64,000 bases of DNA. Source: Archaeoglobaceae archaeon. GTDB lineage: Archaea > Halobacteriota > Archaeoglobi > Archaeoglobales > Archaeoglobaceae. Where the stretch lies: positions 1 to 64,000 of the forward strand of contig JALWDS010000037.1 in the NCBI GenBank assembly GCA_027036775.1, written 5' to 3'. The translations under genes were made by a program, and so were the position numbers. Position 1 is the first letter of the stretch, and the number at the start of each line of letters is the position of its first letter. Positions 1 through 64,000 of this stretch are shown here, piece by piece. The notes beneath the pieces are model-generated. The model ran no database searches. It saw only the letters and a program-made list of their open reading frames with translations, and was not told the origin of the DNA.

Positions 1-310
1 TCTCTAAATTTGGCTCTGGCGGAGGTATCTAATGCGGTGTGGAAGCATAACGTATTGTATGGTAAAAATCTCAGAAGAACAAGCCAATAAAATGTTTAAA
101 GCGCTGGAGAAGCTCAGAGATGTGGTAATTTTTGAACCTCTTGAGAAATACTTGGAAAGTGCAATAAAAATCGCCATAAATAAGATCATAACGGTTTACG
201 ATGCCTTGTATATAGCCCAAGCAAAGGAGATTGGAAAACTGCTCACAAGCGATGAAAAACAGAGAAAGACTGCGAAGGAACTTGGTATTGATGTTGTGTT
301 TATCGAATGA
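1..310 (+). pseudogene. VapC-type PIN toxin, frameshifted, 5' end outside window
   Basis: From base 1 the first frame reads a PIN-domain middle part (LALAEVSNAVWK, the conserved Glu region) up to about base 66. The homology then continues one frame over, through the TVYDALYIAQAK segment (third acidic PIN motif) and LLTSDEK (fourth Asp) to the stop at 310. The switch falls in a run of five A at 64-68; four A would read G-K-I-S-E-E in a single frame. PIN toxins are Mg-dependent RNases. The frameshift should abolish this one unless the A-run is slippery. The 5' part and any antitoxin are outside the window. Confidence is high for the family and good for the lesion. Confidence 0.75.
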
Positions 311-385
311 AATTTATATTTTATTACTAAAAATACTGATACCATCCAGATAGACTAATAAAAAATTAATATATTAAAATTAATT

Positions 386-1258
386 CTAAAATTTTACAAT
401 TTTTGCAACGTCCACTTCTTCAATAATTCCTCGATCTACCTTAACTTCCAATACTATGTAGAAATCTCCTCCGGATTCTAGTCGGCTTATAATTTTTCTT
501 GCAACTTTTTTTGCTCCAGCTATGTTAGCGGTAATAATTCTCGCTGATGCTAATGTGCCATATCCATGGCATCCCATGAATCCAACAATACCCTTAGAGG
601 CAAAGCTTGTTTTTTCTTTAAATATGATTAATCCATAATCTGCCAAATAAGTTTTTCTGTTAAAATCGTAATCTGGAGAGAATACTTCTCCATCATCGTC
701 TATCAAGTCATAATTGGGGCTTGTGAGGTTAAATCTAACAGGAGACTCGTTAATTAGCCATTCTGAATATAGATTTGATACTGGTCCCCCAAACAGTAGC
801 GTTCTATAGGTATATATCCTAGTTTTTTCATCTATTTCGTCTTTTCTCCATATTAGATGAACACCCCTATACTTTTCTAAGGCCTGTTTAACTTCAAGTA
901 GTGCTGATGGTGCGGCCAATACATTCTTTGTTCTGCTTAGTTCATCTTCATACGCCTTTGGTATTCCAAGCGATTTTATTCTTCTGAATTTTTCTTCTTT
1001 TTTTGTATACCATGAAGTGCCATAACATCTATCGTCTGGAATTAAATGGTCTAATAAAGTCTCAAAGGGTTTTAACCGATTCTTAAGGGTTTTAAGTGTT
1101 TCACTTAATTCCAAATTTGCTATAGCGCATAAAACAAGCCCTTTCGCAAGAGCTATTGGTTCATGAAAATCAAAAAACCATGTGCCACTAATTGCACTTT
1201 TTACGATTTTTTCGAAGACCTTCCAGAACTTTTCCCATTCAAGATCCAGTTCAAGCAT
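386..1258 (-). CDS. Uncharacterised 290-aa protein with GCHGYGT motif
   Basis: A single intact frame of 290 residues with no signal peptide or membrane segment. The C-terminal half carries a GGPVSN motif near residue 160 and a DYGLI segment followed by KGIVGFMGCHGYGT near residues 215-240. The glycine-rich pattern suggests a nucleotide- or ligand-binding alpha/beta domain. I do not recognise the family and assign no function. The gene stands alone between remnants of other genes, with an AT-rich spacer upstream (1259-1470), and is probably accessory. Confidence 0.6.
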   Translation of the reverse strand: MLELDLEWEKFWKVFEKIVKSAISGTWFFDFHEPIALAKGLVLCAIANLELSETLKTLKNRLKPFETLLDHLIPDDRCYGTSWYTKKEEKFRRIKSLGIPKAYEDELSRTKNVLAAPSALLEVKQALEKYRGVHLIWRKDEIDEKTRIYTYRTLLFGGPVSNLYSEWLINESPVRFNLTSPNYDLIDDDGEVFSPDYDFNRKTYLADYGLIIFKEKTSFASKGIVGFMGCHGYGTLASARIITANIAGAKKVARKIISRLESGGDFYIVLEVKVDRGIIEEVDVAKIVKF

Positions 1259-1470
1259 GATTGTTTTTAGGTTAATCTATTGAAAAAAGTAATGACAAAG
1301 TATGTAGATAAAGGTAACGAGAAGGAGAGAATAACTAAGAAATGCCTTATTAAAAATTAAAAGTTACTTCGTGAGTTACCAATGTTACTTACAAAAATAT
1401 CTATCTGTTAATTTTATAATTTTTAAGTTAATTTTTAATTTTTACAATCTTTACATAATCTTATATCCTT

Positions 1471-2583
1471 CAGCGGAGCAACAAGAATAGATATTATGCC
1501 ACAACCGAATACGAAGAAGCTATAACCAAATCTGAAATAACCTTTATCTGCGTAGGAACTCCAGCAAAGGATGATGGCTCTATCGATTTAAAATACGTAA
1601 AATCTGCATCTAAAAAGATTGGAAAGGTGTTAGCTGACAAGGACGATTTTCATGTTGTAGTTGTAAAAAGCACCGTGGTTCCAGGCACAACAGAAAACGT
1701 TGTTAAACCAATTATTGAAGAGAAATCTGGCAAGAAAGCCTTTGAGGATTTTGGTTTAGCTATGAATCCTGAGTTTTTGAGAGAAGGTAATGCTGTCAAC
1801 GATTTTTTCAATCCTGACCGAATTGTAATTGGCGTTAAAGATGAAAGAACAAAATCGATTTTGGAAGAGTTGTATAAACCGTTCAAATGTCCCAAGTTGA
1901 TTACGGACATAAAGACTGCTGAAATGATAAAGTATGCTTCAAATGCGTTTTTGGCAACTAAGATCAGCTTTGCAAACGAGATTGGGAATATATGCAAGAA
2001 GCTGGGGATAGATGTTTATGAAGTGTTTAGGGGTGTTGGGTTGGATCACAGAATAAATCCAGCGTTTTTCAGAGCTGGAATAGGTTTCGGAGGTTCGTGC
2101 TTTCCTAAAGACGTTAAAGCTCTGATCAGAAAGGCTGAAGAGCTTGGTGAAGAACCAAGAATTCTTAGGGCTGTTATCGAAGTGAATGAGAGGCAACCCT
2201 TGAAACTGATAGAACTGCTGAAAAAGCACATTCCCAACTTGAAAGGGAAAACCATTGGTATACTCGGACTGGCATTTAAGCCAGACACGGATGATGTAAG
2301 GGAAAGCAGAGCAATTCCAATCGTTAGAGCATTGTTAGAGGAGAGAGCTAACATCATCGCTTACGATCCAAAGGCTATGGATAACTTTGCAAAGATTTTT
2401 CCTCAAATCAAATACGCTAACTCTGCTGAAGATGTTACTGCCAAATCTGAAGCTGTATTAATGGTTACGGAATGGAAGGAGTTTGAAAAATTGAATTATA
2501 GAGGCAAAATCGTAATAGACGGTAGAAGAATCGAAAAAGCAATGAAAGAAGCTAAGATATACGAAGGAGTGTGTTGGTATTGA
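1471..2583 (+). pseudogene. UDP-sugar 6-dehydrogenase (Ugd/WecC family), N-terminus missing
   Basis: The frame open from 1459 to 2583 matches nucleotide-sugar dehydrogenases from the ATTEYEEAI region onward: FICVGTPAKDDGS, KSTVVPGT, the substrate-binding segment, the catalytic cysteine loop GFGGSCFPKD, and the C-terminal nucleotide-sugar domain with GLAFKPDTDDVRES. Family members need about 70 further N-terminal residues carrying the GxGYVG NAD-binding loop. That part is absent: an in-frame TAA at 1456-1458 precedes the homology, and 1259-1470 contains no GxGxxG in any frame. It is a 5'-truncated gene. An internal GTG at 1627 could give a 318-residue protein, but without NAD binding. It may once have supplied uronic-acid precursors for the glycosyltransferase region. 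Confidence 0.8.
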
Positions 2584-2640
2584 CACATTCCCCGCCCTAA
2601 AAAGCGAGACTCTCTTAGCGATGTTTTGTAATCAGGAAAA
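2584..2640. other. Possible right-end scar of an IS605/TnpB-type element
   Basis: Directly after the truncated dehydrogenase is TTGACACATTCCCCGCCC, followed by AAAGCGAGACTCTCTTAGCG. Ends of this look (TTGACAC, CCCCGCCC and GCGAGACT) are typical of right ends of archaeal IS605/TnpB elements, and the GCGAGACTTCT part resembles the ends of the TnpB element near 15.9 kb. No tnpB is nearby. This is a weak call, made from motif resemblance only. Confidence 0.3.
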
Positions 2641-2681
2641 TTTTTATATTCTGGAAAATAGAAAGATTCTGGTGGTTAAAT

Positions 2682-2933
2682 GTGAGTCTGGAAGTATCGG
2701 CAAGAATCGGGAAGAAGTTTGCTCTTTATCTCCCTAAAAGCGTGGTAGATTTACTCAAAGTAAAGGAAGGAGACATGGTGAAGATTTCAGTTGAAGGGGG
2801 TAAAATGATAGTTGAAGTTATAAGAGATCCAATCGATCTCGCTTTGCATGGGAAGAAGTTTGCCAAGATATCTGTTGAAGAAGTTGAAAGGATAAGCTTG
2901 GAGGAGCAGAATAAGTATGGAGGTTCTGCTTGA
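2682..2933 (+). CDS. AbrB/SpoVT-fold antitoxin (VapB)
   Basis: 83 residues. The N-terminal half is a swapped-hairpin AbrB fold (ARIGKKFALYLPKSVVDLLKVKEGD), which binds DNA as a dimer. The C-terminal tail is acidic and presumably wraps the toxin. The start is GTG at 2682: the ATG two bases earlier is immediately followed by TGA in its own frame, and GGTGG lies just upstream. It overlaps the following PIN gene by 17 bases, the usual coupled VapBC arrangement. The pair should autorepress its own promoter (TATA-like TTTTTATATT at 2640-2649). Confidence 0.85.
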   Translation: MSLEVSARIGKKFALYLPKSVVDLLKVKEGDMVKISVEGGKMIVEVIRDPIDLALHGKKFAKISVEEVERISLEEQNKYGGSA

Positions 2934-3321
2934 TACTTCTTTGCTTTTGCCGACTCTCGGAATTGAGGTCGAAAGAGCTGATAAAATCTTGAAAAAGCTT
3001 AGGGACTACGAGTTGTATTATTCAGACTTCAGCATTTTAGAGTGTCTTTGGGTTGTCAATTCACTCAAAAGGAAAGGCAAATTCGATCGTGATTCTTTCG
3101 AAACTGGAATTAGAAGTATATTTGAATGCTATGCTAAAGCTGAGATTAACGCTGAAATAATTCTAAGAGCTTTTGAAATCTATGAGGTGGGTCATAAAGA
3201 CATTATAGATTGCATTCTTTACTCAATTGCCTTAAGATACAACATGAAGTTTGCAAGCATAGATAGCGAGTTGAAAAAGTTTATAAAGAATAATAATTTA
3301 AAATACGTATTTTTTGAATAA
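2917..3321 (+). CDS. PIN-domain RNase toxin (VapC)
   Basis: 134 residues, the usual length. The four PIN acidic positions are visible: LLDTS at residues 4-8, the Glu in SILECLWVV near 42, the Asp in HKDIIDCILYS near 95-100, and FASID near 110. It appears catalytically intact. It is translated from within the end of the AbrB-type antitoxin gene. Its sequence differs from the toxins of the four cassettes downstream, so it is a separate TA lineage placed beside them. Confidence 0.85.
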   Translation: MEVLLDTSLLLPTLGIEVERADKILKKLRDYELYYSDFSILECLWVVNSLKRKGKFDRDSFETGIRSIFECYAKAEINAEIILRAFEIYEVGHKDIIDCILYSIALRYNMKFASIDSELKKFIKNNNLKYVFFE

Positions 3322-3399
3322 TGTGAAAAAGGCTAATTCTGGCAACCGACTCTGGAACAGGTGTGTTTACTATTAGTGCTCATAAGTTTGTGATTCGGA

Positions 3400-3639
3400 A
3401 TGAGGTTAGTAAACTATTTTAAATTTAAACTCCAAAATACATTCATACCAAAGGTAATAGAAGTAGTATATGAGAATAGAGTATTTAAGCCTCTTGAAAA
3501 GGTTGATCTAGAGGATAAAATGAAGCTGAAGATAGCGATTGCAGAGGATAGGAAAGATGTCGTAAAATTATACAAGGGAATTCTCGGAAAAGCGAAGGTT
3601 GAAGAACTAAAGGAATTTGAAGAGGAGGCTATGATGTGA
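3400..3639 (+). CDS. AF2212-type (DUF104) antitoxin, cassette 1, start codon lost
   Basis: The family core PKVIEVVYENRVFKPLEKVDL is present, followed by a divergent C-terminal toxin-binding tail. In the three sister cassettes the coding region begins ATG-ACC/ACA/CCA-AAA. Here the equivalent codon, at 3445-3447, is ATA followed by CCA AAG. The only upstream in-frame ATG, at 3400, lies before the shared TATA box, so a transcript from that promoter would not contain it. Expression therefore needs ATA initiation or another promoter. The reading frame is otherwise intact to its stop, which overlaps the toxin start. Confidence 0.65.
   Translation: MRLVNYFKFKLQNTFIPKVIEVVYENRVFKPLEKVDLEDKMKLKIAIAEDRKDVVKLYKGILGKAKVEELKEFEEEAMM
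3410..3432 (+). promoter_or_regulatory. Promoter of TA cassette 1 (shared box)
   Basis: AAACTATTTTAAA followed by TTTAAACTCC is nearly identical to the boxes before the other three antitoxin genes (4098-4120, 4770-4792, 5482-5505). It lies about 25-30 bases before the conserved antitoxin start, consistent with a TATA box driving a leaderless transcript. Confidence 0.6.
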
Positions 3640-4097
3640 TAATGGTAGATACAAACGTTTTCTACAATTTTCTGTTCGAAACGGAGTTGACAGAAAAGGC
3701 AACCAGAATATTTGAACTTGAAGAACCTCTATTCACATCTTTTACGGTGATAAACGAAACGCTTTACGTGATCTCAAGAAAAATTGCCGAAAGAAAGTTT
3801 GGTATCAGATCCTACAGGAGATTTAGAAAGTTTGTGTCCAGCAACGGTTATGAACACTTCTTGGAAGAGTTAACAAAGTTATTTAGCTTACTGGACAATT
3901 TAGACATCACCGTTCTGAGGGATCATCAGAATGTCTATGAAATCTGGGAGCTAATGAAAAATTACAACCTACTGCTGAACGATGCTCTTATAGTTGCAAC
4001 TTGTAAGCATTACGGAATAAAGAAGATTGCAACTTTTGACGAAGATTTTAAAAGAGTTGATTTTTTAGAAATTTTGGAGGTGAAAAATGAGGGTTAG
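3636..4097 (+). CDS. PIN-domain RNase toxin (VapC), cassette 1
   Basis: PIN protein of about 150 residues. Motifs: MVDTN near the N-terminus, NETLYV (Glu) near residue 40, LLNDALIVATC near 110-120 and IATFDEDF near 130. GTG at 3636 overlaps the antitoxin stop; the in-frame ATG at 3642 gives MVDTN and is the better start. The 3' end (IKKIATFDEDFKRVDF and following) is almost identical in DNA to the ends of the toxins of cassettes 3 and 4, which marks a shared duplication origin. Confidence 0.85.
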   Translation: MIMVDTNVFYNFLFETELTEKATRIFELEEPLFTSFTVINETLYVISRKIAERKFGIRSYRRFRKFVSSNGYEHFLEELTKLFSLLDNLDITVLRDHQNVYEIWELMKNYNLLLNDALIVATCKHYGIKKIATFDEDFKRVDFLEILEVKNEG

Positions 4098-4120
4098 AAA
4101 ACTATTTTAATCCTAAATCA
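4098..4120 (+). promoter_or_regulatory. Promoter of TA cassette 2 (shared box)
   Basis: AAACTATTTTAATCCTAAATC, about 27-30 bases before the ATG at 4132. It begins right after the toxin end of cassette 1 and matches the other three boxes, so the 3' tail of one cassette and the promoter of the next form one conserved junction. Confidence 0.6.
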
Positions 4121-4131
4121 AAAATGTAACT

Positions 4132-4344
4132 ATGACCAAGGTTATCGAAGTTATATATGAAAAAGGAGTTTTCAAGCCCTTAGAGAAAGTTGATTTAGGG
4201 GATGGGGACATAGTAGTAATTGAGATAAAAGAAAAGAAGATTAGCGAAAGGTTTTATCAGGTATTGGAGGAACTTGAGAAGAAAGCTCCAAAAGTCCGCA
4301 ACGCTTTCAAGGCCTTAGAGGAGATTAGAAATGATCGTTATTGA
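4132..4344 (+). CDS. AF2212-type (DUF104) antitoxin, cassette 2
   Basis: 70 residues beginning MTKVIEVIYEKGVFKPLEKV, the DUF104/AF2212 signature, with a charged C-terminal tail that should neutralise the partner toxin. The ATG is supported by alignment with cassettes 3 and 4 and by the TATA spacing. It overlaps the toxin gene by 14 bases, so translation is probably coupled. Confidence 0.85.
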   Translation: MTKVIEVIYEKGVFKPLEKVDLGDGDIVVIEIKEKKISERFYQVLEELEKKAPKVRNAFKALEEIRNDRY

Positions 4345-4762
4345 CACCTCTGTTTTTATTGATTACGTATTCGAGGAGGACGCCACGAGAAAAGGTATGG
4401 CTAAGGAAATTCTTAAACTCGTAAAGGGACTTAAGGTATTTGCGCCGAGAATTCTACTTATCGAGTTTGTAGCCGTGGCAAGGCGATTAGGTTTGGCGAT
4501 TTCAAAGCTTGATGTGATTAGGTTAACAGCGGACTTTGTTCTACTTTCTGAAGATGTAATATTCGATGAGGCTCTTAAGATAGCAGAAACTGTTCATCCA
4601 AGAGCTACAGATGCTTACTTTATTGCAACAGCGAAACTGACGAACTCTATTCTGATAACGAACGATAGGATTATGGCGAACAATGCAAAGAAGTACGGAA
4701 TAGGAGCTTATTACTTGATCGAAGAATTTGATAAGGCTGTAAACAGAATAAAAGAGTTGTAG
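4331..4762 (+). CDS. PIN-domain RNase toxin (VapC), cassette 2, distinct clade
   Basis: 143 residues. Acidic positions: VIDTSVFID (residues 3-11), LLIEFVAVA (Glu near 42), HPRATDAYFIATA (Asp near 95) and LITNDRIMA (Asp near 112). It lacks the IKKIATFDEDFKRVDF tail shared by cassettes 1, 3 and 4. It therefore belongs to a different PIN clade while its antitoxin and promoter belong to the shared set, which suggests toxin replacement inside a duplicated cassette. Confidence 0.85.
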   Translation: MIVIDTSVFIDYVFEEDATRKGMAKEILKLVKGLKVFAPRILLIEFVAVARRLGLAISKLDVIRLTADFVLLSEDVIFDEALKIAETVHPRATDAYFIATAKLTNSILITNDRIMANNAKKYGIGAYYLIEEFDKAVNRIKEL

Positions 4763-4769
4763 TTTAAGC

Positions 4770-4792
4770 AGAATATTTTAAACTTAAACTCC
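4770..4792 (+). promoter_or_regulatory. Promoter of TA cassette 3 (shared box)
   Basis: GAATATTTTAAACTTAAACTCC, nearly identical to the cassette 1 and 4 boxes and about 25-30 bases before the ATG at 4804. Inferred TATA element of a leaderless transcript. Confidence 0.6.
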
Positions 4793-4803
4793 AAAATACA
4801 ATT

Positions 4804-5004
4804 ATGACAAAGGTTATTGATGTTATCTATGAAAACGGCGTATTTAAACCTCTTGAAAAGGTTGATTTGAAGGAGGGTGAAAGAGTTAAGGTAATAATTA
4901 AAAAGAGCGTAGAACATTTGGTTGGAAAGTACGGTAGGAGGAAGGTAAATTTTTTGGAATTGAAGGATGAGATTTATGACAGAAGAAGCCATATTCATCG
5001 ATAG
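4804..5004 (+). CDS. AF2212-type (DUF104) antitoxin, cassette 3
   Basis: 66 residues, MTKVIDVIYENGVFKPLEKV then a basic/acidic tail (EGERVKVIIKK). The ATG is in the conserved position. It overlaps the downstream toxin by 29-38 bases depending on the toxin start. The expected role is antitoxin and autoregulator for the PIN protein encoded next. Confidence 0.85.
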   Translation: MTKVIDVIYENGVFKPLEKVDLKEGERVKVIIKKSVEHLVGKYGRRKVNFLELKDEIYDRRSHIHR

Positions 5005-5437
5005 TTCTGTATTTTTGATGTTCTTCATAGATGGAGTAAACGTTTTCGATAAACTTGAAGGTAAGTTGCTAACGTCCGTAAATGTAATTGAAGAAGTTAC
5101 CTACGTTTTAACAAAAGAGAGAGCCAAGGATTTAAAGGGAGTCGATAGGCACTACGATCTTCTGAATTACTTAAGAGAAAATCCAAACTTCGTATCCGAA
5201 ATATCTGAGGAGGTTATTTCGGATATAACGGATGTCCTAAATTTCTACGACATATCGGTTTTACCTCCTGCAAACCATTCCGCAATGTTCGAAATCGTGA
5301 AGTCATACGGTTTGCTTCCGAATGATGCCTTGATAGTTGCGACGTGTAGGTATTATGGGATAAAGAAAATAGCAACTTTTGACGAAGATTTTAAGAGAGT
5401 TGATTTTATAGAAATTTTGGAGGTGGATGAAGGTTAG
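4967..5437 (+). CDS. PIN-domain RNase toxin (VapC), cassette 3
   Basis: About 153-156 residues. Motifs: IFIDSSVFL, NVIEEVTYVL (Glu), LLPNDALIVATC and IATFDEDFKRVDF. The first ATG (4967) lies deep in the antitoxin gene; the ATG at 4976 (MTEEAIFIDS) is equally plausible. Its C-terminal 25 residues and DNA match cassette 1. All PIN acidic residues are present, so it is predicted active. Confidence 0.85.
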   Translation: MRFMTEEAIFIDSSVFLMFFIDGVNVFDKLEGKLLTSVNVIEEVTYVLTKERAKDLKGVDRHYDLLNYLRENPNFVSEISEEVISDITDVLNFYDISVLPPANHSAMFEIVKSYGLLPNDALIVATCRYYGIKKIATFDEDFKRVDFIEILEVDEG

Positions 5438-5481
5438 GATGGTTGTTATACTGGAGATGTGTAGATGTGTCTGAGCATGGT

Positions 5482-5505
5482 AAAACTATTTTAAAACTTA
5501 AACTC
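5482..5505 (+). promoter_or_regulatory. Promoter of TA cassette 4 (shared box)
   Basis: AAAACTATTTTAAAACTTAAAC, matching the other boxes, ahead of the ATG at 5517. Confidence 0.6.
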
Positions 5506-5510
5506 GAAGT

Positions 5511-5744
5511 ATGTTCATGCCAAAAGTGATCGAGGTTATATACGAAGACGGTGTCTTTAAACCCCTTGAAAAGATTGATCTACCGCAGGGAGTTAGAATA
5601 AGAATGGAAATAAAGGAAGAACTTGGAGTAATAACTGAAGATTTCTTAAAAGAGCTGAAAAGATTAATAGATTCTTTGCCAAAGACGAAAGTAGATTTCA
5701 AAAAACTCGACAAGATTTATTATGAAGGAAAAATGCTTCGTTGA
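5511..5744 (+). CDS. AF2212-type (DUF104) antitoxin, cassette 4
   Basis: About 75 residues. The conserved start is the second in-frame ATG at 5517 (MPKVIEVIYEDGVFKPLEK); the first, at 5511, adds MF and disagrees with the aligned sister genes. The tail EDFLKELKRLIDSLPKTKVD is amphipathic. It overlaps the truncated toxin downstream by 23 bases. With its toxin broken it may persist as an orphan antitoxin able to regulate or neutralise sister systems. Confidence 0.8.
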   Translation: MFMPKVIEVIYEDGVFKPLEKIDLPQGVRIRMEIKEELGVITEDFLKELKRLIDSLPKTKVDFKKLDKIYYEGKMLR

Positions 5745-6128
5745 CACAACTGTAATACTTAAAGTAATACTTGAGAAACGGATCGATGTGCTTGAGGAAT
5801 TGTCCCGATACACTTTACATACTTCAGTGAATGTTCTTGAAGAGTCTGCTTTCAAAATTGTAGTTAGTAGTGTTCTCGAAGCCCTCAAAGTTGAGAAAGT
5901 AAACATATACAAGATTAAAGAGAAGTTCGAGAAGGGAGTTGGGATAGATTTAATCTCAAAGAGGTTGCATGTTCTGAATTATCTTAAAAGTAGGCTTATT
6001 GTTATCCCACTTAACGACAAAATTTTCGAATTTTCGAAAGAAATAATAAAAAAGTAAAGAAGATCGCTACTTTTGATGAAGATTTTAAGAGAGTTGATTT
6101 CTTGGAGGTTTTGGAGGTGAAAAAATGA
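5722..6128 (+). pseudogene. PIN-domain toxin (VapC), cassette 4, internal deletion plus frameshift
   Basis: The frame begins normally (KCFVDTTVILK, NVLEESAFK) and stops at 6055-6057 after 111 residues. The conserved family C-terminus KKIATFDEDFKRVDFLEVLEV follows in another frame (6057-6128). The block that should join them, including the LLPNDALIVATC motif with the third catalytic Asp, is missing entirely. This is a deletion joined out of frame rather than a point mutation. The product would lack two of four acidic residues and should be inactive. Confidence 0.8.
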
Positions 6129-6429
6129 AGGTTAGGAAGGCTGTGATTTTTCGCAATTAGAAATTAATTCTTCAAGAGCATTGACACGTTCCATAGAACA
6201 TCATAGCATAGAGGTATGGATAGTAAGTGGAATAGAAACCTTATGTAAATGTTGTTTCTGACCTTTTCCGTGGTTTTTAGTTTTCTTGGATAACCGATAG
6301 ATTGTGGTCTTTTTGGATCGTGGTGTTCAGAGTAACATATAAAACCTCTGTAAACCTTGGCTCCAATTCTCACCAGATCGAATTCGAAGAAAAAATTCAT
6401 TCTCAGTTTTTATATATTATATATTATAA
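6129..6429. other. 301-bp spacer with one doubtful small ORF (6164-6400, minus)
   Basis: The only open frame is a 78-residue minus-strand ORF beginning at 6400. A strongly AT-rich TATA-like stretch (ATATAATATATAAAAAC) lies just upstream of its ATG, so expression is conceivable. The predicted product (GAKVYRGFICYSEHHDPKR in its middle) is not recognised. Nothing else is supported here. A TTGACACGTTCC at 6180 faintly resembles the element end near 2.58 kb. Confidence 0.25.
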
Positions 6430-7575
6430 CTATATATTGTTTGCTAATTCTTCATAACATTTTATAGTTTCTTTTGCTGTCTTTTCCCATGAAAATTCTT
6501 TAGCTCTATTTATTCCAGCTCTTGATAGTTTCTTTCTTAACATTCTATCCGTAACTAATGTATACATTGCGTAAGCCCATGCATTGGTATCATATGGATT
6601 TAGAAGTATACCATTTTTACCCACTATCTCTGGTAATGAGCCCACATTTGATGCAATTACAGGACATCCACAAGCCATTGCCTCCAAAACTGGTAGGCCA
6701 AAACCTTCATAATATGATGGCCTAATGAAGATATCTGCACAATTATATAGCCTTACCAGTTCTTGTTCTGGCACATAACCTAATATTAAAATATCTTTAT
6801 ATAAATTATATTTATTAATTATATCCTTTATATTTCTTGGTATACTTCGCCAAGTATTTTTACCGAAATAAACTAATTTGTGATCAACACCCATTTTTTT
6901 TAATTTATAATAAGCTATTATTATTTCCTGTGTCAAGGTGTTCGTAAGTATATATGGTTGCCCAATTGGATTATTTTTAATTTTTAATGGTTTAAATATT
7001 TCTGCTTGAGCCTCGTATACAACACGTATTTTTTCTTCTGGAATCTTTAATAACCTTATTAAATCTTTCTTAGTATTATTAGATACAGCAATAAATAAAT
7101 CCACTTTATCTTTTATCATAGCTAGAGACGGTTTCCAACTTATATCATGTAGGAACTTTAATGGATTTGGCAAAGGATATTTTGTTCTTAAAAACGAGAA
7201 AAATAAATATAAATCATGAACAGTTAGAATTTTTTTAAATTTACCTTTAAGTAAAAAATAAAAATTTTCCAGAGGATTTGGAGCTGGTAAGTGAAAGACA
7301 TCTATATTGTATTTATCTAACAATTTCGGAGCTTTGAATAATATTGTAAATGCTTTCCTTGGAATAAACGGTAACAATGGGCATATTATTTCTTTAGTTC
7401 CTTTATATAGGTTATCTTCATACTTAAAATAGTGTATAAGATATATATTTAAATCAACTTTTTCTTTTTCAATAACTTTTTTCATTGTATTAATTAATCT
7501 TTTTACATATTGCGCAACTCCAACTTTATTTTTTTCGAAATCATATACATCCGTAGCTATGCAAACATTAATCAT
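6430..7575 (-). CDS. GT4-family glycosyltransferase
   Basis: 381 residues, GT-B fold. The C-terminal nucleotide-sugar domain carries the retaining-enzyme signature EGFGLPVLEAMACG (residues about 290-303) followed by NVGSLPEIVG. The N-terminal acceptor domain starts directly at MINVCIATDVYDF with no signal peptide. It transfers a sugar from an NDP-sugar in the cytoplasm; donor and acceptor cannot be read from the sequence. It is last in a minus-strand group behind a methyltransferase and another GT4 enzyme and is AT-richer than the housekeeping genes, which suggests acquired surface-glycan or N-glycan genes. Confidence 0.85.
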   Translation of the reverse strand: MINVCIATDVYDFEKNKVGVAQYVKRLINTMKKVIEKEKVDLNIYLIHYFKYEDNLYKGTKEIICPLLPFIPRKAFTILFKAPKLLDKYNIDVFHLPAPNPLENFYFLLKGKFKKILTVHDLYLFFSFLRTKYPLPNPLKFLHDISWKPSLAMIKDKVDLFIAVSNNTKKDLIRLLKIPEEKIRVVYEAQAEIFKPLKIKNNPIGQPYILTNTLTQEIIIAYYKLKKMGVDHKLVYFGKNTWRSIPRNIKDIINKYNLYKDILILGYVPEQELVRLYNCADIFIRPSYYEGFGLPVLEAMACGCPVIASNVGSLPEIVGKNGILLNPYDTNAWAYAMYTLVTDRMLRKKLSRAGINRAKEFSWEKTAKETIKCYEELANNI

Positions 7576-7577
7576 AA

Positions 7578-8156
7578 TTATATTATCCCTCCAAATACTT
7601 TATTTATTTTCTTTAATAAATTTCGTAGCATACTAAATAGCAAACAAAAAACTCTATCTCCAATTTTTGGATTTTTAACACCAACCATCATTCCTCCATG
7701 AAGGTAATAAACTTTAAATCCATAAGGTTCAAGAAATCTTCTAAAAATTTCATAATTAAAATAAGTCTTATGTGTTGGATCTTCTATCCAGTTTTTCCTA
7801 CAAATATCAAAGTCTAAACATTCAATAACGATGTGTCCCTGTGGTTTAGATACTCTTAGTAACTCTTTAAGAAGTATCTCCGGTTTATCTGTATGTTCTA
7901 TAATGTCAAATGCCATAATGCTTTTAAAGGAATTATCTTTAAAAGGTAAATTATGAAAATCAGCTATTATATCTGGATAACAGGTTGGATCAATATCCAT
8001 GTTTATTGCACCGTTTATATGCAACCTACCACAACCAACATTTAGTGTGCTACCTTCTACCAAATATCTATTTATTAGAAATAATTTCCTACTATCGATT
8101 TGTGAATTGTCAAAGATTCCTTTAAATAATTTAAATAGTCCAAATCGAACAATCAT
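7578..8156 (-). CDS. Class I SAM-dependent methyltransferase
   Basis: 192 residues. Motif I is LNVGCGR at 38-44; post-I acidic MDIDPT follows; IIADFHNLPF and IMAFDIIEHTDKP are the motif II/III region typical of Methyltransf_11 enzymes. A cytoplasmic small-molecule or glycan methyltransferase is inferred. It lies between two glycosyltransferases on the same strand, overlapping the upstream one by 26 bases, so it probably modifies the sugar or lipid they handle. Codons are AT-rich like the downstream GT. Confidence 0.8.
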   Translation of the reverse strand: MIVRFGLFKLFKGIFDNSQIDSRKLFLINRYLVEGSTLNVGCGRLHINGAINMDIDPTCYPDIIADFHNLPFKDNSFKSIMAFDIIEHTDKPEILLKELLRVSKPQGHIVIECLDFDICRKNWIEDPTHKTYFNYEIFRRFLEPYGFKVYYLHGGMMVGVKNPKIGDRVFCLLFSMLRNLLKKINKVFGGII

Positions 8157-9180
8157 ATTTATAAACCTCCAAAGTCTCTCTTGCCGTTTTTTCCCAACTA
8201 AATTCCATACTCCTCTCCAAAGCTTTCCTGTCCATTTTAATATTTTTATCCAAAATCTTTAAGATACTTTCTGCGAATTCCTGCACGCAATTATCGTCGA
8301 GATCGATTAAAATTCCAGCATTGCCAACGACTTCTGGTATTGAGGCTTTGTTACTTGCAACTACTGGAACTCCACAAGCCATAGCTTCCAGTATGGGTAA
8401 ACCAAATCCTTCATATTCTGATGTGTGCAAGTAAACATCTGCCGAATTGTAAAGCTTGGGCATATCTTTTTCATCTATCCAGCCCATGTTTATAATACCT
8501 TCGCCTTCCAATTTCTCAGAATACCCTGCTTTTATCATTTTGACATCATCTCTACACTTCTTAATCTCCTCAAAAACAGCTTTAGCCAAATCTACACGTT
8601 TATGTTCATCGTTCGATGCAACGTAAAGAATGTGCTTTTCTTCTGGATTTAATCCAAAATATTTCTTGCAATCTTCTCTGTTTAGAGGTTTGTAGAGTGA
8701 ATGATCGACACCTTGGTAGATAACAATGATTTTTTCTCCATCAATTCCAAGTAACCTCATAATTTCGCTTTTTGTGAAATTTGATATCGCTATTATTTTA
8801 TCTACTTTTTTCAAAGCTCTTGGTGTTAAGATCCATTGCAATTTTGTTGAGGTGTCTCTTATAGTTGAAGGATAAAGCATAGGCGTTAAATCGTGAACGG
8901 TAACAACAAATCTCTTCGGTCTTCTCAGATAAATTACAGGTGCTATAACCTGAGAAGTGGCATGAATTAAATCCGCATTCTTACATTTATATTTTAAAAA
9001 CCAAGAAACAACAGTTGATCCCAATAATTTATTTTTGTCTCGCAATATTCTATGGATTTCAATGTCAATACTCTCCTCTTGAATTATTTTAACCATATTT
9101 TTGAATAGTTCGTCCTCGTACTTCCTTATTCCGCTCATTGGTGAGTTTATTCTTGAAGTGTTCCAATGAATTACCTTCAT
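8131..9180 (-). CDS. GT4-family glycosyltransferase
   Basis: 349 residues. Signature [16 protein letters not shown] (about 256-271), then [17 protein letters not shown]. The central linker holds [12 protein letters not shown], characteristic of mannosyl/glucosyl-type GT4 enzymes (inference). It starts cleanly at [18 protein letters not shown]. Its 3' end overlaps the methyltransferase start, which fits one transcription unit of three genes. Confidence 0.85.
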
Positions 9181-9205
9181 CTTTTAAAACTTAAAAAGAC
9201 ATTTA

Positions 9206-9487
9206 TTAAACCTTCCTAAACTTCTTTACGAAATTCTTATAAAAATTCCACTGCTCTCTCGTTAAAACGTGAAACTCGAATGGTGAATCCATAAAAATCC
9301 TACTGAGCTTTCCGAAGATTTCGAGCTTCTTTTCTCTATTCTTAAATACGTCAGAAACTATTGCAACATCTATGTCAGACAAACCAACCGAATAATCACC
9401 TTCAATAACGGAACCGTATATGTATATCTCCGCATTGGGAACTTTCCTTCTTACGATTTCCCCTGTCTCTTTGAGATACTCATCCAA
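9206..9487 (-). CDS. MNT-type nucleotidyltransferase (antitoxin-like), start uncertain
   Basis: The pol-beta nucleotidyltransferase motif IYGSVIEGDYSVGLSDIDV has the GS and DxD residues of minimal nucleotidyltransferases that AMPylate their HEPN partner. The first canonical start in frame is TTG at 9487. Translated in frame upstream, the sequence still looks like the family N-terminus (EFLKRIYERRRKYFENLDEY), back to a stop close to the end of the HEPN gene, but contains no ATG, GTG or TTG. Either a shortened protein is made or the original start was lost. It pairs with the HEPN gene just upstream. Confidence 0.7.
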   Translation of the reverse strand: MDEYLKETGEIVRRKVPNAEIYIYGSVIEGDYSVGLSDIDVAIVSDVFKNREKKLEIFGKLSRIFMDSPFEFHVLTREQWNFYKNFVKKFRKV

Positions 9488-9534
9488 ATTTTCGAAGTAT
9501 TTCCTCCTTCTCTCGTAAATCCTTTTTAAGAATT

Positions 9535-9915
9535 CTATAGCATCTCCCTCAATTGTTTATACAACCTTAAAGCCTCTTCAACATCTCTTTTTCTAAACTC
9601 CTCTGGCATGTATCTTACCGCTATGTATGCGAATTCCAAGTTTCTTAATACATTCCAATTCTCATCGATAAAGCTTTCGATCTCATCTCTTTTAAAAATC
9701 GTCGATAAATCCTTAAGCAATCTCCTTAAGCTGTGCGTTATCTCAAAGTAACCGGTTAGATCAAGTAGCTTGGCCTTGATAATCAACTGGCAAGCCTGTT
9801 CGATGTGGAACATGGCGAGATCGTAATCACCCCTTTTCAAGTCTTCTAAAGCATCTGTCATAAATCCCTCAGCCCTCTTTAGAAGCGTTTCAATTTCTCT
9901 CTTCATAACGAACAC
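9535..9915 (-). CDS. HEPN-domain protein (toxin-like)
   Basis: About 123-126 residues, all helical. LAMFHIEQACQLIIKAKLL and ITHSLRRLLKDL are typical of HEPN proteins paired with MNT nucleotidyltransferases. The RNase motif (R-x4-6-H) of active HEPN toxins is not obvious; the C-terminal region has AVRYMPEEF instead, so RNase activity is uncertain. ATG at 9906 (MKREIETLLKRAE) is a better start than 9915. The first base overlaps the end of the glycosyltransferase upstream. Confidence 0.75.
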   Translation of the reverse strand: MFVMKREIETLLKRAEGFMTDALEDLKRGDYDLAMFHIEQACQLIIKAKLLDLTGYFEITHSLRRLLKDLSTIFKRDEIESFIDENWNVLRNLEFAYIAVRYMPEEFRKRDVEEALRLYKQLREML

Positions 9916-10982
9916 TAAACCTTAAAATATACTTTCCTTATCCTTTCAGCCACGTCATTCCAAGTCATCAATTTCACATCCTCAACAGAAATATCGGCTA
10001 CCTTCCTTATTAATTCAGCAAGTCTCTTTACATCGATTGGGTAATCAATTCCAAAAACGTTCTTGTTATCGATCCATTCCTTCAAAGCGGATTCATTCGC
10101 AACTATACAAGGAGTTTTTGCAGCCAAAGCTTCAGCCACAACTATTCCAAAAGCTTCATACCTTGAAAGGAGAACTAATATATCTGCTTCGGCATACTTT
10201 TTAACGAGTTCCTCCCTACTCAGATTCTGATAAAACCTAACTCTATTCAAAACTCCCAAATCTCTTGCAAGCTTGATAATTTTTTGCTTATAGCTACCTT
10301 TTCCAACAATCTCTAAAATAAAATTATCTAAATATTTCAAAGCTTTAACAACGTAATCCAAACCCTTGTACTTCTCAATCCTTCCAACGTAAAGGATCTT
10401 CTTAAAACTTCTATCCCTCTCCCTCTTTATTCTCTCAGCAATCTTGAACTCCTCCAAGTTTATTCCGTTTGGAATCACGTGAATTTTGCTCACATCAACA
10501 TTAAAATTCTTTAAGACCAATTCCCTTTCGTAATTCGAAACGCAAATCACAGCATCAGCCTTTTCAAACATCCTCTTACCTATCAACTTGTAGGGCTTGT
10601 GTAGGAGATTTCTAAAAAATGTGTGCCCATGTGCATGGTAATGAGGAGTAAATACTAATTTATTCCTCTTAGTGAGATATGCAAGGAGGGCAGGAAAAGC
10701 ATGGTAGTTGTGGGCATGGACTATGTCGTATTTTTCGGAGTTCCTTTTCAAATACCTGTAAAGGTCTAAGGTGAAGTAGTAAGCCTCTCGAGGGGCAAAG
10801 GATTTGAATCTCCTAACGGTAATTCCCTCGATTTCTTCAAATTCTGGGAGTTTTCCAGTTGGATCTGTTGTTAGAACTTCTATTTCGAAATCTTTAGCCA
10901 ATCTTTTAGCTATTTCATAAACGTGAGTCTCAACACCACCTATGTGCGGGTAAAATCTTGGTGATATTTGAGCAATTCTCAT
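9915..10982 (-). CDS. GT4-family glycosyltransferase
   Basis: 355 residues. The N-terminal glycine loop ISPRFYPHIGGVETHVYE is the donor-side loop of PimA/PigA-like GT4 enzymes; VIPNGINLEEF and SRYEAFGIVVAEAL (about 273-286) follow. It is less AT-rich than the two GT genes at 6.4-9.2 kb. A fragment of a closely related gene, its first 25 codons, lies at 11884-11961 on the same strand, so this locus has been duplicated or rearranged. Confidence 0.85.
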   Translation of the reverse strand: MRIAQISPRFYPHIGGVETHVYEIAKRLAKDFEIEVLTTDPTGKLPEFEEIEGITVRRFKSFAPREAYYFTLDLYRYLKRNSEKYDIVHAHNYHAFPALLAYLTKRNKLVFTPHYHAHGHTFFRNLLHKPYKLIGKRMFEKADAVICVSNYERELVLKNFNVDVSKIHVIPNGINLEEFKIAERIKRERDRSFKKILYVGRIEKYKGLDYVVKALKYLDNFILEIVGKGSYKQKIIKLARDLGVLNRVRFYQNLSREELVKKYAEADILVLLSRYEAFGIVVAEALAAKTPCIVANESALKEWIDNKNVFGIDYPIDVKRLAELIRKVADISVEDVKLMTWNDVAERIRKVYFKV

Positions 10983-11032
10983 ATTATCAATATATAATTT
11001 CTACCTATGAACTAATATAAGTTGTAGAGGTG

Positions 11033-11545
11033 TCATTTTTTGGAAATCTTCTTGAAAAGGAAATCCCTATTCCTAATCACTATTCTGTCTTTCGTTTCGA
11101 TTTCTTCAATTATGCCTTTCAGTTCAATTTCATTTCTGATTATCTCAAATTCGATCATAGCGGAGAGAATGTCCTCGATATTAAAAACATCGATACCTAT
11201 TTCTCTGGCAACCTTTTCGACTACTTTATCGTTTGAAAGAAGAATCCAATCTCTGTTCTTTGCCAGAGCTATAGCTTCTATTTCTCCAAATCCCAACTTT
11301 TTCTTTTTAGCAAGCTCTCTAACTATTTTAACTTCTGTCTCACTCAGGGTAGCGATTCTAATTTTCCCATCGTCTATTAGTTGAATAACGTAATCCACAA
11401 AATCGTATCCCTTCTCTTTTGCTCTTAAGATCTCTTCATAAACTCTTGGAGGTATGTAGAACTGAGCTTTGAAAAGTTTTTCGAGTAAATCGAACTTCCT
11501 GATCTTTGAAAAACAGCTCAGTATGTCTGTGTCGAGAACGATCAT
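11033..11545 (-). CDS. PIN-like domain protein (toxin-like partner of UPF0175)
   Basis: 170 residues. PIN-like acidic positions: MIVLDTDILSC (Asp 5, 7), PRVYEEILRAK (Glu), GFGEIEAIALAK (Glu) and LLSNDKVVEKVA (Asp). The C-terminal 50 residues are an extra helical/charged extension (EIELKGIIEEIETKD) beyond the usual PIN end. The start codon overlaps the end of the UPF0175 gene by four bases (ATGA). This pairing is found in many archaea as a TA-like module. Confidence 0.75.
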   Translation of the reverse strand: MIVLDTDILSCFSKIRKFDLLEKLFKAQFYIPPRVYEEILRAKEKGYDFVDYVIQLIDDGKIRIATLSETEVKIVRELAKKKKLGFGEIEAIALAKNRDWILLSNDKVVEKVAREIGIDVFNIEDILSAMIEFEIIRNEIELKGIIEEIETKDRIVIRNRDFLFKKISKK

Positions 11546-11841
11546 ATCATGCTCTTCAGCTTTTCTATTCTCTTCTTCAGCTCAGCTTCATTCGAGCCAA
11601 CTTCTCTCTTAATTTTTTTGCTGACGAATTCTCTGAATTCCACCACACCCATACCGGCAATTTCGGCAGCTTTTTCAAGAGATATTTCGCCTTCTTTGTA
11701 TAGTTCTAAGGCAACCTCGATTTTAAGCTGAGGATTTACTACAAACAAAGCTCTTATCGCCTCTTTCAGCAGATCTTCTTCGGAATACTTTTTGAGCAAT
11801 ACATTAATTTCCTTCTGAAAGGCAGACACTTTTAGACTCAT
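11542..11841 (-). CDS. UPF0175 family small HTH-like antitoxin
   Basis: 99 residues. The KEGEISLEKAAEIAGMGVVEFREFVSK-type segment is the UPF0175 helix-turn-helix, predicted to bind DNA and the partner PIN protein. The C-terminus is a charged helix (EAELKKRIEKLKSM). It is transcribed first in the two-gene unit, as antitoxins usually are. Confidence 0.75.
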   Translation of the reverse strand: MSLKVSAFQKEINVLLKKYSEEDLLKEAIRALFVVNPQLKIEVALELYKEGEISLEKAAEIAGMGVVEFREFVSKKIKREVGSNEAELKKRIEKLKSMI

Positions 11842-11883
11842 TAAATTGATTGCTTCTGGCGATCAAATAAACTTTTTGTCATC

Positions 11884-11961
11884 TTATTTTGAAACCCTGT
11901 AAACATGTGTCTCAACACTACCTATGTGCAGATAAAATCTTGGTGATATTTGAGCGTTCAT
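11884..11961 (-). pseudogene. 5' fragment of a duplicated GT4 glycosyltransferase gene
   Basis: The minus strand from 11961 reads MNAQISPRFYLHIGSVETHV and then YRVSK and a stop. It is the counterpart of the first 25 residues of the intact glycosyltransferase at 9915-10982, with substitutions at the glycine loop. The rest of the gene is gone. The UPF0175/PIN pair now occupies the space between the fragment and the intact copy. Confidence 0.8.
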
Positions 11962-11969
11962 GTTAGCAC

Positions 11970-12848
11970 CTAAATAGTTAACTTGCCAACGATATTTCCA
12001 GTAATCACAAACATAACAACAATTACTATCCCAACAACTTCTGAGAATTTACCTTTCAAAACTTTACTAAGTGTCGAACGGAGTAAGAAAGAAAGATATC
12101 CATGTTCAACATTTAAAGGATATTCTTTTGCTAAAATAGCCTTAGAATATCCTTCATAGTATGCTCTTTTTAAAGCATATATTATCGTAGTTCTTTGAAC
12201 TGGAACTCTATGATAAACGACAGCTGAAGGGTCATAGATTATTTTAACATCTTCTTTCATTTTTTTCAATCTTAAACACAATTCTGTCTCTTCACCTCCA
12301 AGGAGTTTTTTCCCGTACCTTCCAATCTCTGTTTTGAACCCACCCGTAATTTTGAAAACATCCCTCCTAAAAGCCATATTTGCTCCTATTGGATTTCTAA
12401 TCTCAGCCTTCGTTTCGGGCAATCCTTTGTATGTGCATCCCATTATCCAGTCGAGCTCTTCACTTAACCATCTTGGTCTTTTTTTATCGAATACGGGAAC
12501 AATCTTCCCACCTACAACCCATACTTTTTCATTATCAAAATTTTTCAAAATATTTTTCAACCAATTCTTATCAGCCCAAGCATCGTCATCTATAAAAGCA
12601 ATAATATCACCACTCGAATTCATTATGCCAGTATTTCTTGCATTAGATAGCCCAAAACCTGATGATGCAAGTATTTTAACCTTGTCTGGAATAGATTTTT
12701 TATAAAAATCTATCAAATCTTTAACAGGATCTAGAACTAGTATTATTTCATCTGGCTTTACGGTTTGATTTAATAACGAGTTAATACACTTTAAAACATC
12801 TTTATGCCTTTCTTTAGTATACGTTGAAACTATAACAGAAACTTTCAT
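11970..12848 (-). CDS. GT2-family glycosyltransferase
   Basis: 292 residues. GT-A fold: VSVIVSTYTKERH at the N-terminus, donor-binding IAFIDDDAWADKNW (DDD metal site near residue 90-95), a GGEETELCLRLKK acceptor-side motif near 190, and a C-terminal hydrophobic stretch (VVGIVIVVMFVITGNIV) that should anchor it to the membrane. Dolichol- or surface-glycan synthesis is likely; the exact sugar is unknown. The N-terminal edge is clean at 12848. Confidence 0.85.
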   Translation of the reverse strand: MKVSVIVSTYTKERHKDVLKCINSLLNQTVKPDEIILVLDPVKDLIDFYKKSIPDKVKILASSGFGLSNARNTGIMNSSGDIIAFIDDDAWADKNWLKNILKNFDNEKVWVVGGKIVPVFDKKRPRWLSEELDWIMGCTYKGLPETKAEIRNPIGANMAFRRDVFKITGGFKTEIGRYGKKLLGGEETELCLRLKKMKEDVKIIYDPSAVVYHRVPVQRTTIIYALKRAYYEGYSKAILAKEYPLNVEHGYLSFLLRSTLSKVLKGKFSEVVGIVIVVMFVITGNIVGKLTI

Positions 12849-12881
12849 AGCTGTTTCAAATTTTTTATAAACAAAAAGTGA

Positions 12882-13661
12882 TTAGATCTCAGCCAAAAGC
12901 CTTCTAACCTCCTTAGCTTTTTTAATACTCACATCCAAAAGCTCGTCGAAAACATCTTCCCTCAACAGAAACGGCCCACTCTTCTGAATTGAGACTATGT
13001 TGTCGTCTTGATCCGTGGTTATCGTTATCGTGTTCTTCCCTACGCTCAACTCATCCCTGCAGGGATCAACCAATATCTTGTCCTCGTAAACGAGAGACGT
13101 TATTGCAATTGGCAGATTTCTAACTGGCAGTGGAAAGTCGTCTCCAACCTCGAATCTCTCAGCTGGGACTGTTGTGTTCAACAGAGCAGATATCGCTGCC
13201 AAGGCGGATGCATCCATCAGGTTACCGTCGTCATCGAGAGCCCAAATATCTATGAATATCATCCAGACCTTGCTTCCCTCCTCTACGCACAGCTTCTTCA
13301 AATCCACAGCTTCGCTGTGCCTAATTCCCCTATCGACAACCCTCGCAAGTTCTATCGCATTCTCATCCGGTGGTCCGGGCTCAAAAGTTGGTGAAGCCAA
13401 GGGAACGAGCTCCGCATTTGTTATTATTATCCCCTGATCCGGTGTGTCTGGAAAAGGTTCACCTATCTGCATCTTAACTCCCGCAACGACTTGAGTGTTC
13501 CCAAGCTTAACGTAAGCTGAACCTTCAGCCTTCTTTATCAAACCGGTCTTTATCTCAATAGGCCTAATCTCATCGAACCTCCTCCCATCGATCCTCTCCC
13601 CTTCCCTAATCTTCGCCAAAACGTAATCCCTTCTAACCTCCATTAAAATTTCGTCGCTCAT
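12882..13661 (-). CDS. rrp42: Exosome subunit Rrp42
   Basis: 259 residues, RNase PH fold. It is the non-catalytic partner of Rrp41 in the archaeal exosome hexameric ring, which degrades and polyadenylates RNA with phosphate. Visible: [15 protein letters not shown] and the central insert typical of Rrp42 ([23 protein letters not shown]). The phosphorolytic arginine/aspartate set of Rrp41 is not conserved. It overlaps rrp41 by four bases and ends the superoperon. Confidence 0.95.
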
Positions 13662-14401
13662 TCCATCACCTCTTCCTCCTTGATGTATTTCTTAAGTATC
13701 GCCTCTCTCTGAAGCTGGTAAATCTGCATGGCCCCCCTCTTAGCCATCTCCAAAGCCGTCTTGAGCTCCTCTTTAGTTACCCTCCCGTCCATCTGTAAAA
13801 GCGTTATGGACTCGATCTTACCGTTCCTTATGAGAAATGCGAACGGAATGTCCGCTTCACCGTAGTTGTCCTCTTCCTTCATCGGATCCAAAACCAAAAT
13901 GCCTTCAACCTTGGCAACTGCAACCGAAGTAACCATTCCCCTCATCGGAATTCCAGCATCAATCAACGCTACGCTCGCAGCGTTTAAGCATGCGGTCCTC
14001 GAACCAGCATCAGCCTGCAAAACCTCGACGAATATGTCTATTGCGGACCTTGGAAACAACTCCTTCATTATGACTGGCTCCAAAGCTTCCCTGCTGACCT
14101 TCGATATCTCAATACTCCTTCTATCCGGTCCCGGTCTCTTACGCTCTTCAACACTAAAGGGTGCCATGCTGTAACGGTACCTTATTATAGCCTTGCTCGG
14201 ATCCTCCAAGTGCTTCGGATGAACCTCCCTAGGCCCATATACGGCAGCTACAACTTTGTTCCCACCCATCTCCAAGTAACACGAGCCGTCAGCCCTGTTT
14301 AAAACACCCGCTTCTATCTTTATAGGTCTAAGTTCATCGAAAGCCCTTCCGTCCAACCTCTTCCCGTCAACTATCAGCTTTATCTCCTCCATTACCATCA
14401 C
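13658..14401 (-). CDS. rrp41: Exosome catalytic subunit Rrp41
   Basis: 247 residues, RNase PH family, the phosphorolytic subunit. [20 protein letters not shown], the RNA-binding arginine-rich region ([15 protein letters not shown]) and the active-site region [15 protein letters not shown] (phosphate and metal contacts) are all present. Possible starts GTG 14401, ATG 14398 and ATG 14392 all lie inside the end of rrp4, so expression is coupled. Predicted fully active. Confidence 0.95.
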
Positions 14402-15170
14402 CCTTCAACCTCTCCTCTGGAATCTCTGGAACCACCTCCCCTCCCTGATTTTCGATCTTTCCTTCTCTTTCACCTTTTACTTCCTCGGGCTTAGCCAAAC
14501 CCATTTCTATTTTCCTCTTCTTTACGAATTCTGCAATTCTGTCCGTCAAACCTTCGGTATGAGCCTCCTGCTCGATTATGTATATCGCCTCTTCAGCAAT
14601 AGAAACCTTCCTTCTATCGCCGTTTATCCAGATCAGACCGTTCTGTCCAACGATTATCTGAACGTCCAACTCGGACTTTAGAAGCTTTATCATGCTACCC
14701 TTCTTACCTATAACCCTTGGAACCCTCGTGGGATTTATAACGACGATTCTACCTACCCTTATCGGCCTGCAAAGCTTGTCCTTCATTGTCAAAGTTACCC
14801 TCATCTTCGGATCTATGTTCATGACTTTGGCAATTATCGCATCCCCTATGTCCAAAACCTCGTTGGGTTTCTTGTTCGGTCTCATGTTAGGATTTTCCAA
14901 AATTGGCAGAAAAGCCACGTAAGGTGAGAGAATATCCACAATCCAACCGTTGGCCGTAACCTCCTTAACGATTCCTATAACGGTGTCACCTACAGAAGGA
15001 ACGTATCTACCCTTTAAGGGAATGACCCTCACGGTCGTTTCCGTTTTATCGAGCAAACCCAAAACCCTTGCGTAAACCCTGTTTCCCTCAACGTATGTGT
15101 TTGGCCCCGCTGTTTTCGGATTGGTCGATAACAGGTCACCGGGTAAAACTATCTTCCTGCTAACCTCCAT
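14367..15170 (-). CDS. rrp4: Exosome RNA-binding cap subunit Rrp4
   Basis: 267 residues. N-terminal domain, then an S1 domain (about 55-130), then a KH domain with the GxxG loop [12 protein letters not shown] (about 150-160). The C-terminal 40 residues are acidic and low-complexity ([26 protein letters not shown]), a species-specific tail. It caps the Rrp41/42 ring and recruits poly(A)-rich RNA. It lies 10 bases after sbds on the same strand. Confidence 0.95.
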
Positions 15171-15179
15171 TACATCACC

Positions 15180-15887
15180 TCATAACTGTATCCTCTTCAA
15201 AACCTTCGTCAAAGCCTCACCCTTAGAAACCCTACCCAAAAGGTCGAGCAGATCACCGTGCAGTCCAGCGGGAATTCTCATTACACAGATCCAACTCCCG
15301 TCCCTCTGCCACTCCTCCTTCACGACGTTTCCGAATGAATACAAAGCGGATATGGCCTTTCCAGTGTATTCTGGTGGAATCTTTATTGCAATCTCTATCT
15401 CTTCGAACCTCATCGGCAGTATGGGTTTCAGAGCCTTGACTATGTCTTTGATCTGAGCCTCAACCGGTTTGAAAATGTCTATGTGAACCTTGGCCTGCTC
15501 CAAAGCCATCTCAATCCTTTGAGGTGGATGAGGCGCTCCAGTTCTTGGGTCAACTGTATTCCTCCTCAAATACTCGACTATCTGCTTTCTCTTCTGCTCC
15601 AACATCTCCTTCCTCTGCTCCGCTGTAATCTGCACCTCTCCCTCCAAAATTATCTTCCTCGCAATCGTCTTTATGTCTGAAGTTCCGAAAACCTTCGTAA
15701 GCTCCTCCTTGGAAACCCTCTCCCCCTTCCTCGCATCTTTGAAAATTTCATCAACGGCTAAAAGCTGTTCGAAATCAACGTCCTTACCCTCTTTCAAGTC
15801 TCTTGCCAAATAGGGATCGACGAGAACTTCGAAAACCTCACCACCCTTCTTCAACCTTGCGATCACTGCCTTCTCAAGCGAGACCAT
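15180..15887 (-). CDS. sbds: Ribosome maturation protein SDO1/SBDS
   Basis: 235 residues, full SBDS family length. It has an N-terminal FYSH domain ([25 protein letters not shown]), a helical middle domain ([19 protein letters not shown]) and a C-terminal ferredoxin-like domain ([20 protein letters not shown]). In eukaryotes SBDS releases eIF6 from 60S with EFL1; archaeal SBDS acts in the same large-subunit step by inference. The TnpB element separates it from psmA, which normally precedes it directly. Confidence 0.95.
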
Positions 15888-15902
15888 AATTCATCACACT
15901 CC

Positions 15903-17060
15903 TTATAGGTTAGAAGTCTCGCCTTTTAATGGTAAAAGTGCCCGCTTTTTATACTCTTCCAAACCCTTTCTTGCGATATTGATTGAAGCATTTAAATCTC
16001 TATCAATTATCAAGCCACAGTTTGGACAATGGAATAGTCTTTGATTTTTGAAGTTCTTATAAATGAAACCACAGTTAGAGCAAGTTTTGGACGTATTTCT
16101 TGGAGAAACTTCGATAACTGGGACACCTTCAAGCTTAGCTTTGTATTTGATTTTTTGGATTAAGTTGTAGTAGCTCCATCTGTGCAAAATCTTTCTAATC
16201 TTCTTAGCATTTCTATTTTTCTTAACCCCCTTCAATTTCTCAATAACTATGGCTTTTCTCATTCTTTTAGCAGTCAGGACTAACTCTTTAGCAATTTTAT
16301 GGTTTAAGTTATTAACATAGTTTCTGTCCTTGTGTCCCAAATCCTTGTCTTTAATACCGAAGATACTCATTAATCTCTGCTGTCTCCTTGCTCTTAGCTT
16401 CTCATAGTATTCTTTCCTCTGAATTAATTCGTCCCCTTGAAACCTCATAACTTCCCTACCTCTCTCATCCGCAACCACAATTATATTATAATAACCGAAA
16501 TCGACTCCTAAGAACCCTTGGGGTTTAAATGGCTTCTTCTCTGGAACTTTAACGGATATGCAGGCGTAGAAATCCTCTCTGTCCTTGGTTATGGTAACTC
16601 TACCATGTTTATACTGTAAATATCTGCGATGATATTTCCTAACGTAAAGAGGCAAATAAACTCGCTCCCTCGGTCTTAACGGAACAACTAATCCATCATT
16701 CTCTATTTTGACATCTACTCCTTTGAAGTATATGCAATTTGAGTTAAATTTTGGCTTTTCTCTTCCATTCCAGCTTCTCCATATTTCTAAAGCTAAGTTC
16801 ATCGCATCTTGAATAACGTTTGAGTGTAGATTGAACTTCTCTCGGATTCTTTGATAAGCAAAGCTGTGTAAATTCCCTCTATTCGGTTCTTCTCCTAATT
16901 CATCTATCGCTTTCAACCATTCGTTTACACATGCTTTAAATTCACTCATTGCTTCGATTAACATCTTCTCCTTCCTCCTTGTTAAAGTTCTCATTTTTAT
17001 TTTTAGCGTGAGTTTCATATTACGCATTTTAATCGTAAAGCTTATAAACCTTGCTACCAA
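15903..17060 (-). CDS. tnpB: TnpB RNA-guided nuclease, IS605 OrfB family
   Basis: 385 residues. The RuvC-like parts are visible as LGVDFGYYNIIVVAD (first Asp, about 185-200), an IVIEKLKG segment (Glu) and CGLIIDRDLNASINIA (last Asp). The zinc ribbon is CSNCGFIY and then CPNCG. A helical N-terminal region binds the guide RNA. All catalytic residues are present, so it is predicted active, cutting DNA with a reRNA from the element's right end. Several ATGs exist at the start; codon 11-13 (MRNMKLTLKIK) may be the true one. Confidence 0.9.
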   Translation of the reverse strand: MVARFISFTIKMRNMKLTLKIKMRTLTRRKEKMLIEAMSEFKACVNEWLKAIDELGEEPNRGNLHSFAYQRIREKFNLHSNVIQDAMNLALEIWRSWNGREKPKFNSNCIYFKGVDVKIENDGLVVPLRPRERVYLPLYVRKYHRRYLQYKHGRVTITKDREDFYACISVKVPEKKPFKPQGFLGVDFGYYNIIVVADERGREVMRFQGDELIQRKEYYEKLRARRQQRLMSIFGIKDKDLGHKDRNYVNNLNHKIAKELVLTAKRMRKAIVIEKLKGVKKNRNAKKIRKILHRWSYYNLIQKIKYKAKLEGVPVIEVSPRNTSKTCSNCGFIYKNFKNQRLFHCPNCGLIIDRDLNASINIARKGLEEYKKRALLPLKGETSNL

Positions 17061-17152
17061 CCTTCTTTGAGGGTGCTCTGACCGTGCCCGATGACACCAA
17101 CCGTAGTTCCCCTGCGGGGAACCTTCCCGCTAAAGCGGGAAGAGGAGGTCAG
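15906..17152 (-). mobile_element. IS605-group (IS1341-like) TnpB-only element
   Basis: Contains tnpB and no tnpA. The end upstream of tnpB (17061-17152) holds two perfect hairpins, TTCCCGCTTTAGCGGGAA and TTCCCCGCAGGGGAA, and GGGCACGGTCAGAGCACCC, and begins TGACCTCCTC. The end downstream of tnpB reads AAAAGGCGAGACTTCTAACC. The same two ends flank a short element at 18231-18431, and related ends occur at 29520-30810 and 36524-36716. It is inserted between psmA and sbds; its first three bases TGA are also the psmA stop codon. Boundaries were inferred by comparing copies. Confidence 0.8.
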
Positions 17153-17889
17153 TTCCCCAACTCCCGCCTTATCACCTCGTTGGCCTTATCAACGTAATCC
17201 TTTACCTCTTCAACACTCAAAATTCTGAACATCTTATCCTCAACCCTTATAACTCCAACCTCTATTCCGTCATACGTGAGTTCGCTCTCAATGGCCTTAC
17301 CCATCGCTATCATAGCCTTAACAATCGCGTCGTCCAAACTCATGTTGTCATCGTACTCCTTTTCGAAATACTCCATCACAACGTTTCTTCCAGCTCCTAT
17401 TGCGGTAGCTTTGTATTCCAGCAGAGCTCCGCTTGGATCCGTTTCATACAATCGGGGTTTTTCATCGATTCCCGCTATCAACAGAGATACACCGAAAGGT
17501 CTAACCCCACCGAACTGTGTGAACTGCTGTTTGAAGTCGCAAATCCTCTTGGCCAAATCCTTAACGCTTATAGGCTCGTCGTAAGTTAAACGGTTTATTT
17601 GAGCCTCTAACCTCGCCCTATCTATTAAAATCCTCGCATCCGCAACCAATCCGGATGTTGCTGCACCTATGTGATCGTCAATGATGAAAATCTTCTCTAT
17701 CGTATCCGGCTCCAAGAGCTTACTCGTAACCCTTCTGTCAGCAACCAACAAAACGCCTTCCTTCGTTTTAACCCCTATTGCCGTCGCACCTCTCTTTACC
17801 GCCTCCCTCGCATACTCAACTTGGAACAACCTTCCGTCTGGACTGAATACCGTTATAGCCCTATCGTATCCCATCTGAGGCAGATGCAT
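17149..17889 (-). CDS. psmA: Proteasome alpha subunit
   Basis: 246 residues. The N-terminal gate region [20 protein letters not shown] is the alpha-subunit signature, followed by [10 protein letters not shown]. It forms the outer heptameric rings of the 20S proteasome, with no catalytic Thr. It sits between rnp2 and sbds as in other euryarchaea. The stop TGA (17149-17151) is shared with the first bases of the TnpB element; the reading frame and the C-terminal residues VIRRELGN look normal. Confidence 0.95.
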
Positions 17890-17893
17890 ACCA

Positions 17894-18220
17894 TCACCCC
17901 TTCAAGAACTTTCTCACACAACTTTTAATCGTTCCGCTAACGCCCAATATCCTTATAGCAATCCTAACACCATCCACACTATCTACGAGATTGAGTCCAA
18001 ACTTCACGTCTTTTAAAGATTCCCTATAACACATCAAAATTCCCCTCTTACCATCGAAATGCTTCAATTCAAGCCCCAAAAACTTAAGTTCACCAAAAAG
18101 GGACATCATGGTTTCCTTAATAGCCTCGAAAAGTTTATTTCCATCGACATCACCCTCTGAAATAACTTCAAACGCTATGTATCTCTTCTTCTTTCTCAAA
18201 GCTGGAGGTAACCCCTTCAC
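17894..18220 (-). CDS. rnp2: RNase P protein component 2 (Pop5)
   Basis: 108 residues from the GTG at 18220, beginning (M)[18 protein letters not shown], the family start. It has an RRM-like alpha-beta sandwich with [17 protein letters not shown] near the middle; it pairs with Rpp30 to form the catalytic-domain-binding heterotetramer of archaeal RNase P. An ATG at 18298 gives a 26-residue extension, but that part is encoded by the inserted small element (18231-18431) and matches the end of tnpB (TLERRGLQPTNS), so I reject it. Ten bases separate the element from the GTG. Confidence 0.9.
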
Positions 18221-18230
18221 AGAGTTTGTG

Positions 18231-18431
18231 GGCTGAAGGCCTCGCCTTTCAAGAGTAAAAAAACCCGCTTTTTCCGAAACATTTTTATTCTTCCTCATCT
18301 TAACACCTCTTAGAGGGTCGCTCTGACCCGGCCCAATGACCCTAACCGAAGGCTATGACCCCGTCGTGAGACGGTCGCGAGCCGGTTCGCCTATGGCGAA
18401 CCTTCCCGCTAAAGCGGGAAGAGGAGGTCAG
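18231..18431 (-). mobile_element. Small non-autonomous relative of the TnpB element (MITE-like)
   Basis: About 200 bases with the same ends as the TnpB element at 15.9-17.2 kb: TGACCTCCTC and the identical 18-base hairpin TTCCCGCTTTAGCGGGAA at one end, and TTGAAAGGCGAGGCCTTCAG at the other, with the tnpB coding part missing. Extra hairpins include GGTTCGCCATAGGCGAACC. It lies between the Ig-like membrane protein gene, whose TGA stop is its first three bases, and rnp2. It could be mobilised in trans, but no TnpA is visible in the window. Confidence 0.8.
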
Positions 18432-18811
18432 ACGATCACCATAATCAGATACAAAATTATTAAAAGGACTATTAAAACGATTACAGCTATTGTGCCAATT
18501 CTCTGTATTCTTTTCTTTTCCCTTTCATCCATGAACTCTATTTCCATCTCCTTCTTACATCCCTCAATTATCACCTCGACCTTCCTCTTCCTCTTGACGT
18601 TCGAGCTAAAGGTGAATTCGAACGAACCGTTTGAATGAGTGTAGACGGTTCCGTAGTTCATTCCATCGACAAGAAAGTTAACCTTGGTCTTCAAAGGCAA
18701 CCACATCTTTCTCTTCTCATCGTAAACTTGAGCGTATCCCCTAATCACCACTTCTTCCCCAACAACTGGTTTCTTGTCGCTCGCATGTAGTCCAGCTATT
18801 CTAACCTTCAT
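18428..18811 (-). CDS. Membrane-anchored Ig-like domain protein, unknown function
   Basis: 127 residues. Residues 1-90 form a beta-rich domain (EEVVIRGYAQVYDEKRK, VNFLVDGMNYGTVYTHSNGSFEFTF), resembling bacterial Ig-like or carboxypeptidase-regulatory-like folds. One C-terminal transmembrane helix follows (IGTIAVIVLIVLLIILYLIM). There is no N-terminal signal, so it is tail-anchored, orientation unknown. Its ATG overlaps the rfcS stop by four bases, indicating co-transcription. Confidence 0.65.
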   Translation of the reverse strand: MKVRIAGLHASDKKPVVGEEVVIRGYAQVYDEKRKMWLPLKTKVNFLVDGMNYGTVYTHSNGSFEFTFSSNVKRKRKVEVIIEGCKKEMEIEFMDEREKKRIQRIGTIAVIVLIVLLIILYLIMVIV

Positions 18812-21060
18812 GACAACCTCTTGCCTATCGTCGCAAGGTAGGCGAGGTATGCATCCAACTGAATTCTGTCGTGAGCTCCTTCTGTCAATCTGAAGTCTAT
18901 CTCACCCAGCTTGTCAATGAGCATGACCTTGACCCTCTCGTCCAAGTTCGATGCCAGTATTTCTCTGAAAAGCTGAGAGACTATGTCCTCTCCGCTCATT
19001 CCGTATTCCACCATCATCCTGTCCAAAATCTGCCTTGCCTCCAAGAACTTCCCGCTTAAAGCGGTCTCTATGAGCTTTCTCATCTCCTCGGGTCTTGCCG
19101 TAGCGGTAATCTGATATATCGCCTCAGCGGTAACAACTTCCCCTAAGGCTGAGGCACCTTGCAAAGCGTTTATAGCCTTTCTGAAATCTCCGTTTGCAAT
19201 GTAAACCAAGGCATCTAGGGCATCTTCCGTAATCTTAACACCTTCACTTTCAGCAATTTCCTTTAACCTCCTCTTCATTGCATCTGGGGGTATGGGTTTG
19301 AACTTAAAAACAGCACATCTCGATTGAATCGGCTCTATAATTCTGCTGATGTAGTTACAGCTCAGTATGAATCTACAAGTCTTGGAGTACATCTCCATCG
19401 TCCTTCTCAAGGCAGCTTGGGCATCTGGAGTTAGTGCATCAGCCTCATCCAAAAATATTATCTTGAAGGGAGCACCACCTATTGGAGCTGTCCTTGCAAA
19501 CTCCTTTATCTTGTGCCTAACGACATCTATGCCTCTCTCATCCGAATTGTGCAGCAGAACTGGAATCTCTCCAGCGAAGAACATCTCATTGTTTGGCACT
19601 GAAACGTCGTAAACGTAATCGTTGTAGTCTATCAATTCGATTCTCTTAACTTTTAGAGCGTGTAAATCTGTGTAAGCGAGCTTTTTGATCAATTCAAACA
19701 CTTTCCTCTCGTTTTCAGAAAGCCTACTCTCATCAACCATCCTAACGATCCTCTTAAGCACATCTTTTGAAACCCTCTCTTTACCTTCGTAGAGTTGATG
19801 TCTCAACTCGTATCTCCAATTTCCATCAATTTTGTCCTTTATCTTTTCAAGCAGAGATAAGATGGGTTTCGCCGGTAAAAGATCGCTCTTCTTCCAGTTC
19901 ATTCCACCTTTCCAGATCAATCTAACCTCCCTATCGAATATCGAGCTTTCAATTCCAGAAATCCTTGCAAGCCAAGCTATGTCGATTAGCAAATTCCTTG
20001 AAACTGAGGTTATTCTGACGACATTGCTCCACTCACCATAACCGTCGCCATCGGCTAAGCCTTTGAGATAGGACAATCTGTTCTCAAGCTTTGCTGAGAA
20101 CATGAAGCTTGGAACCCGCTTGTTCTTAGCCTTAAATCCATTTCCATCGTAGAAGTAGTCTCTGAAGAACTTAGCCAACTGTGTGCTCAAAATTCTGATC
20201 TGCTTGGCTGAAAGTCTTTTTCTGTTAAATCCAGAAGTTGTGTAGTTTTCGTAAACGCTCAAATTGTGATGTCCAGCGAAAGTTCTTATTTTCTCTATCA
20301 AACCTTGTTCTCTTGCGTTTATGATCTGACCAGAAGTGTTACCTCTAAATCCTACAGCACCTTCCGCTGTGTATAAACCAAAAACCCACGCACTATTTTC
20401 GTTTAACTCCAGATCGTCTATCACAGCTGTTCTTGAAGTTAAAGCAGTTCTGTATTCTGAAAGACTTAAAACGTTAAGATTGCCTTTGAGTTCTGCGGTA
20501 AAGCTTAGAAGGAAGTCTCCTTCCTTAATTTCATTAGCCTTAATAGTCTTTAATCCATCTTCGCTTAGAATCATCACCGAGTGATTTCCAGTCAACTCTA
20601 TTACTCCACCACCTTCCAAGTGGACTCTCAGGATTTTGGGAACCCAATGTCTGATTAAGGCTGAAACCTTGGCCCATACAACCTTGTAGTCTTTGTCAAT
20701 CGTTAGAACCTCCAAGTTATCCACTTTAACGTAACCCTCATCGTTCTTGAAGTACATTCTGTCGAGTTCTTCAAACGTTACTCGCTTAACTTCACCGTCG
20801 ATTTTGATTAGAATAGGCGTATCCTTTGAAACCGATGCATTCAACTCAATGAAGTTATCCCTCCAGTGCTCTCCAAACAAATCCCTCGTTAGAGCTATTG
20901 CCGTAGCGGTTTTACCAGTTCCCGGAGGGCCAGCAAAGAGCAAGTGGGGAATGTTCTTCTGCTTAACGTAATTCTTTAATCTCTTGACAACTTCCTCCTG
21001 ATCGACGATTTCATCTAAGGTCTTAGGTCTGTACTTCTCAACCCATATCTCCGCTTCCAT
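18808..21060 (-). CDS. rfcS: Replication factor C small subunit with intein
   Basis: 750-residue precursor from the ATG at 21060 (MEAEIWVEKYRPKTL); spliced length 320, normal for RfcS. Exteins show Walker A GPPGTGKT (44-51), DEAD box FLDEADALT, and the SRC motif in IQSRCAVF. The intein (19546-20835, 430 residues) splits ELNA from SDERG. RfcS forms the clamp loader that opens PCNA at primer ends. An earlier ATG at 21117 would put 19 residues upstream of the conserved start and beyond the TATA box, so it is rejected. Confidence 0.95.
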   Translation of the reverse strand: MEAEIWVEKYRPKTLDEIVDQEEVVKRLKNYVKQKNIPHLLFAGPPGTGKTATAIALTRDLFGEHWRDNFIELNASVSKDTPILIKIDGEVKRVTFEELDRMYFKNDEGYVKVDNLEVLTIDKDYKVVWAKVSALIRHWVPKILRVHLEGGGVIELTGNHSVMILSEDGLKTIKANEIKEGDFLLSFTAELKGNLNVLSLSEYRTALTSRTAVIDDLELNENSAWVFGLYTAEGAVGFRGNTSGQIINAREQGLIEKIRTFAGHHNLSVYENYTTSGFNRKRLSAKQIRILSTQLAKFFRDYFYDGNGFKAKNKRVPSFMFSAKLENRLSYLKGLADGDGYGEWSNVVRITSVSRNLLIDIAWLARISGIESSIFDREVRLIWKGGMNWKKSDLLPAKPILSLLEKIKDKIDGNWRYELRHQLYEGKERVSKDVLKRIVRMVDESRLSENERKVFELIKKLAYTDLHALKVKRIELIDYNDYVYDVSVPNNEMFFAGEIPVLLHNSDERGIDVVRHKIKEFARTAPIGGAPFKIIFLDEADALTPDAQAALRRTMEMYSKTCRFILSCNYISRIIEPIQSRCAVFKFKPIPPDAMKRRLKEIAESEGVKITEDALDALVYIANGDFRKAINALQGASALGEVVTAEAIYQITATARPEEMRKLIETALSGKFLEARQILDRMMVEYGMSGEDIVSQLFREILASNLDERVKVMLIDKLGEIDFRLTEGAHDRIQLDAYLAYLATIGKRLS
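19546..20835 (-). other. RfcS intein with LAGLIDADG-type homing endonuclease
   Basis: 430 residues inserted after Ala75 in the sensor region ELNA/SDERGID. It begins with Ser (SVSKDTPILIKIDGEV), ends VLLHN and is followed by Ser, so it is a Ser1 intein with Asn cyclisation and Ser+1 nucleophile. Block B is GNHSVMIL. Two DOD motifs, WVFGLYTAEGAV and YLKGLADGDGYG, indicate a possibly active homing endonuclease (the first has Glu where the consensus has Asp). Splicing residues are complete. Confidence 0.9.
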
Positions 21061-21078
21061 TGTATTAAGGAACGCAGG

Positions 21079-21092
21079 AGATATATAAAAAC
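21079..21092 (-). promoter_or_regulatory. rfcS TATA box
   Basis: On the minus strand TTAAGTTTTTATATATC lies about 20-30 bases before the rfcS ATG, as expected for a leaderless archaeal transcript. Confidence 0.55.
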
Positions 21093-21133
21093 TTAAGCGA
21101 AAGCTTTTAACTTGCAACTCTCAAAACATATCA

Positions 21134-21193
21134 AGCCCGCAAACCCGGCGGGGTTGAAAAGCATGAGACCCCGTGGGCTCCGCGCGGGCTACA
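21134..21193 (+). ncRNA. Candidate H/ACA guide sRNA
   Basis: A GC-rich island in an AT-rich spacer. AGCCCGC (21134-21140) pairs perfectly with GCGGGCT (21184-21190), immediately followed by ACA (21191-21193). Inside, CGGGGT (21149-21154) pairs with ACCCCG (21168-21173) around TGAAAAGCATGAG, which has the UGA...GA pattern of an archaeal K-loop. About 16-17 nt separate the upper stem and ACA, near the family spacing. Flanking strands AAACCCG and GGGCTCC would be the two guide arms. A possible TATA (GAAAGCTTTTAA, near 21100) lies about 25-30 bases upstream. Target not identified. Confidence 0.55.
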
Positions 21194-22103
21194 ACTTGCC
21201 CATCACGTGGTTTGCAGTGGTTCTTACGTATCTCCCCTTTTCGGCACAGACGTGTATGAGAACGTATCTTATCTCTGGTATCTTATCCATCAACACTTTT
21301 GCGATCTTTTTGGTTAGCTCGTCAGCCTCTTTGACAGTCATATCTTCTCTTACGGTCACATGCATATCTACATGCAAGGCTTTTTCACCAATGTAAATCG
21401 CTATGACATCGTGCACATCCAAAACCTCTGGAAATTCTTTAACGATTCTCTCAACTCTCTCGTAAAATTCGCCACTTGGACTTTTACCAAGCAAATAGCT
21501 GACGTTCTCTTTAAAAAGCCTGTATCCGTTCCTGCAGATCAAGAGAGCTATGAATACCGTAAAAATTCCGTCCGCAACGGGATACCCCACTAAAGAAAAT
21601 AGAACACCCGACAAAGCTCCAAAATTCGCAAGAACGTCGTTTAAAAGTTCGGCTTTTGTAACCTTCTCAGCCACACTATCCTTTTCAAAAATCCTGTAGA
21701 GGATTAAAGAGGAAAAAAGACCGAAAATTAAAACAAGAATGGCTAATTCGGGAAATTTACCAATCGTGGGACTCACGATTTTTTCAATACCCTCTCGCAC
21801 AAGCTCAAACGCTACGACGGTTATAAAAACGACGGAAACCGTAACCCCTCCAACGTTCTGAATTAAACCGTGTCCCAGTTGGTGTGTGTAGTCTGGGGGT
21901 TTCTCAGCCAACCTCTTGGTGTAGATTACAGTTATTAGAATGAATATATCGATTAAGTTGTGGAGGAATTCAGCGAGCATGACGAGAAATCCCGTAAGAA
22001 TGTAAACCAACAGCTTTAAAAAAGCTATAATAGAATAGGATATCAGAGTTATTTTCATCCTCCAATCGAAACTTAAATATTCAATCCTAACACTTTTAGG
22101 CAT
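21189..22103 (-). CDS. Cation efflux (CDF) family transporter
   Basis: 304 residues. Six predicted membrane helices in the first 210. Metal-site residues: FLHNLIDIFIL (HxxxD in TM2) and ELLNDVLANFG (D in TM5); a second-site segment KPPDYTHQLGHG lies in the loop. The cytosolic C-terminal domain has the ferredoxin-like fold with DVHDVIAIYIGEKALHVDMHVTV. It exports a divalent metal such as Zn, Fe or Mn in exchange for protons; the metal is not decidable. Its TAG stop overlaps the 3' end of the candidate H/ACA RNA on the other strand. Confidence 0.9.
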   Translation of the reverse strand: MPKSVRIEYLSFDWRMKITLISYSIIAFLKLLVYILTGFLVMLAEFLHNLIDIFILITVIYTKRLAEKPPDYTHQLGHGLIQNVGGVTVSVVFITVVAFELVREGIEKIVSPTIGKFPELAILVLIFGLFSSLILYRIFEKDSVAEKVTKAELLNDVLANFGALSGVLFSLVGYPVADGIFTVFIALLICRNGYRLFKENVSYLLGKSPSGEFYERVERIVKEFPEVLDVHDVIAIYIGEKALHVDMHVTVREDMTVKEADELTKKIAKVLMDKIPEIRYVLIHVCAEKGRYVRTTANHVMGKL

Positions 22104-22170
22104 ACCCAGCCACCCACCCCTAAGCTATGAAGCGTCGGCGAGCGATGATGGTGTGGTCCCAGACGGGGGA

Positions 22171-23589
22171 TCAACCTTCTATCAAACTCCTGATTATTCT
22201 TGCGGTCTCCGCCGGATTTGCCTTACCTCTCGTTCTTTTCATAACCTGACCGACAAGATAATCTAAAGCCTGCTTCTTACCGCTCTTGTAATCTTCAACT
22301 GCCTTTTTGCACTCCTCAACAACTTCCCTACAAATTCTTTCAATCTCCTCCTTACTTATAGCAAACAAACCTTTACTCCTAATTATTTCGTCAACATCTC
22401 CTCCTTCATCGAGCTTAGTTCTGATAACTTCAACTGCACCCTTTTCCGTGATCATCTCCTTCTTCAAATACTTCAAAAGCTTTGCAAACTCCTTGGGCTT
22501 GAAAACCTCGTAAGCAAATTTGAAATCCTTACCTCTGTAGTTCAGTTCGCCCCTCAAAACGTCCACAACCCAACTTGCTGAAAGCTTCGGATCAATCTCT
22601 TTTGCAACCTCCTCGAAGTAATCCGCCATAACTTTGTCCAATATCAAGACCTTTGCGAAGTTATCTCCAATCCCGTATTCTCTCTTCAACCTCTCCCTCT
22701 TCTCCTCGGGCATCTCTGGCAGAGTTCCCTTAACCTCCTCAAGTAATTCTTGGGTGTAAACTGGCACCAAATCGGGCTCTGGAAAGTATCTGTAATCCTG
22801 TTCCTCCTCCTTAGTCCTCAAAGATACGGTTACGTTGTTAACCTCGTCGTAGTGCCTCGTTTCCCTTTTAACAACTCTTCCCATCCTTATCAAGTTCCTC
22901 TGCCTCGCAATCTCGTAAGTCAAAGCCCTCTCAACACCTTTAAAACTTGAAATGTTCTTTATCTCAACCCTCCCTCCACCCTTTATCGAGACGTTGGCAT
23001 CTACCCTCATAGCCCCCTCCAAGTTTCCATCAAAAACGTCCAAATACTCCAAAATCATCCTCAACTTGTTTAAGAAAAGCCTCGCCTCCTTCGGAGATTT
23101 CATGACAGGCTCAGTCACAATCTCCAACAATGGCGCTCCAGAACGGTTGTAGTCTATCAAGCAGTACTTTGCAGTCGTTATAGAACCTTTGTAAACCAAC
23201 TTGCCGGGATCCTCTTCCATGTGAATCCTCTTTAGAGTTATCCTCTTTTCTCCCTCTTCAGTCTCAATCGTAACGTAACCGCCCAAAGCTAAGGGCTTGT
23301 CGTACTGGCTTATCTGAAATCCTTTAGGTAGATCGGGGTAGAAGTAGTTCTTTCTATCGAAGATAGCTACGGGTTGAACTTCCGCATTTAAAGCCAAAGC
23401 GACCTTTATACCAGCTTTCACCGCCTCCTTATTCAAAACTGGCATAGCACCGGGCAACCCCAAACAGACTGGACATACGTGCGTGTTTGGCTCGCTTTCG
23501 TGGTAGTTTAAAGGACATGAGCAAAAGAGTTTTGTCTTTAGTTTGTTCAGCTGAACGTGAACTTCTAAGCCTATCGTTACGTCATCCAT
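22171..23589 (-). CDS. gatB: Aspartyl/glutamyl-tRNA(Asn/Gln) amidotransferase subunit B
   Basis: 472 residues from ATG 23589 ([20 protein letters not shown]), the family start; an upstream ATG at 23655 adds 22 non-conserved residues. The zinc site CSCP and [24 protein letters not shown] and [12 protein letters not shown] are GatB hallmarks; the C-terminus holds the YqeY/GatB tail domain for tRNA binding. It works with GatA and GatC (not in the window) to amidate misacylated tRNA, mainly Asp-tRNA(Asn) in archaea. Confidence 0.95.
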
Positions 23590-23664
23590 GCTCCAAATAG
23601 GAAGGGAGCTATAAAATTGTTCTGGTCGCAAAACGAATATATACAACCCCTCCAAGTTAAGGCG

Positions 23665-24153
23665 ATGTCCAAAGAGTTGGAGATACTTAGGATTCTTGAA
23701 GAAAACGCGAGGTTAAGTGCGAGGGAGATAGGAGACATGGTTGGGTTGAGCGAGGATGAAGTTAAGGAAATAATAAAGAAGTTCGAAGATGAGGGTGTGA
23801 TTCTCAAATACAAAACCCTAATCGATTGGGAGAAGGTTGGAGAGGAAAACGTTTACGCCATAATAGACGTTAGGGTTACTTTGACAAGGGAAAAGAGTTA
23901 CGACGACATTGCCAAGAGGATTGCAAAGTTTCCGGAGGTTCATGCGGTTAGACTTATAAGTGGAGATTACGATTTCCAAGTAGTGGTTAAGGGCAAGTCT
24001 TTGAAGGACGTTGCCTTCTTCGTAGCGGAAAAAATTTCAACTCTGCCAGAGGTTAGAGACACCTTCACGCACTTCGTTTTGAGGAGTTACAAGGAGGAGG
24101 GGGTTTTGCTCTTTAAAGATGAGGAGGACAGGAGGCTCGCCTTTGTCCCGTAG
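23665..24153 (+). CDS. Lrp/AsnC family transcription regulator
   Basis: 162 residues from ATG 23665 ([19 protein letters not shown]). N-terminal winged helix-turn-helix (residues 5-50), then a RAM/AsnC ligand-binding domain ([26 protein letters not shown]) that usually senses amino acids. The upstream ATG at 23617 lies before the TATA-like GAATATATAC (23636-23645) and is rejected. It runs straight into an aminotransferase gene with overlap, so it probably regulates amino-acid metabolism, including that gene. Confidence 0.9.
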
Positions 24154-25294
24154 AATAAACGAGAGGGTTCAAGAAATAAAGCCTTCGGGAATAAGAAAGT
24201 TCTTCGAGTTAGTCATAGGTAGGAGAGATGTAATAAGCTTGGGAGTTGGTGAACCCGATTTTCAAGTCCCTTGGAACATTAGGGAAAGCATGATATATTC
24301 GCTTGAGAAAGGATGGAGCTCTTACACATCCAACTGGGGTTTAAAGGAACTTAGGGAGGGGATTGCGGATTACTACAAGAAGTTCGGCGTCGATGTGTCT
24401 TACGAAAACGTTTTGATAACCACTGGAGTCAGCGAGGGACTTGACTTGGCTTTGAGGGCTTTGATAAATCCGGGCGATGTTGTTTTAATTCCGGAACCTT
24501 GCTACGTAGCTTACAAACCCCTAACGTTCTTGGCTTACGGTGAACCCGTATCTATACCCACAACTCCCAACTTCGACATAAACTACGACGTATTAAATCG
24601 ATATTCGAAGTTCGATCCAAAGATTTTGATAATAAACTACCCAAACAACCCGACTGGTGTCACTTACGACAAAAAGACACTTGAAGAGATTGCGGACTTT
24701 GTTTTCGAGAACGATTTGATAGTTATAAGCGATGAAATATACGCTGAATTGACTTACAGAGGTAAACATCTGAGCATAGCAAGCTTAAACGGAATGGAAG
24801 ATAGGACTGTAATATTAAACGGATTCTCAAAAGCCTACGCAATGACCGGATTCAGAATAGGTTACGCAATTGCGAGCGATGAGATAATTCAAGCTATGAC
24901 GAAAATTCATCAGTATTGCATGCTCTGTGCCCCGATAACGTCCCAGATAGGTGCCTTAGAGGCCTTAAAGCTTAGAGAGGAGGAGCTCGATAGAATTAGG
25001 GCTGAATACATGAGAAGGAGAAACTTCTTCGTTAAGAGAATAGGAAAGGTTCTTGAAGTTAGAAAGCCAGACGGTGCTTTTTACGCCTTCCCCTGCATAA
25101 AAGATACTGGCTTGAGCAGTGAGGAGTTTGCCGAGAGGTTGTTAATTGAAAAGGGTGTTGCGGTAGTTCCCGGAAACGCCTTTGGGGAGTGTGGAGAGGG
25201 TTATGTGAGATGTGCCTACGCCTTGGAGATGGAGAGGTTGAAGGTTGCGGTCGAGAGAATTGTAGATTTTGTAGAAAGTGTTAAATCCAAGTAG
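24119..25294 (+). CDS. PLP-dependent aminotransferase, class I
   Basis: About 383-391 residues, fold type I. SLGVGEPDFQVP at the N-terminus, NYPNNPTGVTYD (substrate Asn), SDEIYAELTY and the PLP lysine in ILNGFSKAYAMTGFRIGY. Likely an aspartate- or aromatic-type aminotransferase; the exact specificity is not readable. ATG 24119 overlaps the Lrp gene by 35 bases; TTG at 24143 ([19 protein letters not shown]) fits the family N-terminus better. Confidence 0.9.
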   Translation: MRRTGGSPLSRRINERVQEIKPSGIRKFFELVIGRRDVISLGVGEPDFQVPWNIRESMIYSLEKGWSSYTSNWGLKELREGIADYYKKFGVDVSYENVLITTGVSEGLDLALRALINPGDVVLIPEPCYVAYKPLTFLAYGEPVSIPTTPNFDINYDVLNRYSKFDPKILIINYPNNPTGVTYDKKTLEEIADFVFENDLIVISDEIYAELTYRGKHLSIASLNGMEDRTVILNGFSKAYAMTGFRIGYAIASDEIIQAMTKIHQYCMLCAPITSQIGALEALKLREEELDRIRAEYMRRRNFFVKRIGKVLEVRKPDGAFYAFPCIKDTGLSSEEFAERLLIEKGVAVVPGNAFGECGEGYVRCAYALEMERLKVAVERIVDFVESVKSK

Positions 25295-25592
25295 TCTCAG
25301 GAAACCTATGGACAAATGGGTCGGTTTGGGATTGATCGTCGGTTTTCTCTTCGGTTTCAGCGGTATCTCTATGGTCTTCAACATGCTTGAGAGAGCCGTC
25401 GATGAGGTTCAAAAAAACGTAACTCAGGCATCTACTCTAATTCTCTTCGCATTTCTACTCATTCTAATATGGAAGGTTAGGGTGATTTCATCTATTTTAG
25501 TTGGAGCGGTTGTGGGTGCGGTGTTGAACTACATCCTCAAGACGAACGGTATCGATGTCGTTGGAATCATTTTAAAATCATTTAGCCCATAG
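25278..25592 (+). CDS. Small membrane protein, unknown
   Basis: 94 residues from the ATG at 25308 (MDKWVGLGLIVGFLFGF); a GTG at 25278 inside the aminotransferase gene would add ten. Three hydrophobic segments: residues 4-25, 41-60 and 63-85. There is no recognisable motif. It follows the aminotransferase by a few bases and overlaps the end of infB on the opposite strand by 15 bases. Confidence 0.6.
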   Translation: MLNPSSLRKPMDKWVGLGLIVGFLFGFSGISMVFNMLERAVDEVQKNVTQASTLILFAFLLILIWKVRVISSILVGAVVGAVLNYILKTNGIDVVGIILKSFSP

Positions 25593-28500
25593 GGGGTTCT
25601 CTCTCCTCTTAATTTCTAAGAACTCCTTGAAAGCCTCTTTAGCCTTATCGCTGAGTATGTCCATAAACTCCCTCTCAATTATCCTCGCGTGGTTTTCTGG
25701 AATGTCAACGTATAAAACTTCGTTCCCCTCCAACTGCCTTCCTATTGTAACTCCATCTATAGCAATTGCCAACTCCTCTCCCTCCTTTGCAACGCTGACG
25801 TTCTTTCCTTCCTTCTGCATGCTCCTTACAGTCCCAACCTTGGTTCCGTCTGGCTTTATCAGAGTCACGTCCTTCCTGAGTTCCCCAGCCAAAACCCTAA
25901 CCCCTATTATGGCTGGCTTGCTCCTCCTAAATATGAACTCTGGCAAGAGCTTTATCTTCCCGGGCTTTATCAAAGCCTCTATCCTCTGCTTCTCCTTCAG
26001 AGCTTTCGTCTCCTCCCTCCACTTAACGTAGTTGTCAACCAAGGAGTAAATTATGCTGTCTTGGAATATCCTAACTCCATACTTCTCAGCCTCGCTCTCA
26101 ACGTTTGGTAACAGTTTGACGTTGAAAGCCAAAACTACCTTGTTAACCTCCTCCTTGTTTGCCGAAGCTTCGACGACATCCCTCTTGTCAACATCACCAA
26201 CCTCAGCCTTCTTTATCGGAATTCCCTTCCTCTTAAGCTCGTTTATTAACGCCTCTAAGGAACCTAAGGTGTCCGTCTTTAAAACTATTCCCTCCTCATC
26301 CGTTCTGATCGCTATGGCTTCGTATTCCTTCCTAACTCTCTCTTTAAATCTCTTAACGTCCTCCTCGCTCTCAACAACCTCAAACTCGCTTCCAGCCAAA
26401 ACTCTCTCCAAATTCGGAGCGACGATCTTTATTCCAGACGCAGCGGTAACCTGTTTAACGTTTGTAAATTTACTCTCCATCCTTATGTCCTGAACGGGTC
26501 TCGGCTTTAATATGGCCCTAACCTTCGTAACGATTACGTCATCTATTCCAGCTATGGCAATTGTATCTCCGACCTTCAAGGTTCCGTCGTACAAAATTGC
26601 GTCACAGGTTACACCCAACCCCTTCTCCTCCTTGACCTCCAAAATCGTTCCCTTACCCTTACCTTCAACGTGCAACCTCAGAGATTTCTCAAGATACTTC
26701 TGAGCCAAACCGACTAAAACCATCAGAAGCTCTGGAATTCCTTCACCAGTTATCGCAGATGTCGGTATTATTGCAACCGTCCTCGTAAAATCCCTAATCC
26801 TATCGAACCTATCCGCATTGAATCCGTGTCTGTAAAGCTCACCTATGAGCTCGTAAATCTTGTTCTCCAAGTTTCTCTTTGCATACTCATCCTGCTGAGC
26901 GTAGCTCTTTAGGAATGGTGCATCTGGAACGCTCTTCCATCCCGGAATCTTATCTATCTTGTTCGCACAAACCACGAAGGGTGTTCTAAAAGTCTTTAAG
27001 ATGGATATAGCCTCTTCCGTTTGGGGTTTGAAACCCTCATTTATATCAACAACCAAAACCGCCAAATCCGCTAAAGCTCCACCCCTCTTCCTCAAATTCG
27101 TAAAAGCCTGATGTCCCGGTGTATCTATAAACAACAATCCGGGAATCGTTATCTTCACGTTCTTCAGAAAGTCCTTACAGATTCTCTTTATTACGTCGAT
27201 CGGAATTTCGGTAGCCCCTATGTGTTGCGTTATTCCACCTACCTCCTTCTGTGCAACCCTCGTTTTCCTAATTTTATCTAATAGGGTCGTGTTGTGAACG
27301 ACTATCCCGTTTGAAATGAAGTTGTGAGTTGGAGTTGTTAGATCGTAAACGTCCCCTTCGTAATCAACGAATTCAACGCTCTCAACTCTAACGAAAGCGA
27401 CGTTTTCAATCAGGTTTTCAACGTATTTGATGTCCCTTTCATCGAATTCTCCGTTCTTCCAAACTTCCAAAGCCTCTCTTCCCAAATCTGTAAGACTTCC
27501 GTCCTTTATAAGACCGTCGCTCTCAAAGGCCCTCAAGTAGTTTGCATCTTTTACCTTACCCTCCAAAACCGCTGTCTTTCTCTCCAAATCCTTGCAACCC
27601 TTGGACAAAACCTTTAAAAACTTCTTAACGACCTCGTAGCTCGGCATTTGGTTTCTCTCATACTTCGAATAGAAGGGGATGTATCTGTTCAACTCGCTCT
27701 TGGTAAATCCGAAAAGAATCCTAAGCCTCTTTAGCTCCGCTTGGAGGGGATAGGTTTCGCTCTTCTTGCTTCTCTTAATTACTTCTTTTAGAGCTTTCGC
27801 TTTGTATCCGACCGTAAATCCTACGTGCTTTGCGAAGTTTTCAAGGTTCCTTTTGCCAGATATTATGAGAGTTGAAGCGTTTTTGCCTTCGTATATCTTT
27901 GAAAGTATTTCGAACCTCAGCAAAATTAGAGAAATCTTCCTTATGAAGTCCCTCGAAACGCTCGAAACCTCTATCCTTACGGATTTTTTATTTACGGTCG
28001 CATCCGCATCGAAGTAACCCCTTAAAAATTCCGATACGAGCTCCTTTGGAGCTATGAAGAGCACTTGAGGAACCTTAATTGAACGAGCCTTCTTCCTTTC
28101 TGGATACTCGAAAATCAATCTTACGAACTTTAAGAGAGCCCTTCCAGCAGATCTGAACTCTATTTCGTAGGATGTTTTTCTCTTAACCCTAACAACCTTC
28201 ACACCCAATCTCTCAATCCTTTTAATTCTTTCGTAAACTTCGTAATCGTTGTTTGCAATCTTTGAAACGCTACCGTCACCAAACATCACTCCGGCCAAGT
28301 AGAATATGGCTTTCCAATCTTCAACGCTCTTGGGGAATCTCATGTAGTTCCTTGGTTTACCGCCCTTTGAACAGAATGCAAACTCTACGACATGATCGAA
28401 GAGATCGAACTCCCTTACTTCTTCAATTCTAAAGATGTTCTTCTCGACTTTGTATCTTTTATGAGATGGTAGTTCAACTTTCTTCAATCCTTCGTCGTCT

Positions 28501-28985
28501 ATTCTGAATATCGCACTCTCGCCGAACTTCGAGTAAACGAAGTTCAAAAACCTCTCAAACCTTTCGTTCCCAAATATCTTCCTTGGTATTGCCACGTAAT
28601 CTCCAACCTTGAGATTGCAAGCCTTCTTCCATCCGAAATTCGTTAGGAAAGGATGTTCTGGTGTAACTACGATGGAGTGCCAATTCTTAAGTTTTACCTT
28701 CACAACTTTGCCCCCATGCCTAACTCTCCAAACGAACTGAGCCTTCATCAAGTCGTTTTTAGCATCGAAATTCAATCCTTGAACTTCTAAGTTAATTTCC
28801 CTAACTTCACAGCCGTTTTCTCTGTGAACTACATTGTTAGATAGGTTGAACAAGTCCTTTAAACTGATCTCTCCAAGTTCTGGATGAATCACCTTTTCAT
28901 CAGGCATTAAACACTTCCCGTGATCAACATGCCCAAGGACTGCAACTATTGGAGTTCTAAGCTTTTTATCGCTCATTGTAATCAC
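25578..28985 (-). CDS. infB: Translation initiation factor aIF5B/IF2 with intein
   Basis: 1135-residue precursor; true start probably ATG 28976 (MSDKKLRTPIVAVLGHVDHGK). Spliced length is about 590, usual for aIF5B. The G1 loop GHVDHGK-TTLLDKI is interrupted by the intein; G2 GGITQHIGATE, G3 FIDTPGHQAF and G4 CANKIDKI follow; then domains II-IV. It is the GTPase that promotes subunit joining and initiator tRNA placement. Unspliced protein cannot bind GTP because its P-loop is split. Confidence 0.95.
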   Translation of the reverse strand: MITMSDKKLRTPIVAVLGHVDHGKCLMPDEKVIHPELGEISLKDLFNLSNNVVHRENGCEVREINLEVQGLNFDAKNDLMKAQFVWRVRHGGKVVKVKLKNWHSIVVTPEHPFLTNFGWKKACNLKVGDYVAIPRKIFGNERFERFLNFVYSKFGESAIFRIDDEGLKKVELPSHKRYKVEKNIFRIEEVREFDLFDHVVEFAFCSKGGKPRNYMRFPKSVEDWKAIFYLAGVMFGDGSVSKIANNDYEVYERIKRIERLGVKVVRVKRKTSYEIEFRSAGRALLKFVRLIFEYPERKKARSIKVPQVLFIAPKELVSEFLRGYFDADATVNKKSVRIEVSSVSRDFIRKISLILLRFEILSKIYEGKNASTLIISGKRNLENFAKHVGFTVGYKAKALKEVIKRSKKSETYPLQAELKRLRILFGFTKSELNRYIPFYSKYERNQMPSYEVVKKFLKVLSKGCKDLERKTAVLEGKVKDANYLRAFESDGLIKDGSLTDLGREALEVWKNGEFDERDIKYVENLIENVAFVRVESVEFVDYEGDVYDLTTPTHNFISNGIVVHNTTLLDKIRKTRVAQKEVGGITQHIGATEIPIDVIKRICKDFLKNVKITIPGLLFIDTPGHQAFTNLRKRGGALADLAVLVVDINEGFKPQTEEAISILKTFRTPFVVCANKIDKIPGWKSVPDAPFLKSYAQQDEYAKRNLENKIYELIGELYRHGFNADRFDRIRDFTRTVAIIPTSAITGEGIPELLMVLVGLAQKYLEKSLRLHVEGKGKGTILEVKEEKGLGVTCDAILYDGTLKVGDTIAIAGIDDVIVTKVRAILKPRPVQDIRMESKFTNVKQVTAASGIKIVAPNLERVLAGSEFEVVESEEDVKRFKERVRKEYEAIAIRTDEEGIVLKTDTLGSLEALINELKRKGIPIKKAEVGDVDKRDVVEASANKEEVNKVVLAFNVKLLPNVESEAEKYGVRIFQDSIIYSLVDNYVKWREETKALKEKQRIEALIKPGKIKLLPEFIFRRSKPAIIGVRVLAGELRKDVTLIKPDGTKVGTVRSMQKEGKNVSVAKEGEELAIAIDGVTIGRQLEGNEVLYVDIPENHARIIEREFMDILSDKAKEAFKEFLEIKRRENPLWAK
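27291..28913 (-). other. IF2 intein with LAGLIDADG homing endonuclease
   Basis: 541 residues between GHVDHGK and TTLLDKI. It starts with Cys (CLMPDEKVIHPELGE), ends GIVVHN with Thr at +1, so the splicing residues are complete. Block B is TPEHPFLTN. DOD motifs: FYLAGVMFGDGSV and LRGYFDADATV, both with the acidic residues, so the endonuclease looks competent. Thermococcales carry an intein at this same P-loop site, which hints at lateral spread. Confidence 0.9.
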
Positions 28986-29021
28986 CGTAAAAAAGAGGTT
29001 ACAAGAGACGTTTTAAAAATG

Positions 29022-29471
29022 TTACTCGTAAATCCAATCCTCGTCAATCCTCCTATAATCCAAAATCTCTTCGGGCTTGAAAAACAGAGAAATCTCCCTC
29101 TCCGCAGACTCCTTAGAATCCGATGCATGAATTACGTTTCTACCAATCTCCATTCCAAAATCTCCCCTTATCGTTCCGGGTGAAGCTTCAACTGGGTTTG
29201 TTGCGCCCACCAAGTTTCTAACCACCTTTACAGCATTTTTACCCTCAACCACCATTGCAACCACAGGACCGGATGTTACATAGCTAACCAAACTCTCGAA
29301 GAACGGTTTTTCCCTATGCTCCTCGTAATGCCTTTCAGCCAAATCCCTCTCTATCTTCATCATCTTCATTGCAACGATCTTCAACCCCTTCCTTTCAAGC
29401 CTCGAAATTATCTCTCCGATCAGACATCTCTGAACTCCATCCGGCTTTATCATGACGAACGTCCTCTCCAT
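29022..29471 (-). CDS. ndk: Nucleoside diphosphate kinase
   Basis: 149 residues. It starts [20 protein letters not shown]; the active-site histidine lies in [16 protein letters not shown], the family signature. It equilibrates NTP and dNTP pools. The gene stands 36 bases upstream of infB on the same strand, consistent with co-transcription with the translation genes. Confidence 0.95.
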
Positions 29472-29519
29472 GAAGGGAGTTGAGGAACTGTTTTAAAAAC
29501 TATCCGAGATTTTGCATTT

Positions 29520-30810
29520 TGACCTTCTCCTCGCCTGAATGGCGAGCCTCCGACACGGAGGCGTTACCCATGCGGGTAACGGAGATTGCGGTCGAACCGC
29601 ATAAGGGGACGGTCAAAGCCCCCGACGGGGTTACCCGTTGGATAACTCCGTCATAACATAATTAACGTCAGGATATTTATAAACCTTTTGGTCAATATGT
29701 ATGACATGGAACTCATGCTGAAACTAAAGTTATTCGAACCGAGAAAGGGTAAGAAGATGTTAATCGAAGAAACGATAAGACAGTTTAAAGAATGCGTAAA
29801 CAACTGGATTAAAGCGTTGCACGAGTTAGGAGAAAAGCCGTCGAGAACTAAAGTTCACAGATACGCTTACAAAAAGCTAAGGGAGAAATATCCGCAATTG
29901 CACACGGATGTTCTTCAAGAAGCAATGGATTTAGCGATTGAGATTTACAGAACTTGGCTGAACAATCCAAACAAAGGCGAGAAGCTACCAAAATTCGACT
30001 CAGATTGTATTTACTTTGAAGGGAGATGTGTTAAGTTCGATAGATATTTCATAAACTTACCGTTAGCTGGAAAGAGGGTTTGGTTGCCGATGCACGTTCA
30101 AGCGAGGTTTAAACGATATTTACAGTATAAACACGGTAGAGTTATTCTAAAAAAGGTTAAGAACGAATATTACATTTACGTGAGTGTAAATGTTCCAGAG
30201 CCAGAACCTTACGAGCCGAGAGGTTGGTTTGGTGTCGATATAGGTATTAGACACATCATTGTTGTCTCAGATGCCGAAGGAAGGGTTAATTGGTTCTTGA
30301 ACGATGCTATTGGCTGGAAGAAGAATATGGAATGCAGAATTGCGGGATTGCAGAGATTAAACGACAAGAAAGTTAAGAAAGGAGTTTGGAGAGTTCTTAA
30401 ACGCTTAAGCGGTAAGGTCAGGAACAAACAGAAATACATTAATCACGTAATAGCAAAGCAACTCGTTCTGATGGCTAAAATGTGGAGATATGGCATTGCC
30501 ATCGAGAACTTAAAAGGCTTGAGAAGGGGTAAAGTCGGAAAAAGACACAGAAAGAGATTACACAAGTGGGCTTACAGAGATTTGATAAACAAGATTGTTT
30601 ATAAAGCGAAGTTACATGGTGTTCCAGTAGTGTTCGTAAATCCAAAAGGAACTTCGAGAACTTGCTCGAGATGTGGAGAAAAAGGAAGGATTAAAGATAG
30701 GATGTTTATCTGCAAGAAATGTGGCTTAAAACTGGATAGAGATTTGAATGCTTCAAGAAATATCGCTCTCCGTGCTCCTCCCCCTCCTTGAAAGGCAAGG
30801 TTTCCGCACG
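29520..30810 (+). mobile_element. Second TnpB-only IS605-group element
   Basis: It begins TGACCTTCTC, like the element at 15.9-17.2 kb in the reverse orientation. Before tnpB come hairpins CTCGCCTGAATGGCGAG, CCTCCGACACGGAGG and GTTACCCATGCGGGTAAC, then ACGGTCAAAGCCCCC matching ACGGTCAGAGCACCC of the first element. The end after tnpB is TTGAAAGGCAAGGTTTCCGC. Same family, different hairpin sequences, so the copies diverged under structural rather than sequence constraint. Exact right edge uncertain. Confidence 0.7.
29688..30791 (+). CDS. tnpB: TnpB RNA-guided nuclease, IS605 OrfB family
   Basis: 367 residues. RuvC-like motifs: WFGVDIGIRHIIVVSD (first Asp), IAIENLKGLRRG (Glu) and CGLKLDRDLNASRNIA (last Asp). 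The zinc ribbon is CSRCGEKG followed by CKKCG. The C-terminus RAPPPP runs into the right-end structure and is unlike the first copy. It starts with TTG or ATG near 29688-29700; ATG 29700 (MYDMELMLKLKLFEP) is likely. Catalytic residues intact. The two tnpB copies are clearly paralogous but not near-identical. Confidence 0.9.
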   Translation: MVNMYDMELMLKLKLFEPRKGKKMLIEETIRQFKECVNNWIKALHELGEKPSRTKVHRYAYKKLREKYPQLHTDVLQEAMDLAIEIYRTWLNNPNKGEKLPKFDSDCIYFEGRCVKFDRYFINLPLAGKRVWLPMHVQARFKRYLQYKHGRVILKKVKNEYYIYVSVNVPEPEPYEPRGWFGVDIGIRHIIVVSDAEGRVNWFLNDAIGWKKNMECRIAGLQRLNDKKVKKGVWRVLKRLSGKVRNKQKYINHVIAKQLVLMAKMWRYGIAIENLKGLRRGKVGKRHRKRLHKWAYRDLINKIVYKAKLHGVPVVFVNPKGTSRTCSRCGEKGRIKDRMFICKKCGLKLDRDLNASRNIALRAPPPP

Positions 30811-30821
30811 GAGGTGATATT

Positions 30822-31115
30822 ATGATAGTCGAGATCTCCGTTATAGCGTTTGCGAGTGAATCCCAAAGCAAGTTCGTTGCGGAGGTTTTGAAGGTTTTGA
30901 AGGAGAAAAACTTGAAGTTCGAACTGAATCCTATGGGAACCGTCATTGAAATAGAAGACTTTAGCACTTTATCCGATATTCTAAAAGAAATCGTGGATAG
31001 GTTGGAGAGAATGGGAGTTCCAAGGATATACATCAACGTAAAGATCGATTGGAGGAAAAAGCGTAGAAGTATGGAGGAAAAGGTAAAATCAGTTCTGGAG
31101 AAGATCAACGCTTAA
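30822..31115 (+). CDS. MTH1187/DUF77 family thiamine-binding protein
   Basis: 97 residues. [41 protein letters not shown] and [16 protein letters not shown] match the ferredoxin-like MTH1187 (YkoF-type) family, members of which bind thiamine or a related ligand as tetramers. It begins 12 bases after the second TnpB element, with GGAGGTGAT as ribosome binding site. Its end overlaps the convergent rpl24e gene by eleven bases. Confidence 0.85.
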
Positions 31116-31284
31116 CGTAGAACTTCGTCCACTTTAACTTTCTTGGATTTCTCTTTAGTTCGAGCATGTTCTTCTCGCACTTCCTCGAACAGAAGTAGAG
31201 TATCTTACCATCCTTTCTAACGACCATCTTTCCCGTCCCAGGCTCTATCTCGTAACCGCAGAAGGAGCAAAATCTCTTCTCCAT
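31105..31284 (-). CDS. rpl24e: Ribosomal protein L24e
   Basis: 59 residues: [20 protein letters not shown] near the start, then [20 protein letters not shown] and [12 protein letters not shown]. Four cysteines (CSFCG and CSRKC) form the zinc finger of this 50S protein. The start ATG at 31284 directly follows rps28e with one base between. The L7Ae-S28e-L24e order is the standard euryarchaeal cluster. Confidence 0.95.
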
Positions 31285-31285
31285 A

Positions 31286-31501
31286 CTACCTCACCACCAA
31301 CTTCCTTGCCTCTCTTGCGGTTTCCTTGATCATCAAAACATCTCCAACCCTAACGGGCCCTACAACATTTCTTGTAATTATCCTACCCTTATTTGGGCCG
31401 TCGAGTATCTTGACCTTGACTTGGGTAGCCTCACCGTGCATTCCAGTCCTTCCGATTATCTCTATAACCTCCGCTGGTGCGATGTCCTCTTCCATGTTCA
31501 A
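31286..31501 (-). CDS. rps28e: Ribosomal protein S28e
   Basis: 69-71 residues. ATG at 31495 ([18 protein letters not shown]) is the likely start. [19 protein letters not shown] and [13 protein letters not shown] are the OB-fold core of this 30S protein. It lies between L7Ae and L24e on the same strand. Confidence 0.95.
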
Positions 31502-31526
31502 TCACCAGTGAATAAATATAAAAAGG

Positions 31527-31889
31527 TTACTTCCTCAACCCCTTCAACTTTTCAACCAAATCCTTGAGCTCCTTCTTAGCCTCTCCCTCATCTATTATGC
31601 ATGCGGATGCAGCTGGAACCTCTATGCCCGCAGATTTTCCCAAATCCGCTTTGCTTTTGATGTATATGTAGGGTATGTTCTTCTCCTCGCACAAGAGCGG
31701 TAGATGAGCCACAATCTCTGGTGGATCGACATCCATAGCTATGTAAACCAACTTGGCCAATCCCCTTTCGACAGCCTTGGTCGTTTCGTTCGTCCCCTTC
31801 TTAATCTTACCGGTCTCCCTCGCCTTCTCAAGCAAAGCCAGAGCCTCTTGCTGAAGCTCCTCTGGCACTTCAAACCTGACATACGCCAT
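31527..31889 (-). CDS. rpl7ae: Ribosomal protein L7Ae, K-turn binding
   Basis: 120 residues from ATG 31889 ([17 protein letters not shown]); preceded by a strong Shine-Dalgarno GGAGGTGAT, so the upstream ATG/GTG codons are rejected. [19 protein letters not shown] is the K-turn recognition helix. Besides the 50S subunit it is a core protein of C/D and H/ACA sRNPs and of RNase P. It would bind the K-loop of the candidate H/ACA RNA at 21.13 kb. Confidence 0.95.
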
Positions 31890-32002
31890 ACACATCACCT
31901 CCTTCCCCTTAGTCATCATTCATCGGGTAAAACTCAAAATTTTCATTCGTTTTTTAAAGCTTTGGGTTACCAAACGAAATACAATTGAACTAAGTTGATT
32001 CA

Positions 32003-32239
32003 ATGAGACTTGTTGTTAAACATCACATAGCTCTGAAGATTGCGAAGAAACATGGGGTAGCGGTTGCAGAAGTTCTTGAGGGAAAATTTCTCTACATGAG
32101 AGTTAAAGGAAACAGATACAGGATTATAGGAAAAACTGTAGGAGGAAGATATTTGACGATATTCGTCGATAAGAAAGGACAGATTTACGAGTTGGTAACT
32201 GCAAGGGATTCTACGGATTCTGAAAAAAAGGTTATATAA
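32003..32239 (+). CDS. BrnT-like/RelE-superfamily small toxin candidate
   Basis: 78 residues. It starts MRLVVKHHIALKIAKKHGV; the C-terminal YELVTARDSTDSEKK resembles the ARxAxxxERK ending of BrnT-type RNases. The middle YRIIGKTVGGRYLTIFVDKKG gives the beta-sheet core. Followed after 21 bases by a small acidic protein. TA pairing is an inference from size, order and motif. Confidence 0.55.
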   Translation: MRLVVKHHIALKIAKKHGVAVAEVLEGKFLYMRVKGNRYRIIGKTVGGRYLTIFVDKKGQIYELVTARDSTDSEKKVI

Positions 32240-32260
32240 GAAAAGGATAGAGGGGTAATT

Positions 32261-32419
32261 ATGGTTAAAAAAGTTGGAAAGCTGAAAGACTTGGGAGAAC
32301 TGGCAAAACTTGAACTTAAGGAAGGTGAAGAAGTCATAGTTGAAGGTATTGAACACGTTGAAATAGTCATAGTTCCTGATGAGAAGCCCAAACATAAAGT
32401 AGTCAAAAAGTTTAGCTAA
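32261..32419 (+). CDS. Small protein downstream of BrnT-like toxin, antitoxin candidate
   Basis: 52 residues: MVKKVGKLKDLGELAKLELK then EGEEVIVEGIEHVEIVIVPD and a basic tail ending KKFS. RBS-like AGGGGTAAT lies just before the ATG. The acidic middle and basic end suit an antitoxin. The stop overlaps the end of the convergent DHH protein gene by four bases. Confidence 0.5.
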   Translation: MVKKVGKLKDLGELAKLELKEGEEVIVEGIEHVEIVIVPDEKPKHKVVKKFS

Positions 32420-34491
32420 AGGGAACCTATTTTACTCGCCAACCTTGCCAAAACCTCCTTCCTCTTTGCTGGAATGAACTTTATAGAACCTACAACCAAA
32501 TGCCCTCCACCCTCAACACCAGCGTTGACCTCGTTTTGTAACTCCCTAACCAACCTCGGTATGTCCAACTCCACACCTTCACTTCTTATAACCGCAAAGT
32601 CCGGGCCGTAACCTATCGTAACAATTCTCTCAAACCTCTCCTTAAGCCTGTCGTGAACCTCTCCAGTCAATTTACCCGGTGGAGGGAAGGTGAACTTCTT
32701 AGCGTAATTTTCAACGTCCAAAGCAACCAAAACAATTCCGTTGGGTAACTCCTGAACTTTAACACCCTCCATAGCCGTTTTAACCTGATTCTCTATTGCC
32801 TCCTTCGCGTAACTTGAGAGCATCTCAACCAACTTCTTCTGCCTATCCTTCCTACCGAAACCCAGTATTTCGTGCATTATGTAAGACGAGGGCCTGAATC
32901 TTAGATAAAAGCCTTCGAACTCTATGGCTAAGGCGATATCTTGCAACTCCTCCCTACTCAATCCAGCTATTTCTACATACTTCTCAACCTCTCCTTCAGC
33001 CCTATCTCCAACGACGGAAACTCCTGCCAACAGCTTCAAATCGACATCTGGATTGACCATTCTCGCAATCTCAACGCTCAAGATTCCAGCTGTGTAGTTG
33101 CTGTCTCCCCCAACCTTGTAGGGATTTACGTGGTAGAGCAGGTATCTGTCAACCTCCTCATCTGGGTAGTGATGGTCTATCGTTATGACGTCCGCACCGA
33201 AAACCAAAAACTGCCTTATTGCCGGTATATCTTCAACACCCGAACCGTTATCGACCAAAACTACCAAAGGTATCTTGTCCCCATGCCTATCGACATCTTC
33301 CAAAGCTTCATCCAAATCCTTAACTACATCTTCAAGCTCGTAGAAAGGAGCTCTTGAAACCCTACGCCTTATGAGATAGAACTTAGCTTCGGGATCGGGA
33401 TGGAACTTCTCAACCAAATCTATAAGTGCCTTTTCCAACGCAACGCCACCGCAAACCCCGTCTGCATCCCAGTGATGCCTTATTATTATGGGGCGAGATT
33501 CGAAAACAGCCTTTCTAAGCTCCTTTGCAACCTTCATCATCTCAGGCTTGAGTTTTTCGAGAACCTCGCTCTCGATTAAAAATCCGGTAAATACGGGTTC
33601 ACTTCTTTTTTCGAGCTCCTCCTGAATCGCCTTCTGAATTAAATAAGCCTCTTCCCCCAAGAGCTTTTCCATTTCCAGAACTTCTATCTGAACCTTCTCC
33701 CTCTTCTTGACTATTCCAACAACCGAAACTATGTCGTCAACATCTATCTCTGGGTAAGCCCTCTCACCACCTTCAAACGCCACTGCATTAACTCCGCCAG
33801 TTTCATCTATTATCGTGAAAACGGTTGGACCACCCGTCAACTTAACGTGAGTAACCTTCCCCCTCACCTCGACTATCTTACCGAGATACTTCTCAAGATC
33901 GGAAATCTTAACTATGGGCACGTCTTTGCTTACCTCAACTATTGCGTAGTCTTCCATCTTCTCCAAGGCCAAGTCTATCTCTCCAGTTGGCCTTATGTTC
34001 ACGACCTTAACCAAAACAGTATCTTCCTCCTTCAAGTTCTCGTTGTTCAGATTTCTCTTGTGTATTAACCCTCTCAACCTCTTGTTGAGGTTTACGAAAA
34101 CTCCGATGTCCGTTACGGCGGAAACCTTGCCGACGTAAACTCTGTTCAACCTTACGTCTTCAATTCCACAGCTGTTCTTCAAGAGGTATGCATGGGGTTT
34201 TCTCCTACAGTTCGGGCAGAGATCGTGACCACCTACAACCTTCGCACCGCATATCTTACAGACGTTTACTTTTCCAGAACCTTTGCACTCTGGACAAATA
34301 ACCAACTTCTTGACCTTCCCCGTTCCCCTGCACACTCCACAAATGCCTTTCAAGAACATCTCAAGCTGATCCTTAGAAAGTTCGGCTGTAATTTTGGGAT
34401 CGAAACTCTTGGCTTTCCCCGTTCCACCGCACGTTTTGCAAGTCTCCTCTACCTCAACGACACCCTTACCTCCACATCTTCCGCATATCAT
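32416..34491 (-). CDS. RecJ-like DHH phosphoesterase with zinc-finger, S1 and OB domains
   Basis: 691 residues in order: DnaJ-type zinc fingers (CGRCGGKG, CKTCGGTG, CGVCRGTG, CPECKGSG; 1-75), two further CxxC (78-95), S1 domain (about 115-178), OB/tRNA-anticodon-like domain (about 205-270), and a DHH nuclease domain with HHWDADG (340-346), DNGSG (414-418) and DHH (439-441). Archaeal homologues are 5'-3' single-strand nucleases, GAN/RecJ-type, implicated in replication or RNA turnover. All metal-ligand residues are present. Confidence 0.9.
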   Translation of the reverse strand: MICGRCGGKGVVEVEETCKTCGGTGKAKSFDPKITAELSKDQLEMFLKGICGVCRGTGKVKKLVICPECKGSGKVNVCKICGAKVVGGHDLCPNCRRKPHAYLLKNSCGIEDVRLNRVYVGKVSAVTDIGVFVNLNKRLRGLIHKRNLNNENLKEEDTVLVKVVNIRPTGEIDLALEKMEDYAIVEVSKDVPIVKISDLEKYLGKIVEVRGKVTHVKLTGGPTVFTIIDETGGVNAVAFEGGERAYPEIDVDDIVSVVGIVKKREKVQIEVLEMEKLLGEEAYLIQKAIQEELEKRSEPVFTGFLIESEVLEKLKPEMMKVAKELRKAVFESRPIIIRHHWDADGVCGGVALEKALIDLVEKFHPDPEAKFYLIRRRVSRAPFYELEDVVKDLDEALEDVDRHGDKIPLVVLVDNGSGVEDIPAIRQFLVFGADVITIDHHYPDEEVDRYLLYHVNPYKVGGDSNYTAGILSVEIARMVNPDVDLKLLAGVSVVGDRAEGEVEKYVEIAGLSREELQDIALAIEFEGFYLRFRPSSYIMHEILGFGRKDRQKKLVEMLSSYAKEAIENQVKTAMEGVKVQELPNGIVLVALDVENYAKKFTFPPPGKLTGEVHDRLKERFERIVTIGYGPDFAVIRSEGVELDIPRLVRELQNEVNAGVEGGGHLVVGSIKFIPAKRKEVLARLASKIGSL

Positions 34492-34838
34492 AGGTGCAAC
34501 TCCTTCTCCTTTGCACCGTTCAAAGCCAAAAAGATGTTCGCCTTTAGAGTTTGCCTGAAGTAGTTCTCGTCAGGCTCAAGAACCGCAAACCTCTTGGGAA
34601 TTGGTATTATCAGTCTCTCACCGCACTCGTATCTGTGCTTGTCGTTGACGTGAATTTCGACGTTTAAGGGATTTTTCCTCTCCACGACTATGTGAAACTC
34701 CTTTTCTGGCTTTTCCCTTATCATCTTCATGAGGTCTTTGATCCTATACTTGGCTATGACTCTGCCGTATATTATGTTTGCCAATCTCTTGTTGTCGTGT
34801 TCGAGTTTACTACGCATCCGCTTTCGGTTATACAACAA
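34488..34838 (-). CDS. Conserved small protein, unknown
   Basis: 109-116 residues. ATG 34838 or 34817 (MRSKLEHDNKRLANIIYG). Alpha/beta composition with EKEFHIVVERKNPLNVEIHV and CGERLIIPIPKRFAVLEPDE; no membrane segment. It overlaps the RecJ-like gene start by four bases, so the two are translationally coupled and it may act in the same nucleic-acid process. I do not recognise the family. Confidence 0.6.
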   Translation of the reverse strand: MLYNRKRMRSKLEHDNKRLANIIYGRVIAKYRIKDLMKMIREKPEKEFHIVVERKNPLNVEIHVNDKHRYECGERLIIPIPKRFAVLEPDENYFRQTLKANIFLALNGAKEKELHL

Positions 34839-34891
34839 ATAAATAAAGCTTTTCGTTCGAACTTAAACCTTTTTAACAAGACCGTGTAACG

Positions 34892-35491
34892 ATGAACGTG
34901 ATAGCCATAGTCAATTACGGTGTCGGTAACCTCAAGAGCATAAGCAAGGCCATCGATTTCGTAGGCGGTAAGGCTGAGATCACGAACGATCCAAAGAAAG
35001 TAAAGAACGCAGACGGTATAATCCTACCGGGCGTTGGAGCCTTCAAATCCGCAATGGAGAACTTGAAGCCATACGCAGATTTGATAGTAAATGCAGACGT
35101 TCCCGTTTTGGGAATATGCTTGGGGATGCAGTTGTTCGCAAGCGAAAGTGAGGAGGGTGGTTTGCACAGGGGATTGGACATCATTAAAGGTAGAGTCGTT
35201 AGATTTCCGGATTGGGTTGGTAAAATACCTCACATGGGCTGGAATCAGATGGAGATTGTTAGGGATCACGAGATACTCGACGGCGTTGAAAACAAATCCT
35301 TCGTTTACTTCGTTCACTCATACCACTTAGTGACCGAAGACAAGTTCGTTCTAACCAAAACGGATTACGGTATCAAATTCGTTTCCTCTGTGGTTAAAGA
35401 CAACTTCGTGGGATTTCAGTTCCATCCGGAGAAGAGCGGAAGGGTCGGACTGAGAATTTTGGAGAACTTCGTTAAAATTTGCAAACGCTAA
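34892..35491 (+). CDS. hisH: Imidazole glycerol phosphate synthase subunit HisH
   Basis: 199 residues, class I glutamine amidotransferase. Nucleophile in PVLGICLGMQLFASESEEGG (Cys near 78); His and Glu in FVGFQFHPEKSGRVGL near 178-180. It supplies ammonia to HisF in histidine synthesis. No other his gene is adjacent, so it is a lone histidine gene. The TAA-side end overlaps the HAD gene on the opposite strand by four bases. Confidence 0.95.
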   Translation: MNVIAIVNYGVGNLKSISKAIDFVGGKAEITNDPKKVKNADGIILPGVGAFKSAMENLKPYADLIVNADVPVLGICLGMQLFASESEEGGLHRGLDIIKGRVVRFPDWVGKIPHMGWNQMEIVRDHEILDGVENKSFVYFVHSYHLVTEDKFVLTKTDYGIKFVSSVVKDNFVGFQFHPEKSGRVGLRILENFVKICKR

Positions 35492-36420
35492 CTTAGGTAG
35501 CCAGCCAAACCCCTCAACCTCCTCCTCATTTCTTTGGATTCTCTTAGAATTTCTTCGAATTTCACCCTATCCAACCTGCAAACCTTACCCCCTTTAACCT
35601 CTCTACAACTGCCTATCCATTCCAAACCTTCTTCCAAACACCTGTTGACCACCTCCGCTTCTGCAAGTGAAGATTCAGATACGATTGCCAAGTTGGAGTT
35701 ACTCAAAGCGAATTCGTTCCCGTTGAAAGAAATGGCGATCCCATTTTTCCTCGCGTAGGAGAGCATGTCCTTATCGGATATGCTGTCCCCAATTGCTATA
35801 ACGCCCTTCGGTTCGTAACTAAAAACGACGTCAAGCTTCCTCCTTCCACCCACAGCCTTAACGTCTTCGAGAATCCTCTTAGCCTCTGTTTTCATCAACC
35901 TATTCCAGAAGAAGTCGTTCAACCATCCCACCGCCCTAATCGTTCCCTCGTCTGGAGGAATTCTAATCTCCGGAAGGTTTGATATTATCTCCACAGCATC
36001 CCTAATCTCCCTTTTAAGGTCTTCGCTCATCCTATACCTCTCGGGTTTAAATTCGGTGCAGTGATACTTGAGGTTAAAAGGCTTTGCTGAAACTTCCAAA
36101 AACTGCTCGTAGCTTGTAGAAACGACTATCGGCTTTTCCCTAAGCTCTTCTATTGCCTCTTCAGCGTTCGGCGTATATTTTAATACCTCTTCAGCCAAAA
36201 GCTTTAAATCCTCACTGCCTATCCCTTCAGCGACCAAAAAAACTGCTAAAAGCCTTAGAGTGTCTCCAGCATCGTAATTCTCTTTCTTCTCAACCATGAC
36301 GAGGTAATCGTCATACTGACTCAACCTCTCGAAGAATTCGTGGTCGTTAAAAAAGGCCAAAGCACATTCGTATGCGAAATCCGTTAAAACCCACGGCCCC
36401 TCCCAGTCCGTGAAGATCAT
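35488..36420 (-). CDS. HAD-superfamily hydrolase (EhaR-like)
   Basis: 310 residues. HAD motif I is MIFTDWEGPWV (Asp5; the second acidic position is Glu); motif II VVSTSYEQF; motif III/IV AIGDSISDKDML. The size and GPWVLTDFAYECALAFF start match archaeal proteins annotated as EhaR-like HAD enzymes, but the eha hydrogenase genes are absent here. A cytosolic phosphatase is inferred, substrate unknown. Confidence 0.8.
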   Translation of the reverse strand: MIFTDWEGPWVLTDFAYECALAFFNDHEFFERLSQYDDYLVMVEKKENYDAGDTLRLLAVFLVAEGIGSEDLKLLAEEVLKYTPNAEEAIEELREKPIVVSTSYEQFLEVSAKPFNLKYHCTEFKPERYRMSEDLKREIRDAVEIISNLPEIRIPPDEGTIRAVGWLNDFFWNRLMKTEAKRILEDVKAVGGRRKLDVVFSYEPKGVIAIGDSISDKDMLSYARKNGIAISFNGNEFALSNSNLAIVSESSLAEAEVVNRCLEEGLEWIGSCREVKGGKVCRLDRVKFEEILRESKEMRRRLRGLAGYLS

Positions 36421-36424
36421 GGAA

Positions 36425-36523
36425 TCAACTAAATACTTCCCTCAAAAAACTTTCTATCTCCGATCTCGTTTTGGCACCTTTAAGCCTTCCAACCTCTACA
36501 CAGTCCCTCATGGCAACGATAAC
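36425..36523 (-). pseudogene. Orphan 3' end of an unidentified gene, next to small element
   Basis: The minus strand ends with VIVAMRDCVEVGRLKG followed by AKTRSEIESFLREVFS and a TGA at 36425-36427. The amphipathic helical end looks like genuine coding sequence, but the frame meets the end of the small element at 36524. No matching 5' part is visible beyond the element. It was probably truncated by the element or by later deletion. Confidence 0.5.
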
Positions 36524-36716
36524 GGTTAGAAGCTTCGCCTTTCAAGAATAAAAATCTGCTTTTTTTCGAAATGTTCTTATTTTTATATTTTTTCACTCCT
36601 TAGAGAGGGGTCCCGACCGTGCAATGATACCAACTGAAGGCGATGATTTCGCTCTAAGATAGAGACGATGTTCTCTTGTATGGAACTTTCCTACAGGAGT
36701 AAGAGAGATGGACAGT
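36524..36716 (-). mobile_element. Degenerate copy of the small TnpB-related element
   Basis: About 190 bases aligning along its length with the element at 18231-18431: GGTTAGAAGCTTCGCC/TTTCAAG at the low end, the stretch AATAAAAATCTGC/TTTTTTCGAAATG, then CTTAGAGAGGGTCCCGACC and CAATGATACCAACTGAAGG. The GC-rich hairpins have decayed (CCTACAGGAGTAAGAGAG in place of CGGGAAGAGGAGG). It has no coding capacity. It is older and more mutated than the other copy. Confidence 0.7.
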
Positions 36717-36831
36717 AATCAAAAAGTCAATCTCCTATTTGTAAGCAATTTAAGATTGCCTTGATGATCAGGATAAAAAATAAGTTAAAATTATTTTATT
36801 TTAATAAAGAAATAGTTTGGATAAATTGAGA

Positions 36832-37003
36832 GAGAGGGAGGGTGGGAATTAAGATTGTTAAGATAGATTGTTAAGATAGTATGTTCTACCAGATGTGTCG
36901 TAGACCTATGATTGATATTGTGCCCAGCAAGTCATGAGTATTATAATGTGTCAATTAGCGTAATTAAGATAGTGATATAAGATTAAGAGTGGGAATTAAG
37001 ATT
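36832..37003 (+). repeat. Iteron-like repeats upstream of broken orc1/cdc6
   Basis: GTGGGAATTAAGATT occurs at 36842-36856 and 36989-37003, and inverted at 38256-38270 beyond the gene. The first and third copies carry a purine-rich run on the same side (GAGAGGGAGG or GGGAGGGGGAGAG), so the inverted matching spans about 30 bases. A 13-base direct repeat AGATTGTTAAGAT sits at 36852-36864 and 36865-36877. The placement on both sides of an initiator gene suggests origin recognition boxes of an integrated replicon. Confidence 0.6.
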
Positions 37004-37019
37004 ATAAGTGGTGACTAAT

Positions 37020-38254
37020 ATGGAAGAAATAGACAGGCTCGTGAAAGATGTTGAAGAAGATATATAAAAAAGAATCTATTTTTAAGGAAAATTGGCTAAA
37101 ATATTTAGATTTTAATTACATTCCCAAGAATCCTAAGCACAGAGAAAAAGAGATAAAGAAAAGAGATAAAGAAAATTAGCATTAGACTAATAGAGAACAT
37201 AACGCAGAAATCGACTGGAAATCTTTTGATCTACGGAAATCCGGGAACGGGAAAGACCATGTCTTTTTTGATTGCAAAGAAGATTGCAGAGACAATTCTC
37301 TCTAAAAAGAGAGTAGAAAAGTATAAAATAATTTACGTGACTGCAGCAACTCCTAATTTTCCGAAAATCCTCTCGGAAATTTGCAAAGAGTTAGGTATTC
37401 AAGTTCCTACGAGGGGGCTGTCCCTAAGGGAGTATCTGAGTTATGTTAGCGAACTATCTAAAAACTGCTATCTTCACATCTGCATCGATGAGTTTGACAG
37501 ATTGCTTGAGAGTTCCAAACAGAAGAAGTATTCGGAAGACCTCCTCTACTACTTGACCTGAACTGAAAACATAAGTGCTACTCTAATAACCAATAAGATA
37601 GATTTAGCTAAGAGTATAACCGACGCAAGAGTTCTGAGTTCTCTTGATACCATTAATACAATCTTCTTCAAAGCGTATACGAAGGAGCAGTGTAGAGATA
37701 TTTTGTTAGAGAGAATTAAGTTGGCGTTTAAAGAGGGAGTATTTACAGACGAGGCTGTCGATACCTTGGCCGAACATGTAGCTGAGGAAGGGGGAGATAT
37801 CCGTAGTGGATTGTCTATATTAAAGTTCTGTGGAACTTACGCCGTCGAAAATGGAATTCGTCAAATTGATGGTAAACTCATGAAAGAGTTAATATGGAAA
37901 CATGACATACAAAAAGATGGAGAACTACTCATTGAAACACTTTCATATTCCGATAAACTCATCTTAGCAGCTTTGTATTCGCTACTATTGGAAACAAAGA
38001 GTAATTTCGTTTATTCTGGAGATGTATTTGCAAGGCAGGACTACTATAGAAAACTCCGTAGAGAGTCCTTTTCAGTCTATCTTACCAGATTATCTACTGC
38101 AGGTATAATAGAGGTCAAGAAAGTGTGGAAATCTAAGAAAGAGGGGTCTAGATCTTATATTTACTTAAAGTATCCTATCGATGCCGTGAGGTATATGCTT
38201 GAAAATGACCCATCTCTTTCTCCATTAATAGGGGCCTTAACTCTACAACCTTAA
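37020..38254 (+). pseudogene. Orc1/Cdc6-type replication initiator, disrupted
   Basis: Reads MEEIDRLVKDVEEDI, then NYIPKNPKHREKEIK, IYGNPGTGKT (Walker A), CIDEFDRLLE (Walker B), an ITNKIDLAKSITDARVLSS sensor/ISM region and a C-terminal winged helix. Lesions: a frame change near 37060-37070 after an in-frame TAA; a perfect 13-base duplication (GAGATAAAGAAAA at 37150-37162 and 37163-37175) shifting frame before the P-loop; a TGA at 37559-37561 in the middle of the AAA domain. A full protein cannot be made. It resembles plasmid/virus-type initiators more than the chromosomal one (inference). Confidence 0.8.
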
Positions 38255-38282
38255 CAATCTTAATTCCCACTCTCCCCCTCCC
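38250..38282 (-). repeat. Inverted partner of the iteron at 36832-36862
   Basis: CTTAACAATCTTAATTCCCA followed by CTCTCCCCCTCCC is the reverse complement, nearly base for base, of 36832-36862. It directly follows the last codon of the initiator remnant and could equally be a terminal inverted repeat of the inserted unit. Confidence 0.6.
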
Positions 38283-38417
38283 ATATTTAAAGAGATTAAC
38301 GTATTTAAATCCCTTTATAAAGGTTTGTAAACTTGATTGCCAACTTTCGGAACTACTGTGGAAGGTGAAGTTTCCGCATCGCAAAAGCTTTATGAAGAGT
38401 TGAACGACTGGATGTGG

Positions 38418-38924
38418 TTAGTCTTTCATAATATTTTCAACGATTCTCCATATTTCGGGATACTTCTCTTTGATTGCTTCTTCAAGTAGTTTAGACGCTT
38501 CATGACTTATTGAAAATTCAGGAATAGTCTTTTTCAATATTCTTAGGACTACCGACGACTTTGGACTCCAAACTACTACTCGTGGATTTTTCTTTCCCTC
38601 TTCCAAAGCCCTTAACACGACACTGTTATCAATTTTTAACTTATCACTTATAACTGTTTCACTTATCATTTTTTCACTTATCTCAAATTCTTCATCACTC
38701 TCTAACTTATCACTTATCACTTCTTCACTTTTAATTTCACTTGCTTTTTCCTCTACCTCTTCTCTCGCCTTTAGTTCAGCTATACTTGTATCTTTTTCTA
38801 ATTGATCACTTATTGTTTTATCACTTTCTAACTTATCACTTACATTCTTATCAGTTATCACCCCTACACCCTCTCCTGAAAGTAAAGCCTCTAAACCTCT
38901 ACCAAGTCTTTTCTTACCATTCAA
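38418..38924 (-). CDS. ParB-like partner of ParA with ISDKL peptide repeats
   Basis: 168 residues. The N-terminus KKRLGRGLEALLSGEG is the ParA-activating motif at the start of ParB/Spo0J proteins. The ParB nuclease/CTP and HTH domains are absent. Residues 25-105 are repeats of the type VSDKLESD, ISDQLEKD, ISDKLESD, ISEKMISE and ISDKLKID, giving a charged helical linker. The C-terminal 60 residues form a compact domain (VVVWSPKSSVVLRILKKTIP). It overlaps parA by eleven bases. Role inferred: adaptor that stimulates ParA and binds DNA by an unknown means. Confidence 0.7.
   Translation of the reverse strand: MNGKKRLGRGLEALLSGEGVGVITDKNVSDKLESDKTISDQLEKDTSIAELKAREEVEEKASEIKSEEVISDKLESDEEFEISEKMISETVISDKLKIDNSVVLRALEEGKKNPRVVVWSPKSSVVLRILKKTIPEFSISHEASKLLEEAIKEKYPEIWRIVENIMKD
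38636..38862. repeat. CTTATCACTTATCAC-type repeats inside the ParB-like gene
   Basis: The plus strand repeatedly shows CTTATCAC / TTCACTTATC units (38638-38690, 38703-38720, 38810-38862), which encode the ISDKL repeats on the minus strand. The 17-base unit at 38703-38719 occurs as its exact reverse complement at 39726-39742, upstream of parA. Confidence 0.65.
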
Positions 38925-39669
38925 CGCTGTCCACCTCCTCAGCTAACTTTTTATAAGCAATAGCACCTTTACAATCAGGATCATAAAGGAGAATAGGCTT
39001 CCCATAGCTGGGGGTCTCAGCTAATCTAACATTCCTCGGAATTATAGTCTTAAACACTTTATCACCGAAATAATCCCTAAGCTGATTCGCCACATCATCG
39101 CAAATTCTAGTCCTCTTGTCGTACATCGTTATGAGAAACCTAATTTTGAGTGGAATTCTGAGCCTTCTTGTTATCAATTCAGCTGTTCTAAGAAGTTGAG
39201 CCAAACCTTCAAGTGCGTAATACTCTGCTTGAACGGGCACTAAGAGGTTTTCACAAGCTATCATAGCGTTAAGTGTCAAAACTCCAAGATTTGGTGGGGA
39301 ATCAACAATTAAGTAGTCGTATCCGTCTAAATCAGCTATTGCATCTCTTAATATGAACTCCCTTCCAACTTCATTCGACAGTTCAACCTCTGCTCCCGCT
39401 AAGTCCATGTTACTTGGAATTATATCTAAATTTTCAACTTGTGTCTTGACTATTACGTCTCTTATGCTACACTCACCAAGAAGAACGTCATAGATTGTCT
39501 TCTCGATTTTACTTTTGTCTATACCAATACCAGATGTCGCAGCGGATTGGGGGTCTATGTCTATCAAGAGAGTTTTCCTTCCCATTGAAGCCAAGTATGC
39601 TGAAAGATTGACAGCTGTAGTGGTTTTACCTACCCCACCCTTCTGATTACAAACACAGATCCTTTTCAT
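38914..39669 (-). CDS. parA: ParA/Soj-type partition ATPase
   Basis: 251 residues. Deviant Walker A QKGGVGKTTTAVNLS (10-24), LIDIDPQSAATSG (about 36-48) and Walker B-like DYLIVDSPPNLGVLTLNA (about 105-120). All the Soj-type residues for ATP-dependent dimerisation and nonspecific DNA binding are present and the frame is intact. It forms a two-gene unit with the ParB-like protein and sits beside a broken replication initiator, as on plasmids. It may now serve the chromosome or simply persist. Confidence 0.9.
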   Translation of the reverse strand: MKRICVCNQKGGVGKTTTAVNLSAYLASMGRKTLLIDIDPQSAATSGIGIDKSKIEKTIYDVLLGECSIRDVIVKTQVENLDIIPSNMDLAGAEVELSNEVGREFILRDAIADLDGYDYLIVDSPPNLGVLTLNAMIACENLLVPVQAEYYALEGLAQLLRTAELITRRLRIPLKIRFLITMYDKRTRICDDVANQLRDYFGDKVFKTIIPRNVRLAETPSYGKPILLYDPDCKGAIAYKKLAEEVDSVEW

Positions 39670-39780
39670 CAGATTATCACTTACAATTGATATACTTAAA
39701 ACTTATCAAATATTCATGCTTTCACTGATAAGTGATAAGTTATAATCGATTAACATTAAGCACTTAATAGAACTGAACTA
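39670..39780. promoter_or_regulatory. Repeat cluster upstream of parA, parS or operator candidate
   Basis: TGATAAGTGATAAGTTA at 39726-39742 is the inverted copy of 38703-38719 in the ParB-like gene. Shorter relatives, TTATCACTTA (39676-39685) and ACTTATCAAA (39701-39710), lie closer to the parA ATG. This suits a centromere-like or autorepression site. The rest of the 39670-39948 spacer is AT-rich and holds nothing else I can identify. Confidence 0.5.
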
Positions 39781-39948
39781 ACTTTTCATCTTGCGAAGCA
39801 TTTCAGAAAAACTGATAACTACAGGATCCATATTTTGGTCTTCCTTTAATACTTAAATATTTATATAAATATTTATATTCTATATCTTAAGGGAAATCGA
39901 GACTATGAACATTTCGAATATAGAGACAATATACGGATTATGATTATA

Positions 39949-40974
39949 TTAAACCTTTATGTTTACCCAGCCTAAAGGCTTTTCATCTACCGTAACCTTC
40001 CTCGTCTTCGGAAATACGCTCGAAACCTTTTTTGTTTTCGGATTTTTACCTAACCCGAGTTTCGTTCTCAAATACTCGAATATGGGATGAGTTTTAAGCA
40101 ACAAGCCGATTGTCTTGGAATACCATCCTGTCCCCCACCCCAACCTTAAAACTATCCCTCTGCATCTCTTAACAGCTATAAACTCAGCTTTAGTCTTTTC
40201 AGAATAGTTATACTTAAGCTCAGCTTCGATCAAAGCCTCACTGAACTCCTTCGTTATTTCGGCAATCGTATCTACATCCTCAACCAACCATTTATATCTA
40301 CCGTTCAAATTCCTCAAAATGCTCTCATCAACATCAACCTCAACTTCAGCCTTACCACCATCTATACACTCAACACAGATACCAATTCCTCTGCTACCTA
40401 AAACCCTAACCTCGTAAACCCTGAGAGACCTGAAAGGCTTCGAATCCGCAATCCTCACTGCTCTCATAATGTCGTTTCTTGTGTTTCTCAACTCTTTTCC
40501 GAATACAATCCTTTCGAGTTCATCATCTGCTTCTTTTAAGATTTTACTCGTAACTCTTCCACGATTCCATGATATCTTGTTTTCCAAGCTTTTTATAGCA
40601 AAATCCAGAAGCCTTTTATCGTTCTTAACCGCATACCATAGCACTGCAGTTCTTATAGCCCCTTTAATCGAGCTACCCGGTATGTAGGGCTTGCCACCCG
40701 TTTTAATATGTTCTGAAATTTCACTTCTTACGGCACCGGTAAAAGGCAAAGCGTATTTTTTGAAGTTTTCAACGTCAATCCTTTCCTTATTGATCAACTC
40801 TTTAAGCTCAACTTTCGCAATATCGACCGCATCGTAGCCTTTCTCGATTAAGTAGCCGAACAGCTTGGGTGTATCGAGCATCACAACTCTATTACCCCTT
40901 ACTATAAAATCGAGATTCATCAAAAGTTTGTTTCCACTACCCACGTGAACCGGTGTGAGAACTTCAATCTCCAT
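39949..40974 (-). CDS. csm5: Type III-A CRISPR RAMP protein Csm5
   Basis: 341 residues. RAMP (Cas7-like) fold: EIEVLTPVHVGSGN at the start, KPYIPGSSIKGAIRTAVLW (glycine loop, about 95-113) and a C-terminal LRLGWGTGWYSKTIGLLL. It caps the 3' side of the Csm filament and is needed for crRNA maturation in studied systems. Overlaps csm4 by eleven bases. Last gene of the operon. Confidence 0.9.
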   Translation of the reverse strand: MEIEVLTPVHVGSGNKLLMNLDFIVRGNRVVMLDTPKLFGYLIEKGYDAVDIAKVELKELINKERIDVENFKKYALPFTGAVRSEISEHIKTGGKPYIPGSSIKGAIRTAVLWYAVKNDKRLLDFAIKSLENKISWNRGRVTSKILKEADDELERIVFGKELRNTRNDIMRAVRIADSKPFRSLRVYEVRVLGSRGIGICVECIDGGKAEVEVDVDESILRNLNGRYKWLVEDVDTIAEITKEFSEALIEAELKYNYSEKTKAEFIAVKRCRGIVLRLGWGTGWYSKTIGLLLKTHPIFEYLRTKLGLGKNPKTKKVSSVFPKTRKVTVDEKPLGWVNIKV

Positions 40975-41836
40975 ACTCCACCACCGCTGGAATCAAAAAC
41001 GACTTACCGTTAACGAAAACTTTGTGACCCACTTTAGCGGAAAATCCTTCGACGATTTCGTCCAAGTCTATAACCTTACCGTGCTCCACTTCACCGAACA
41101 CAGAGCCTTCGGAAGCCATTATGATTCTGGGCTTTCTGATCTGTTTGCCTCTCTTAGAAAAAGTCCAACCACCCCTAATTAACGGTTTCCAAAATGCTAC
41201 AGACCTCAAGTTCTGTGGAAAAACTACAGATAACGTAACGAACGCGTTCGAGTCTTTTGGTGTTTTCAAGCTAAAGTCCGTAAACTCGAACTCAAATCTA
41301 CCCAAACCCCAAGTTCTCTTACCTCCTATACCCTCATCAGATAGATATCTAAGGGCTAACTCGATCAGTCTTATGCCGTTCCCTTCCACTAAGAAGTAGA
41401 ACCCACCGTCGTCGAACTTCAGTAAGCTGACATAGTATATACTTGTGTTGGCGGTAACCCTATCTACAACAACCTTTGGTAGTTCGAACTCCTTGTAGGG
41501 CTTTTCTTTCTCACCCTCCCAGTTTACTTCATCGCAAATCAACAGCTCCTCGAATACATCCTTAGGCACTAAAGGATCGATCTTTTTCTTGTAGGGCTTA
41601 ACTGGAGCTGGTAGATAATATGTATCATTTCCAAATGGAAAAGCTGAAGAAAATCTAAGCTCTCCGTTGCTCACTTTCTCAACGAAATCTTCTACGTCCT
41701 CGTTTAAATCTGCTAGAGCATTTGCTGTAGCACTAAACAGAGTGTCGGAGTGTATAACTTCTGAAACTCCTTCTAATCCTATTCCTGTATCTCCAACCCT
41801 AACGGGAGTTTTGAACTTAAGCTTAAAAGCCTTCAT
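40964..41836 (-). CDS. csm4: Type III-A CRISPR RAMP protein Csm4 (Cas5-like)
   Basis: 290 residues. KLKFKTPVRVGDTGIGLEGVSE and IHSDTLFSATANAL are the Csm4 N-terminus; GIGGKRTWGLGRFEFEF is the glycine-rich loop near 190. It binds the 5' repeat handle of crRNA and contacts Cas10. It overlaps csm3 by four bases. Confidence 0.9.
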   Translation of the reverse strand: MKAFKLKFKTPVRVGDTGIGLEGVSEVIHSDTLFSATANALADLNEDVEDFVEKVSNGELRFSSAFPFGNDTYYLPAPVKPYKKKIDPLVPKDVFEELLICDEVNWEGEKEKPYKEFELPKVVVDRVTANTSIYYVSLLKFDDGGFYFLVEGNGIRLIELALRYLSDEGIGGKRTWGLGRFEFEFTDFSLKTPKDSNAFVTLSVVFPQNLRSVAFWKPLIRGGWTFSKRGKQIRKPRIIMASEGSVFGEVEHGKVIDLDEIVEGFSAKVGHKVFVNGKSFLIPAVVEYGD

Positions 41837-42642
41837 GCTCCGAAGATTTCGTTAAACTTTTCTAATATGTCTGATACCTTAATCTCTCCATTCTGAGCAA
41901 GTAAAACCTTCTCAGCTTCTTTGTTGCCGAAGTAGTATTCCCTTGTCCTCTCAATTACGCTTGTGATAAAGATTTCAACCTTTCCGTATCCCCTCGAACC
42001 AGAACCGCCTAAGTAATCGTCTTCAAGCATCTTCATAGCACTGAAGAGATTCTTTAAATCCACGTTTTTAGCATCCTCATCTTCAACGTTGTAAACGATC
42101 TCGAATTCGAACTCTACACCCGGCGGAACTCTCTCCATTGGCCTCGGGTTTGCAGCTGATGTAATTCTATCTATGGCTGTTTCGTATTTAATTTCAACAA
42201 TATCTTCCTCGCTCTCTCTAAATTTTTCTGTTACAAATGCATCTCTAACCAAGACTCTTGCGGGGAAGTTGTCACCCTTTTTTTGACCACTTGTTCCAAA
42301 GAGCCTACAAATTTCACAATTCTTAATTTCATTATAGCTCTTATCACAAGCGTGTATCCACATTTCGGGTTTATCCTTTATTTTCCTATTGAAGAATTTA
42401 TCTTCTCCGTACCCTCTTTTTTCAAGTGGTTGTTCGGCATTTTTTGCCTTTTCAAGTAACGATCTAAGCTTACCCTTTAAAGATGAGCCAGGGATGTAAG
42501 GTAAACCTGTTATAGGGTCTTTTATGACCGGATTATCTATTCCACCAATTTCCATCGTTTCTCTTTGTGCACCAATATGTAAACCTGTTTTTAGCCTAAT
42601 CTTTCCTCTAACTATAATCTTACCGATAATAACATCACCCAT
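41833..42642 (-). CDS. csm3: Type III-A CRISPR backbone RNase Csm3 (Cas7)
   Basis: 269 residues from ATG 42642 (MGDVIIGKIIVRGKIRLKTG). The Shine-Dalgarno GGAGGTGAT at the end of csm2 places this start; a GTG nine bases earlier lies inside the SD itself. IGGIDNPVIKDPITGLPYIP includes the Asp expected for target RNA cleavage every six bases; PGSSLKGKLRSLLE and GSRGYGKVEI are RAMP loops. CEICRLFGTSG is the zinc/Cys region of the family. Confidence 0.95.
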   Translation of the reverse strand: MGDVIIGKIIVRGKIRLKTGLHIGAQRETMEIGGIDNPVIKDPITGLPYIPGSSLKGKLRSLLEKAKNAEQPLEKRGYGEDKFFNRKIKDKPEMWIHACDKSYNEIKNCEICRLFGTSGQKKGDNFPARVLVRDAFVTEKFRESEEDIVEIKYETAIDRITSAANPRPMERVPPGVEFEFEIVYNVEDEDAKNVDLKNLFSAMKMLEDDYLGGSGSRGYGKVEIFITSVIERTREYYFGNKEAEKVLLAQNGEIKVSDILEKFNEIFGA

Positions 42643-42643
42643 T

Positions 42644-43192
42644 TCAATCACCTCCTCCCAAAAACTTGTGGTATGCTACAATAGCTTGAAGAAATTCGTG
42701 AAAGATTTCGTAATTCTCAGTAGTCAGCTTTGGGAGAATTTTATCTGAGACTTCAAGAATTGGTGTTACTGGATCGCTTTTTTTGGTTTTGTGTCTTGAA
42801 GCTGTGTAGGCAAGGATATATCTCATTTTTGCAGTCTCTGAACTAATATCTCTCAGCTTTCCTATTTTGATTTCTCTGGAGATTCTATTAGACATACTCA
42901 GAATCTTTCTTATCTGGGTTGTTTTCATGTTTTCAACAACTGTTGTCTTAACGGCAAGAATGAATGCCATTTTAAGTCTTTCTTCTGGAGACAGCTCTAA
43001 AAATTGCTCACTTTTCTCTTTAATGTTTTTAAAAGCTTCATCGATTAAATCTTTAAGTTGCTTTTCGATCTTCTCAGCTTCATTAAATCTTTTATTACGT
43101 CTTAGCTCGTTGATTTTCTGTTTTATATCTGTTATCACCCGTTCCACTTCTACAAATTCGCCTTTTTCGAGCAAATCTTTCAAATTCTCCAC
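42644..43192 (-). CDS. csm2: Type III-A CRISPR small subunit Csm2
   Basis: 182 residues, all helical. The C-terminal segment MRYILAYTASRHKT and FLQAIVAYHKFLGGGD are the Csm2 signature. The N-terminal 70 residues are a charged coiled-coil-like extension (EVERVITDIKQKINELRRNK) that appears longer than in most Csm2 proteins. It lines the target RNA groove. Its final GGD codons double as the ribosome binding site of csm3. Confidence 0.9.
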   Translation of the reverse strand: MENLKDLLEKGEFVEVERVITDIKQKINELRRNKRFNEAEKIEKQLKDLIDEAFKNIKEKSEQFLELSPEERLKMAFILAVKTTVVENMKTTQIRKILSMSNRISREIKIGKLRDISSETAKMRYILAYTASRHKTKKSDPVTPILEVSDKILPKLTTENYEIFHEFLQAIVAYHKFLGGGD

Positions 43193-43196
43193 AAAA

Positions 43197-45644
43197 TCAC
43201 CCCCTTATAGCCAAATCAACAATCCTCAAAGGACAGTCAATAAAGTAAATCTCCTGAGGTTCTCCACTTTTAACCTTATTAACATCCCTCTTAGTCAAAT
43301 CACAAAAAACATCGATTAAATTAGCCCTTGAGAGGTGATAGATTAGAGAAATGTGCCATTTCAATCCTCTCGGATTCTGAACGTATTTCTCCCTTGCCTC
43401 CAATATCTTTCGCAAAATAGCCCTACTAACGTTAAGTTTACACTCACCGTTCTCGAACTTGTAGACTTTGGGTATATACTTGTTCCAGATTGCCTTAAAC
43501 TCGTCCCATCTGTAAGATACTTTATGCGTTTTTCTGAACTCTTCAGGCGTATTTTTGTTGGGTGTAGATCTATCGAACAACATTATTCGATCTTTAATTT
43601 TGATTTCCTCAGTTTTTCCAGATATCTTCACCTTTCTAACTTCTCCTTCTTTCTTAGCCCTTTCATCAAGCCTCTTTCTTACGATTTCTGCCATCCTGTA
43701 TAGCGGATACTTCGGATCGAAAATGGCAAATCCAGCGGAGATCGTTAAATTGGGGTTCCAGCCTACATATTCACCGAACAATTCTCTAATTTCGAAAGCG
43801 ATCTCGAAAACGTCGTTCCAAGCACCCACCATAAAAAGATCGTCACCGCCAGAATAGACAACTACCAAGTTCCTCTCACCCCTATCTGTAAGCTTAGGTA
43901 AGCTCTTATCTTCCAAAATATCTACGACATGTGCATCTCTTTCAGCTATCAACCTTATACAGTTCTTGAAGAAGTGGCTCATGAACCTTGAGAGCGTAGC
44001 ATATCTCGACAGAGACTTCATATTTTCGGGCAATCCCTTCGAAAATATCCTACCCAAGTTGTCCACATCCATCTTCAAGACCGCTATCTTCTCAACACCT
44101 ACGGATTCTTTGCTCAATTCGTCAAAGTTCTTAATAATTCCGTAGTCGTTGGTTACAACGTAATCCGAAACGAAGTATGGGATCGTTTTGCGTTCGATAA
44201 ACGTATCTCCCAAGCCGAACGAGTTTTTCACAAATATTAAAGCTCCTTTGGGTATGTCCTGAATGTTTCTATCGATCTCATATATACCGTAAAATACCGA
44301 GAACGGTAGTTCTATGGATGGGTATTTATCTTCTAAATCCTCATCTCGATGCCATCTAACGAAAGCGTCTATTCTCGGTAAGTCCTTACCAAGCCTGAGT
44401 AGGTCTCTACATATCTTACAAACTTCTAAATCATCTTCTTTAAATTTTTCGGGCACGTAAAACTTGCAAACCTCGCACGAAAACTCGTTCTTGGAATAAT
44501 CTTTTTCGTAGAGATCCGAGCTGTTATGTAGTATGTCGAGGAACTTTCTGCTCTTGGCGATCTTGAGCCTTTTTCCAATTACCTCCCAGATTGACTTATC
44601 ACCTATTTTAAGGTTTGTTAGGTTTTCACCACTCAATTCGACGTAATCTATCGCCAAGTAAAGCTTACACTTGAACTTGTCGAATAGCCACTTGTTAACC
44701 TTCGTTCGTATATCCTCAATAGTCTTTTTGACCTCTTCCGTGTTGGGTGCGAGTATGTAGAAATGCCCACCACCGCAGTAGATTACGTTAGCTCGTGTAA
44801 GCCTTAACCTTTCAACTATCTCAGCAACGACGTCTTCACTCAGCAGTTCGAGATAAGCAGATCTGGCTCTAAGATACTTCAAAGCACCTTTGCTCGAAAC
44901 CGTGTATATGAAATCCTGAATACCCGACACGTCTCCTCCGATTAGTAGGTATTTTTTCTCTTTCCTGTCGAAAATCCTATCTTTTATGTCTTCATCGAGC
45001 CCGTTCTTGTGATAGAGATACGTGCAGAGTGCAATGGCTGAGGTAGTTCTCAAGTGATCGTAGAGGGATATGTCGTTCCCTTCACCCATCATTGAGGGTA
45101 TAAAAGTAGTGTATCTTTCGAGCAAAGCCAAAATCTTATCGAAGTCTAAGTTACCTCTAACCAATCTTACGAAATCTTCTCTAAAATTCTCGTATAAGGC
45201 ACGATACTTTTTCTGAGTTATTAGCGGTTTTTCCTTTGTTGGATAGAAGAATTCATTTGGATCGTATTCTTTTAAATCGTAGTAAACCGTTTCTGGATTA
45301 CCTATCCCCAAGTTTACGGACGAAAAGATCGATGTTAGAGGATTTCCAAACTGCGGTTTTTCTTTAATTCTCTCAGATGCGGAGATGCTGTCGGCTTTGC
45401 ACACAATCCACAGCATGTTCATTAACCTAACGTCGTCGATCTTTAGAACGTTTAGGCTGTCCTTGTGGTGATAACCCGCAAAGTAAGCGAGTTTTTTGAA
45501 TATGGGGTTTACATCCTTAAGACCGTATAGGAAATCGTAACCCCATTCTTCGTGAGTTCTCTTTTCATCCCAATTAGCCCTTTGAACGAACTTTCCAATG
45601 TCGTGAAGCAAGCCACCCAATGCGACGAGTATGGCTTCGCTCAT
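43197..45644 (-). CDS. cas10: Type III-A CRISPR Cas10/Csm1 with HD and GGDD domains
   Basis: 815 residues. N-terminal HD nuclease (LLHDIGK, His14-Asp15) for ssDNA; a first palm-like domain (about 230-345); zinc ribbon CEVC / CKIC (about 390-412); the cyclase palm with VYSGGDDLF (GGDD about 599-602); a helical C-terminus. Both catalytic motifs are intact, so cyclic oligoadenylate synthesis and DNA cleavage are predicted upon target RNA binding. A gap of only four bases separates it from the CARF-HTH gene. Confidence 0.95.
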   Translation of the reverse strand: MSEAILVALGGLLHDIGKFVQRANWDEKRTHEEWGYDFLYGLKDVNPIFKKLAYFAGYHHKDSLNVLKIDDVRLMNMLWIVCKADSISASERIKEKPQFGNPLTSIFSSVNLGIGNPETVYYDLKEYDPNEFFYPTKEKPLITQKKYRALYENFREDFVRLVRGNLDFDKILALLERYTTFIPSMMGEGNDISLYDHLRTTSAIALCTYLYHKNGLDEDIKDRIFDRKEKKYLLIGGDVSGIQDFIYTVSSKGALKYLRARSAYLELLSEDVVAEIVERLRLTRANVIYCGGGHFYILAPNTEEVKKTIEDIRTKVNKWLFDKFKCKLYLAIDYVELSGENLTNLKIGDKSIWEVIGKRLKIAKSRKFLDILHNSSDLYEKDYSKNEFSCEVCKFYVPEKFKEDDLEVCKICRDLLRLGKDLPRIDAFVRWHRDEDLEDKYPSIELPFSVFYGIYEIDRNIQDIPKGALIFVKNSFGLGDTFIERKTIPYFVSDYVVTNDYGIIKNFDELSKESVGVEKIAVLKMDVDNLGRIFSKGLPENMKSLSRYATLSRFMSHFFKNCIRLIAERDAHVVDILEDKSLPKLTDRGERNLVVVYSGGDDLFMVGAWNDVFEIAFEIRELFGEYVGWNPNLTISAGFAIFDPKYPLYRMAEIVRKRLDERAKKEGEVRKVKISGKTEEIKIKDRIMLFDRSTPNKNTPEEFRKTHKVSYRWDEFKAIWNKYIPKVYKFENGECKLNVSRAILRKILEAREKYVQNPRGLKWHISLIYHLSRANLIDVFCDLTKRDVNKVKSGEPQEIYFIDCPLRIVDLAIRG

Positions 45645-45648
45645 GGTA

Positions 45649-46314
45649 TCACCTTGACCATCTGGCTTTACAGAGCTTGCCGAGAAAAGTTAGTCTGTAT
45701 CTTTTCACCTTTCCATTTAATACCTCTAAAAGACCGTATTCCTTCAGCTCTCTTAGGTATTGAGATGCGGTTTTCTTGCTGATGCGTAGTTTCTCCGCAA
45801 TCTCTGCCGAGCTATCGCCATCCTCTAAAACTCTTATGACCTCCTTTTTGACTTTAGAAAGCTGGTCGAACTGTGCCAAGTTGTAGGGTATCTCAACTAA
45901 TTCGGCACCGTCTTTCAACTCCTGGACGTATATGATCTTGCATCCCGATATGAAGGAGGCACAAGATACTGCTATGGATTGAACTTTGGTTCCACCCGTA
46001 ACGTTTACGTAAACATCTCCCAAAGTCTTTACCTCCACGAGAATCTTTAATGTTTCGATACAGCATTCTTCGAAGTTGAAGGGATCGACGACTCTAATCT
46101 CTACATCCGCTCCGAAACTCTCCAACTTCGTTTTAATCTCTTCAGCGACTTCAACGGGATTGGGTTTACCCTTTACCGCTTTATCTCCGAATACTTCCTT
46201 TGCGGGCTTTCCCGGTATAAGAATGACTTTATCAAAGCCGATCTTTCTTGCGGATATAAGAATGGGTTCAGCAGTTCCACCCACAGTTGCTACGAGAATT
46301 TTCACGTCCAACAT
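45649..46314 (-). CDS. CARF-domain winged-helix regulator (Csa3-like)
   Basis: 221 residues. N-terminal CARF Rossmann-like domain (ILVATVGGTAEPILISARKIG; YVNVTGGTKVQSIAVSCAS near 105-123 is the ligand-pocket loop). The C-terminal winged HTH is DGDSSAEIAEKLRISKKTAS and onward. There is no HEPN or other nuclease domain. It is first in the csm operon, upstream of cas10. Proteins of this build sense cyclic oligoadenylate or similar ligands and control transcription; here it may link Cas10 signalling to cas or array expression. Confidence 0.85.
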   Translation of the reverse strand: MLDVKILVATVGGTAEPILISARKIGFDKVILIPGKPAKEVFGDKAVKGKPNPVEVAEEIKTKLESFGADVEIRVVDPFNFEECCIETLKILVEVKTLGDVYVNVTGGTKVQSIAVSCASFISGCKIIYVQELKDGAELVEIPYNLAQFDQLSKVKKEVIRVLEDGDSSAEIAEKLRISKKTASQYLRELKEYGLLEVLNGKVKRYRLTFLGKLCKARWSR

Positions 46315-46876
46315 TACGAATAGAACATATATATTGCTTGCGTTTCGACATCTGAAAGATTTTCTTTATCAGCATCTTTAAAAAGTTTAAAAAGATGGAT
46401 ATTTTGCTAAAAATTTGAATGATCTAATTGGTCTCACCTCGTAATCGGAATAGGAGGGAGATCGCACTGATATATAGATATATTTGCGGGAGCTTTGAAC
46501 ATGTTTCAGTTTTATAGCGTATTTTATTATGAATTATTGGTTACTAATTCGTTAATTTTTCTACGTGGATAATTCGTTACAAGGGAGATCAGATCATTTC
46601 GAGAGAGGTTGACGCTCGATGTTTTTATAAAATAGTTGACGCTATTTTTCTATCGAATGCGTTGTCTGTATTCGATTTTAACCGATCGTTAAAACGAATT
46701 GTGTTGGCTATAAAAATATAGAAATCCGTAGCTACGTCCATAGATCGAAAAAGACGATCTCCTCAGATTGGTTGCTCTTTAAATACCCACAGCAGGTTGA
46801 GGTGGCAACCAATACTCTTTTATAGAAGTTAGTCGCAGATACCGTATAGAATACCAAATCTCCAATTTGAATCTCG
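46315..46876 (+). promoter_or_regulatory. Spacer between csm operon and CRISPR array, probable leader
   Basis: 562 bases, AT-rich, no gene. TATA-like AACATATATATTGC (about 46323-46336) serves the divergent csm operon. Near the array two hairpins stand out: AGATCG/CGATCT at 46742-46760 and the 9-base ATTGGTTGC / GCAACCAAT at 46767-46775 and 46805-46813. A leader on this side is supported by repeat decay at the opposite end of the array. Confidence 0.5.
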
Positions 46877-47106
46877 GAATCTCATAAAGAGAACGGAAAC
46901 GTGATATACTTCGTATGCTTGCTCCCCCTCTGGTAGTTCTACCAAGAATCTCATAAAGAGAACGGAAACCAGATTTTTTATCGTTAAGGAAAAAGACGAC
47001 GGTGTAGTAATTGAATCTCATAAAGAGAACAGAAACTTGACTACTGAAAAGATTGTGTAGATTAGTCCCGTGATCACTTGCTGAATCTCATAAAGAGAAC
47101 AAAAAC
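46877..47106 (+). CRISPR. Four-repeat CRISPR array, three spacers
   Basis: 24-base repeats at 46877-46900, 46946-46969, 47013-47036 and 47083-47106, starting GAATCTCATAAAGAG and ending GGAAAC. Spacers are 45, 43 and 46 bases. The first two repeats are identical, the third has AGAAAC and the fourth AAAAAC at the end, so decay increases rightward and the leader is at the left. The short 24-base repeat with a small inner dyad (TCTC..GAGA) looks like the class common in Crenarchaeota. No cas6 is nearby; processing must use one elsewhere. Confidence 0.85.
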
Positions 47107-47238
47107 TTTTTATTGTATTTGTTGTATAATCCTACATTAATATACTTGTTAAAACATATGGTTAATTTTCAACAGAAAATTCGATAAACGGTAAATATTG
47201 CAAATAAGAACGCCAAAAAGTTACACAATAGGGTTGCC

Positions 47239-47991
47239 TTAGCACCTCTCAATTCTGAACAACTTGAGTGCGTTCTTCATCGCAATTCTCTCTACATCTT
47301 TTTTATCAAACCTATCTTCAAGTGCCTTTACCGCCTTGACGGTTGAAAACATGTCCCCCTTGTCGAAACCTATGTCGCTGTTCAAAACGAACCTCTCGAA
47401 CCCGAACTCATCGACGATTTCGACAACCTCATCGACACTCAACTTTCCGACTTGAACCGTCAAACCGGCGTAGAATCCCGAATCCAGTATGTGCCTTACG
47501 GTCTCTTGCGTTGCGTGATCTATTACGGCCAAATCCCTTGGAAAGTCCAAATCTTCAAGAATCCTCAAAATCTTCAGAGTAACCTCGAGCTTGTTCCTCC
47601 TCGGAGTGTGGATGACACACGGGATATCCAACTCTTTGGCCAACTCTAACTGCTTCCTGAAAACTTCTACTTCCAATTCGCTTGCACTCTCCAGTCCGAT
47701 TTCACCAAAGGCTGTGCAATCCCTCATGAATTCCAAAACCATCTCGTATTTTGGAGGTATGCACCTCGGGTGAATTCCCAGAGCTACGTGGAGTTCCATA
47801 CCTACACTCTTGGCCCTTTCAACCTCGAACTCTCTCAGCTTTCTGAAGTGATCCACGAGGGTTTCAGGATAGTTTGGCTTTATAGGATAGAAGGCACAGG
47901 TCAAAGCCTTCTTTATCCCAGCTTTAGCCATCTCTTCGAGGTTCTCAACGCTCCTACCTTCCGAGTGAATGTGGGCGTCGAACACCTCCAT
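47239..47991 (-). CDS. TatD-like metal-dependent hydrolase
   Basis: 250 residues, amidohydrolase-type TIM barrel. Metal ligands: FDAHIHSEG (HxH), GEIGLES (Glu), CVIHTPRR (His), IDHATQET (His) and LNSDIGFD (Asp). Archaeal members are annotated as TatD-related DNases, but the substrate is unproven. It stands alone, divergent from the DUF2148 gene. Confidence 0.85.
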   Translation of the reverse strand: MEVFDAHIHSEGRSVENLEEMAKAGIKKALTCAFYPIKPNYPETLVDHFRKLREFEVERAKSVGMELHVALGIHPRCIPPKYEMVLEFMRDCTAFGEIGLESASELEVEVFRKQLELAKELDIPCVIHTPRRNKLEVTLKILRILEDLDFPRDLAVIDHATQETVRHILDSGFYAGLTVQVGKLSVDEVVEIVDEFGFERFVLNSDIGFDKGDMFSTVKAVKALEDRFDKKDVERIAMKNALKLFRIERC

Positions 47992-48040
47992 AATCGAAAC
48001 CTTTCAGAACTGTTTTTAACAGTTGACGAAAGTTTGAAAC

Positions 48041-48589
48041 ATGATTCGCAGAGAGGAAGAGCTTAGAAGTGATGCGGTAAAAATTTCGGCAATGCTCATG
48101 GCGATTTCAGCGAGAACAGCACCGAAATCGAAGGGAATAGACGATTTGGAGATAGTTTACGTTGACGGAGGGGACAAGGATAGGATTGCGGACAAGATGA
48201 TCGAACTCGCCAAGGAGAAGGGGGAGGGGTGGAAGAGAGACGGAGAGAGTTTGAAAAAGGCTGAGGGAATTTTGATAATCGGCGTTAAGGGCGATAAAAG
48301 TTTGGGTTTAAACTGTTCCGCCTGCGGATTTAAGGATTGCAAGGAGTTTGAGAAGGCGAAAAGGGTGAGGGGCGATTACGACGGACCGAACTGCATATTC
48401 AAGGTTTTGGACTTGGGTATAGCTTTGGGATCTGCTGTTAAGTTGGCGAGCGTCATAAACGTTGACAACAGAATAATATACAGAATTGGCGTCGTCGCAA
48501 AGATGCTCGGATTAACGAATTCAAGCGTTGCCCTTGGAATTCCCCTATCCTGCACGGGCAAAAATCCCTTCTTCGACAGAAAGAGGTGA
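48041..48589 (+). CDS. DUF2148 ferredoxin-domain protein
   Basis: 182 residues. Cys motif LNCSACGFKDCKEFEKA (about 88-104) plus later GPNCIFK gives four Cys for an Fe-S cluster; a C-terminal LGLTNSSVALGIPLSCTGKNPFFD matches the DUF2148 end. A cytosolic redox or Fe-S role of unknown nature. The start ATG at 48041 is preceded by TTTTTAAC about 25 bases upstream. Confidence 0.85.
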   Translation: MIRREEELRSDAVKISAMLMAISARTAPKSKGIDDLEIVYVDGGDKDRIADKMIELAKEKGEGWKRDGESLKKAEGILIIGVKGDKSLGLNCSACGFKDCKEFEKAKRVRGDYDGPNCIFKVLDLGIALGSAVKLASVINVDNRIIYRIGVVAKMLGLTNSSVALGIPLSCTGKNPFFDRKR

Positions 48590-48720
48590 TCCCTTGAGGG
48601 GTTTGGTCATAGTTGGGCAGATCTAGGAGAACAGTAAAACTTTTGGAGGAACTTGATTAATTTCTAATCCTTATAAGTAACATCGTAAGTAGTTCGTTCA
48701 TATCTATCCAAAACCTGAAA

Positions 48721-49554
48721 TCAGACTACGGTAAGACTTAGATCAAGAGCTTTAGCCGAGTGCGTGATGTAACCAGACGATATTACATCAACCCCGGTTT
48801 TAGCGTACTTCTTAACGTTCTTTGGGGTTATACCACCTGAAGCCTCTACCAAAATTCGTTCCCTTAACCCCTCCCTTTCTAAAGTTTCCACGACATCCTT
48901 TATTTCCCTCGGCTTGAGATTGTCGAGCATGATTATATCTACTCCTTCTTTTACCGCTATCAAAGCCTCTTCGACACTTCTAACTTCAACCTCGATTTTC
49001 TTCGTGAAGCTTGCAGATTTTGCTAACCTTATAGCTTTAACCAAATCTCCGGCAACGGCGATGTGATTGTCCTTAATCAAAACACAGTCTCCCAGCCCAA
49101 AGCGATGCGTATCTCCTCCACCTATTTCGACGGCCATCTTCTCGAAGATTCTAAAACCGGGCGTAGTCTTTCTGGTAGAGGCGATCCTGACTTTCGGATT
49201 TACGCTTCTCGCCTTTTCAACCATCTCGGCCGTTACCGTAGCAATACCACTCATCCTCATTAGAATATTAAGAACTGTTCTCTCGAGCATGAGAATATTC
49301 CTCGAACTCCCCTCCACTTCCATGATAATGTCCCCTCTCCCGATCGGATCGCCGTCCTCTACCGAATTTAAAACGTTAATTCCAAAGGATTCGAAGGCTA
49401 TTTTTGCAACCCTTATGCCAGCTACAACACCACTGTCCTTCGAGATTATCTTGGCTCGAACTTTCTTGTCTTCAGTATACGTTGCGTCTCCGTAGTAAAG
49501 ATCCTCCTCGAGATATTCTAAAATCTTCTTTTTAATAATAAAGTCAGGAATCAT
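48721..49554 (-). CDS. nadC: Nicotinate-nucleotide pyrophosphorylase (quinolinate PRTase)
   Basis: 277 residues. RIASTRKTTPGFRIFEKMAV (substrate-binding Arg/Lys), GGGDTHRFGLGD, IKDNHI and the VDIIMLDNLKP / VEASGGI barrel loops. It converts quinolinate and PRPP to nicotinate mononucleotide. Start overlaps the end of nadX by four bases. Third gene of the NAD synthesis operon. Confidence 0.95.
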   Translation of the reverse strand: MIPDFIIKKKILEYLEEDLYYGDATYTEDKKVRAKIISKDSGVVAGIRVAKIAFESFGINVLNSVEDGDPIGRGDIIMEVEGSSRNILMLERTVLNILMRMSGIATVTAEMVEKARSVNPKVRIASTRKTTPGFRIFEKMAVEIGGGDTHRFGLGDCVLIKDNHIAVAGDLVKAIRLAKSASFTKKIEVEVRSVEEALIAVKEGVDIIMLDNLKPREIKDVVETLEREGLRERILVEASGGITPKNVKKYAKTGVDVISSGYITHSAKALDLSLTVV

Positions 49555-50303
49555 CCTACCACGATACTACCTTTAATGTTTTCAAGCGTTTTTATCACCG
49601 ATAAGGCGGCGAGGTAACTCGTTTTCGGGTTATCATCCATTTTTCTGTTTTTCACAATGATTCTAATCTCTCCAAACCTTCCTTTAGCAACTATTTCATG
49701 GATGTTCTCCTCAACTTCCTCCGCAATTGCCACAACCTTCACCTTGTCAAAGCCGACAGCGATACCAAGCGTTGAAGCTACATTCAAGTTTCTCGGGTAA
49801 AGTCTTGCTGCTTCCTTCGCATTTCCTTCGAAAATGACCCCCTTTTCGCTCACACCAAAACTTGATGGGTTTTTCCTCGTTACTAAAATGACTTCTTCGA
49901 CGTAATCTGCTACAGCTCTTATTGCATCAATTCCTGCTAACGCTCCAGATGGAATGTATATCCTTCTTCTAAGTTTAATAGCTAAATCCCTTATTTTATC
50001 GTAGAATTCTTCATCGGCGAAAGCACCAACGCTTAGAACAATCAAATCTTTTCCAGATATTAGAACCTTCTCAGCGTAATCAAAAACCGCTTGCTGTGAT
50101 GCTGCCTCCACGACAACATCCATATCGTTTTTGAGAAAATCGTCTATATACTTAGCGGCGTTTATCTTTAATTCTTTAGAAAGCTTTAGAGCCTTTTCGC
50201 GGTCGATATCGAAGATTGAAACGAGTTCGAATCCATTCGCTTTACTCAACCATCTGGCTACGAAACTACCTATTGCCCCACATCCTACAATGCCAACCTT
50301 CAT
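49551..50303 (-). CDS. nadX: L-aspartate dehydrogenase
   Basis: 250 residues. Rossmann motif VGIVGCGAIGSFVARWL (2-18), VVEAASQQAVFDYAE, PSGALAGIDAIRA (active-site region) and a C-terminal NPKTSYLAALSVIKTL. It makes iminoaspartate from aspartate with NAD(P), replacing the oxygen-dependent NadB, as in Archaeoglobus. Overlaps nadA and nadC by four bases each. Confidence 0.95.
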   Translation of the reverse strand: MKVGIVGCGAIGSFVARWLSKANGFELVSIFDIDREKALKLSKELKINAAKYIDDFLKNDMDVVVEAASQQAVFDYAEKVLISGKDLIVLSVGAFADEEFYDKIRDLAIKLRRRIYIPSGALAGIDAIRAVADYVEEVILVTRKNPSSFGVSEKGVIFEGNAKEAARLYPRNLNVASTLGIAVGFDKVKVVAIAEEVEENIHEIVAKGRFGEIRIIVKNRKMDDNPKTSYLAALSVIKTLENIKGSIVVG

Positions 50304-51220
50304 AGGATATCCACCATCCTCTTTATCGCCTTTCTTGCTCTCTCAGCAACTTCTTCGGGTAATTTAACGACGTTGGATTCAAATTTTAGAGCAATAAGCA
50401 GACTTTCGAGCGTGTTAAGCTTCATCTCCTTACATACAGCTTTATAAAGAGGTATGAACGTCTTTTCGGGAATTTCTCTTCTCATTCTCTCTATAAGTCC
50501 GATCTCGGTGCCGACGATTATCTTCTCGTAATCGCTCTCCCTTGCCAATTTCAACATCTGGCTCGTCGATCCGATGTAGTCAGCTTTTTTCTGAACTTCG
50601 GGATCGCATTCTGGATGAACGATTATCACAGCGTCTGGATGCTTTTTCCTCATCTCCTCAACATGTTCAACTTTAAACGCCTTGTGAACGTAACAGAAGC
50701 CGTTACTGGGAACGGGTATCACTCTTTTACCCGTTCTACATTCAGCAAACCATGCAAGGTTCGCATCTGGCCCTAAAAAGACAACATCCGAATCAAGCCT
50801 TTCAACAACTTTTACTACATTCGCCGAAGTGCAACATACATCGGCTTCGGCTTTAGCGCTGGCATAACTGTTAACGTAGATTACAAACGGAACGTCGGGA
50901 TTCTTTGTTTTCACATCCCTAACGAGTTCCGCTGGAAGCTGAGCTGCCATAGGACATCTGGCATCTATTGATGGAACGATTATCTTCTTGTCTGGATTTA
51001 GTATTGCTGCCGTTTCCGCCATAAAGTCAACTCCACAGAATACAATTATGTCCGCATCTGTTTTAGTAGCCTCTCTTGCCAGTTCAAGACTATCTCCGAT
51101 AAAATCAGCTACTTCCTGTATTTCTGATATCTGATAGTTGTGAGCGAGAATTACAGCGTTCTTGTTCTCTTTAAGCTTTATTATTTCTTTTTGAAGTTCT
51201 TTCGAACATATGTTCGACAT
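50300..51220 (-). CDS. nadA: Quinolinate synthase A
   Basis: 306 residues from ATG 51220 (MSNICSKELQKEIIKLKENK). AVILAHNYQISEIQEVADFIGDSL is the family start; Fe-S ligands include the Cys in FCGVDFMAETA, AEADVCCTSAN and HPECDPEV. It condenses iminoaspartate with DHAP. A longer reading from 51307 runs antisense through an ATPase fragment and lacks homology, so it is rejected. Operator-like palindromes overlap the start. Confidence 0.95.
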   Translation of the reverse strand: MSNICSKELQKEIIKLKENKNAVILAHNYQISEIQEVADFIGDSLELAREATKTDADIIVFCGVDFMAETAAILNPDKKIIVPSIDARCPMAAQLPAELVRDVKTKNPDVPFVIYVNSYASAKAEADVCCTSANVVKVVERLDSDVVFLGPDANLAWFAECRTGKRVIPVPSNGFCYVHKAFKVEHVEEMRKKHPDAVIIVHPECDPEVQKKADYIGSTSQMLKLARESDYEKIIVGTEIGLIERMRREIPEKTFIPLYKAVCKEMKLNTLESLLIALKFESNVVKLPEEVAERARKAIKRMVDIL

Positions 51221-51234
51221 CGAACACTTGTTCG
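51203..51234. promoter_or_regulatory. Tandem palindromes at the nadA start codon
   Basis: CGAACATATGTTCG (51203-51216) and CGAACACTTGTTCG (51221-51234), both near-perfect dyads separated by four bases; the middle halves also form TGTTCGACATCGAACA. The nadA ATG lies between them. Centre-to-centre distance is 18 bases. A repressor of NAD synthesis binding cooperatively is the natural reading. Confidence 0.6.
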
Positions 51235-51242
51235 ATAATTTG

Positions 51243-51338
51243 ACATATAACCTTTGTGGGAGGAGATTGGGGAAGACAAGGCTTTTGCAAGAGTTTGTCA
51301 AAGGCAAGAAGTACTTATACTTGATAGCGGACCTATGA
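51243..51338 (+). pseudogene. Fragment of an archaeal P-loop ATPase (PF01637-like)
   Basis: Reads YNLCGRRLGKTRLLQEFV then KGKKYLYLIADL and a stop. It is the Walker A segment of the archaeal AAA ATPase family (GRRRxGKT..L), about 30 residues only, with nothing before or after in frame. It abuts the nadA start region, so its insertion or deletion set the present nadA 5' end. Confidence 0.65.
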
Positions 51339-51351
51339 ATTTAACGTAATC

Positions 51352-51750
51352 GGTATCGTAGTTCTCATTTAAGAATATACCAGTCCCGTTGGGTAGATCC
51401 TTTAGAATGTCATTCAATTCTATTGTTAGGTTTTTGTATATATCCTGCCAGTTCACTTCGGCTTTTGAATGATATCGCTGATGTTTTTGATTAAGTTTGC
51501 GAGGAGGTCTGGACTGGGATTGACGATTGCACAGTGGTTGAAGAAGTCCTCTACTCTTAGCCTAAATTCTGTGAAGTCTGGGCCGATACCTATTCTGAAT
51601 CCGTTGGAGCGGGATAGGATGTTAGTGGGGATGGTACCTCTCGGTATTGTGGGGCATAAATCTGGAATAGTTATGTAATTTCTCATAAATCGTGCGGTTG
51701 CTATAAAGTATGGGATGTCTTTGGATTTTCGGCGATTACGTAGTATTATC
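51352..51750 (-). pseudogene. Unrecognised coding remnant with frameshift
   Basis: The minus strand reads ENWLYSIILRNRRKSKDIPY, FIATARFMRNYITIPDLCP, then RLRVEDFFNHCAIVNPSPDL, LANLIKNISDII. After a frame change near 51455 it continues AEVNWQDIYKNLTIELND and LPNGTGIFLNENYDTDYVK. The residue pattern is that of real protein in two frames. No family recognised. Both ends are lost. Confidence 0.5.
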
Positions 51751-51936
51751 GAATATAGCCAATTTTCAATAATCTTCTTAATTTTATAATTTCTTCTTTC
51801 TTTTTTAGAGTTTGTTCTTGTTTCACAATCACCACTAAATTCTGCTATATTTATTTATTTTGGTAGATACCCTACGTCGAGAAAATATATAAAATTATAT
51901 AAAATTAAATTTTCTTTATACAAGGTGAGTGTCTCT

Positions 51937-51968
51937 TACCAAACCTTAATGGGTATAATGGTTTGGTA
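51937..51968. promoter_or_regulatory. Perfect 9-base dyad upstream of the nuclease-toxin remnant
   Basis: TACCAAACC (51937-51945) and GGTTTGGTA (51960-51968) with a 14-base loop TTAATGGGTATAAT that itself looks like a TATA element. About 65 bases before the ATG at 52032. Possible operator, or hairpin in a 5' leader. Confidence 0.45.
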
Positions 51969-52031
51969 GAAGTGTGCTGGAGGAGTATGTGACAAATTCG
52001 TTATTGCTGTAAATAGAAATGGGGATAAGGG

Positions 52032-52335
52032 ATGATAGGGATTGCGGTGTCGAAGAATGGAGTTCGGATAAGGCTGACTGAGGAGAGATGGTACCATATT
52101 GTGGAGAATCATGATGAGTTAGCGGGTTTATCGGATGAGGTTTTATTGACGGTAGTGAGATTACATAGTCAAAGGTTGGAAGGATGAGCTTTTAGCGGTA
52201 AGAAAGTTCAAAGAGGATAAGTATCCTGTTGTAGTTTGTAAAGAGCTTAAGGAGGATGGATTTATTATAACTGCATTTCTGACTAAGAAAGTAGAGAAGA
52301 TATTGAGGAGGGGGATAATATGGCAGAAGAAGTAG
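52032..52335 (+). pseudogene. Small nuclease-toxin-like protein (DUF4258/PBECR-like), frameshifted
   Basis: The first frame, from ATG 52032, reads NGVRIRLTEERWYHIVENHD to a TGA at 52185-52187. From about 52157 a second frame continues DYIVKGWKDELLAVRKFKED, YPVVVCKELKEDGFIITAFL and ends 52335. Joined, the parts match small proteins with an RLTxERWxHI...ITAFxT pattern that look like compact phage-type or RelE-like nucleases (inference). The downstream DUF2283 gene overlaps its end and is intact. Confidence 0.65.
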
Positions 52336-52550
52336 AGAAGATTGTTAGTGCGATACCGATACTTTTAGAGTTTCCAGTGAAGAAGTTTTACGTTGATTAC
52401 GATAAGGAAGCTGATGTATTATACATCAGCTTTGAAAGACCTCAAAAAGCTACCGATACTGAGGTTACGGATGAAGGAATCTTGCTGAGATTTAGAGATA
52501 AAAAATTGGTTGGAATAACAGTTCTTAATGCAAGCAGATTCAAAAGATGA
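52320..52550 (+). CDS. DUF2283 family small protein, antitoxin-like
   Basis: 76 residues. KKFYVDYDKEADVLYISFER followed by ATDTEVTDEGILLRFRDKKLVGITVLNAS is the DUF2283 core. Genes of this family often follow small DUF4258-like genes and may be antitoxins. The ATG at 52320 lies within the end of the preceding broken gene, as in a coupled pair. Confidence 0.8.
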   Translation: MAEEVEKIVSAIPILLEFPVKKFYVDYDKEADVLYISFERPQKATDTEVTDEGILLRFRDKKLVGITVLNASRFKR

Positions 52551-52586
52551 TCGATCTGCTAACTTGTGAAAGAAAGTTCCGAACTC

Positions 52587-52766
52587 TGATTAACCGTAGT
52601 TGTTAATCATATTGGCGATTGATTAACCGTAGCGGTTAATTAAATTGTGCAGGTAGTGTTATGGTTTTCTATGTTTGATTAACAACGGTGGTTAATCACA
52701 TTGTGGACAGTCTTTGAATCTGGAACATCTGGTAATTGATTAACCGTAGTGGTTAGTCAATTTGTG
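52587..52766. repeat. Four imperfect palindromic repeats, TGATTAACC-n-GGTTAATCA
   Basis: Copies start at 52587, 52620, 52676 and 52737. Each is a dyad of about 23 bases (TGATTAACCGTAGTGGTTA type) followed by ATTGTG or TTTGTG in three copies. Starts are 33, 56 and 61 bases apart. They fill the spacer before the zinc-ribbon gene at 52847. Too few and too irregular for a CRISPR array; an operator cluster or replicon repeats are likelier. Confidence 0.7.
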
Positions 52767-52846
52767 AGGTTAGTAAATTATTATTTATATTATGTTTGAA
52801 TTGATGGAGGCAAGAAATATAAATAGATTCAGCGATAAAATTGGTC

Positions 52847-53065
52847 ATGAGATACGCTGTAGTTGAATGTCCCGTTTGTGGTGGGTATCTTGCCATTGAT
52901 TCCAAAGTAGGTTATAGGAAATGTCCATATTGCAGTTACGTTAACAAGATTGAAGTTTCAAGAGTGGTAAAGACGTTTAAGAGTCCGAAAGAAGCTTCCG
53001 AACTCGTTAGACTGCTCAATTCAAGTAACGACTCGTTTAAACCTTTAAGCTCGAACGATAGTTGA
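52847..53065 (+). CDS. Small zinc-ribbon protein (DUF1922-like)
   Basis: 72 residues from ATG 52847 (MRYAVVECPVCGGYLAIDSK). Two Cys pairs, CPVCGG and CPYCS, form a ribbon; the C-terminal FKSPKEASELVRLLNSSND matches the helix of DUF1922 proteins. A GTG-type start six bases earlier is possible but unlikely. Function unknown; preceded by the palindrome cluster. Confidence 0.7.
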   Translation: MRYAVVECPVCGGYLAIDSKVGYRKCPYCSYVNKIEVSRVVKTFKSPKEASELVRLLNSSNDSFKPLSSNDS

Positions 53066-53082
53066 GACAATCCATTTCATCT

Positions 53083-53403
53083 TTACCTAAGATACTCTTC
53101 AATGATTCTATCGATTTCAGCTTTTCTTCTTGGGTTTAAAGAGACTTCCAAACCGTAGGAAGTAGGCTTAGCGAGTAGCAAACCCTCTTTGATCAATTCT
53201 TCTGCAACTTTTTTAGCCAATCCACGTAAATGTTTGGGAATCCCAGAAGTAAGTTTATCAAAGCTTGTATGGGCATGACCCCATTTTCCTCTCCTCTTTA
53301 GCTTCTTTAGAATCGTAGCTTTTAAGACGTTGCAAAGAATTTCATCGTTCATCTTGCTTAGCATTGATGAAAAGGTATTTAAACTTTTGTCGGATATTGT
53401 CAT
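53083..53403 (-). CDS. Small basic winged-helix-like protein, unknown
   Basis: 106 residues (or 91 from the internal MLSKMNDEILCNV). KKLKRRGKWGHAHTSFDKL and PKHLRGLAKKVAEELIKEGL give a basic helical domain with a wing-like end (KPTSYGLEVSLNPRR). Nucleic-acid binding is likely. It is divergent from the HTH gene with only three bases between starts, so they share a promoter region. Confidence 0.55.
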   Translation of the reverse strand: MTISDKSLNTFSSMLSKMNDEILCNVLKATILKKLKRRGKWGHAHTSFDKLTSGIPKHLRGLAKKVAEELIKEGLLLAKPTSYGLEVSLNPRRKAEIDRIIEEYLR

Positions 53404-53406
53404 AGG

Positions 53407-53730
53407 ATGGAAGACGAGACGTTATTTCTGAAATTCTTGGGAAGGGATAATCCGATAGTAAGGGTAATCGACTTTCTAATTGACAACGAGGCTTTTGATT
53501 ATTCGAAAACGGAAATAGCGAAGGGTGCTGGGATTAGCAGAACCACTTTGCTTAAAATCTGGAAAACGTTGGAAGACCTTGGAATAGTAGTGGAAACGAG
53601 GAGAGTGGGTAGAGCTAAGATGTACAAGCTGAACAAGAACAATCCGATCGTTCAAAAGTTTATCGAGCTTGATAATGCTATCTCCGAATATTACGCTAAG
53701 AAGTTTACTGAAATAACCGTTAAGGGGTGA
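53407..53730 (+). CDS. Winged-helix transcription regulator
   Basis: 107 residues. The HTH is YSKTEIAKGAGISRTTLLKI (about 34-53) with a wing IVVETRRVGRAKMYKLN. No ligand domain; the C-terminal helix ISEYYAKKFTEITV is probably for dimerisation. It heads a broken EVE-DUF499 unit and is divergent from the basic protein at 53083. A candidate binder of the nearby palindromes. Confidence 0.8.
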   Translation: MEDETLFLKFLGRDNPIVRVIDFLIDNEAFDYSKTEIAKGAGISRTTLLKIWKTLEDLGIVVETRRVGRAKMYKLNKNNPIVQKFIELDNAISEYYAKKFTEITVKG

Positions 53731-53734
53731 TTTT

Positions 53735-54174
53735 ATGGCTTACTGGCTCTGCATTACGAATGAAGCTAACTGGAAGGTGATAAGGGAGTGAAATGTTTTA
53801 AGAATACGATTGCCAAGGTTAAGCCCGGTGACAAGCTCGTAATTTATCTCAAGCAGGAGAGAGTTAGGGATAAGGTTAGGGAACCGGGGATTGTAGCAGT
53901 TTATGAAGTCGTTTCAGAGCCTTTTAAGGATTCTACAAGGATTTTCAGTTCTAAAGGGATGAAAAGTAGTGGTGAAACTTTCCCTTGGAGAGTTAAGATT
54001 AAGCCGATTAAGATATTTGACAAGCCCATTAAATTTAAGCCTTTAATTCCTAAGCTGAAGTTCATCACAAATAAGAAAAAGTGGAGTGGGCATTTAATGG
54101 GTAAGGCTATGAGGGAAATTCCTGGGGGTAGATTACGATTTGATCATGAATGTAGGTCAGAGGTGATGGGATGA
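53735..54174 (+). pseudogene. EVE-domain protein, two frameshifts
   Basis: ATG 53735 gives [18 protein letters not shown] and then TGA at 53789-53791. The family sequence resumes one frame over as [20 protein letters not shown] through [16 protein letters not shown] five-G run at 54124-54128 then shifts the frame; in the other frame the normal end [12 protein letters not shown] is readable. EVE domains bind modified bases in DNA or RNA and occur in defence loci. The N-terminal lesion also removes about ten residues. Confidence 0.75.
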
Positions 54175-54445
54175 TCTCAAAAATGCTTGGGAAGTTTGCG
54201 ATTTTAGTGATGAAATAAAATATGGAAAACTTGACAGAAAAAAGTTTGCTGTAGAGTTGTATGATGTTCTTAGTGGTAAAGCAGATGAAGCCTACTTAGA
54301 TCCGGAGAAGTTCCTCAAGAATACGTATTTAACATCTGATATGAAAGCTCTTCTCGTAGAAGCCTTAAAAAGGTTGGCTAAGAACGAAGGCTCAGCAGTT
54401 TATGTTCTTGACACAGAGTTTGGTGGTGGTAATTCCACCAATTAA
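54166..54445 (+). pseudogene. DUF499 AAA ATPase, N-terminal fragment only
   Basis: After ATG 54166 an extra G shifts the frame; the following sequence reads [39 protein letters not shown] and SAVYVLDTEFGGG, the DUF499 start up to its Walker A (FGGGKT in intact proteins). At GGG the homology ends in NSTN and a stop, where it meets the tape-measure remnant on the other strand. DUF499 proteins are large ATPases of DNA-modification/defence modules. Confidence 0.7.
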
Positions 54446-54945
54446 AGAGACCGTCAGCCCAAGAGTACTGAATGCGAATGCCGTCTTTAGGATAGGTGAA
54501 GCATTCAAGAATTTAATGAAGCGGGACAATATCTCCACAGCTTTCCTGAAATAGGGGATATAGATTGCTCCGATATCTGCTGTAAGATCACTTAATTTCT
54601 CACGGAACTTGACCAGGTCGCCATAGGCTGAATCTATCGCCTTATCGAAATCTCCTATTCTCCTGATCATTTGAGGGTATGCTAATTCCATAATAGCCTC
54701 TGCTCTGATCGCCTCTTCGGACCACCCCTTATGAGCGTCCCGATCTCTTCCGTCTTCTTTTTGATGTCTTCTTCTCTCAGGATTATTCCTAACCGCTTGA
54801 ACGGCATATGCAATCCAGATAGCGAGCTCCTTACAGCAGTGATAACTTCGTCAGTGGTCTTTCCGAGGGAAATACCAAGTTTTTCAAGAATCGGACCGTA
54901 TTTGAGGATCGTATCCGTTGATTTTATGTGCGATGTCTATGTTGA
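54392..54945 (-). pseudogene. Phage-type tail tape-measure protein remnant, frameshifted
   Basis: The minus strand reads STDTILKYGPILEKLGISLG, KTTDEVITAVRSSLSGLHM, PFKRLGIILREEDIKKKTEE, IGTLIRG, then a one-base shift in a G run near 54725, then SEEAIRAEAIMELAYPQMI, GDFDKAIDSAYGDLVKFREK and a hydrophobic FSTLGLTVSLIGGI. Tape-measure proteins have exactly this core before their transmembrane part. Both ends are missing. It shows that a head-tailed virus genome once occupied this site. Confidence 0.65.
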
Positions 54946-54961
54946 ACAACATTGGACAATC

Positions 54962-55126
54962 ATGGAAAACATAGAAAAAACGCTAATAACCGTCGCTCCA
55001 GAAAAAGAAGAGATATTAAAACAGTTTAAACGCTTAAAAAAGAAAATAGAGCAAAAAAGGTTAGCAGAGAATAGCCCCGCCCGGATTCGAACCGGGGTCG
55101 CGGGATCCAGAGTCCCGCAGGATTGA
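54962..55126 (+). pseudogene. Possible integrase end reading into tRNA-Gln
   Basis: MENIEKTLITVAPEKEEILK then QFKRLKKKIEQKRLAENSPA and RIRTGVAGSRVPQD, the last part being tRNA antisense. SSV-type archaeal integrases have one end overlapping the 3' half of a tRNA in just this way. The rest of an integrase is not visible, so this is an inference from geometry. Confidence 0.3.
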
Positions 55127-55144
55127 CCACTACCCTACGGGGCT
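55073..55144 (-). tRNA. tRNA-Gln (anticodon CTG)
   Basis: 72 bases. Acceptor stem AGCCCCG/CGGGGCT, D arm GGGTAGTGGTCAATCC, anticodon stem CGGGA/TCCCG with loop CTCTGGA (anticodon CTG), T arm ACCCCGGTTCGAATCCGGG-like with GGTTCGAATCC. No intron; CCA not encoded. It lies at the border between the decayed mobile region and rps17e and is a probable integration site. Confidence 0.95.
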
Positions 55145-55189
55145 CCGTAAAGGATTAAGACCCAATGAATATAAATGTGTTGCTTAAGA

Positions 55190-55203
55190 CAAAGTTTAAA
55201 TAA
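55190..55203 (+). promoter_or_regulatory. rps17e TATA box
   Basis: AAGTTTAAATAAAACG about 25-30 bases before the rps17e ATG at 55224. Confidence 0.5.
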
Positions 55204-55223
55204 AACGATTTTTAAGCAATTGC

Positions 55224-55421
55224 ATGGGCACGGTAAAACCCGCTTACATTAAAAATATAGCGATGGAGTTGTTGAGAAGGTATCCAGACGTCTGGACGGG
55301 GGACTTCGACGTAAACAAGAAGCTCGTCCAAGAACTGACCAACATAAAGAGCAAGAAGGTTAGGAACAGGGTGGCAGGTTACATAACGAGAAAGGTCAAC
55401 AGAGGGTGGGTAAATGTTTGA
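55224..55421 (+). CDS. rps17e: Ribosomal protein S17e
   Basis: 65 residues. [20 protein letters not shown] and [20 protein letters not shown] then YITRKVNR are the S17e core; archaeal copies are this short. 30S subunit protein. Overlaps dapA by eight bases. Confidence 0.95.
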
Positions 55422-56283
55422 GGGGGTAATTCCAGCTTTGGTAACCCCCTTTAAGGAGAACTTCGAAGTCGATTTCGAAGGGATTGCCAAAAACTTGGAT
55501 TACCTTGAGAAGCATGTAGATGCGGTCGTTCCAGCTGGAACAACCGGTGAATCCGCAACACTGAGCTACCAAGAACACGTGGAGATAGTTAGATACGTTT
55601 GCGAGGTTTCGAAAGTTCCAGTTATAGCAGGAGCAGGATCGAACTCTACGAGGGAAGCGGTATTCTTGGGTAAGGAGGTTGAAAAGGCCGGAGCTGACGC
55701 TGCAATGTTCATAACGCCCTACTACAACAAACCTAACAAGGAAGGTTTGTATAGGCACTACAAGAGGATTGCGGAGGAGCTGTCCATACCCATAATTATA
55801 TACAACGTTCCATCGAGAACCGCATGCAACATAACCCCCGATGTCGTGAACAGGCTTGCGAGGGATTTCGACAACATAGTTGGAATTAAGGAGGCGAGCG
55901 GTAACCTCAGGCAAGTTTCGGAAATTATCAGAGCTACACCAGACGATTTCGTAGTTCTTTCGGGAGACGACTTCCTAACGCTACCTATCTTGGCTCTGGG
56001 TGGGAAGGGAGTTATAAGCGTTGCAGCGAACGTCGCACCTCACCTGATGAAGGAGATGTATCTCGCATTCAAAGAGGGTAATTTGGATAGGGCGAGAGAG
56101 TTACATTTCAAGCTCTACCCGTTGTTCGAAGTCCTCTTCATCGACACGAATCCAATTCCCGTTAAGAAGGCCTTGGAGTTGATGGGACTACCAGCTGGAA
56201 AACCGAGGTTGCCTCTCGTAGAGCTCTCTCCAGAAAAAACGGAGAAGTTAAAAGAGGTTTTAAAATCCCTTGAACTCATTTAG
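55414..56283 (+). CDS. dapA: 4-hydroxy-tetrahydrodipicolinate synthase
   Basis: 289 residues, class I aldolase barrel. [20 protein letters not shown] (TTGE signature near 42-46), [25 protein letters not shown] (Tyr near 130) and the Schiff-base lysine in GIKEASGNL (about 160). It condenses pyruvate and aspartate semialdehyde for lysine synthesis. Its ATG lies within the end of rps17e. Confidence 0.9.
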
Positions 56284-56666
56284 CTCTTCAACTCCATCTC
56301 CGCACTCTCAATGGTCTTAACTATGTAGTTTACGATATCCGCAACTATCCCCTCGGAAACCTCCTCCTTCAACCTCCTAACCTTCCTCTCGAGATCGCCC
56401 AAAACGTCCACTATCCTCTTGTAGTGCGTGTCCAGCTGGGAGATGACGTAAATCTTAAGCATGTTCAGGTTGTTTAAAGCCTCTTCCGCCGTTATGTCTC
56501 CACCGTAAAACTTGTCCATTATGTGTTCCACGTCACTTTTGAACATCTCCTTTATGTTCTCGTCGTCCGTTAGCTCTTTGACTGCTTTCTCTATATCGTT
56601 CGCTACGTCCATCACGTGCTTCAAAAGCTCCCCCATCTTCTCCAGGTATGTGTTCTTATACATCAT
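56280..56666 (-). CDS. Helical protein, unknown function
   Basis: 128 residues, almost entirely helical and charged (DVANDIEKAVKELTDDENIK, RIVDVLGDLERKVRRLKEEV). No cysteine, no membrane segment. Coiled-coil potential at about 88-108. The stop overlaps the dapA end on the opposite strand by four bases. Family not recognised. Confidence 0.55.
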   Translation of the reverse strand: MMYKNTYLEKMGELLKHVMDVANDIEKAVKELTDDENIKEMFKSDVEHIMDKFYGGDITAEEALNNLNMLKIYVISQLDTHYKRIVDVLGDLERKVRRLKEEVSEGIVADIVNYIVKTIESAEMELKS

Positions 56667-56703
56667 AAGCGTTGTAGAATTCCCGCTTTAAAAAATTGAT
56701 GCG

Positions 56704-56716
56704 AAAGCTTATATTT
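56704..56716 (+). promoter_or_regulatory. TATA box of the NifU-like gene
   Basis: GAAAGCTTATATTTAG, about 25 bases before the ATG at 56736. Confidence 0.5.
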
Positions 56717-56735
56717 AGTTCCGCAAAGTTAGACC

Positions 56736-56969
56736 ATGTCCCTGAGGGAGAAGGTTGAGGAGGTCGTGAACAAGGAGATAAGACCCTACCTGATGGCGGA
56801 CGGTGGTAACATAGTCGTTGTAGATGTTGACGAAAAGGAGGGTGTTGTGAAGGTGAAGCTCTTAGGTGCCTGCTACGGTTGTCCGCTCTCTCAAATAACG
56901 CTGACGTCTTTCGTGGAACAGCATCTGAAGAGTAGGATACCGGAGGTTAAGAAAGTGGTTTCGGTATGA
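56736..56969 (+). CDS. NifU C-terminal-domain (Nfu) Fe-S carrier
   Basis: 77 residues. RPYLMADGGNIVVVDVDEKE and LLGACYGCPLSQITLTSFVE carry the CxxC that binds a [4Fe-4S] cluster between two subunits. Cytosolic Fe-S carrier. Its stop overlaps the next gene's start by four bases. Confidence 0.9.
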   Translation: MSLREKVEEVVNKEIRPYLMADGGNIVVVDVDEKEGVVKVKLLGACYGCPLSQITLTSFVEQHLKSRIPEVKKVVSV

Positions 56970-57376
56970 AGGCCTACCTGATCAGGCCCAACATACTATT
57001 TTTTGAGAACAAGGCATACAAAATCGAACCTACGAAGGGATTCGGAGGGTTTTGCGAGTGCGGGGGGAAGATGAATCAGCTGGGGTGGGTCGGCAACTGG
57101 ATAATGATTTCTGAATGCGAAAGCTGTTGGAGGATCGAAGCCTTTTTATACGAAAACTTCAAATTCGTTGGAAGGTTCGAGATTAGAGTGATAGACTTGA
57201 AGGACTTCTTAAAGGAGTTTTTGAGCGAAAGCGAGTTGGACTCAATTTTCAAGAAGGCGAACGGGCTTGATTACAGTTACAGCAGTTTCAGCAGGGCTAA
57301 GAAAAAGCTTGAAGAGATGAACGTGAGTTTGGATGAAATCCTAAGGGAGTTAAGAAGAGCAGAGTTTTCTAAGTAA
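56966..57376 (+). CDS. Uncharacterised Cys-containing protein
   Basis: 136 residues. CECGG near 28 and SECESC near 50 form two cysteine pairs, a possible zinc or Fe-S site; the rest is helical (DLKDFLKEFLSESELDSIFK). It is coupled to the Nfu gene by overlap, so a link with Fe-S metabolism is plausible. Its end overlaps the PhoU/TrkA_C gene by 27 bases on the opposite strand. Confidence 0.6.
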   Translation: MKAYLIRPNILFFENKAYKIEPTKGFGGFCECGGKMNQLGWVGNWIMISECESCWRIEAFLYENFKFVGRFEIRVIDLKDFLKEFLSESELDSIFKKANGLDYSYSSFSRAKKKLEEMNVSLDEILRELRRAEFSK

Positions 57377-58519
57377 TTTTTCGCTCTCCCTCGTCCCCTT
57401 TGCAATTAAAACGTCTCCAGCGAAAACCTTCGTCCCAGCGCTCGGTTTCGTTATCCACTTCTTTCCCCTCTTTATGGCTATAACGTGCATACCCGTATTT
57501 GTTTCGACCTTCGCCTCTCCCAACATCTTACCGTGAAGTTTCGAGCCCTCCTTAACCTCAACGAGTGTTATAACCTCATCCGCCTCCTTCATTGCGGATA
57601 AAAATATGGGATGAATTTCCATCTTTTCGAGAACTATCTCCGCTATCTCCCTTGCGGAATCCGCAATCTGCTCACTGCAGTAGGCCAAATCCAAAAGAGC
57701 TATAAGGTGTTTCATCTCGTCCTCTTTGAAGTGCTTGCTACTCCTCAAAACCCAGTAAATCAGATCGAACCTCATGTTGTCTATCCTCTCCTCAAGGTAA
57801 ACGACCTCCTGAGCTATGTCCTCGTTGTAGTAGAGTATAGACGAATACCCCAAATCAACCGCAAGCTCAGAAAGGTTCTTCATGTCCACCAATATGTCCA
57901 CCGCCTTATCCAAATCCTCTATCTCCACCTCAACCTCTTTAGTTTCAACCTCCACTCTCTTACCCGTGGCCATCTCAACGAACTTCGGAACACCACTTAT
58001 ATCTCCCCTCGCAAACAGAACGTCTCCGACCAAAATCTTCGTATCTCTATCGGGATTGAATATCCACTCGAAACCCCTCTTTATGGCAATGACCCTCATT
58101 CCCGTTCTCGTATGAAGTTTGACCTCACCCAAAGTTTTGTTTGCCAACTCCCCCTCTCTGCTGACCGTAACCTTAACGAGGGTCTCTTCGAGCTGAGTTA
58201 TTATTGCGTTTACTATCTCCTTGGGAAGTTTGAACCCCCTCAGAACCAACGTTGCTATATCTCCAGATGCGTTGCCTATCTTTTGAGATGCGGAACCTAT
58301 TTGAAGTATCGGAGAGAGCGATTTTGCAACTTCCCTGCTTCTCGTCGAAACTATGGCCAAAAACCTCAACTCCTGCAGGAGGTCTAAAATCTTCTCCTCG
58401 AGCTCTAATACCTCCTCCGCAATGTCTTCCATGTCAAAGAGAAGTGCGGAATATGCCAAATCTACGATAAGTTCCGTTGTGTTCTTCAAATTTACGAGGA
58501 CATCCTTAATAGTATGCAC
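57350..58519 (-). CDS. Duplicated PhoU-like/TrkA_C protein
   Basis: 389 residues made of two similar halves (about 1-190 and 205-389). Each half has a PhoU-like helical domain (YSALLFDMEDIAEEVLELEE; YSSILYYNEDIAQEVVYLEE) followed by a TrkA_C domain (TRTGMRVIAIKRGFEWIFNP; TNTGMHVIAIKRGKKWITKP). Cytosolic regulator of an ion, most likely potassium, transport system by domain inference; no channel gene is adjacent. An internal gene duplication is obvious. Confidence 0.85.
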   Translation of the reverse strand: MHTIKDVLVNLKNTTELIVDLAYSALLFDMEDIAEEVLELEEKILDLLQELRFLAIVSTRSREVAKSLSPILQIGSASQKIGNASGDIATLVLRGFKLPKEIVNAIITQLEETLVKVTVSREGELANKTLGEVKLHTRTGMRVIAIKRGFEWIFNPDRDTKILVGDVLFARGDISGVPKFVEMATGKRVEVETKEVEVEIEDLDKAVDILVDMKNLSELAVDLGYSSILYYNEDIAQEVVYLEERIDNMRFDLIYWVLRSSKHFKEDEMKHLIALLDLAYCSEQIADSAREIAEIVLEKMEIHPIFLSAMKEADEVITLVEVKEGSKLHGKMLGEAKVETNTGMHVIAIKRGKKWITKPSAGTKVFAGDVLIAKGTRESEKLLRKLCSS

Positions 58520-58557
58520 GATAAGAATTCAAAAATCCGAGATAAAAAATTTTTGAA

Positions 58558-59469
58558 TCAACTCTTGATTCCCTTGACGAAAGCTATTACGCTTGCGATC
58601 ACGTAAACTATCAGCGTTACAACACCCAAACCCAAAGCGAAAGTAACTATCCCGTCTCCGCTAACCCTCAAACCTGCAAGCCACTCGTTCCTCATTGCAA
58701 ACGGGACGTAGGCCAACGCAATTAGATTAACTATCGTTATAGCCCCGAACACGTAGCAAAGCTTTGAGGAACTCTTTTTCTCCTCTCCCTCAACCTCCTC
58801 AGCAACTTCAACCCACTTCTCGTGCTCGACCTCAGCCTTTCTCCTCGAAATCTTCCCGCTGAATATGCTCATGTTTATTGGGAAGTTTCCGGGTGTTAAA
58901 TGCAGGATTCCGGCGTGGGCCAAGACGAAGAGCAGTAGGAAGAATGCAACCCCCGCGTGTATTGTCCTTACGACAAAGAACAGTCCGGGGTTGGATGTTA
59001 CGAAGTCGAAGCTCCTCGGAAACCACATTATCGTGCCCGTGATGATCTCTATGAAAGCGAGAACAGGTAATAGGTAGATGTCTGAAACCATTATCCAGTC
59101 GTATTTACCGAACTTAGGTCTCTCCCTCCTTAGTCCCAAAGTCCAGAGTATGTCTCTAACAGCACCGGCGACAACCTCGCTTATGAATTCGGCTGAGAGT
59201 CCAAAGTTCTTTATGTTCGAATCACCCCTACCTCTCACTATCCTTTCGAGGACGAAGTAAGTTCCGAAGTAGGCGAAGCTGAAGATCAGAATTACTGCGA
59301 ACACCCTGTGAAGGAACATAGTAACGGTTGAACCCCCGAAAATTCCAAAAACCCATCCCAAGTGTTCTGGAAACATTATTGGTAGTCCCGTTATCAAAAG
59401 CATCATTCCCGATACGCTTCCAACGAAGTGGGCAAGCCTCTGGTGCCAAGAAAACCTTTTGAGCATCAT
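58558..59469 (-). CDS. Formate dehydrogenase cytochrome b subunit (FdnI-like)
   Basis: 303 residues. Membrane helices near 14-32, 48-72, 128-150, 160-185, then 235-255 and 270-300. Haem-ligand histidines in SWHQRLAHFVG, MFLHRVFAVIL and VRTIHAGVAFF/LAHAGILH, typical of the FdnI/thiosulfate-reductase cytochrome b family, which passes electrons from the Fe-S subunit to quinone. An additional C-terminal pair of helices after a charged linker (EHEKWVEVAEEVEGEEKK) is longer than FdnI. Last gene of the operon. Confidence 0.85.
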   Translation of the reverse strand: MMLKRFSWHQRLAHFVGSVSGMMLLITGLPIMFPEHLGWVFGIFGGSTVTMFLHRVFAVILIFSFAYFGTYFVLERIVRGRGDSNIKNFGLSAEFISEVVAGAVRDILWTLGLRRERPKFGKYDWIMVSDIYLLPVLAFIEIITGTIMWFPRSFDFVTSNPGLFFVVRTIHAGVAFFLLLFVLAHAGILHLTPGNFPINMSIFSGKISRRKAEVEHEKWVEVAEEVEGEEKKSSSKLCYVFGAITIVNLIALAYVPFAMRNEWLAGLRVSGDGIVTFALGLGVVTLIVYVIASVIAFVKGIKS

Positions 59470-59765
59470 TCTACCTCCTCCTTATGGATTTTGTAATATT
59501 TGTAATACTCAATCACGGTTAAAATGACGACGAAAATTCCGGCTATTTCGAGCAACACCTTGACTGCATTGTTGAACTTGGTTACCGTCTTTAGAGATTC
59601 CTCGTATAGCGTTCCCCTCTTTTCTATAGGTATCTCGCTCCACTTAAAGACGTAACTTCCCTTCAAGCTTGAAGCGGTTGATATGTTGGAAACGTAGGGA
59701 TACAATGCGATCAGTGCAACTACGAAGGCTACTGCTACTATTGCCCTCGACATCTCTACCACCAA
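59466..59765 (-). CDS. Small membrane protein in formate dehydrogenase operon
   Basis: 99 residues. One N-terminal helix (AIVAVAFVVALIALYPYV) and one C-terminal helix (LLEIAGIFVVILTVIEYY) with an external segment of about 45 residues between. No cofactor residues. It lies between fdhB and the cytochrome b gene, overlapping the latter by four bases. Probably an assembly or anchoring subunit; family not recognised. ATG at 59753 (MSRAIVAVAF) may be the start. Confidence 0.65.
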   Translation of the reverse strand: MVVEMSRAIVAVAFVVALIALYPYVSNISTASSLKGSYVFKWSEIPIEKRGTLYEESLKTVTKFNNAVKVLLEIAGIFVVILTVIEYYKYYKIHKEEVE

Positions 59766-59769
59766 AAAA

Positions 59770-60324
59770 TTAGAACAGGAATAAGCTCTCTATCTTCGAT
59801 GCTGTCAGAGCACCAACTCTCTCCCTAAGCTTCTTGGTTATTTCTTTCATCTCTCCAGCCAGTATCGTTTCGCACGGGCATATCAGAGCACATCTCGGAA
59901 CTGGGTCCCTGTAAATCACGTTACCCTTTTCGTCTCTCTCCGGCTCAAAAGGTAGGACGCAGTACGTGCACTTGTCCATCTTACCCTTGCTACCGAAAGC
60001 TCCGCCCTCTGGGAATTGAGGAGCTCCGAAGGGGCAGGCCCAAGCACAGTAGCCACAGCCTATGCACTTGTCCTTGTCAACCAGAACTATTCCGTCTTCC
60101 CTCTTGTAAATTGCTTTAACGGGACAAACCTTCATGCAAGGAGGATCGTTGCAGTGGAGGCACATTATGGGTATATTCAACTGACCCGGCTGACCCTCGT
60201 TTATCGTTACAACCTGAATTCTGTTCACACCTTTGGGTGTCTTGTTGTAGTTCTTGCATATCGCCATGCATCCCTTACACTTTATACAGAGATTGTGATG
60301 AGTATCGACCAAAAATTTCAGCAT
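59770..60324 (-). CDS. fdhB: Formate dehydrogenase Fe-S subunit (FdhB/FdnH-like)
   Basis: 184 residues from ATG 60324 (MLKFLVDTHHNLCIKCKGCM), preceded by GAGGTGG. Four Cys clusters for [4Fe-4S]: CIKCKGCMAICK, CLHCNDPPCMKVCP, CIGCGYCAWACP, and CTYC...CALICPCE, the four-cluster ferredoxin layout of FdnH/DmsB proteins. No C-terminal membrane helix, so it relies on the other subunits for anchoring. Probably exported together with FdhA. Confidence 0.9.
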   Translation of the reverse strand: MLKFLVDTHHNLCIKCKGCMAICKNYNKTPKGVNRIQVVTINEGQPGQLNIPIMCLHCNDPPCMKVCPVKAIYKREDGIVLVDKDKCIGCGYCAWACPFGAPQFPEGGAFGSKGKMDKCTYCVLPFEPERDEKGNVIYRDPVPRCALICPCETILAGEMKEITKKLRERVGALTASKIESLFLF

Positions 60325-60334
60325 GTGCACCACC

Positions 60335-63205
60335 TCATTCCATAACCTTCATCTTCCTTAACTCCGCCTTCAACTTCTCTATCTTGCTCCTGTATTGACT
60401 CAGGAACTCCTGCAACTTGTCCGCCCTAACCACATTGCATATTCCCGACTTCGTAGCCTGCATCTGCGTCTCCGGATCCCATCCCGGTGGGTTGACTATG
60501 TTACACGAATCGCCGTAAACTATGGGTCTCGTGTCCATGTCGTTCGTCACTGGGAATCTGTCCAAGTAGGGTTTGCCCTGGAACTGACCTGCCCAGTGGA
60601 AAGGAGTGAACACCAACCACTCTGGAACCGAAGGAGTTACCCTCGCCTTGACAATTATGTAAGCTGGAGTGTCGTCGTATTCCAAGCTTCTCGGTGAAAC
60701 GACTGCAACCAAATCGCCGTCCCTTATTCCCCTCTCCATGGCGGTCTTCGGATTTATCTCCACATACATCTCGGGCTGTAACTCCGCTAATATCGGATTG
60801 CTCCTCGTTTCCGCCCCTCCACCCATGTGCTCTACCTGCCTACCAGATGTCCAAACGAGCGGGAATATGTCGACGACGTTTGCCTTTAACCAGGCTATTT
60901 GCCAACTCCTTCCCTTTATCTTAACTCTGAAGTGGAACTTTCCATACTTCTCGTCCTCGTAAGTCGGATACCTGCTGACGAGGTCCAAGCGCGGTGAGTA
61001 TATCGGCTCTCTTATCTTCGGCAGTGGGTCTTTCATGTTCCAAGCGTAGAACCTCGCCCTACCCCTACCAGATGGTAGCATGTTCTTGTCGAGATACTCT
61101 TCGAAGGTTTCACCTATCGCAAACAACCACTTGACGCCGTTGACGTATATCTCGTTCTGAGGATTGACACCGCTCAAAAGCGATTTTCCATCTGGAGCCT
61201 TCGGACCCCACTTGACTCTGAAGTCGTGGCCTCCCTCCCACACAGGTATGTCGTCCCTATACAGGATGGGAGTTCCGGGGTGCTTGTCGTTCCAGCATGG
61301 CCAGGGCAATCCCCAGTATTCACCCTTGCAGGGCCCTCCGTAAGACCTACAATCCTCCTCGCTGAACGTGTAGTCATATTCTTGCTGTCTCTTTATCCTC
61401 CAGCTCTTCTGTCCGAGCATTCCTATCGATATGCACCCAACCATTACCTCCTTGTCCCAAACCTCTTCTGGCCTAATCTCCTCCGGACTTTTACCACCGA
61501 AGTTTGCGGTAAACTTGGCATACAAACCGGGATCGTATTTGTCGAGCTTCTCAACGAGCTTGAACAGAATCCACATGTCCGGTTTCGACTCGTATCTCGG
61601 ATTTACGACCTTGTTCCTCCACTGAATCTGTCTCGCGGAATTAGTAACGAATCCTTCGCTCTCGTATTCCGTGCAAGCCGGTAGAATTATTATACCGTCC
61701 TTTCTCTCGGGTAAAGCTGCAGCCGTTTCAACGAACGGATCGACGACAACCAAAAGCTCCACAGATTCGAAAGCCTCCTTAACGAGCTTCAAGTCACCTA
61801 TGGATGCGGTTGAGTGACCCCACCATATTATCGCCTTTATCGGCGAGGGCTGATCCAACTTCCAGCCGTATTTTTCTGCGGTAGCTCCGACAGCAAACCT
61901 CGACATCGTGAATCCCTTCTTGTGCATCATCTCCTCGCTTGAAAATCTGCTCTTAATCCACTCGTAATCGACGTTCCAAACCCTGCACCAGTGCTTCCAC
62001 GCCTTTTCGCTCAAACCGTAGTAGGCTGGCAGAGAGTGGCTCAGAACGCACATGTCCGTAGCACCTTGGACGTTGTCGTGTCCCCTGAAGGCGTTGACAC
62101 CTCCACCGGGCCTTCCTACACACCCTATCAACAGTTGAAGTATAGCAAAGCTCCTTATGTTTTGAGAACCGGTTACGTGCTGTGTTGCACCCATGGCGTA
62201 TTGAAGGGTTGCCGGCCTGTTTTTAGCCAGAATCTGTGCAACCTTTCTTATGAGGTCTGCTGGAACTCCCGTTATCTTCTCGACGTTCTCTGGGGAGTAA
62301 TCGTCCTTCAAAACCTCCTCCTTGAAGTAATCGAACCCGTAAGTTCTCTTTTCGACGTAATCTGGACAATACCATCCGTTCTTAACGAGTTCGTGGCATA
62401 TGCCCATTATCAGGGCTATATCCGTTCCCGGTCTGAATCTGACGTAAACGTCGCTGACCGCAGCCGTTCTCGAAAATCGAGGATCGCAGGCAATTAGGAC
62501 AGCACCCCTCTCCTTGGCTTTGTATATGTGGTAAAAGCTGACGGGATGGGCCTCAGCTGGATTCGAAAGGAATATTATGGCTCTCGAATTCCTCATGTCG
62601 TTGAAGTTGTTGTTCATGGCACCGTAACCGAAAGTGTTACCCAAACCTGCTACGGTTGTCGAGTGGCATATCCTCGCCTGATGGTCTATGTTGTTCGAAC
62701 CCCAGAAGGCCATGAACTTCCTCTGCAGATAAGCCATCTCCGTGCTCACCTTTGCGGATCCTGCGAAGAACAGGGCATCTGGCCCATACTTCTGCCTTAT
62801 CTCCCAGAGCTTTTTAGCTATGATTTCCAAGGCTTCGTCCCAGCTTATCTTCTCCCACTTTCCGTTCCTCTTTATCATTGGATACTTCAATCTCCTCGGT
62901 GAGTGGACGATGTAGTTGGCAGATGCACCTTTACAACACAGCTTACCTCTGTTTATGGGATTGTTGATCCAAGGCTCCACCCAAAGCCATTGATCGTCTT
63001 TAACGACCGCCAACAAACCGCAACCGACGGCACAACCGGTGCAAATGGTCTTAACAAGCTTGTAACCCTTCTCTTCAAGCTTCTTTTGTTCCTCTTCCGC
63101 CTTCTTGAATATGTCCGCTTTGGCAAACTTTATAAGGCCACTCGCTACGGCCAAGCCAACCGCGGACGTTTTGAGAAAATCCCTCCTCGTCATTTTTAAC
63201 TTCAT
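60335..63205 (-). CDS. fdhA: Formate dehydrogenase catalytic subunit, Tat-exported
   Basis: 956 residues. Tat signal TRRDFLKTSAVGLAVASGLI (6-25); [4Fe-4S] ligands CTGCAVGC (55-62) and Cys90; active-site Cys180 in HQARICHSTTVAGL, where FdnG-type enzymes have Sec or Cys; molybdopterin domain motifs FLSNPAEAHPV, DPRFSRTAAV, and the C-terminal HMGGGAETRSNPILAE. A membrane-associated, outward-facing enzyme that oxidises formate and feeds the cytochrome b. ATG 63205 or 63193 both precede the RR motif. First gene of the operon. Confidence 0.9.
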   Translation of the reverse strand: MKLKMTRRDFLKTSAVGLAVASGLIKFAKADIFKKAEEEQKKLEEKGYKLVKTICTGCAVGCGLLAVVKDDQWLWVEPWINNPINRGKLCCKGASANYIVHSPRRLKYPMIKRNGKWEKISWDEALEIIAKKLWEIRQKYGPDALFFAGSAKVSTEMAYLQRKFMAFWGSNNIDHQARICHSTTVAGLGNTFGYGAMNNNFNDMRNSRAIIFLSNPAEAHPVSFYHIYKAKERGAVLIACDPRFSRTAAVSDVYVRFRPGTDIALIMGICHELVKNGWYCPDYVEKRTYGFDYFKEEVLKDDYSPENVEKITGVPADLIRKVAQILAKNRPATLQYAMGATQHVTGSQNIRSFAILQLLIGCVGRPGGGVNAFRGHDNVQGATDMCVLSHSLPAYYGLSEKAWKHWCRVWNVDYEWIKSRFSSEEMMHKKGFTMSRFAVGATAEKYGWKLDQPSPIKAIIWWGHSTASIGDLKLVKEAFESVELLVVVDPFVETAAALPERKDGIIILPACTEYESEGFVTNSARQIQWRNKVVNPRYESKPDMWILFKLVEKLDKYDPGLYAKFTANFGGKSPEEIRPEEVWDKEVMVGCISIGMLGQKSWRIKRQQEYDYTFSEEDCRSYGGPCKGEYWGLPWPCWNDKHPGTPILYRDDIPVWEGGHDFRVKWGPKAPDGKSLLSGVNPQNEIYVNGVKWLFAIGETFEEYLDKNMLPSGRGRARFYAWNMKDPLPKIREPIYSPRLDLVSRYPTYEDEKYGKFHFRVKIKGRSWQIAWLKANVVDIFPLVWTSGRQVEHMGGGAETRSNPILAELQPEMYVEINPKTAMERGIRDGDLVAVVSPRSLEYDDTPAYIIVKARVTPSVPEWLVFTPFHWAGQFQGKPYLDRFPVTNDMDTRPIVYGDSCNIVNPPGWDPETQMQATKSGICNVVRADKLQEFLSQYRSKIEKLKAELRKMKVME

Positions 63206-63276
63206 TCAGACACCTCCCACGTAACTATTTAAGAATGCAAAAATATAAAATTTTCGATATTTTAAATATTACCGAG

Positions 63277-63292
63277 CGGAAATATTTAAACC
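63277..63292 (+). promoter_or_regulatory. TATA box of the last gene
   Basis: CGGAAATATTTAAACC, about 40 bases before the ATG at 63330. The minus-strand fdh promoter must also lie within this 124-base divergent spacer (63206-63329). Confidence 0.45.
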
Positions 63293-63329
63293 AAAATCCA
63301 TTTAACTTATCCTGCGAGTGGATTAAAGG

Positions 63330-64000
63330 ATGATAGTAACATGTAAGAAGTTGGGTTTCGAAACCGAAGGCAAAGCGGTGAGCTGTGAGGAAGATTTCGA
63401 AGTTGAAGGTTACACGGTATTCACATGTCCCGCTTTATACCATAAGGTGAAGGACAGGGTTGACGAGTATCGGGTTTTAGATTTGAGGGTTTTAAAGGCC
63501 TTCAAAAATCCCGAAAAGGTTGCAAAGTCTGTTTTAGAGAGCGAGAAGGTTCCATTAAACTACGTCTTCGATACCGTTCAGGTTGGGAGGGATGTAGTTT
63601 ACTCTGGAGACAACTTGGAGATAATCGAAGAGTTATCGAGTCACTGCAACCTGACGGTCGTAACCGACAACGAGGAGTTGATCAGAAGGCTTTATCCATA
63701 CGAGGTCAGAGTCGTCAGAGGGAAGGTTAAGGGTATAGAGGGCGAAGTTGGAAACTTCAGAATTTACGTCGATGGTTACGATCTCGTTGAAGGTAGGAGG
63801 GTTGATGTTTTAAGGGCTGGGCAGGTGATATGCAAGGGTTTCAAAGGTGAGGGAATTTACAACGATGACTTTTACGGGGCGTTCAAGGTTCTTTCAAACT
63901 TGGGTGGTTACCTGAAGCTCGTAGCGGTTAAAGTCGATCACGACATCTGTGGGGCTTACAAGAGCGGTTTGAAGGGATGCAACCATTGCCTCAGTTGTCC
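63330..64000 (+). CDS. Fe-S (4Fe-4S) protein, incomplete at window edge
   Basis: Open from ATG 63330 (MIVTCKKLGFETEGKAVSCE) to the end, 223 codons. The first 190 residues are an unknown alpha/beta domain with repeated VVTDNEELIRRLYPYEVRVV-type segments. The last visible part, VKVDHDICGAYKSGLKGCNH followed by CLSC, is the start of a ferredoxin-like cysteine cluster. Divergent from fdhA, so a redox role linked to formate metabolism is possible. Confidence 0.75.
   Translation, partial: MIVTCKKLGFETEGKAVSCEEDFEVEGYTVFTCPALYHKVKDRVDEYRVLDLRVLKAFKNPEKVAKSVLESEKVPLNYVFDTVQVGRDVVYSGDNLEIIEELSSHCNLTVVTDNEELIRRLYPYEVRVVRGKVKGIEGEVGNFRIYVDGYDLVEGRRVDVLRAGQVICKGFKGEGIYNDDFYGAFKVLSNLGGYLKLVAVKVDHDICGAYKSGLKGCNHCLSC

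Follow-up and report, generated by a model that had tools for sequence, protein, structure and literature searches.

What is the nature of a short GC-rich island lying between two protein-coding genes of a heat-loving Archaeoglobaceae archaeon, and if it encodes an RNA, what might that RNA do? The window analysed here is a stretch of 64,000 nucleotides, and a first-pass annotation had proposed that the island between rfcS and a CDF transporter gene is an H/ACA guide RNA. The base composition is as described: GC content is ~0.65 in the element, whereas most 60-base windows nearby lie at 0.33-0.45, the exception being a value of 0.57 in one 60-base window 240 bases upstream. The placement is also correct, except that one end of the element runs into a gene. 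The intein-bearing gene for the replication factor C small subunit (RfcS) occupies 18808-21063 on the minus strand, and that for the CDF (cation efflux) transporter occupies 21189-22103, also on the minus strand. The CDF stop codon (21189-21191), on the opposite strand, shares positions with the last stem bases and the ACA box of the element.

We conclude that 21134-21193 on the plus strand is very probably an unannotated archaeal box H/ACA guide RNA. With a probability of close to nine in ten, we read the sequence as a plus-strand, single-hairpin box H/ACA guide RNA gene that presents U927 of 16S rRNA for pseudouridylation. The class of element is already known; what is new is the RNA family together with the target assigned to it in Archaeoglobi and a mild geometric variant. 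In the openly accessible literature surveyed, no title or abstract reported the element.

Two other features of this region are recorded here in their own right. The intein within the RfcS gene (gene at 18808-21063, minus strand) contains a LAGLIDADG homing endonuclease domain, and two HgcC-family RNAs (RF00062) lie ~1.2 kb apart on the plus strand at 17069-17165 and 18313-18444, scoring 65.8 and 72.5 bits against a gathering threshold of 50.

Fold and parts of the hairpin

The core hairpin with its ACA box spans 21134-21193 on the plus strand, as indicated by its predicted fold, by a search with an architecture descriptor and by two covariance models (R1 and R2). Its minimum free energy is −31.7 kcal/mol (z = −3.05), a value reached by two of 200 shuffled sequences. 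The lower stem has the 7 bp originally claimed for it, with AGCCCGC (21134-21140) paired to GCGGGCU (21184-21190), and the ACA box (21191-21193) follows directly on the 3′ side. An upper stem of 6 bp had been suggested; the stem is present, but it is better described as eight positions formed by GCGGGGUU (21148-21155) and GACCCCGU (21167-21174), including a U·G beside the loop and a G·U at the base. Covariation bears on the assignment of both stems, and the geometry of the relatives on that of the upper stem. The K-loop-like UGA...GA noted earlier corresponds to sheared GA/GA pairs (21156-21157 and 21165-21166) around a 7-nt loop, AAAGCAU, and the same GA/GA arrangement is found in all 20 relatives. 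This K-loop (21156-21166) would be the site of L7Ae binding. With the two sheared G-A pairs added to the eight positions, the GA stem totals ten pairs.

Between the stems lie the two unpaired strands of 7-9 nt that had been recognized at the outset, which form the guide strands of the pocket. These are AAACCCG (21141-21147) on the 5′ side and GGGCUCCGC (21175-21183) on the 3′ side. AAACC is predicted to pair with 16S GGUUU downstream of the target uridine, and from its second base the 3′ strand would pair as GGCUCCGC with 16S GUGGAGCC upstream of that uridine.

The descriptor specified a GA..GA loop of 5-8 nt, an upper stem, an ANA at 13-16 nt (a range chosen after seeing this element) and a lower stem of at least 6 bp. 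On both strands of the 64-kb window it matched one place, this hairpin, and it gave at least one match in three of 100 random windows generated by an order-1 Markov process. We regard the hairpin as real. No Rfam family reached its gathering score on the element. Under a loose threshold, HgcG (RF00064), itself an H/ACA RNA, was the sole related family to appear, and its match fell far below the cut-off (6.8 bits, where gathering requires 77).

A weak candidate for a TATA-like promoter, AAGCTTTTAACTT (21101-21113, plus strand), is centred ~28 nt upstream of the hairpin and is possibly a TATA element at the right distance. An A/T-rich stretch lies at a similar upstream distance in most of 20 loci, judged by eye rather than statistically.

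Relatives, covariation and strand

BLAST searches of 40 genomes gave six clear matches, the element itself included, and nothing similar was found in plasmid records. A 20-base match to the 3′ half (query 56-75), present in most genomes by BLAST, was set aside as a chance resemblance to rRNA rather than homology; the similar match at locus L007 reads as 16S, and that in the element's own genome lies inside the 16S gene.

Covariance model R1 was built from three sequences and R2 from 20. At E ≤ 0.1, R1 matched 33 and R2 matched 39 of 55 genomes of the family. R2 gave E values of 1e-16 or better in four genomes (the element's own, G002, G010 and G058) and of about 1e-11 or better in 20 of the 55; by sequence these 20 are one guide family, and all of them contributed to R2. 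The element is conserved beyond its own genome. Among the R2 matches weaker than ~1e-11, two are a second hairpin of the g12 genomes and one is a divergent guide in G049, and most of the weaker matches inspected belong to a different H/ACA guide, distinguished by its pocket strands. When 392 genomes of the phylum were searched, 26 matched at E ≤ 0.01, all from the same class (24 from the family, one from elsewhere in the order and one from elsewhere in the class). The match in G026, which is a class-level relative from outside the family and had no part in the model, has E = 5e-13. Several genera among the 55 family genomes carry no clear orthologue of the guide, including one that we take to be that of A. 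fulgidus, even though the 16S site is unaltered in the genomes where it was readable; this weighs against the guide assignment.

Other hairpins of related type were observed in these genomes. A second H/ACA guide family comprises loci L050, L052-L059, L074, L079, L080, L085 and L086, from several other genera and G026, with pocket strands of about CCCUCAC and CGGUUGG; scanned against our organism's own 23S rRNA, its first-ranking uridine is U1458, with U2681 in GACCG[UC]GUGAG second. A third, H/ACA-like hairpin occurs in genus g9 (L084 and L087, around 1001-1062, GCCCGCCAGCCAUGC...UUCCACACGGCGGGCUACA), and its best-scoring site is 16S U1022. The second hairpin carried by both g12 genomes (L060 and L061) resembles the present guide, has pocket strands AGAACCCC and GGGCACAG, and finds its best-scoring site in our organism's own rRNA at 16S U75.

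Covariation was assessed in an alignment (A5) of 20 rows, 18 of them distinct. Ten of the 30 R1 matches in the earlier alignment A4 were left out: L048, the divergent guide of G049, and L050 and L052-L059 as members of another guide family. Conserved pairing in the relatives, proposed as a check on the element, is found: 10 of the 15 pairs, distributed over both stems, have changed on both sides, and 94% of 266 cells are paired, although these counts lean towards the structure because the alignment was fitted to the model. A fairer comparison is provided by sliding the pairing partners; the covariation score is 0.470, against 0.063-0.190 with slid partners. A5 contains 20 further pair types, which does not stand out from its shuffles (mean 19.4). 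All 20 curated relatives have seven or eight stem positions (eight in 19 of them, seven in G014), the GA/GA pairs and a loop of 5-7 nt. On this pattern of substitution, we take the hairpin structure to be under selection.

The overlap of the hairpin with the CDF stop codon is what would be seen if this were the structured 3′ end of the CDF mRNA, a hairpin acting on the minus strand in processing or stability, with no RNA gene on the plus strand. The minus strand folds nearly as stably (−31.1 kcal/mol), as this explanation would need. Yet pairing is worse on the minus strand, at 227 of 266 cells compared with 250 of 266 on the plus strand, and there are only 3 G-U cells on the minus strand against 26 on the plus strand. 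The K-loop, the ANA and the guide features are sensible on the plus strand only. The genomic context points the same way. The CDF/RfcS neighbourhood is kept in seven of the 20 loci, and the remaining 13 have the guide but lack CDF, RfcS and GatB alike within the 3-kb locus; the RNA is therefore retained on its own. We consider such a hairpin of the CDF mRNA very improbable, and favor a guide RNA gene read from the plus strand. Where the two genes do meet, CDF adjoins the guide in all seven of the loci L030-L036, and an antisense TAG stop of CDF is overlapped by the ACA end of the guide at four loci by eye (the element's own, G002, G010 and G020).

The archaeal H/ACA design first proposed for the element has held up in its K-loop and GA-stem geometry, its covariation, its plus-strand bias, its retention and an rRNA target shared by the relatives. 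It departs from that geometry in one respect, in that the ACA lies 16 nt away in the element's own lineage, and this is best considered together with the target.

The predicted target and the geometry of the pocket

Sequences like GGAGCCC-UN-CGGGUUU in rRNA had been put forward as targets. An rRNA target is supported, but the exact sequence was one nucleotide off on each side. Taken literally, as GGAGCCCTNCGGGTT, it has no match in the genome within one mismatch and six weak, scattered matches with two, and it was abandoned for the sequence on which the homologues converge, GGAGCC-UG-CGGUUU in 16S rRNA.

Thirteen guide variants were scored by nearest-neighbour stacking against the 643 uridines of our organism's own 16S and 23S rRNA, which was used in place of the relatives' rRNA. 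16S U927, in GGGUGGAGCC[UG]CGGUUUAAUU, has the best mean of all 643 (−18.9, the next being −14.0), ranking first for nine of the 13 variants and second for four. An initial scan of the own guide in strict register had not singled out U927, and the offsets of the flexible scan were picked after this first look; the same offsets were applied in a permutation control with the 12 non-duplicate guides. None of 400 sets with permuted guide positions reached the score of U927, the best being −16.5 and the mean −9.7, compared with −18.8 observed. U927 also ranks first for the held-out guide of G026.

The target site is identical in 14 of 18 relatives' SSU loci scanned, and a fifteenth, G022, has one downstream base changed. 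Of 18 genomes searched by pattern, three contain the site and the rest gave no match, probably because their 16S sequence is missing. Since the site is intact in G040, G016 and G022, genomes in which this guide was not detected, target conservation alone is no evidence. Eight Thermococcus-type genomes gave no SSU match; a degenerate guide pattern matched all eight, generally more rarely than its reversed control, and is uninformative.

According to the available text of PMC7005279, position 938 of P. abyssi 16S is E. coli 966. Our U943 is the match to this position, and U927 lies 16 nt upstream of it; in E. coli, U950 is 16 back from G966, in a 16S copy annotated as longer than usual. It follows by position counting that U927 would correspond to S922 of P. 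abyssi and U950 of E. coli, provided that there is no indel. S922 of P. abyssi is a modified position listed among true H/ACA targets in the accessible part of PMC4652768.

These scans also bear on the possibility that the RNA is a genuine H/ACA guide whose real target is another RNA (a different rRNA site, a tRNA or an mRNA), the match to 16S U927 being secondary. The own guide pairs well in unshifted register with SSU 75 and SSU 1110, and its fit at U927 requires a one-nucleotide offset. Two structural relatives do not prefer U927, which ranks 9 for G025 and 11 for G049, and tRNAs and mRNAs were covered by one strict pattern alone. Against this, U927 leads by ~5 kcal/mol across the 13 guide variants, its score was never matched by permuted guides, and, by counting, the corresponding position in P. 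abyssi is a true target (PMC7005279 and PMC4652768, in the text available). We judge a different target to be unlikely; the predicted target of the guide is most likely 16S U927.

In the available text of PMC4652768, productive H/ACA folds have the ANA 14-15 nt from the GA stem, and a 3-nt target spacer is called an anomaly. In nine of our 20 relatives the spacing between the 8-position stem and an ANA is exactly 14 nt, and in four it is 13 or 15 nt, depending on the ANA chosen. In seven of the 20, namely the element and six near relatives from its own genus and g9, 16 nt separate the ACA from the GA stem, counted strictly as ten pairs. Both guide strands carry an insertion in this lineage, a C in the 5′ strand and a G in the 3′ strand. 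An extra C-G pair formed across a bulged G would reduce the distance to 15 nt and place GGCUCC opposite GGAGCC, with a spacer of 3 nt. Guides of the G050, G007, G060 and G026 type have a 2-nt spacer and no mismatch next to the U; the own-type guide needs a one-nucleotide offset or a 3-nt spacer at U927. We infer that the guide of this lineage remains functional with its shifted geometry, and this is the weakest step in the argument.

A distance of 16 nt, outside the productive range given in the accessible part of PMC4652768, could alternatively mark a decayed or non-productive H/ACA copy that persists because the CDF terminus overlapping it is constrained. However, the same arrangement is common to seven genomes of two genera, two-sided changes occur at the innermost lower-stem pair and in the upper stem, as under selection on the RNA, and the gene overlap is limited to the last bases. 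A decayed copy is thus most unlikely, and we retain the reading of a guide directed to U927. More tentatively, this might be an Archaeoglobi-wide guide for 16S U950 in E. coli numbering, with one lineage tolerating a shifted pocket and some genera having lost or replaced the guide while the rRNA site remained unchanged; we hold this to be possible rather than probable. If true, paired C/G insertions would extend the GA stem by way of a bulged pair, with no loss of target by either guide strand, and the published rules of 14-15 nt and a 2-nt spacer would be looser than stated.

Proposed function and comparison with known guide RNAs

In the mechanism that we propose, an autonomous small gene on the plus strand would be transcribed to give a single-hairpin box H/ACA guide RNA. 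By analogy with the known family the K-loop should serve as the binding site of L7Ae, and the lower stem and ACA would lie on Cbf5-Nop10-Gar1 in the assembled RNP; Nop10 is encoded in the genome. The strands of the internal loop would pair with 16S GGAGCC-U-G-(C)GGUUU, so presenting U927 to Cbf5, where it would be isomerised to pseudouridine.

The element brings to light a guide RNA family that has good structural support and no Rfam match at gathering score, and it ties this family to one particular 16S uridine, already a known target in Pyrococcus. The natural series of 14, 15 and 16 nt to the ACA, with and without a spacer shift, lets the strictness of H/ACA geometry rules be tested, and the family should be useful for annotating Archaeoglobi genomes.

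The closest comparison is with the Pyrococcus abyssi H/ACA guides Pab19, 21, 35/HgcF, 40/HgcG, 91, 105/HgcE and 160, in particular with whichever of the P. abyssi guides directs S922. Like these, the element has a K-loop or K-turn, a 10-pair GA stem, guides in an internal loop and an ANA box, and by position counting its predicted target is at the S922 position. It differs in having no detectable sequence relation to them beyond the sub-threshold HgcG match (6.8 bits against 77), and in an own-lineage ACA distance of 15-16 nt, compared with 14-15 nt. The Archaeoglobus fulgidus guides Af4.1-4.3, Af46 and Af190 belong to the same archaeal class and the same class of RNA, with validated folds, but are set apart by their targets; none of those listed in the available text of PMC4652768 (S1004, S1167, L2601, L2639 and L1970/L1364) is the U927 position. 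With the eukaryotic H/ACA snoRNAs the element has in common the guide mechanism and the Nop10/Cbf5-type enzyme family, while these snoRNAs, as described in the accessible part of PMC7991803, are without the K-turn or K-loop that the element here possesses.

Follow-up and report, generated by a model that had tools for sequence, protein, structure and literature searches.

Can the DNA that encodes the peptide repeats of a small partition protein serve at the same time as the cluster of sites that the protein binds? The question is raised by a minus-strand gene pair in the window (the whole stretch of 64,000 nucleotides that was analysed), in which a ParA-type ATPase gene and a small gene, named segA and segB below, overlap by 11 nt. 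An earlier reading made from the letters alone (the sequence-only reading) had reported that 17 ISDKL-coding bases of the small gene recur exactly, inverted, before the ATPase gene, with shorter variants nearby, and we confirmed both coordinates and sequence: over 17 bp, TAACTTATCACTTATCA (38703-38719) and TGATAAGTGATAAGTTA (39726-39742) are 100% complementary. Related copies lie at 38634-38656, 38826-38842 and 39674-39690 (variants of 23 bp at 87% and 17 bp at 94%). The 13-mer ACTTATCACTTAT is present in exactly three copies in the 1.53-Mb genome, two in the segB linker and one upstream of segA; the reversed-pattern control gave 0 occurrences over the whole genome. The features are collected in Table 1.

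Table 1. Features of the gene pair and its surroundings, in positions of the window.
Feature	Positions	Strand	Description	Basis or remark
segA	38914..39669	-	ParA-type Walker ATPase, 251 aa, KGGVGKTT intact	Pfam AAA_31 3e-63; PDB ParA/Soj 5e-77; archaeal Soj/SegA 7dut 4e-21
segB	38418..38924	-	168-aa SegB homologue, TTG start	profile of 4 homologues; homologues at same position relative to segA
Codons 1-15 of segB	38880..38924	-	putative ParA-contact motif GRGLEALL (residues 8-15)	sequence; function by analogy with ParB N-terminal peptide (PMC12462528)
Linker-coding array	38589..38888	-	proposed SegB sites; test region begins at codon 13	ten AAGTGA words, four AAGTGATAAG
C-terminal domain of SegB	38418..38588	-	homologous to SegB ribbon-helix-helix DNA-binding domain	zero AAGTGA words
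Candidate upstream site 1	39726..39742	+	TGATAAGTGATAAGTTA	made of two 7-bp units; orientation opposite to coding copies
Candidate upstream site 2	39674..39690	-	TGTAAGTGATAA	immediately before segA start; likely operator position
Weaker related stretch	39695..39709	-	TGATAAGTTTTAAG	beside putative TATA box; promoter assigned by eye
orc1/cdc6 initiator gene, broken	37100..38254	+	approximate start	Pfam Cdc6_lid, Cdc6_C; NCBIfam TIGR02928; three-frame translation

As a single query, the 168-aa protein gave nothing above the cut-off in Pfam or NCBIfam, ParB families included, and the hallmarks of ParABS systems (the ParB CTPase/Srx domain and the HTH domain) had no match in it in either collection. 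A profile built on this protein and three homologues, taken from its own genome and two relatives, matched two crystal structures of archaeal SegB by hmmsearch, 7duv_A (E=1.7e-12) and 7dv2_A (1.5e-10). SegA-SegB systems have been described in archaea, where they occur in many genera, and their DNA-binding partner is a ribbon-helix-helix (RHH) protein; segA overlaps segB, the RHH domain of SegB is C-terminal, its N-terminus is unstructured and sites lie upstream of segA (PMC5120986, PMC12284271). In the window, segA has an intact Walker motif and lies directly upstream of segB, and the profile match identifies the latter, by sequence, as a SegB homologue with an RHH domain. As one gene matches SegB structures and the other is of the ParA/Soj type, the pair is therefore assigned from its sequence to the SegA-SegB systems.

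The sequence-only reading had held that the gene keeps only a ParA-stimulating motif, and that a partition system without canonical ParB would be new. Neither claim survives: the ~60 C-terminal residues form a SegB-homologous DNA-binding domain, and the system is of a known kind. A degenerate ParB, reduced to a ParA-stimulating peptide and devoid of a DNA-binding domain of its own, would account for the resemblance of GRGLEALL to the N-terminal ParA-binding motif of ParB (such a motif is found in PMC12462528), but the match of the C-terminal domain to SegB structures (E=1.7e-12) refutes this model and the Pfam and NCBIfam searches returned no ParB family for the protein; we give it virtually no weight. 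The motif has counterparts in homologues (GKGLDALI, GKGIDALL, GRGLDALI) and, at the same position in Sulfolobales, of the SELDFLL type. A histone-like C-terminus, considered by eye, was dropped in favour of SegB. In an AF2 model of the window SegB, too weak to show a fold (mean pLDDT 51; below 50 for residues 17-96), residues 17-96 have no structure, GRGLEALL forms a short helix and further helices lie at the C-terminus; the linker is predicted to be disordered.

To quantify the likeness between linker and upstream DNA, 9-mers shared on both strands with one mismatch allowed were counted between the linker-coding DNA and the 220 bp that precede segA. Each count was set against 300 synonymous recodings per locus that followed local codon usage, which puts the floor of the test at p=1/301. 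The window linker shares 215 such words, against 47 ± 18 (maximum 99) under synonymous recoding and 132 ± 18 when codons are shuffled within the linker; segA coding DNA, used as a control in the same test, was at chance. AAGTGA occurs 10 times in the linker when 0.8 are expected under synonymous recoding (maximum 4 in 2000), and AAGTGATAAG 4 times when 0.1 are expected, whereas the word is absent from the RHH-coding and segA-coding parts of the locus. Of the linker Ser codons, 12/13 are AGT, when the share of this codon across the window is 17% (binomial P 6e-9), a bias that speaks for DNA-level constraint or recent duplication. Since nearly all AAGTGA words share one frame (9/10, the other lying in a second frame in which EVI stands beside ISD) and are mostly spaced by 15 nt, in-frame duplication contributes to the array, and the repeat copies inside one linker are not independent. 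These data show that the linker DNA is constrained beyond what the protein requires.

We then asked how the design is distributed among relatives. SegA was found (E<1e-40) in just 4/59 genomes of the class, and SegAB is therefore sporadic there; a contig scan of genomes with query A1 found nothing. SegB homologues were gathered from the phylum, from Sulfolobales and from one virus-collection contig (L035/L083). Besides the window, nine other SegB loci share words between linker and upstream DNA far above the level of synonymous recoding, all at p=1/301: L083 (226 vs 58 expected), L041 (411 vs 55), L042 (290 vs 80), L103 (170 vs 25), L107 (305 vs 28), L105 (56 vs 15), L108 (47 vs 14), L047 (34 vs 10) and L036 (54 vs 14), among which L105/L108 and L041/L042 are related pairs, not independent. 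Loci L038, L104 and L110 gave p=0.007-0.02, and the test was negative for L037, L039 and L040, whose linkers lack such repeats. Upstream of segA, stretches related to site 1 are found in G065 (TTTCACTTATCACTTATAAC) and G011 (AACTTATCACTGATCA), and both share with the window a 7-bp-phased motif there that marks candidate sites. Synonymous drift of the coding repeats in relatives, named in the sequence-only reading as evidence against a double use, was not what we found: pS was lower for the linker than for segA in 8/8 pairs, a weak result, from short alignments and seen alike in pairs without sites, that gives a hint of constraint.

The same design recurs with other motifs. The shared words are CACTTAT/AAGTGAT in the window group, CTAAAGG in L083, TTAAGAC/CTTAAGT in L041/L042, GAAGTAC in L105/L108 and TAGAGTC in L103/L107; in the last two loci, the word of both linker and upstream region is TCTAGA-S-TCTAGA, the Sulfolobus SegB motif established by ChIP-seq and footprinting (PMC12284271). 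The window uses another word and lacks this consensus, which comes from Sulfolobales and is not shown to define the family; its absence was not taken as an exclusion because degeneracy of the SegB motif is noted for Euryarchaeota (PMC12284271). When each linker was scored against each upstream region, the highest score mostly fell within its own motif group. For the window linker (L084), the scores were 8.7 against its own upstream region, 8.2 against the L037 region with the same word, and ~0 against the TAGAGTC group; own-group scores were 9.2 for L083, 11-20 for L041/L042 and 14-17 for L103/L107, with low scores against most other groups. The cross-group matches that are left (7.4 for the L104 linker and 9.5 for the L041 linker, both with the window upstream region) probably reflect similar AT-rich words. 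A 7-bp period runs through the upstream regions and most of these linkers, and equals the spacing within Sulfolobus TCTAGA-S-TCTAGA (PMC12284271). The L041 word is present in 22 copies when 2.0 are expected, in four frame/strand combinations that encode 15 peptides, and the word of L103 and L107 likewise uses both strands and more than one frame, a pattern that in-frame protein repeats cannot produce.

These observations bear on the explanation that only the protein repeats matter: the linker would have grown by in-frame slippage, ISDKL units would be spacer or interaction motifs, and the upstream likeness would be a by-product of a seed sequence that came from the upstream DNA, with no present role for the DNA itself. 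The single frame of 9/10 window words and the common 15-nt spacing fit with it, as does Metallosphaera, where the tandem repeats of SegB are read as a beta-helix domain (PMC12284271) and the known motif is not written in their codons. However, the match is lost on codon shuffling within the linker too, the RHH and segA coding parts have no words, slippage in frame cannot give the mixture of strands and frames in which the word lies in relatives, and a different linker word goes with a correspondingly different upstream site across four or more motif groups. We consider this explanation improbable.

In Sulfolobales, the test for the known motif gave a mixed result: L070, L076, L074/L075 and L078 were positive, L082 depends on the scoring, the S. 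solfataricus-like linkers L066-L069 have no known-motif sites, and the known motif is absent from the Metallosphaera-type repeats L079-L081. The 14-aa Metallosphaera repeats were considered as copies of the known motif and rejected: VESRV could encode it, but the actual codons do not; words in common between these repeats and upstream DNA were weakly positive. Where the linker has no array, sites were found elsewhere. In the paralogue L040/L002, the linker is without sites and a dense 7-bp-phased CTACGAT array lies wholly upstream, where lag 7 gives 24 five-base matches vs 0.3 expected, and in L037/L011 the window word is found ahead of segA and again in the 30 bp that separate segA from segB. 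Because of these two placements, the data fit with an array that is needed but free in its location.

Several side observations were made on these loci. L040/L002 is a second SegAB of the window genome (contig C6, near 42-43 kb) and adjoins an orc1/cdc6-like gene. SegB has two tandem RHH-type domains in L041, L042, L110 and L045. The L102 linker, in a fragment without upstream segA, has MSHESRV repeats (CATGAGTCATGAGTC), and a small conserved protein (~100 aa, ...EFIxDW...KKGEWK...) adjoins segA/segB in two relatives (L003 802-1107, L014 1113-1457). One archaeal SegB match was obtained in a plasmid scan, near 163220 of the 164-kb Methanohalobium plasmid NC_014254.1; the SegB family occurs on plasmids too. 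In the SegA plasmid scan, only generic bacterial ParA was found among the best matches. Directly beyond segA, the minus strand at 39949-46314 has likely type III CRISPR RAMP and Cas10-like genes (ORFs, by eye).

Taken together, we favour, with a probability of about 0.7, a SegAB operon whose SegB spacer is written in candidate SegB sites, the same DNA being used as protein code and as binding site. The dual use proposed in the sequence-only reading gains support from the tests of synonymous constraint on the window linker and from relatives in which the design recurs with other motifs, while its ParB label is lost. The C-terminal RHH domain of SegB would bind 7-bp-phased AAGTGAT/ATCACTT units both ahead of segA and within segB itself, where the array would encode the disordered spacer that joins the SegA-contact motif to the RHH domain. 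The gene could house the array because the spacer would tolerate almost any sequence, its residues following the DNA word. We infer that the window SegB binds these units and bridges them, and that the clusters act as centromere and in repression: bound clusters ~1 kb apart would form the partition complex and probably also repress the operon, and the N-terminal GRGLEALL motifs would recruit DNA-bound SegA, moving the replicon. The SegB of Sulfolobus bridges its sites, the majority of which are intragenic, and loops the intervening DNA, and in S. acidocaldarius intragenic sites also lie within segAB (PMC12284271).

An operator instead of a centromere is possible, though we rate it as less likely: from its upstream and intragenic sites, SegB would repress the operon by looping or by blocking transcription, with partition using other chromosomal sites or lost. 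Site 2 at the segA start, site 1 just upstream of the putative TATA box, the confinement of the motif to the locus, when Sulfolobus sites are scattered, and the broken orc1 neighbour are all compatible with this. Ten intragenic words nevertheless exceed the need of an operator, SegA is intact though without obvious use in plain autoregulation, and in Sulfolobus the SegB sites cluster near segAB, whose deletion impairs segregation (PMC12284271). The operator and centromere roles are not exclusive. The orc1/cdc6 gene, which points towards segB, has a frameshift near its N-terminus and an in-frame stop near 37560; its broken state beside segB suggests a decayed origin or integrated plasmid, and the window system may be a relic of the latter.

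Whether the design holds across archaea we consider an even bet: the SegB spacer would be a dual-coding centromere inside the gene of its binder, with residues that are a by-product of the site array, a word and spacer that co-evolve, and the whole forming a self-contained, easily mobile partition cassette. The system itself is known; in the literature searched, the double use was not found described as a recurrent property, nor was a link between intragenic SegB sites and the Metallosphaera SegB repeats found in the main text of PMC12284271. SegAB centromere sites are poorly defined outside Sulfolobales, and segB linkers would yield candidate motifs for many genomes. The double use would also offer a possible account of the repeats of SegB spacers, which are puzzling and change fast, and paired proteins and DNA words that form a natural series for following shifts in RHH specificity.

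The window system resembles SegAB of Saccharolobus solfataricus and other Sulfolobales in the segA-segB overlap, the ParA-type ATPase, the disordered SegB N-terminus and the RHH C-terminus, and its candidate sites resemble theirs in lying upstream of segA and within genes, with a 7-bp half-site spacing (PMC12284271). As in the window, the 14-aa tandem repeats of Metallosphaera SegB sit between the N-terminus and the RHH domain; in contrast to our reading, they are published as a beta-helix protein domain (PMC12284271). The window differs from Sulfolobales SegAB by its word, CACTTAT and not TCTAGA-S-TCTAGA, by sites confined to the locus, by the dense array in the segB linker and by an N-terminal GRGLEALL that is closer to bacterial ParB. 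In Bacillus subtilis, Lin and Grossman reportedly located in 1998 a parS inside spo0J (parB), a centromere site in the gene of its binder; unlike the window array, this is a single site, without coding repeats, and the protein is unrelated. In phage lambda, the sites bound by O encode the interdomain linker of O. The lambda origin is an array of these sites inside gene O (PMC5043065), although O is an unrelated protein and the array serves a replication initiator and origin, not partition. With this type, in which sites lie inside the gene of their binder, the window linker shares a constraint on DNA beyond protein coding.
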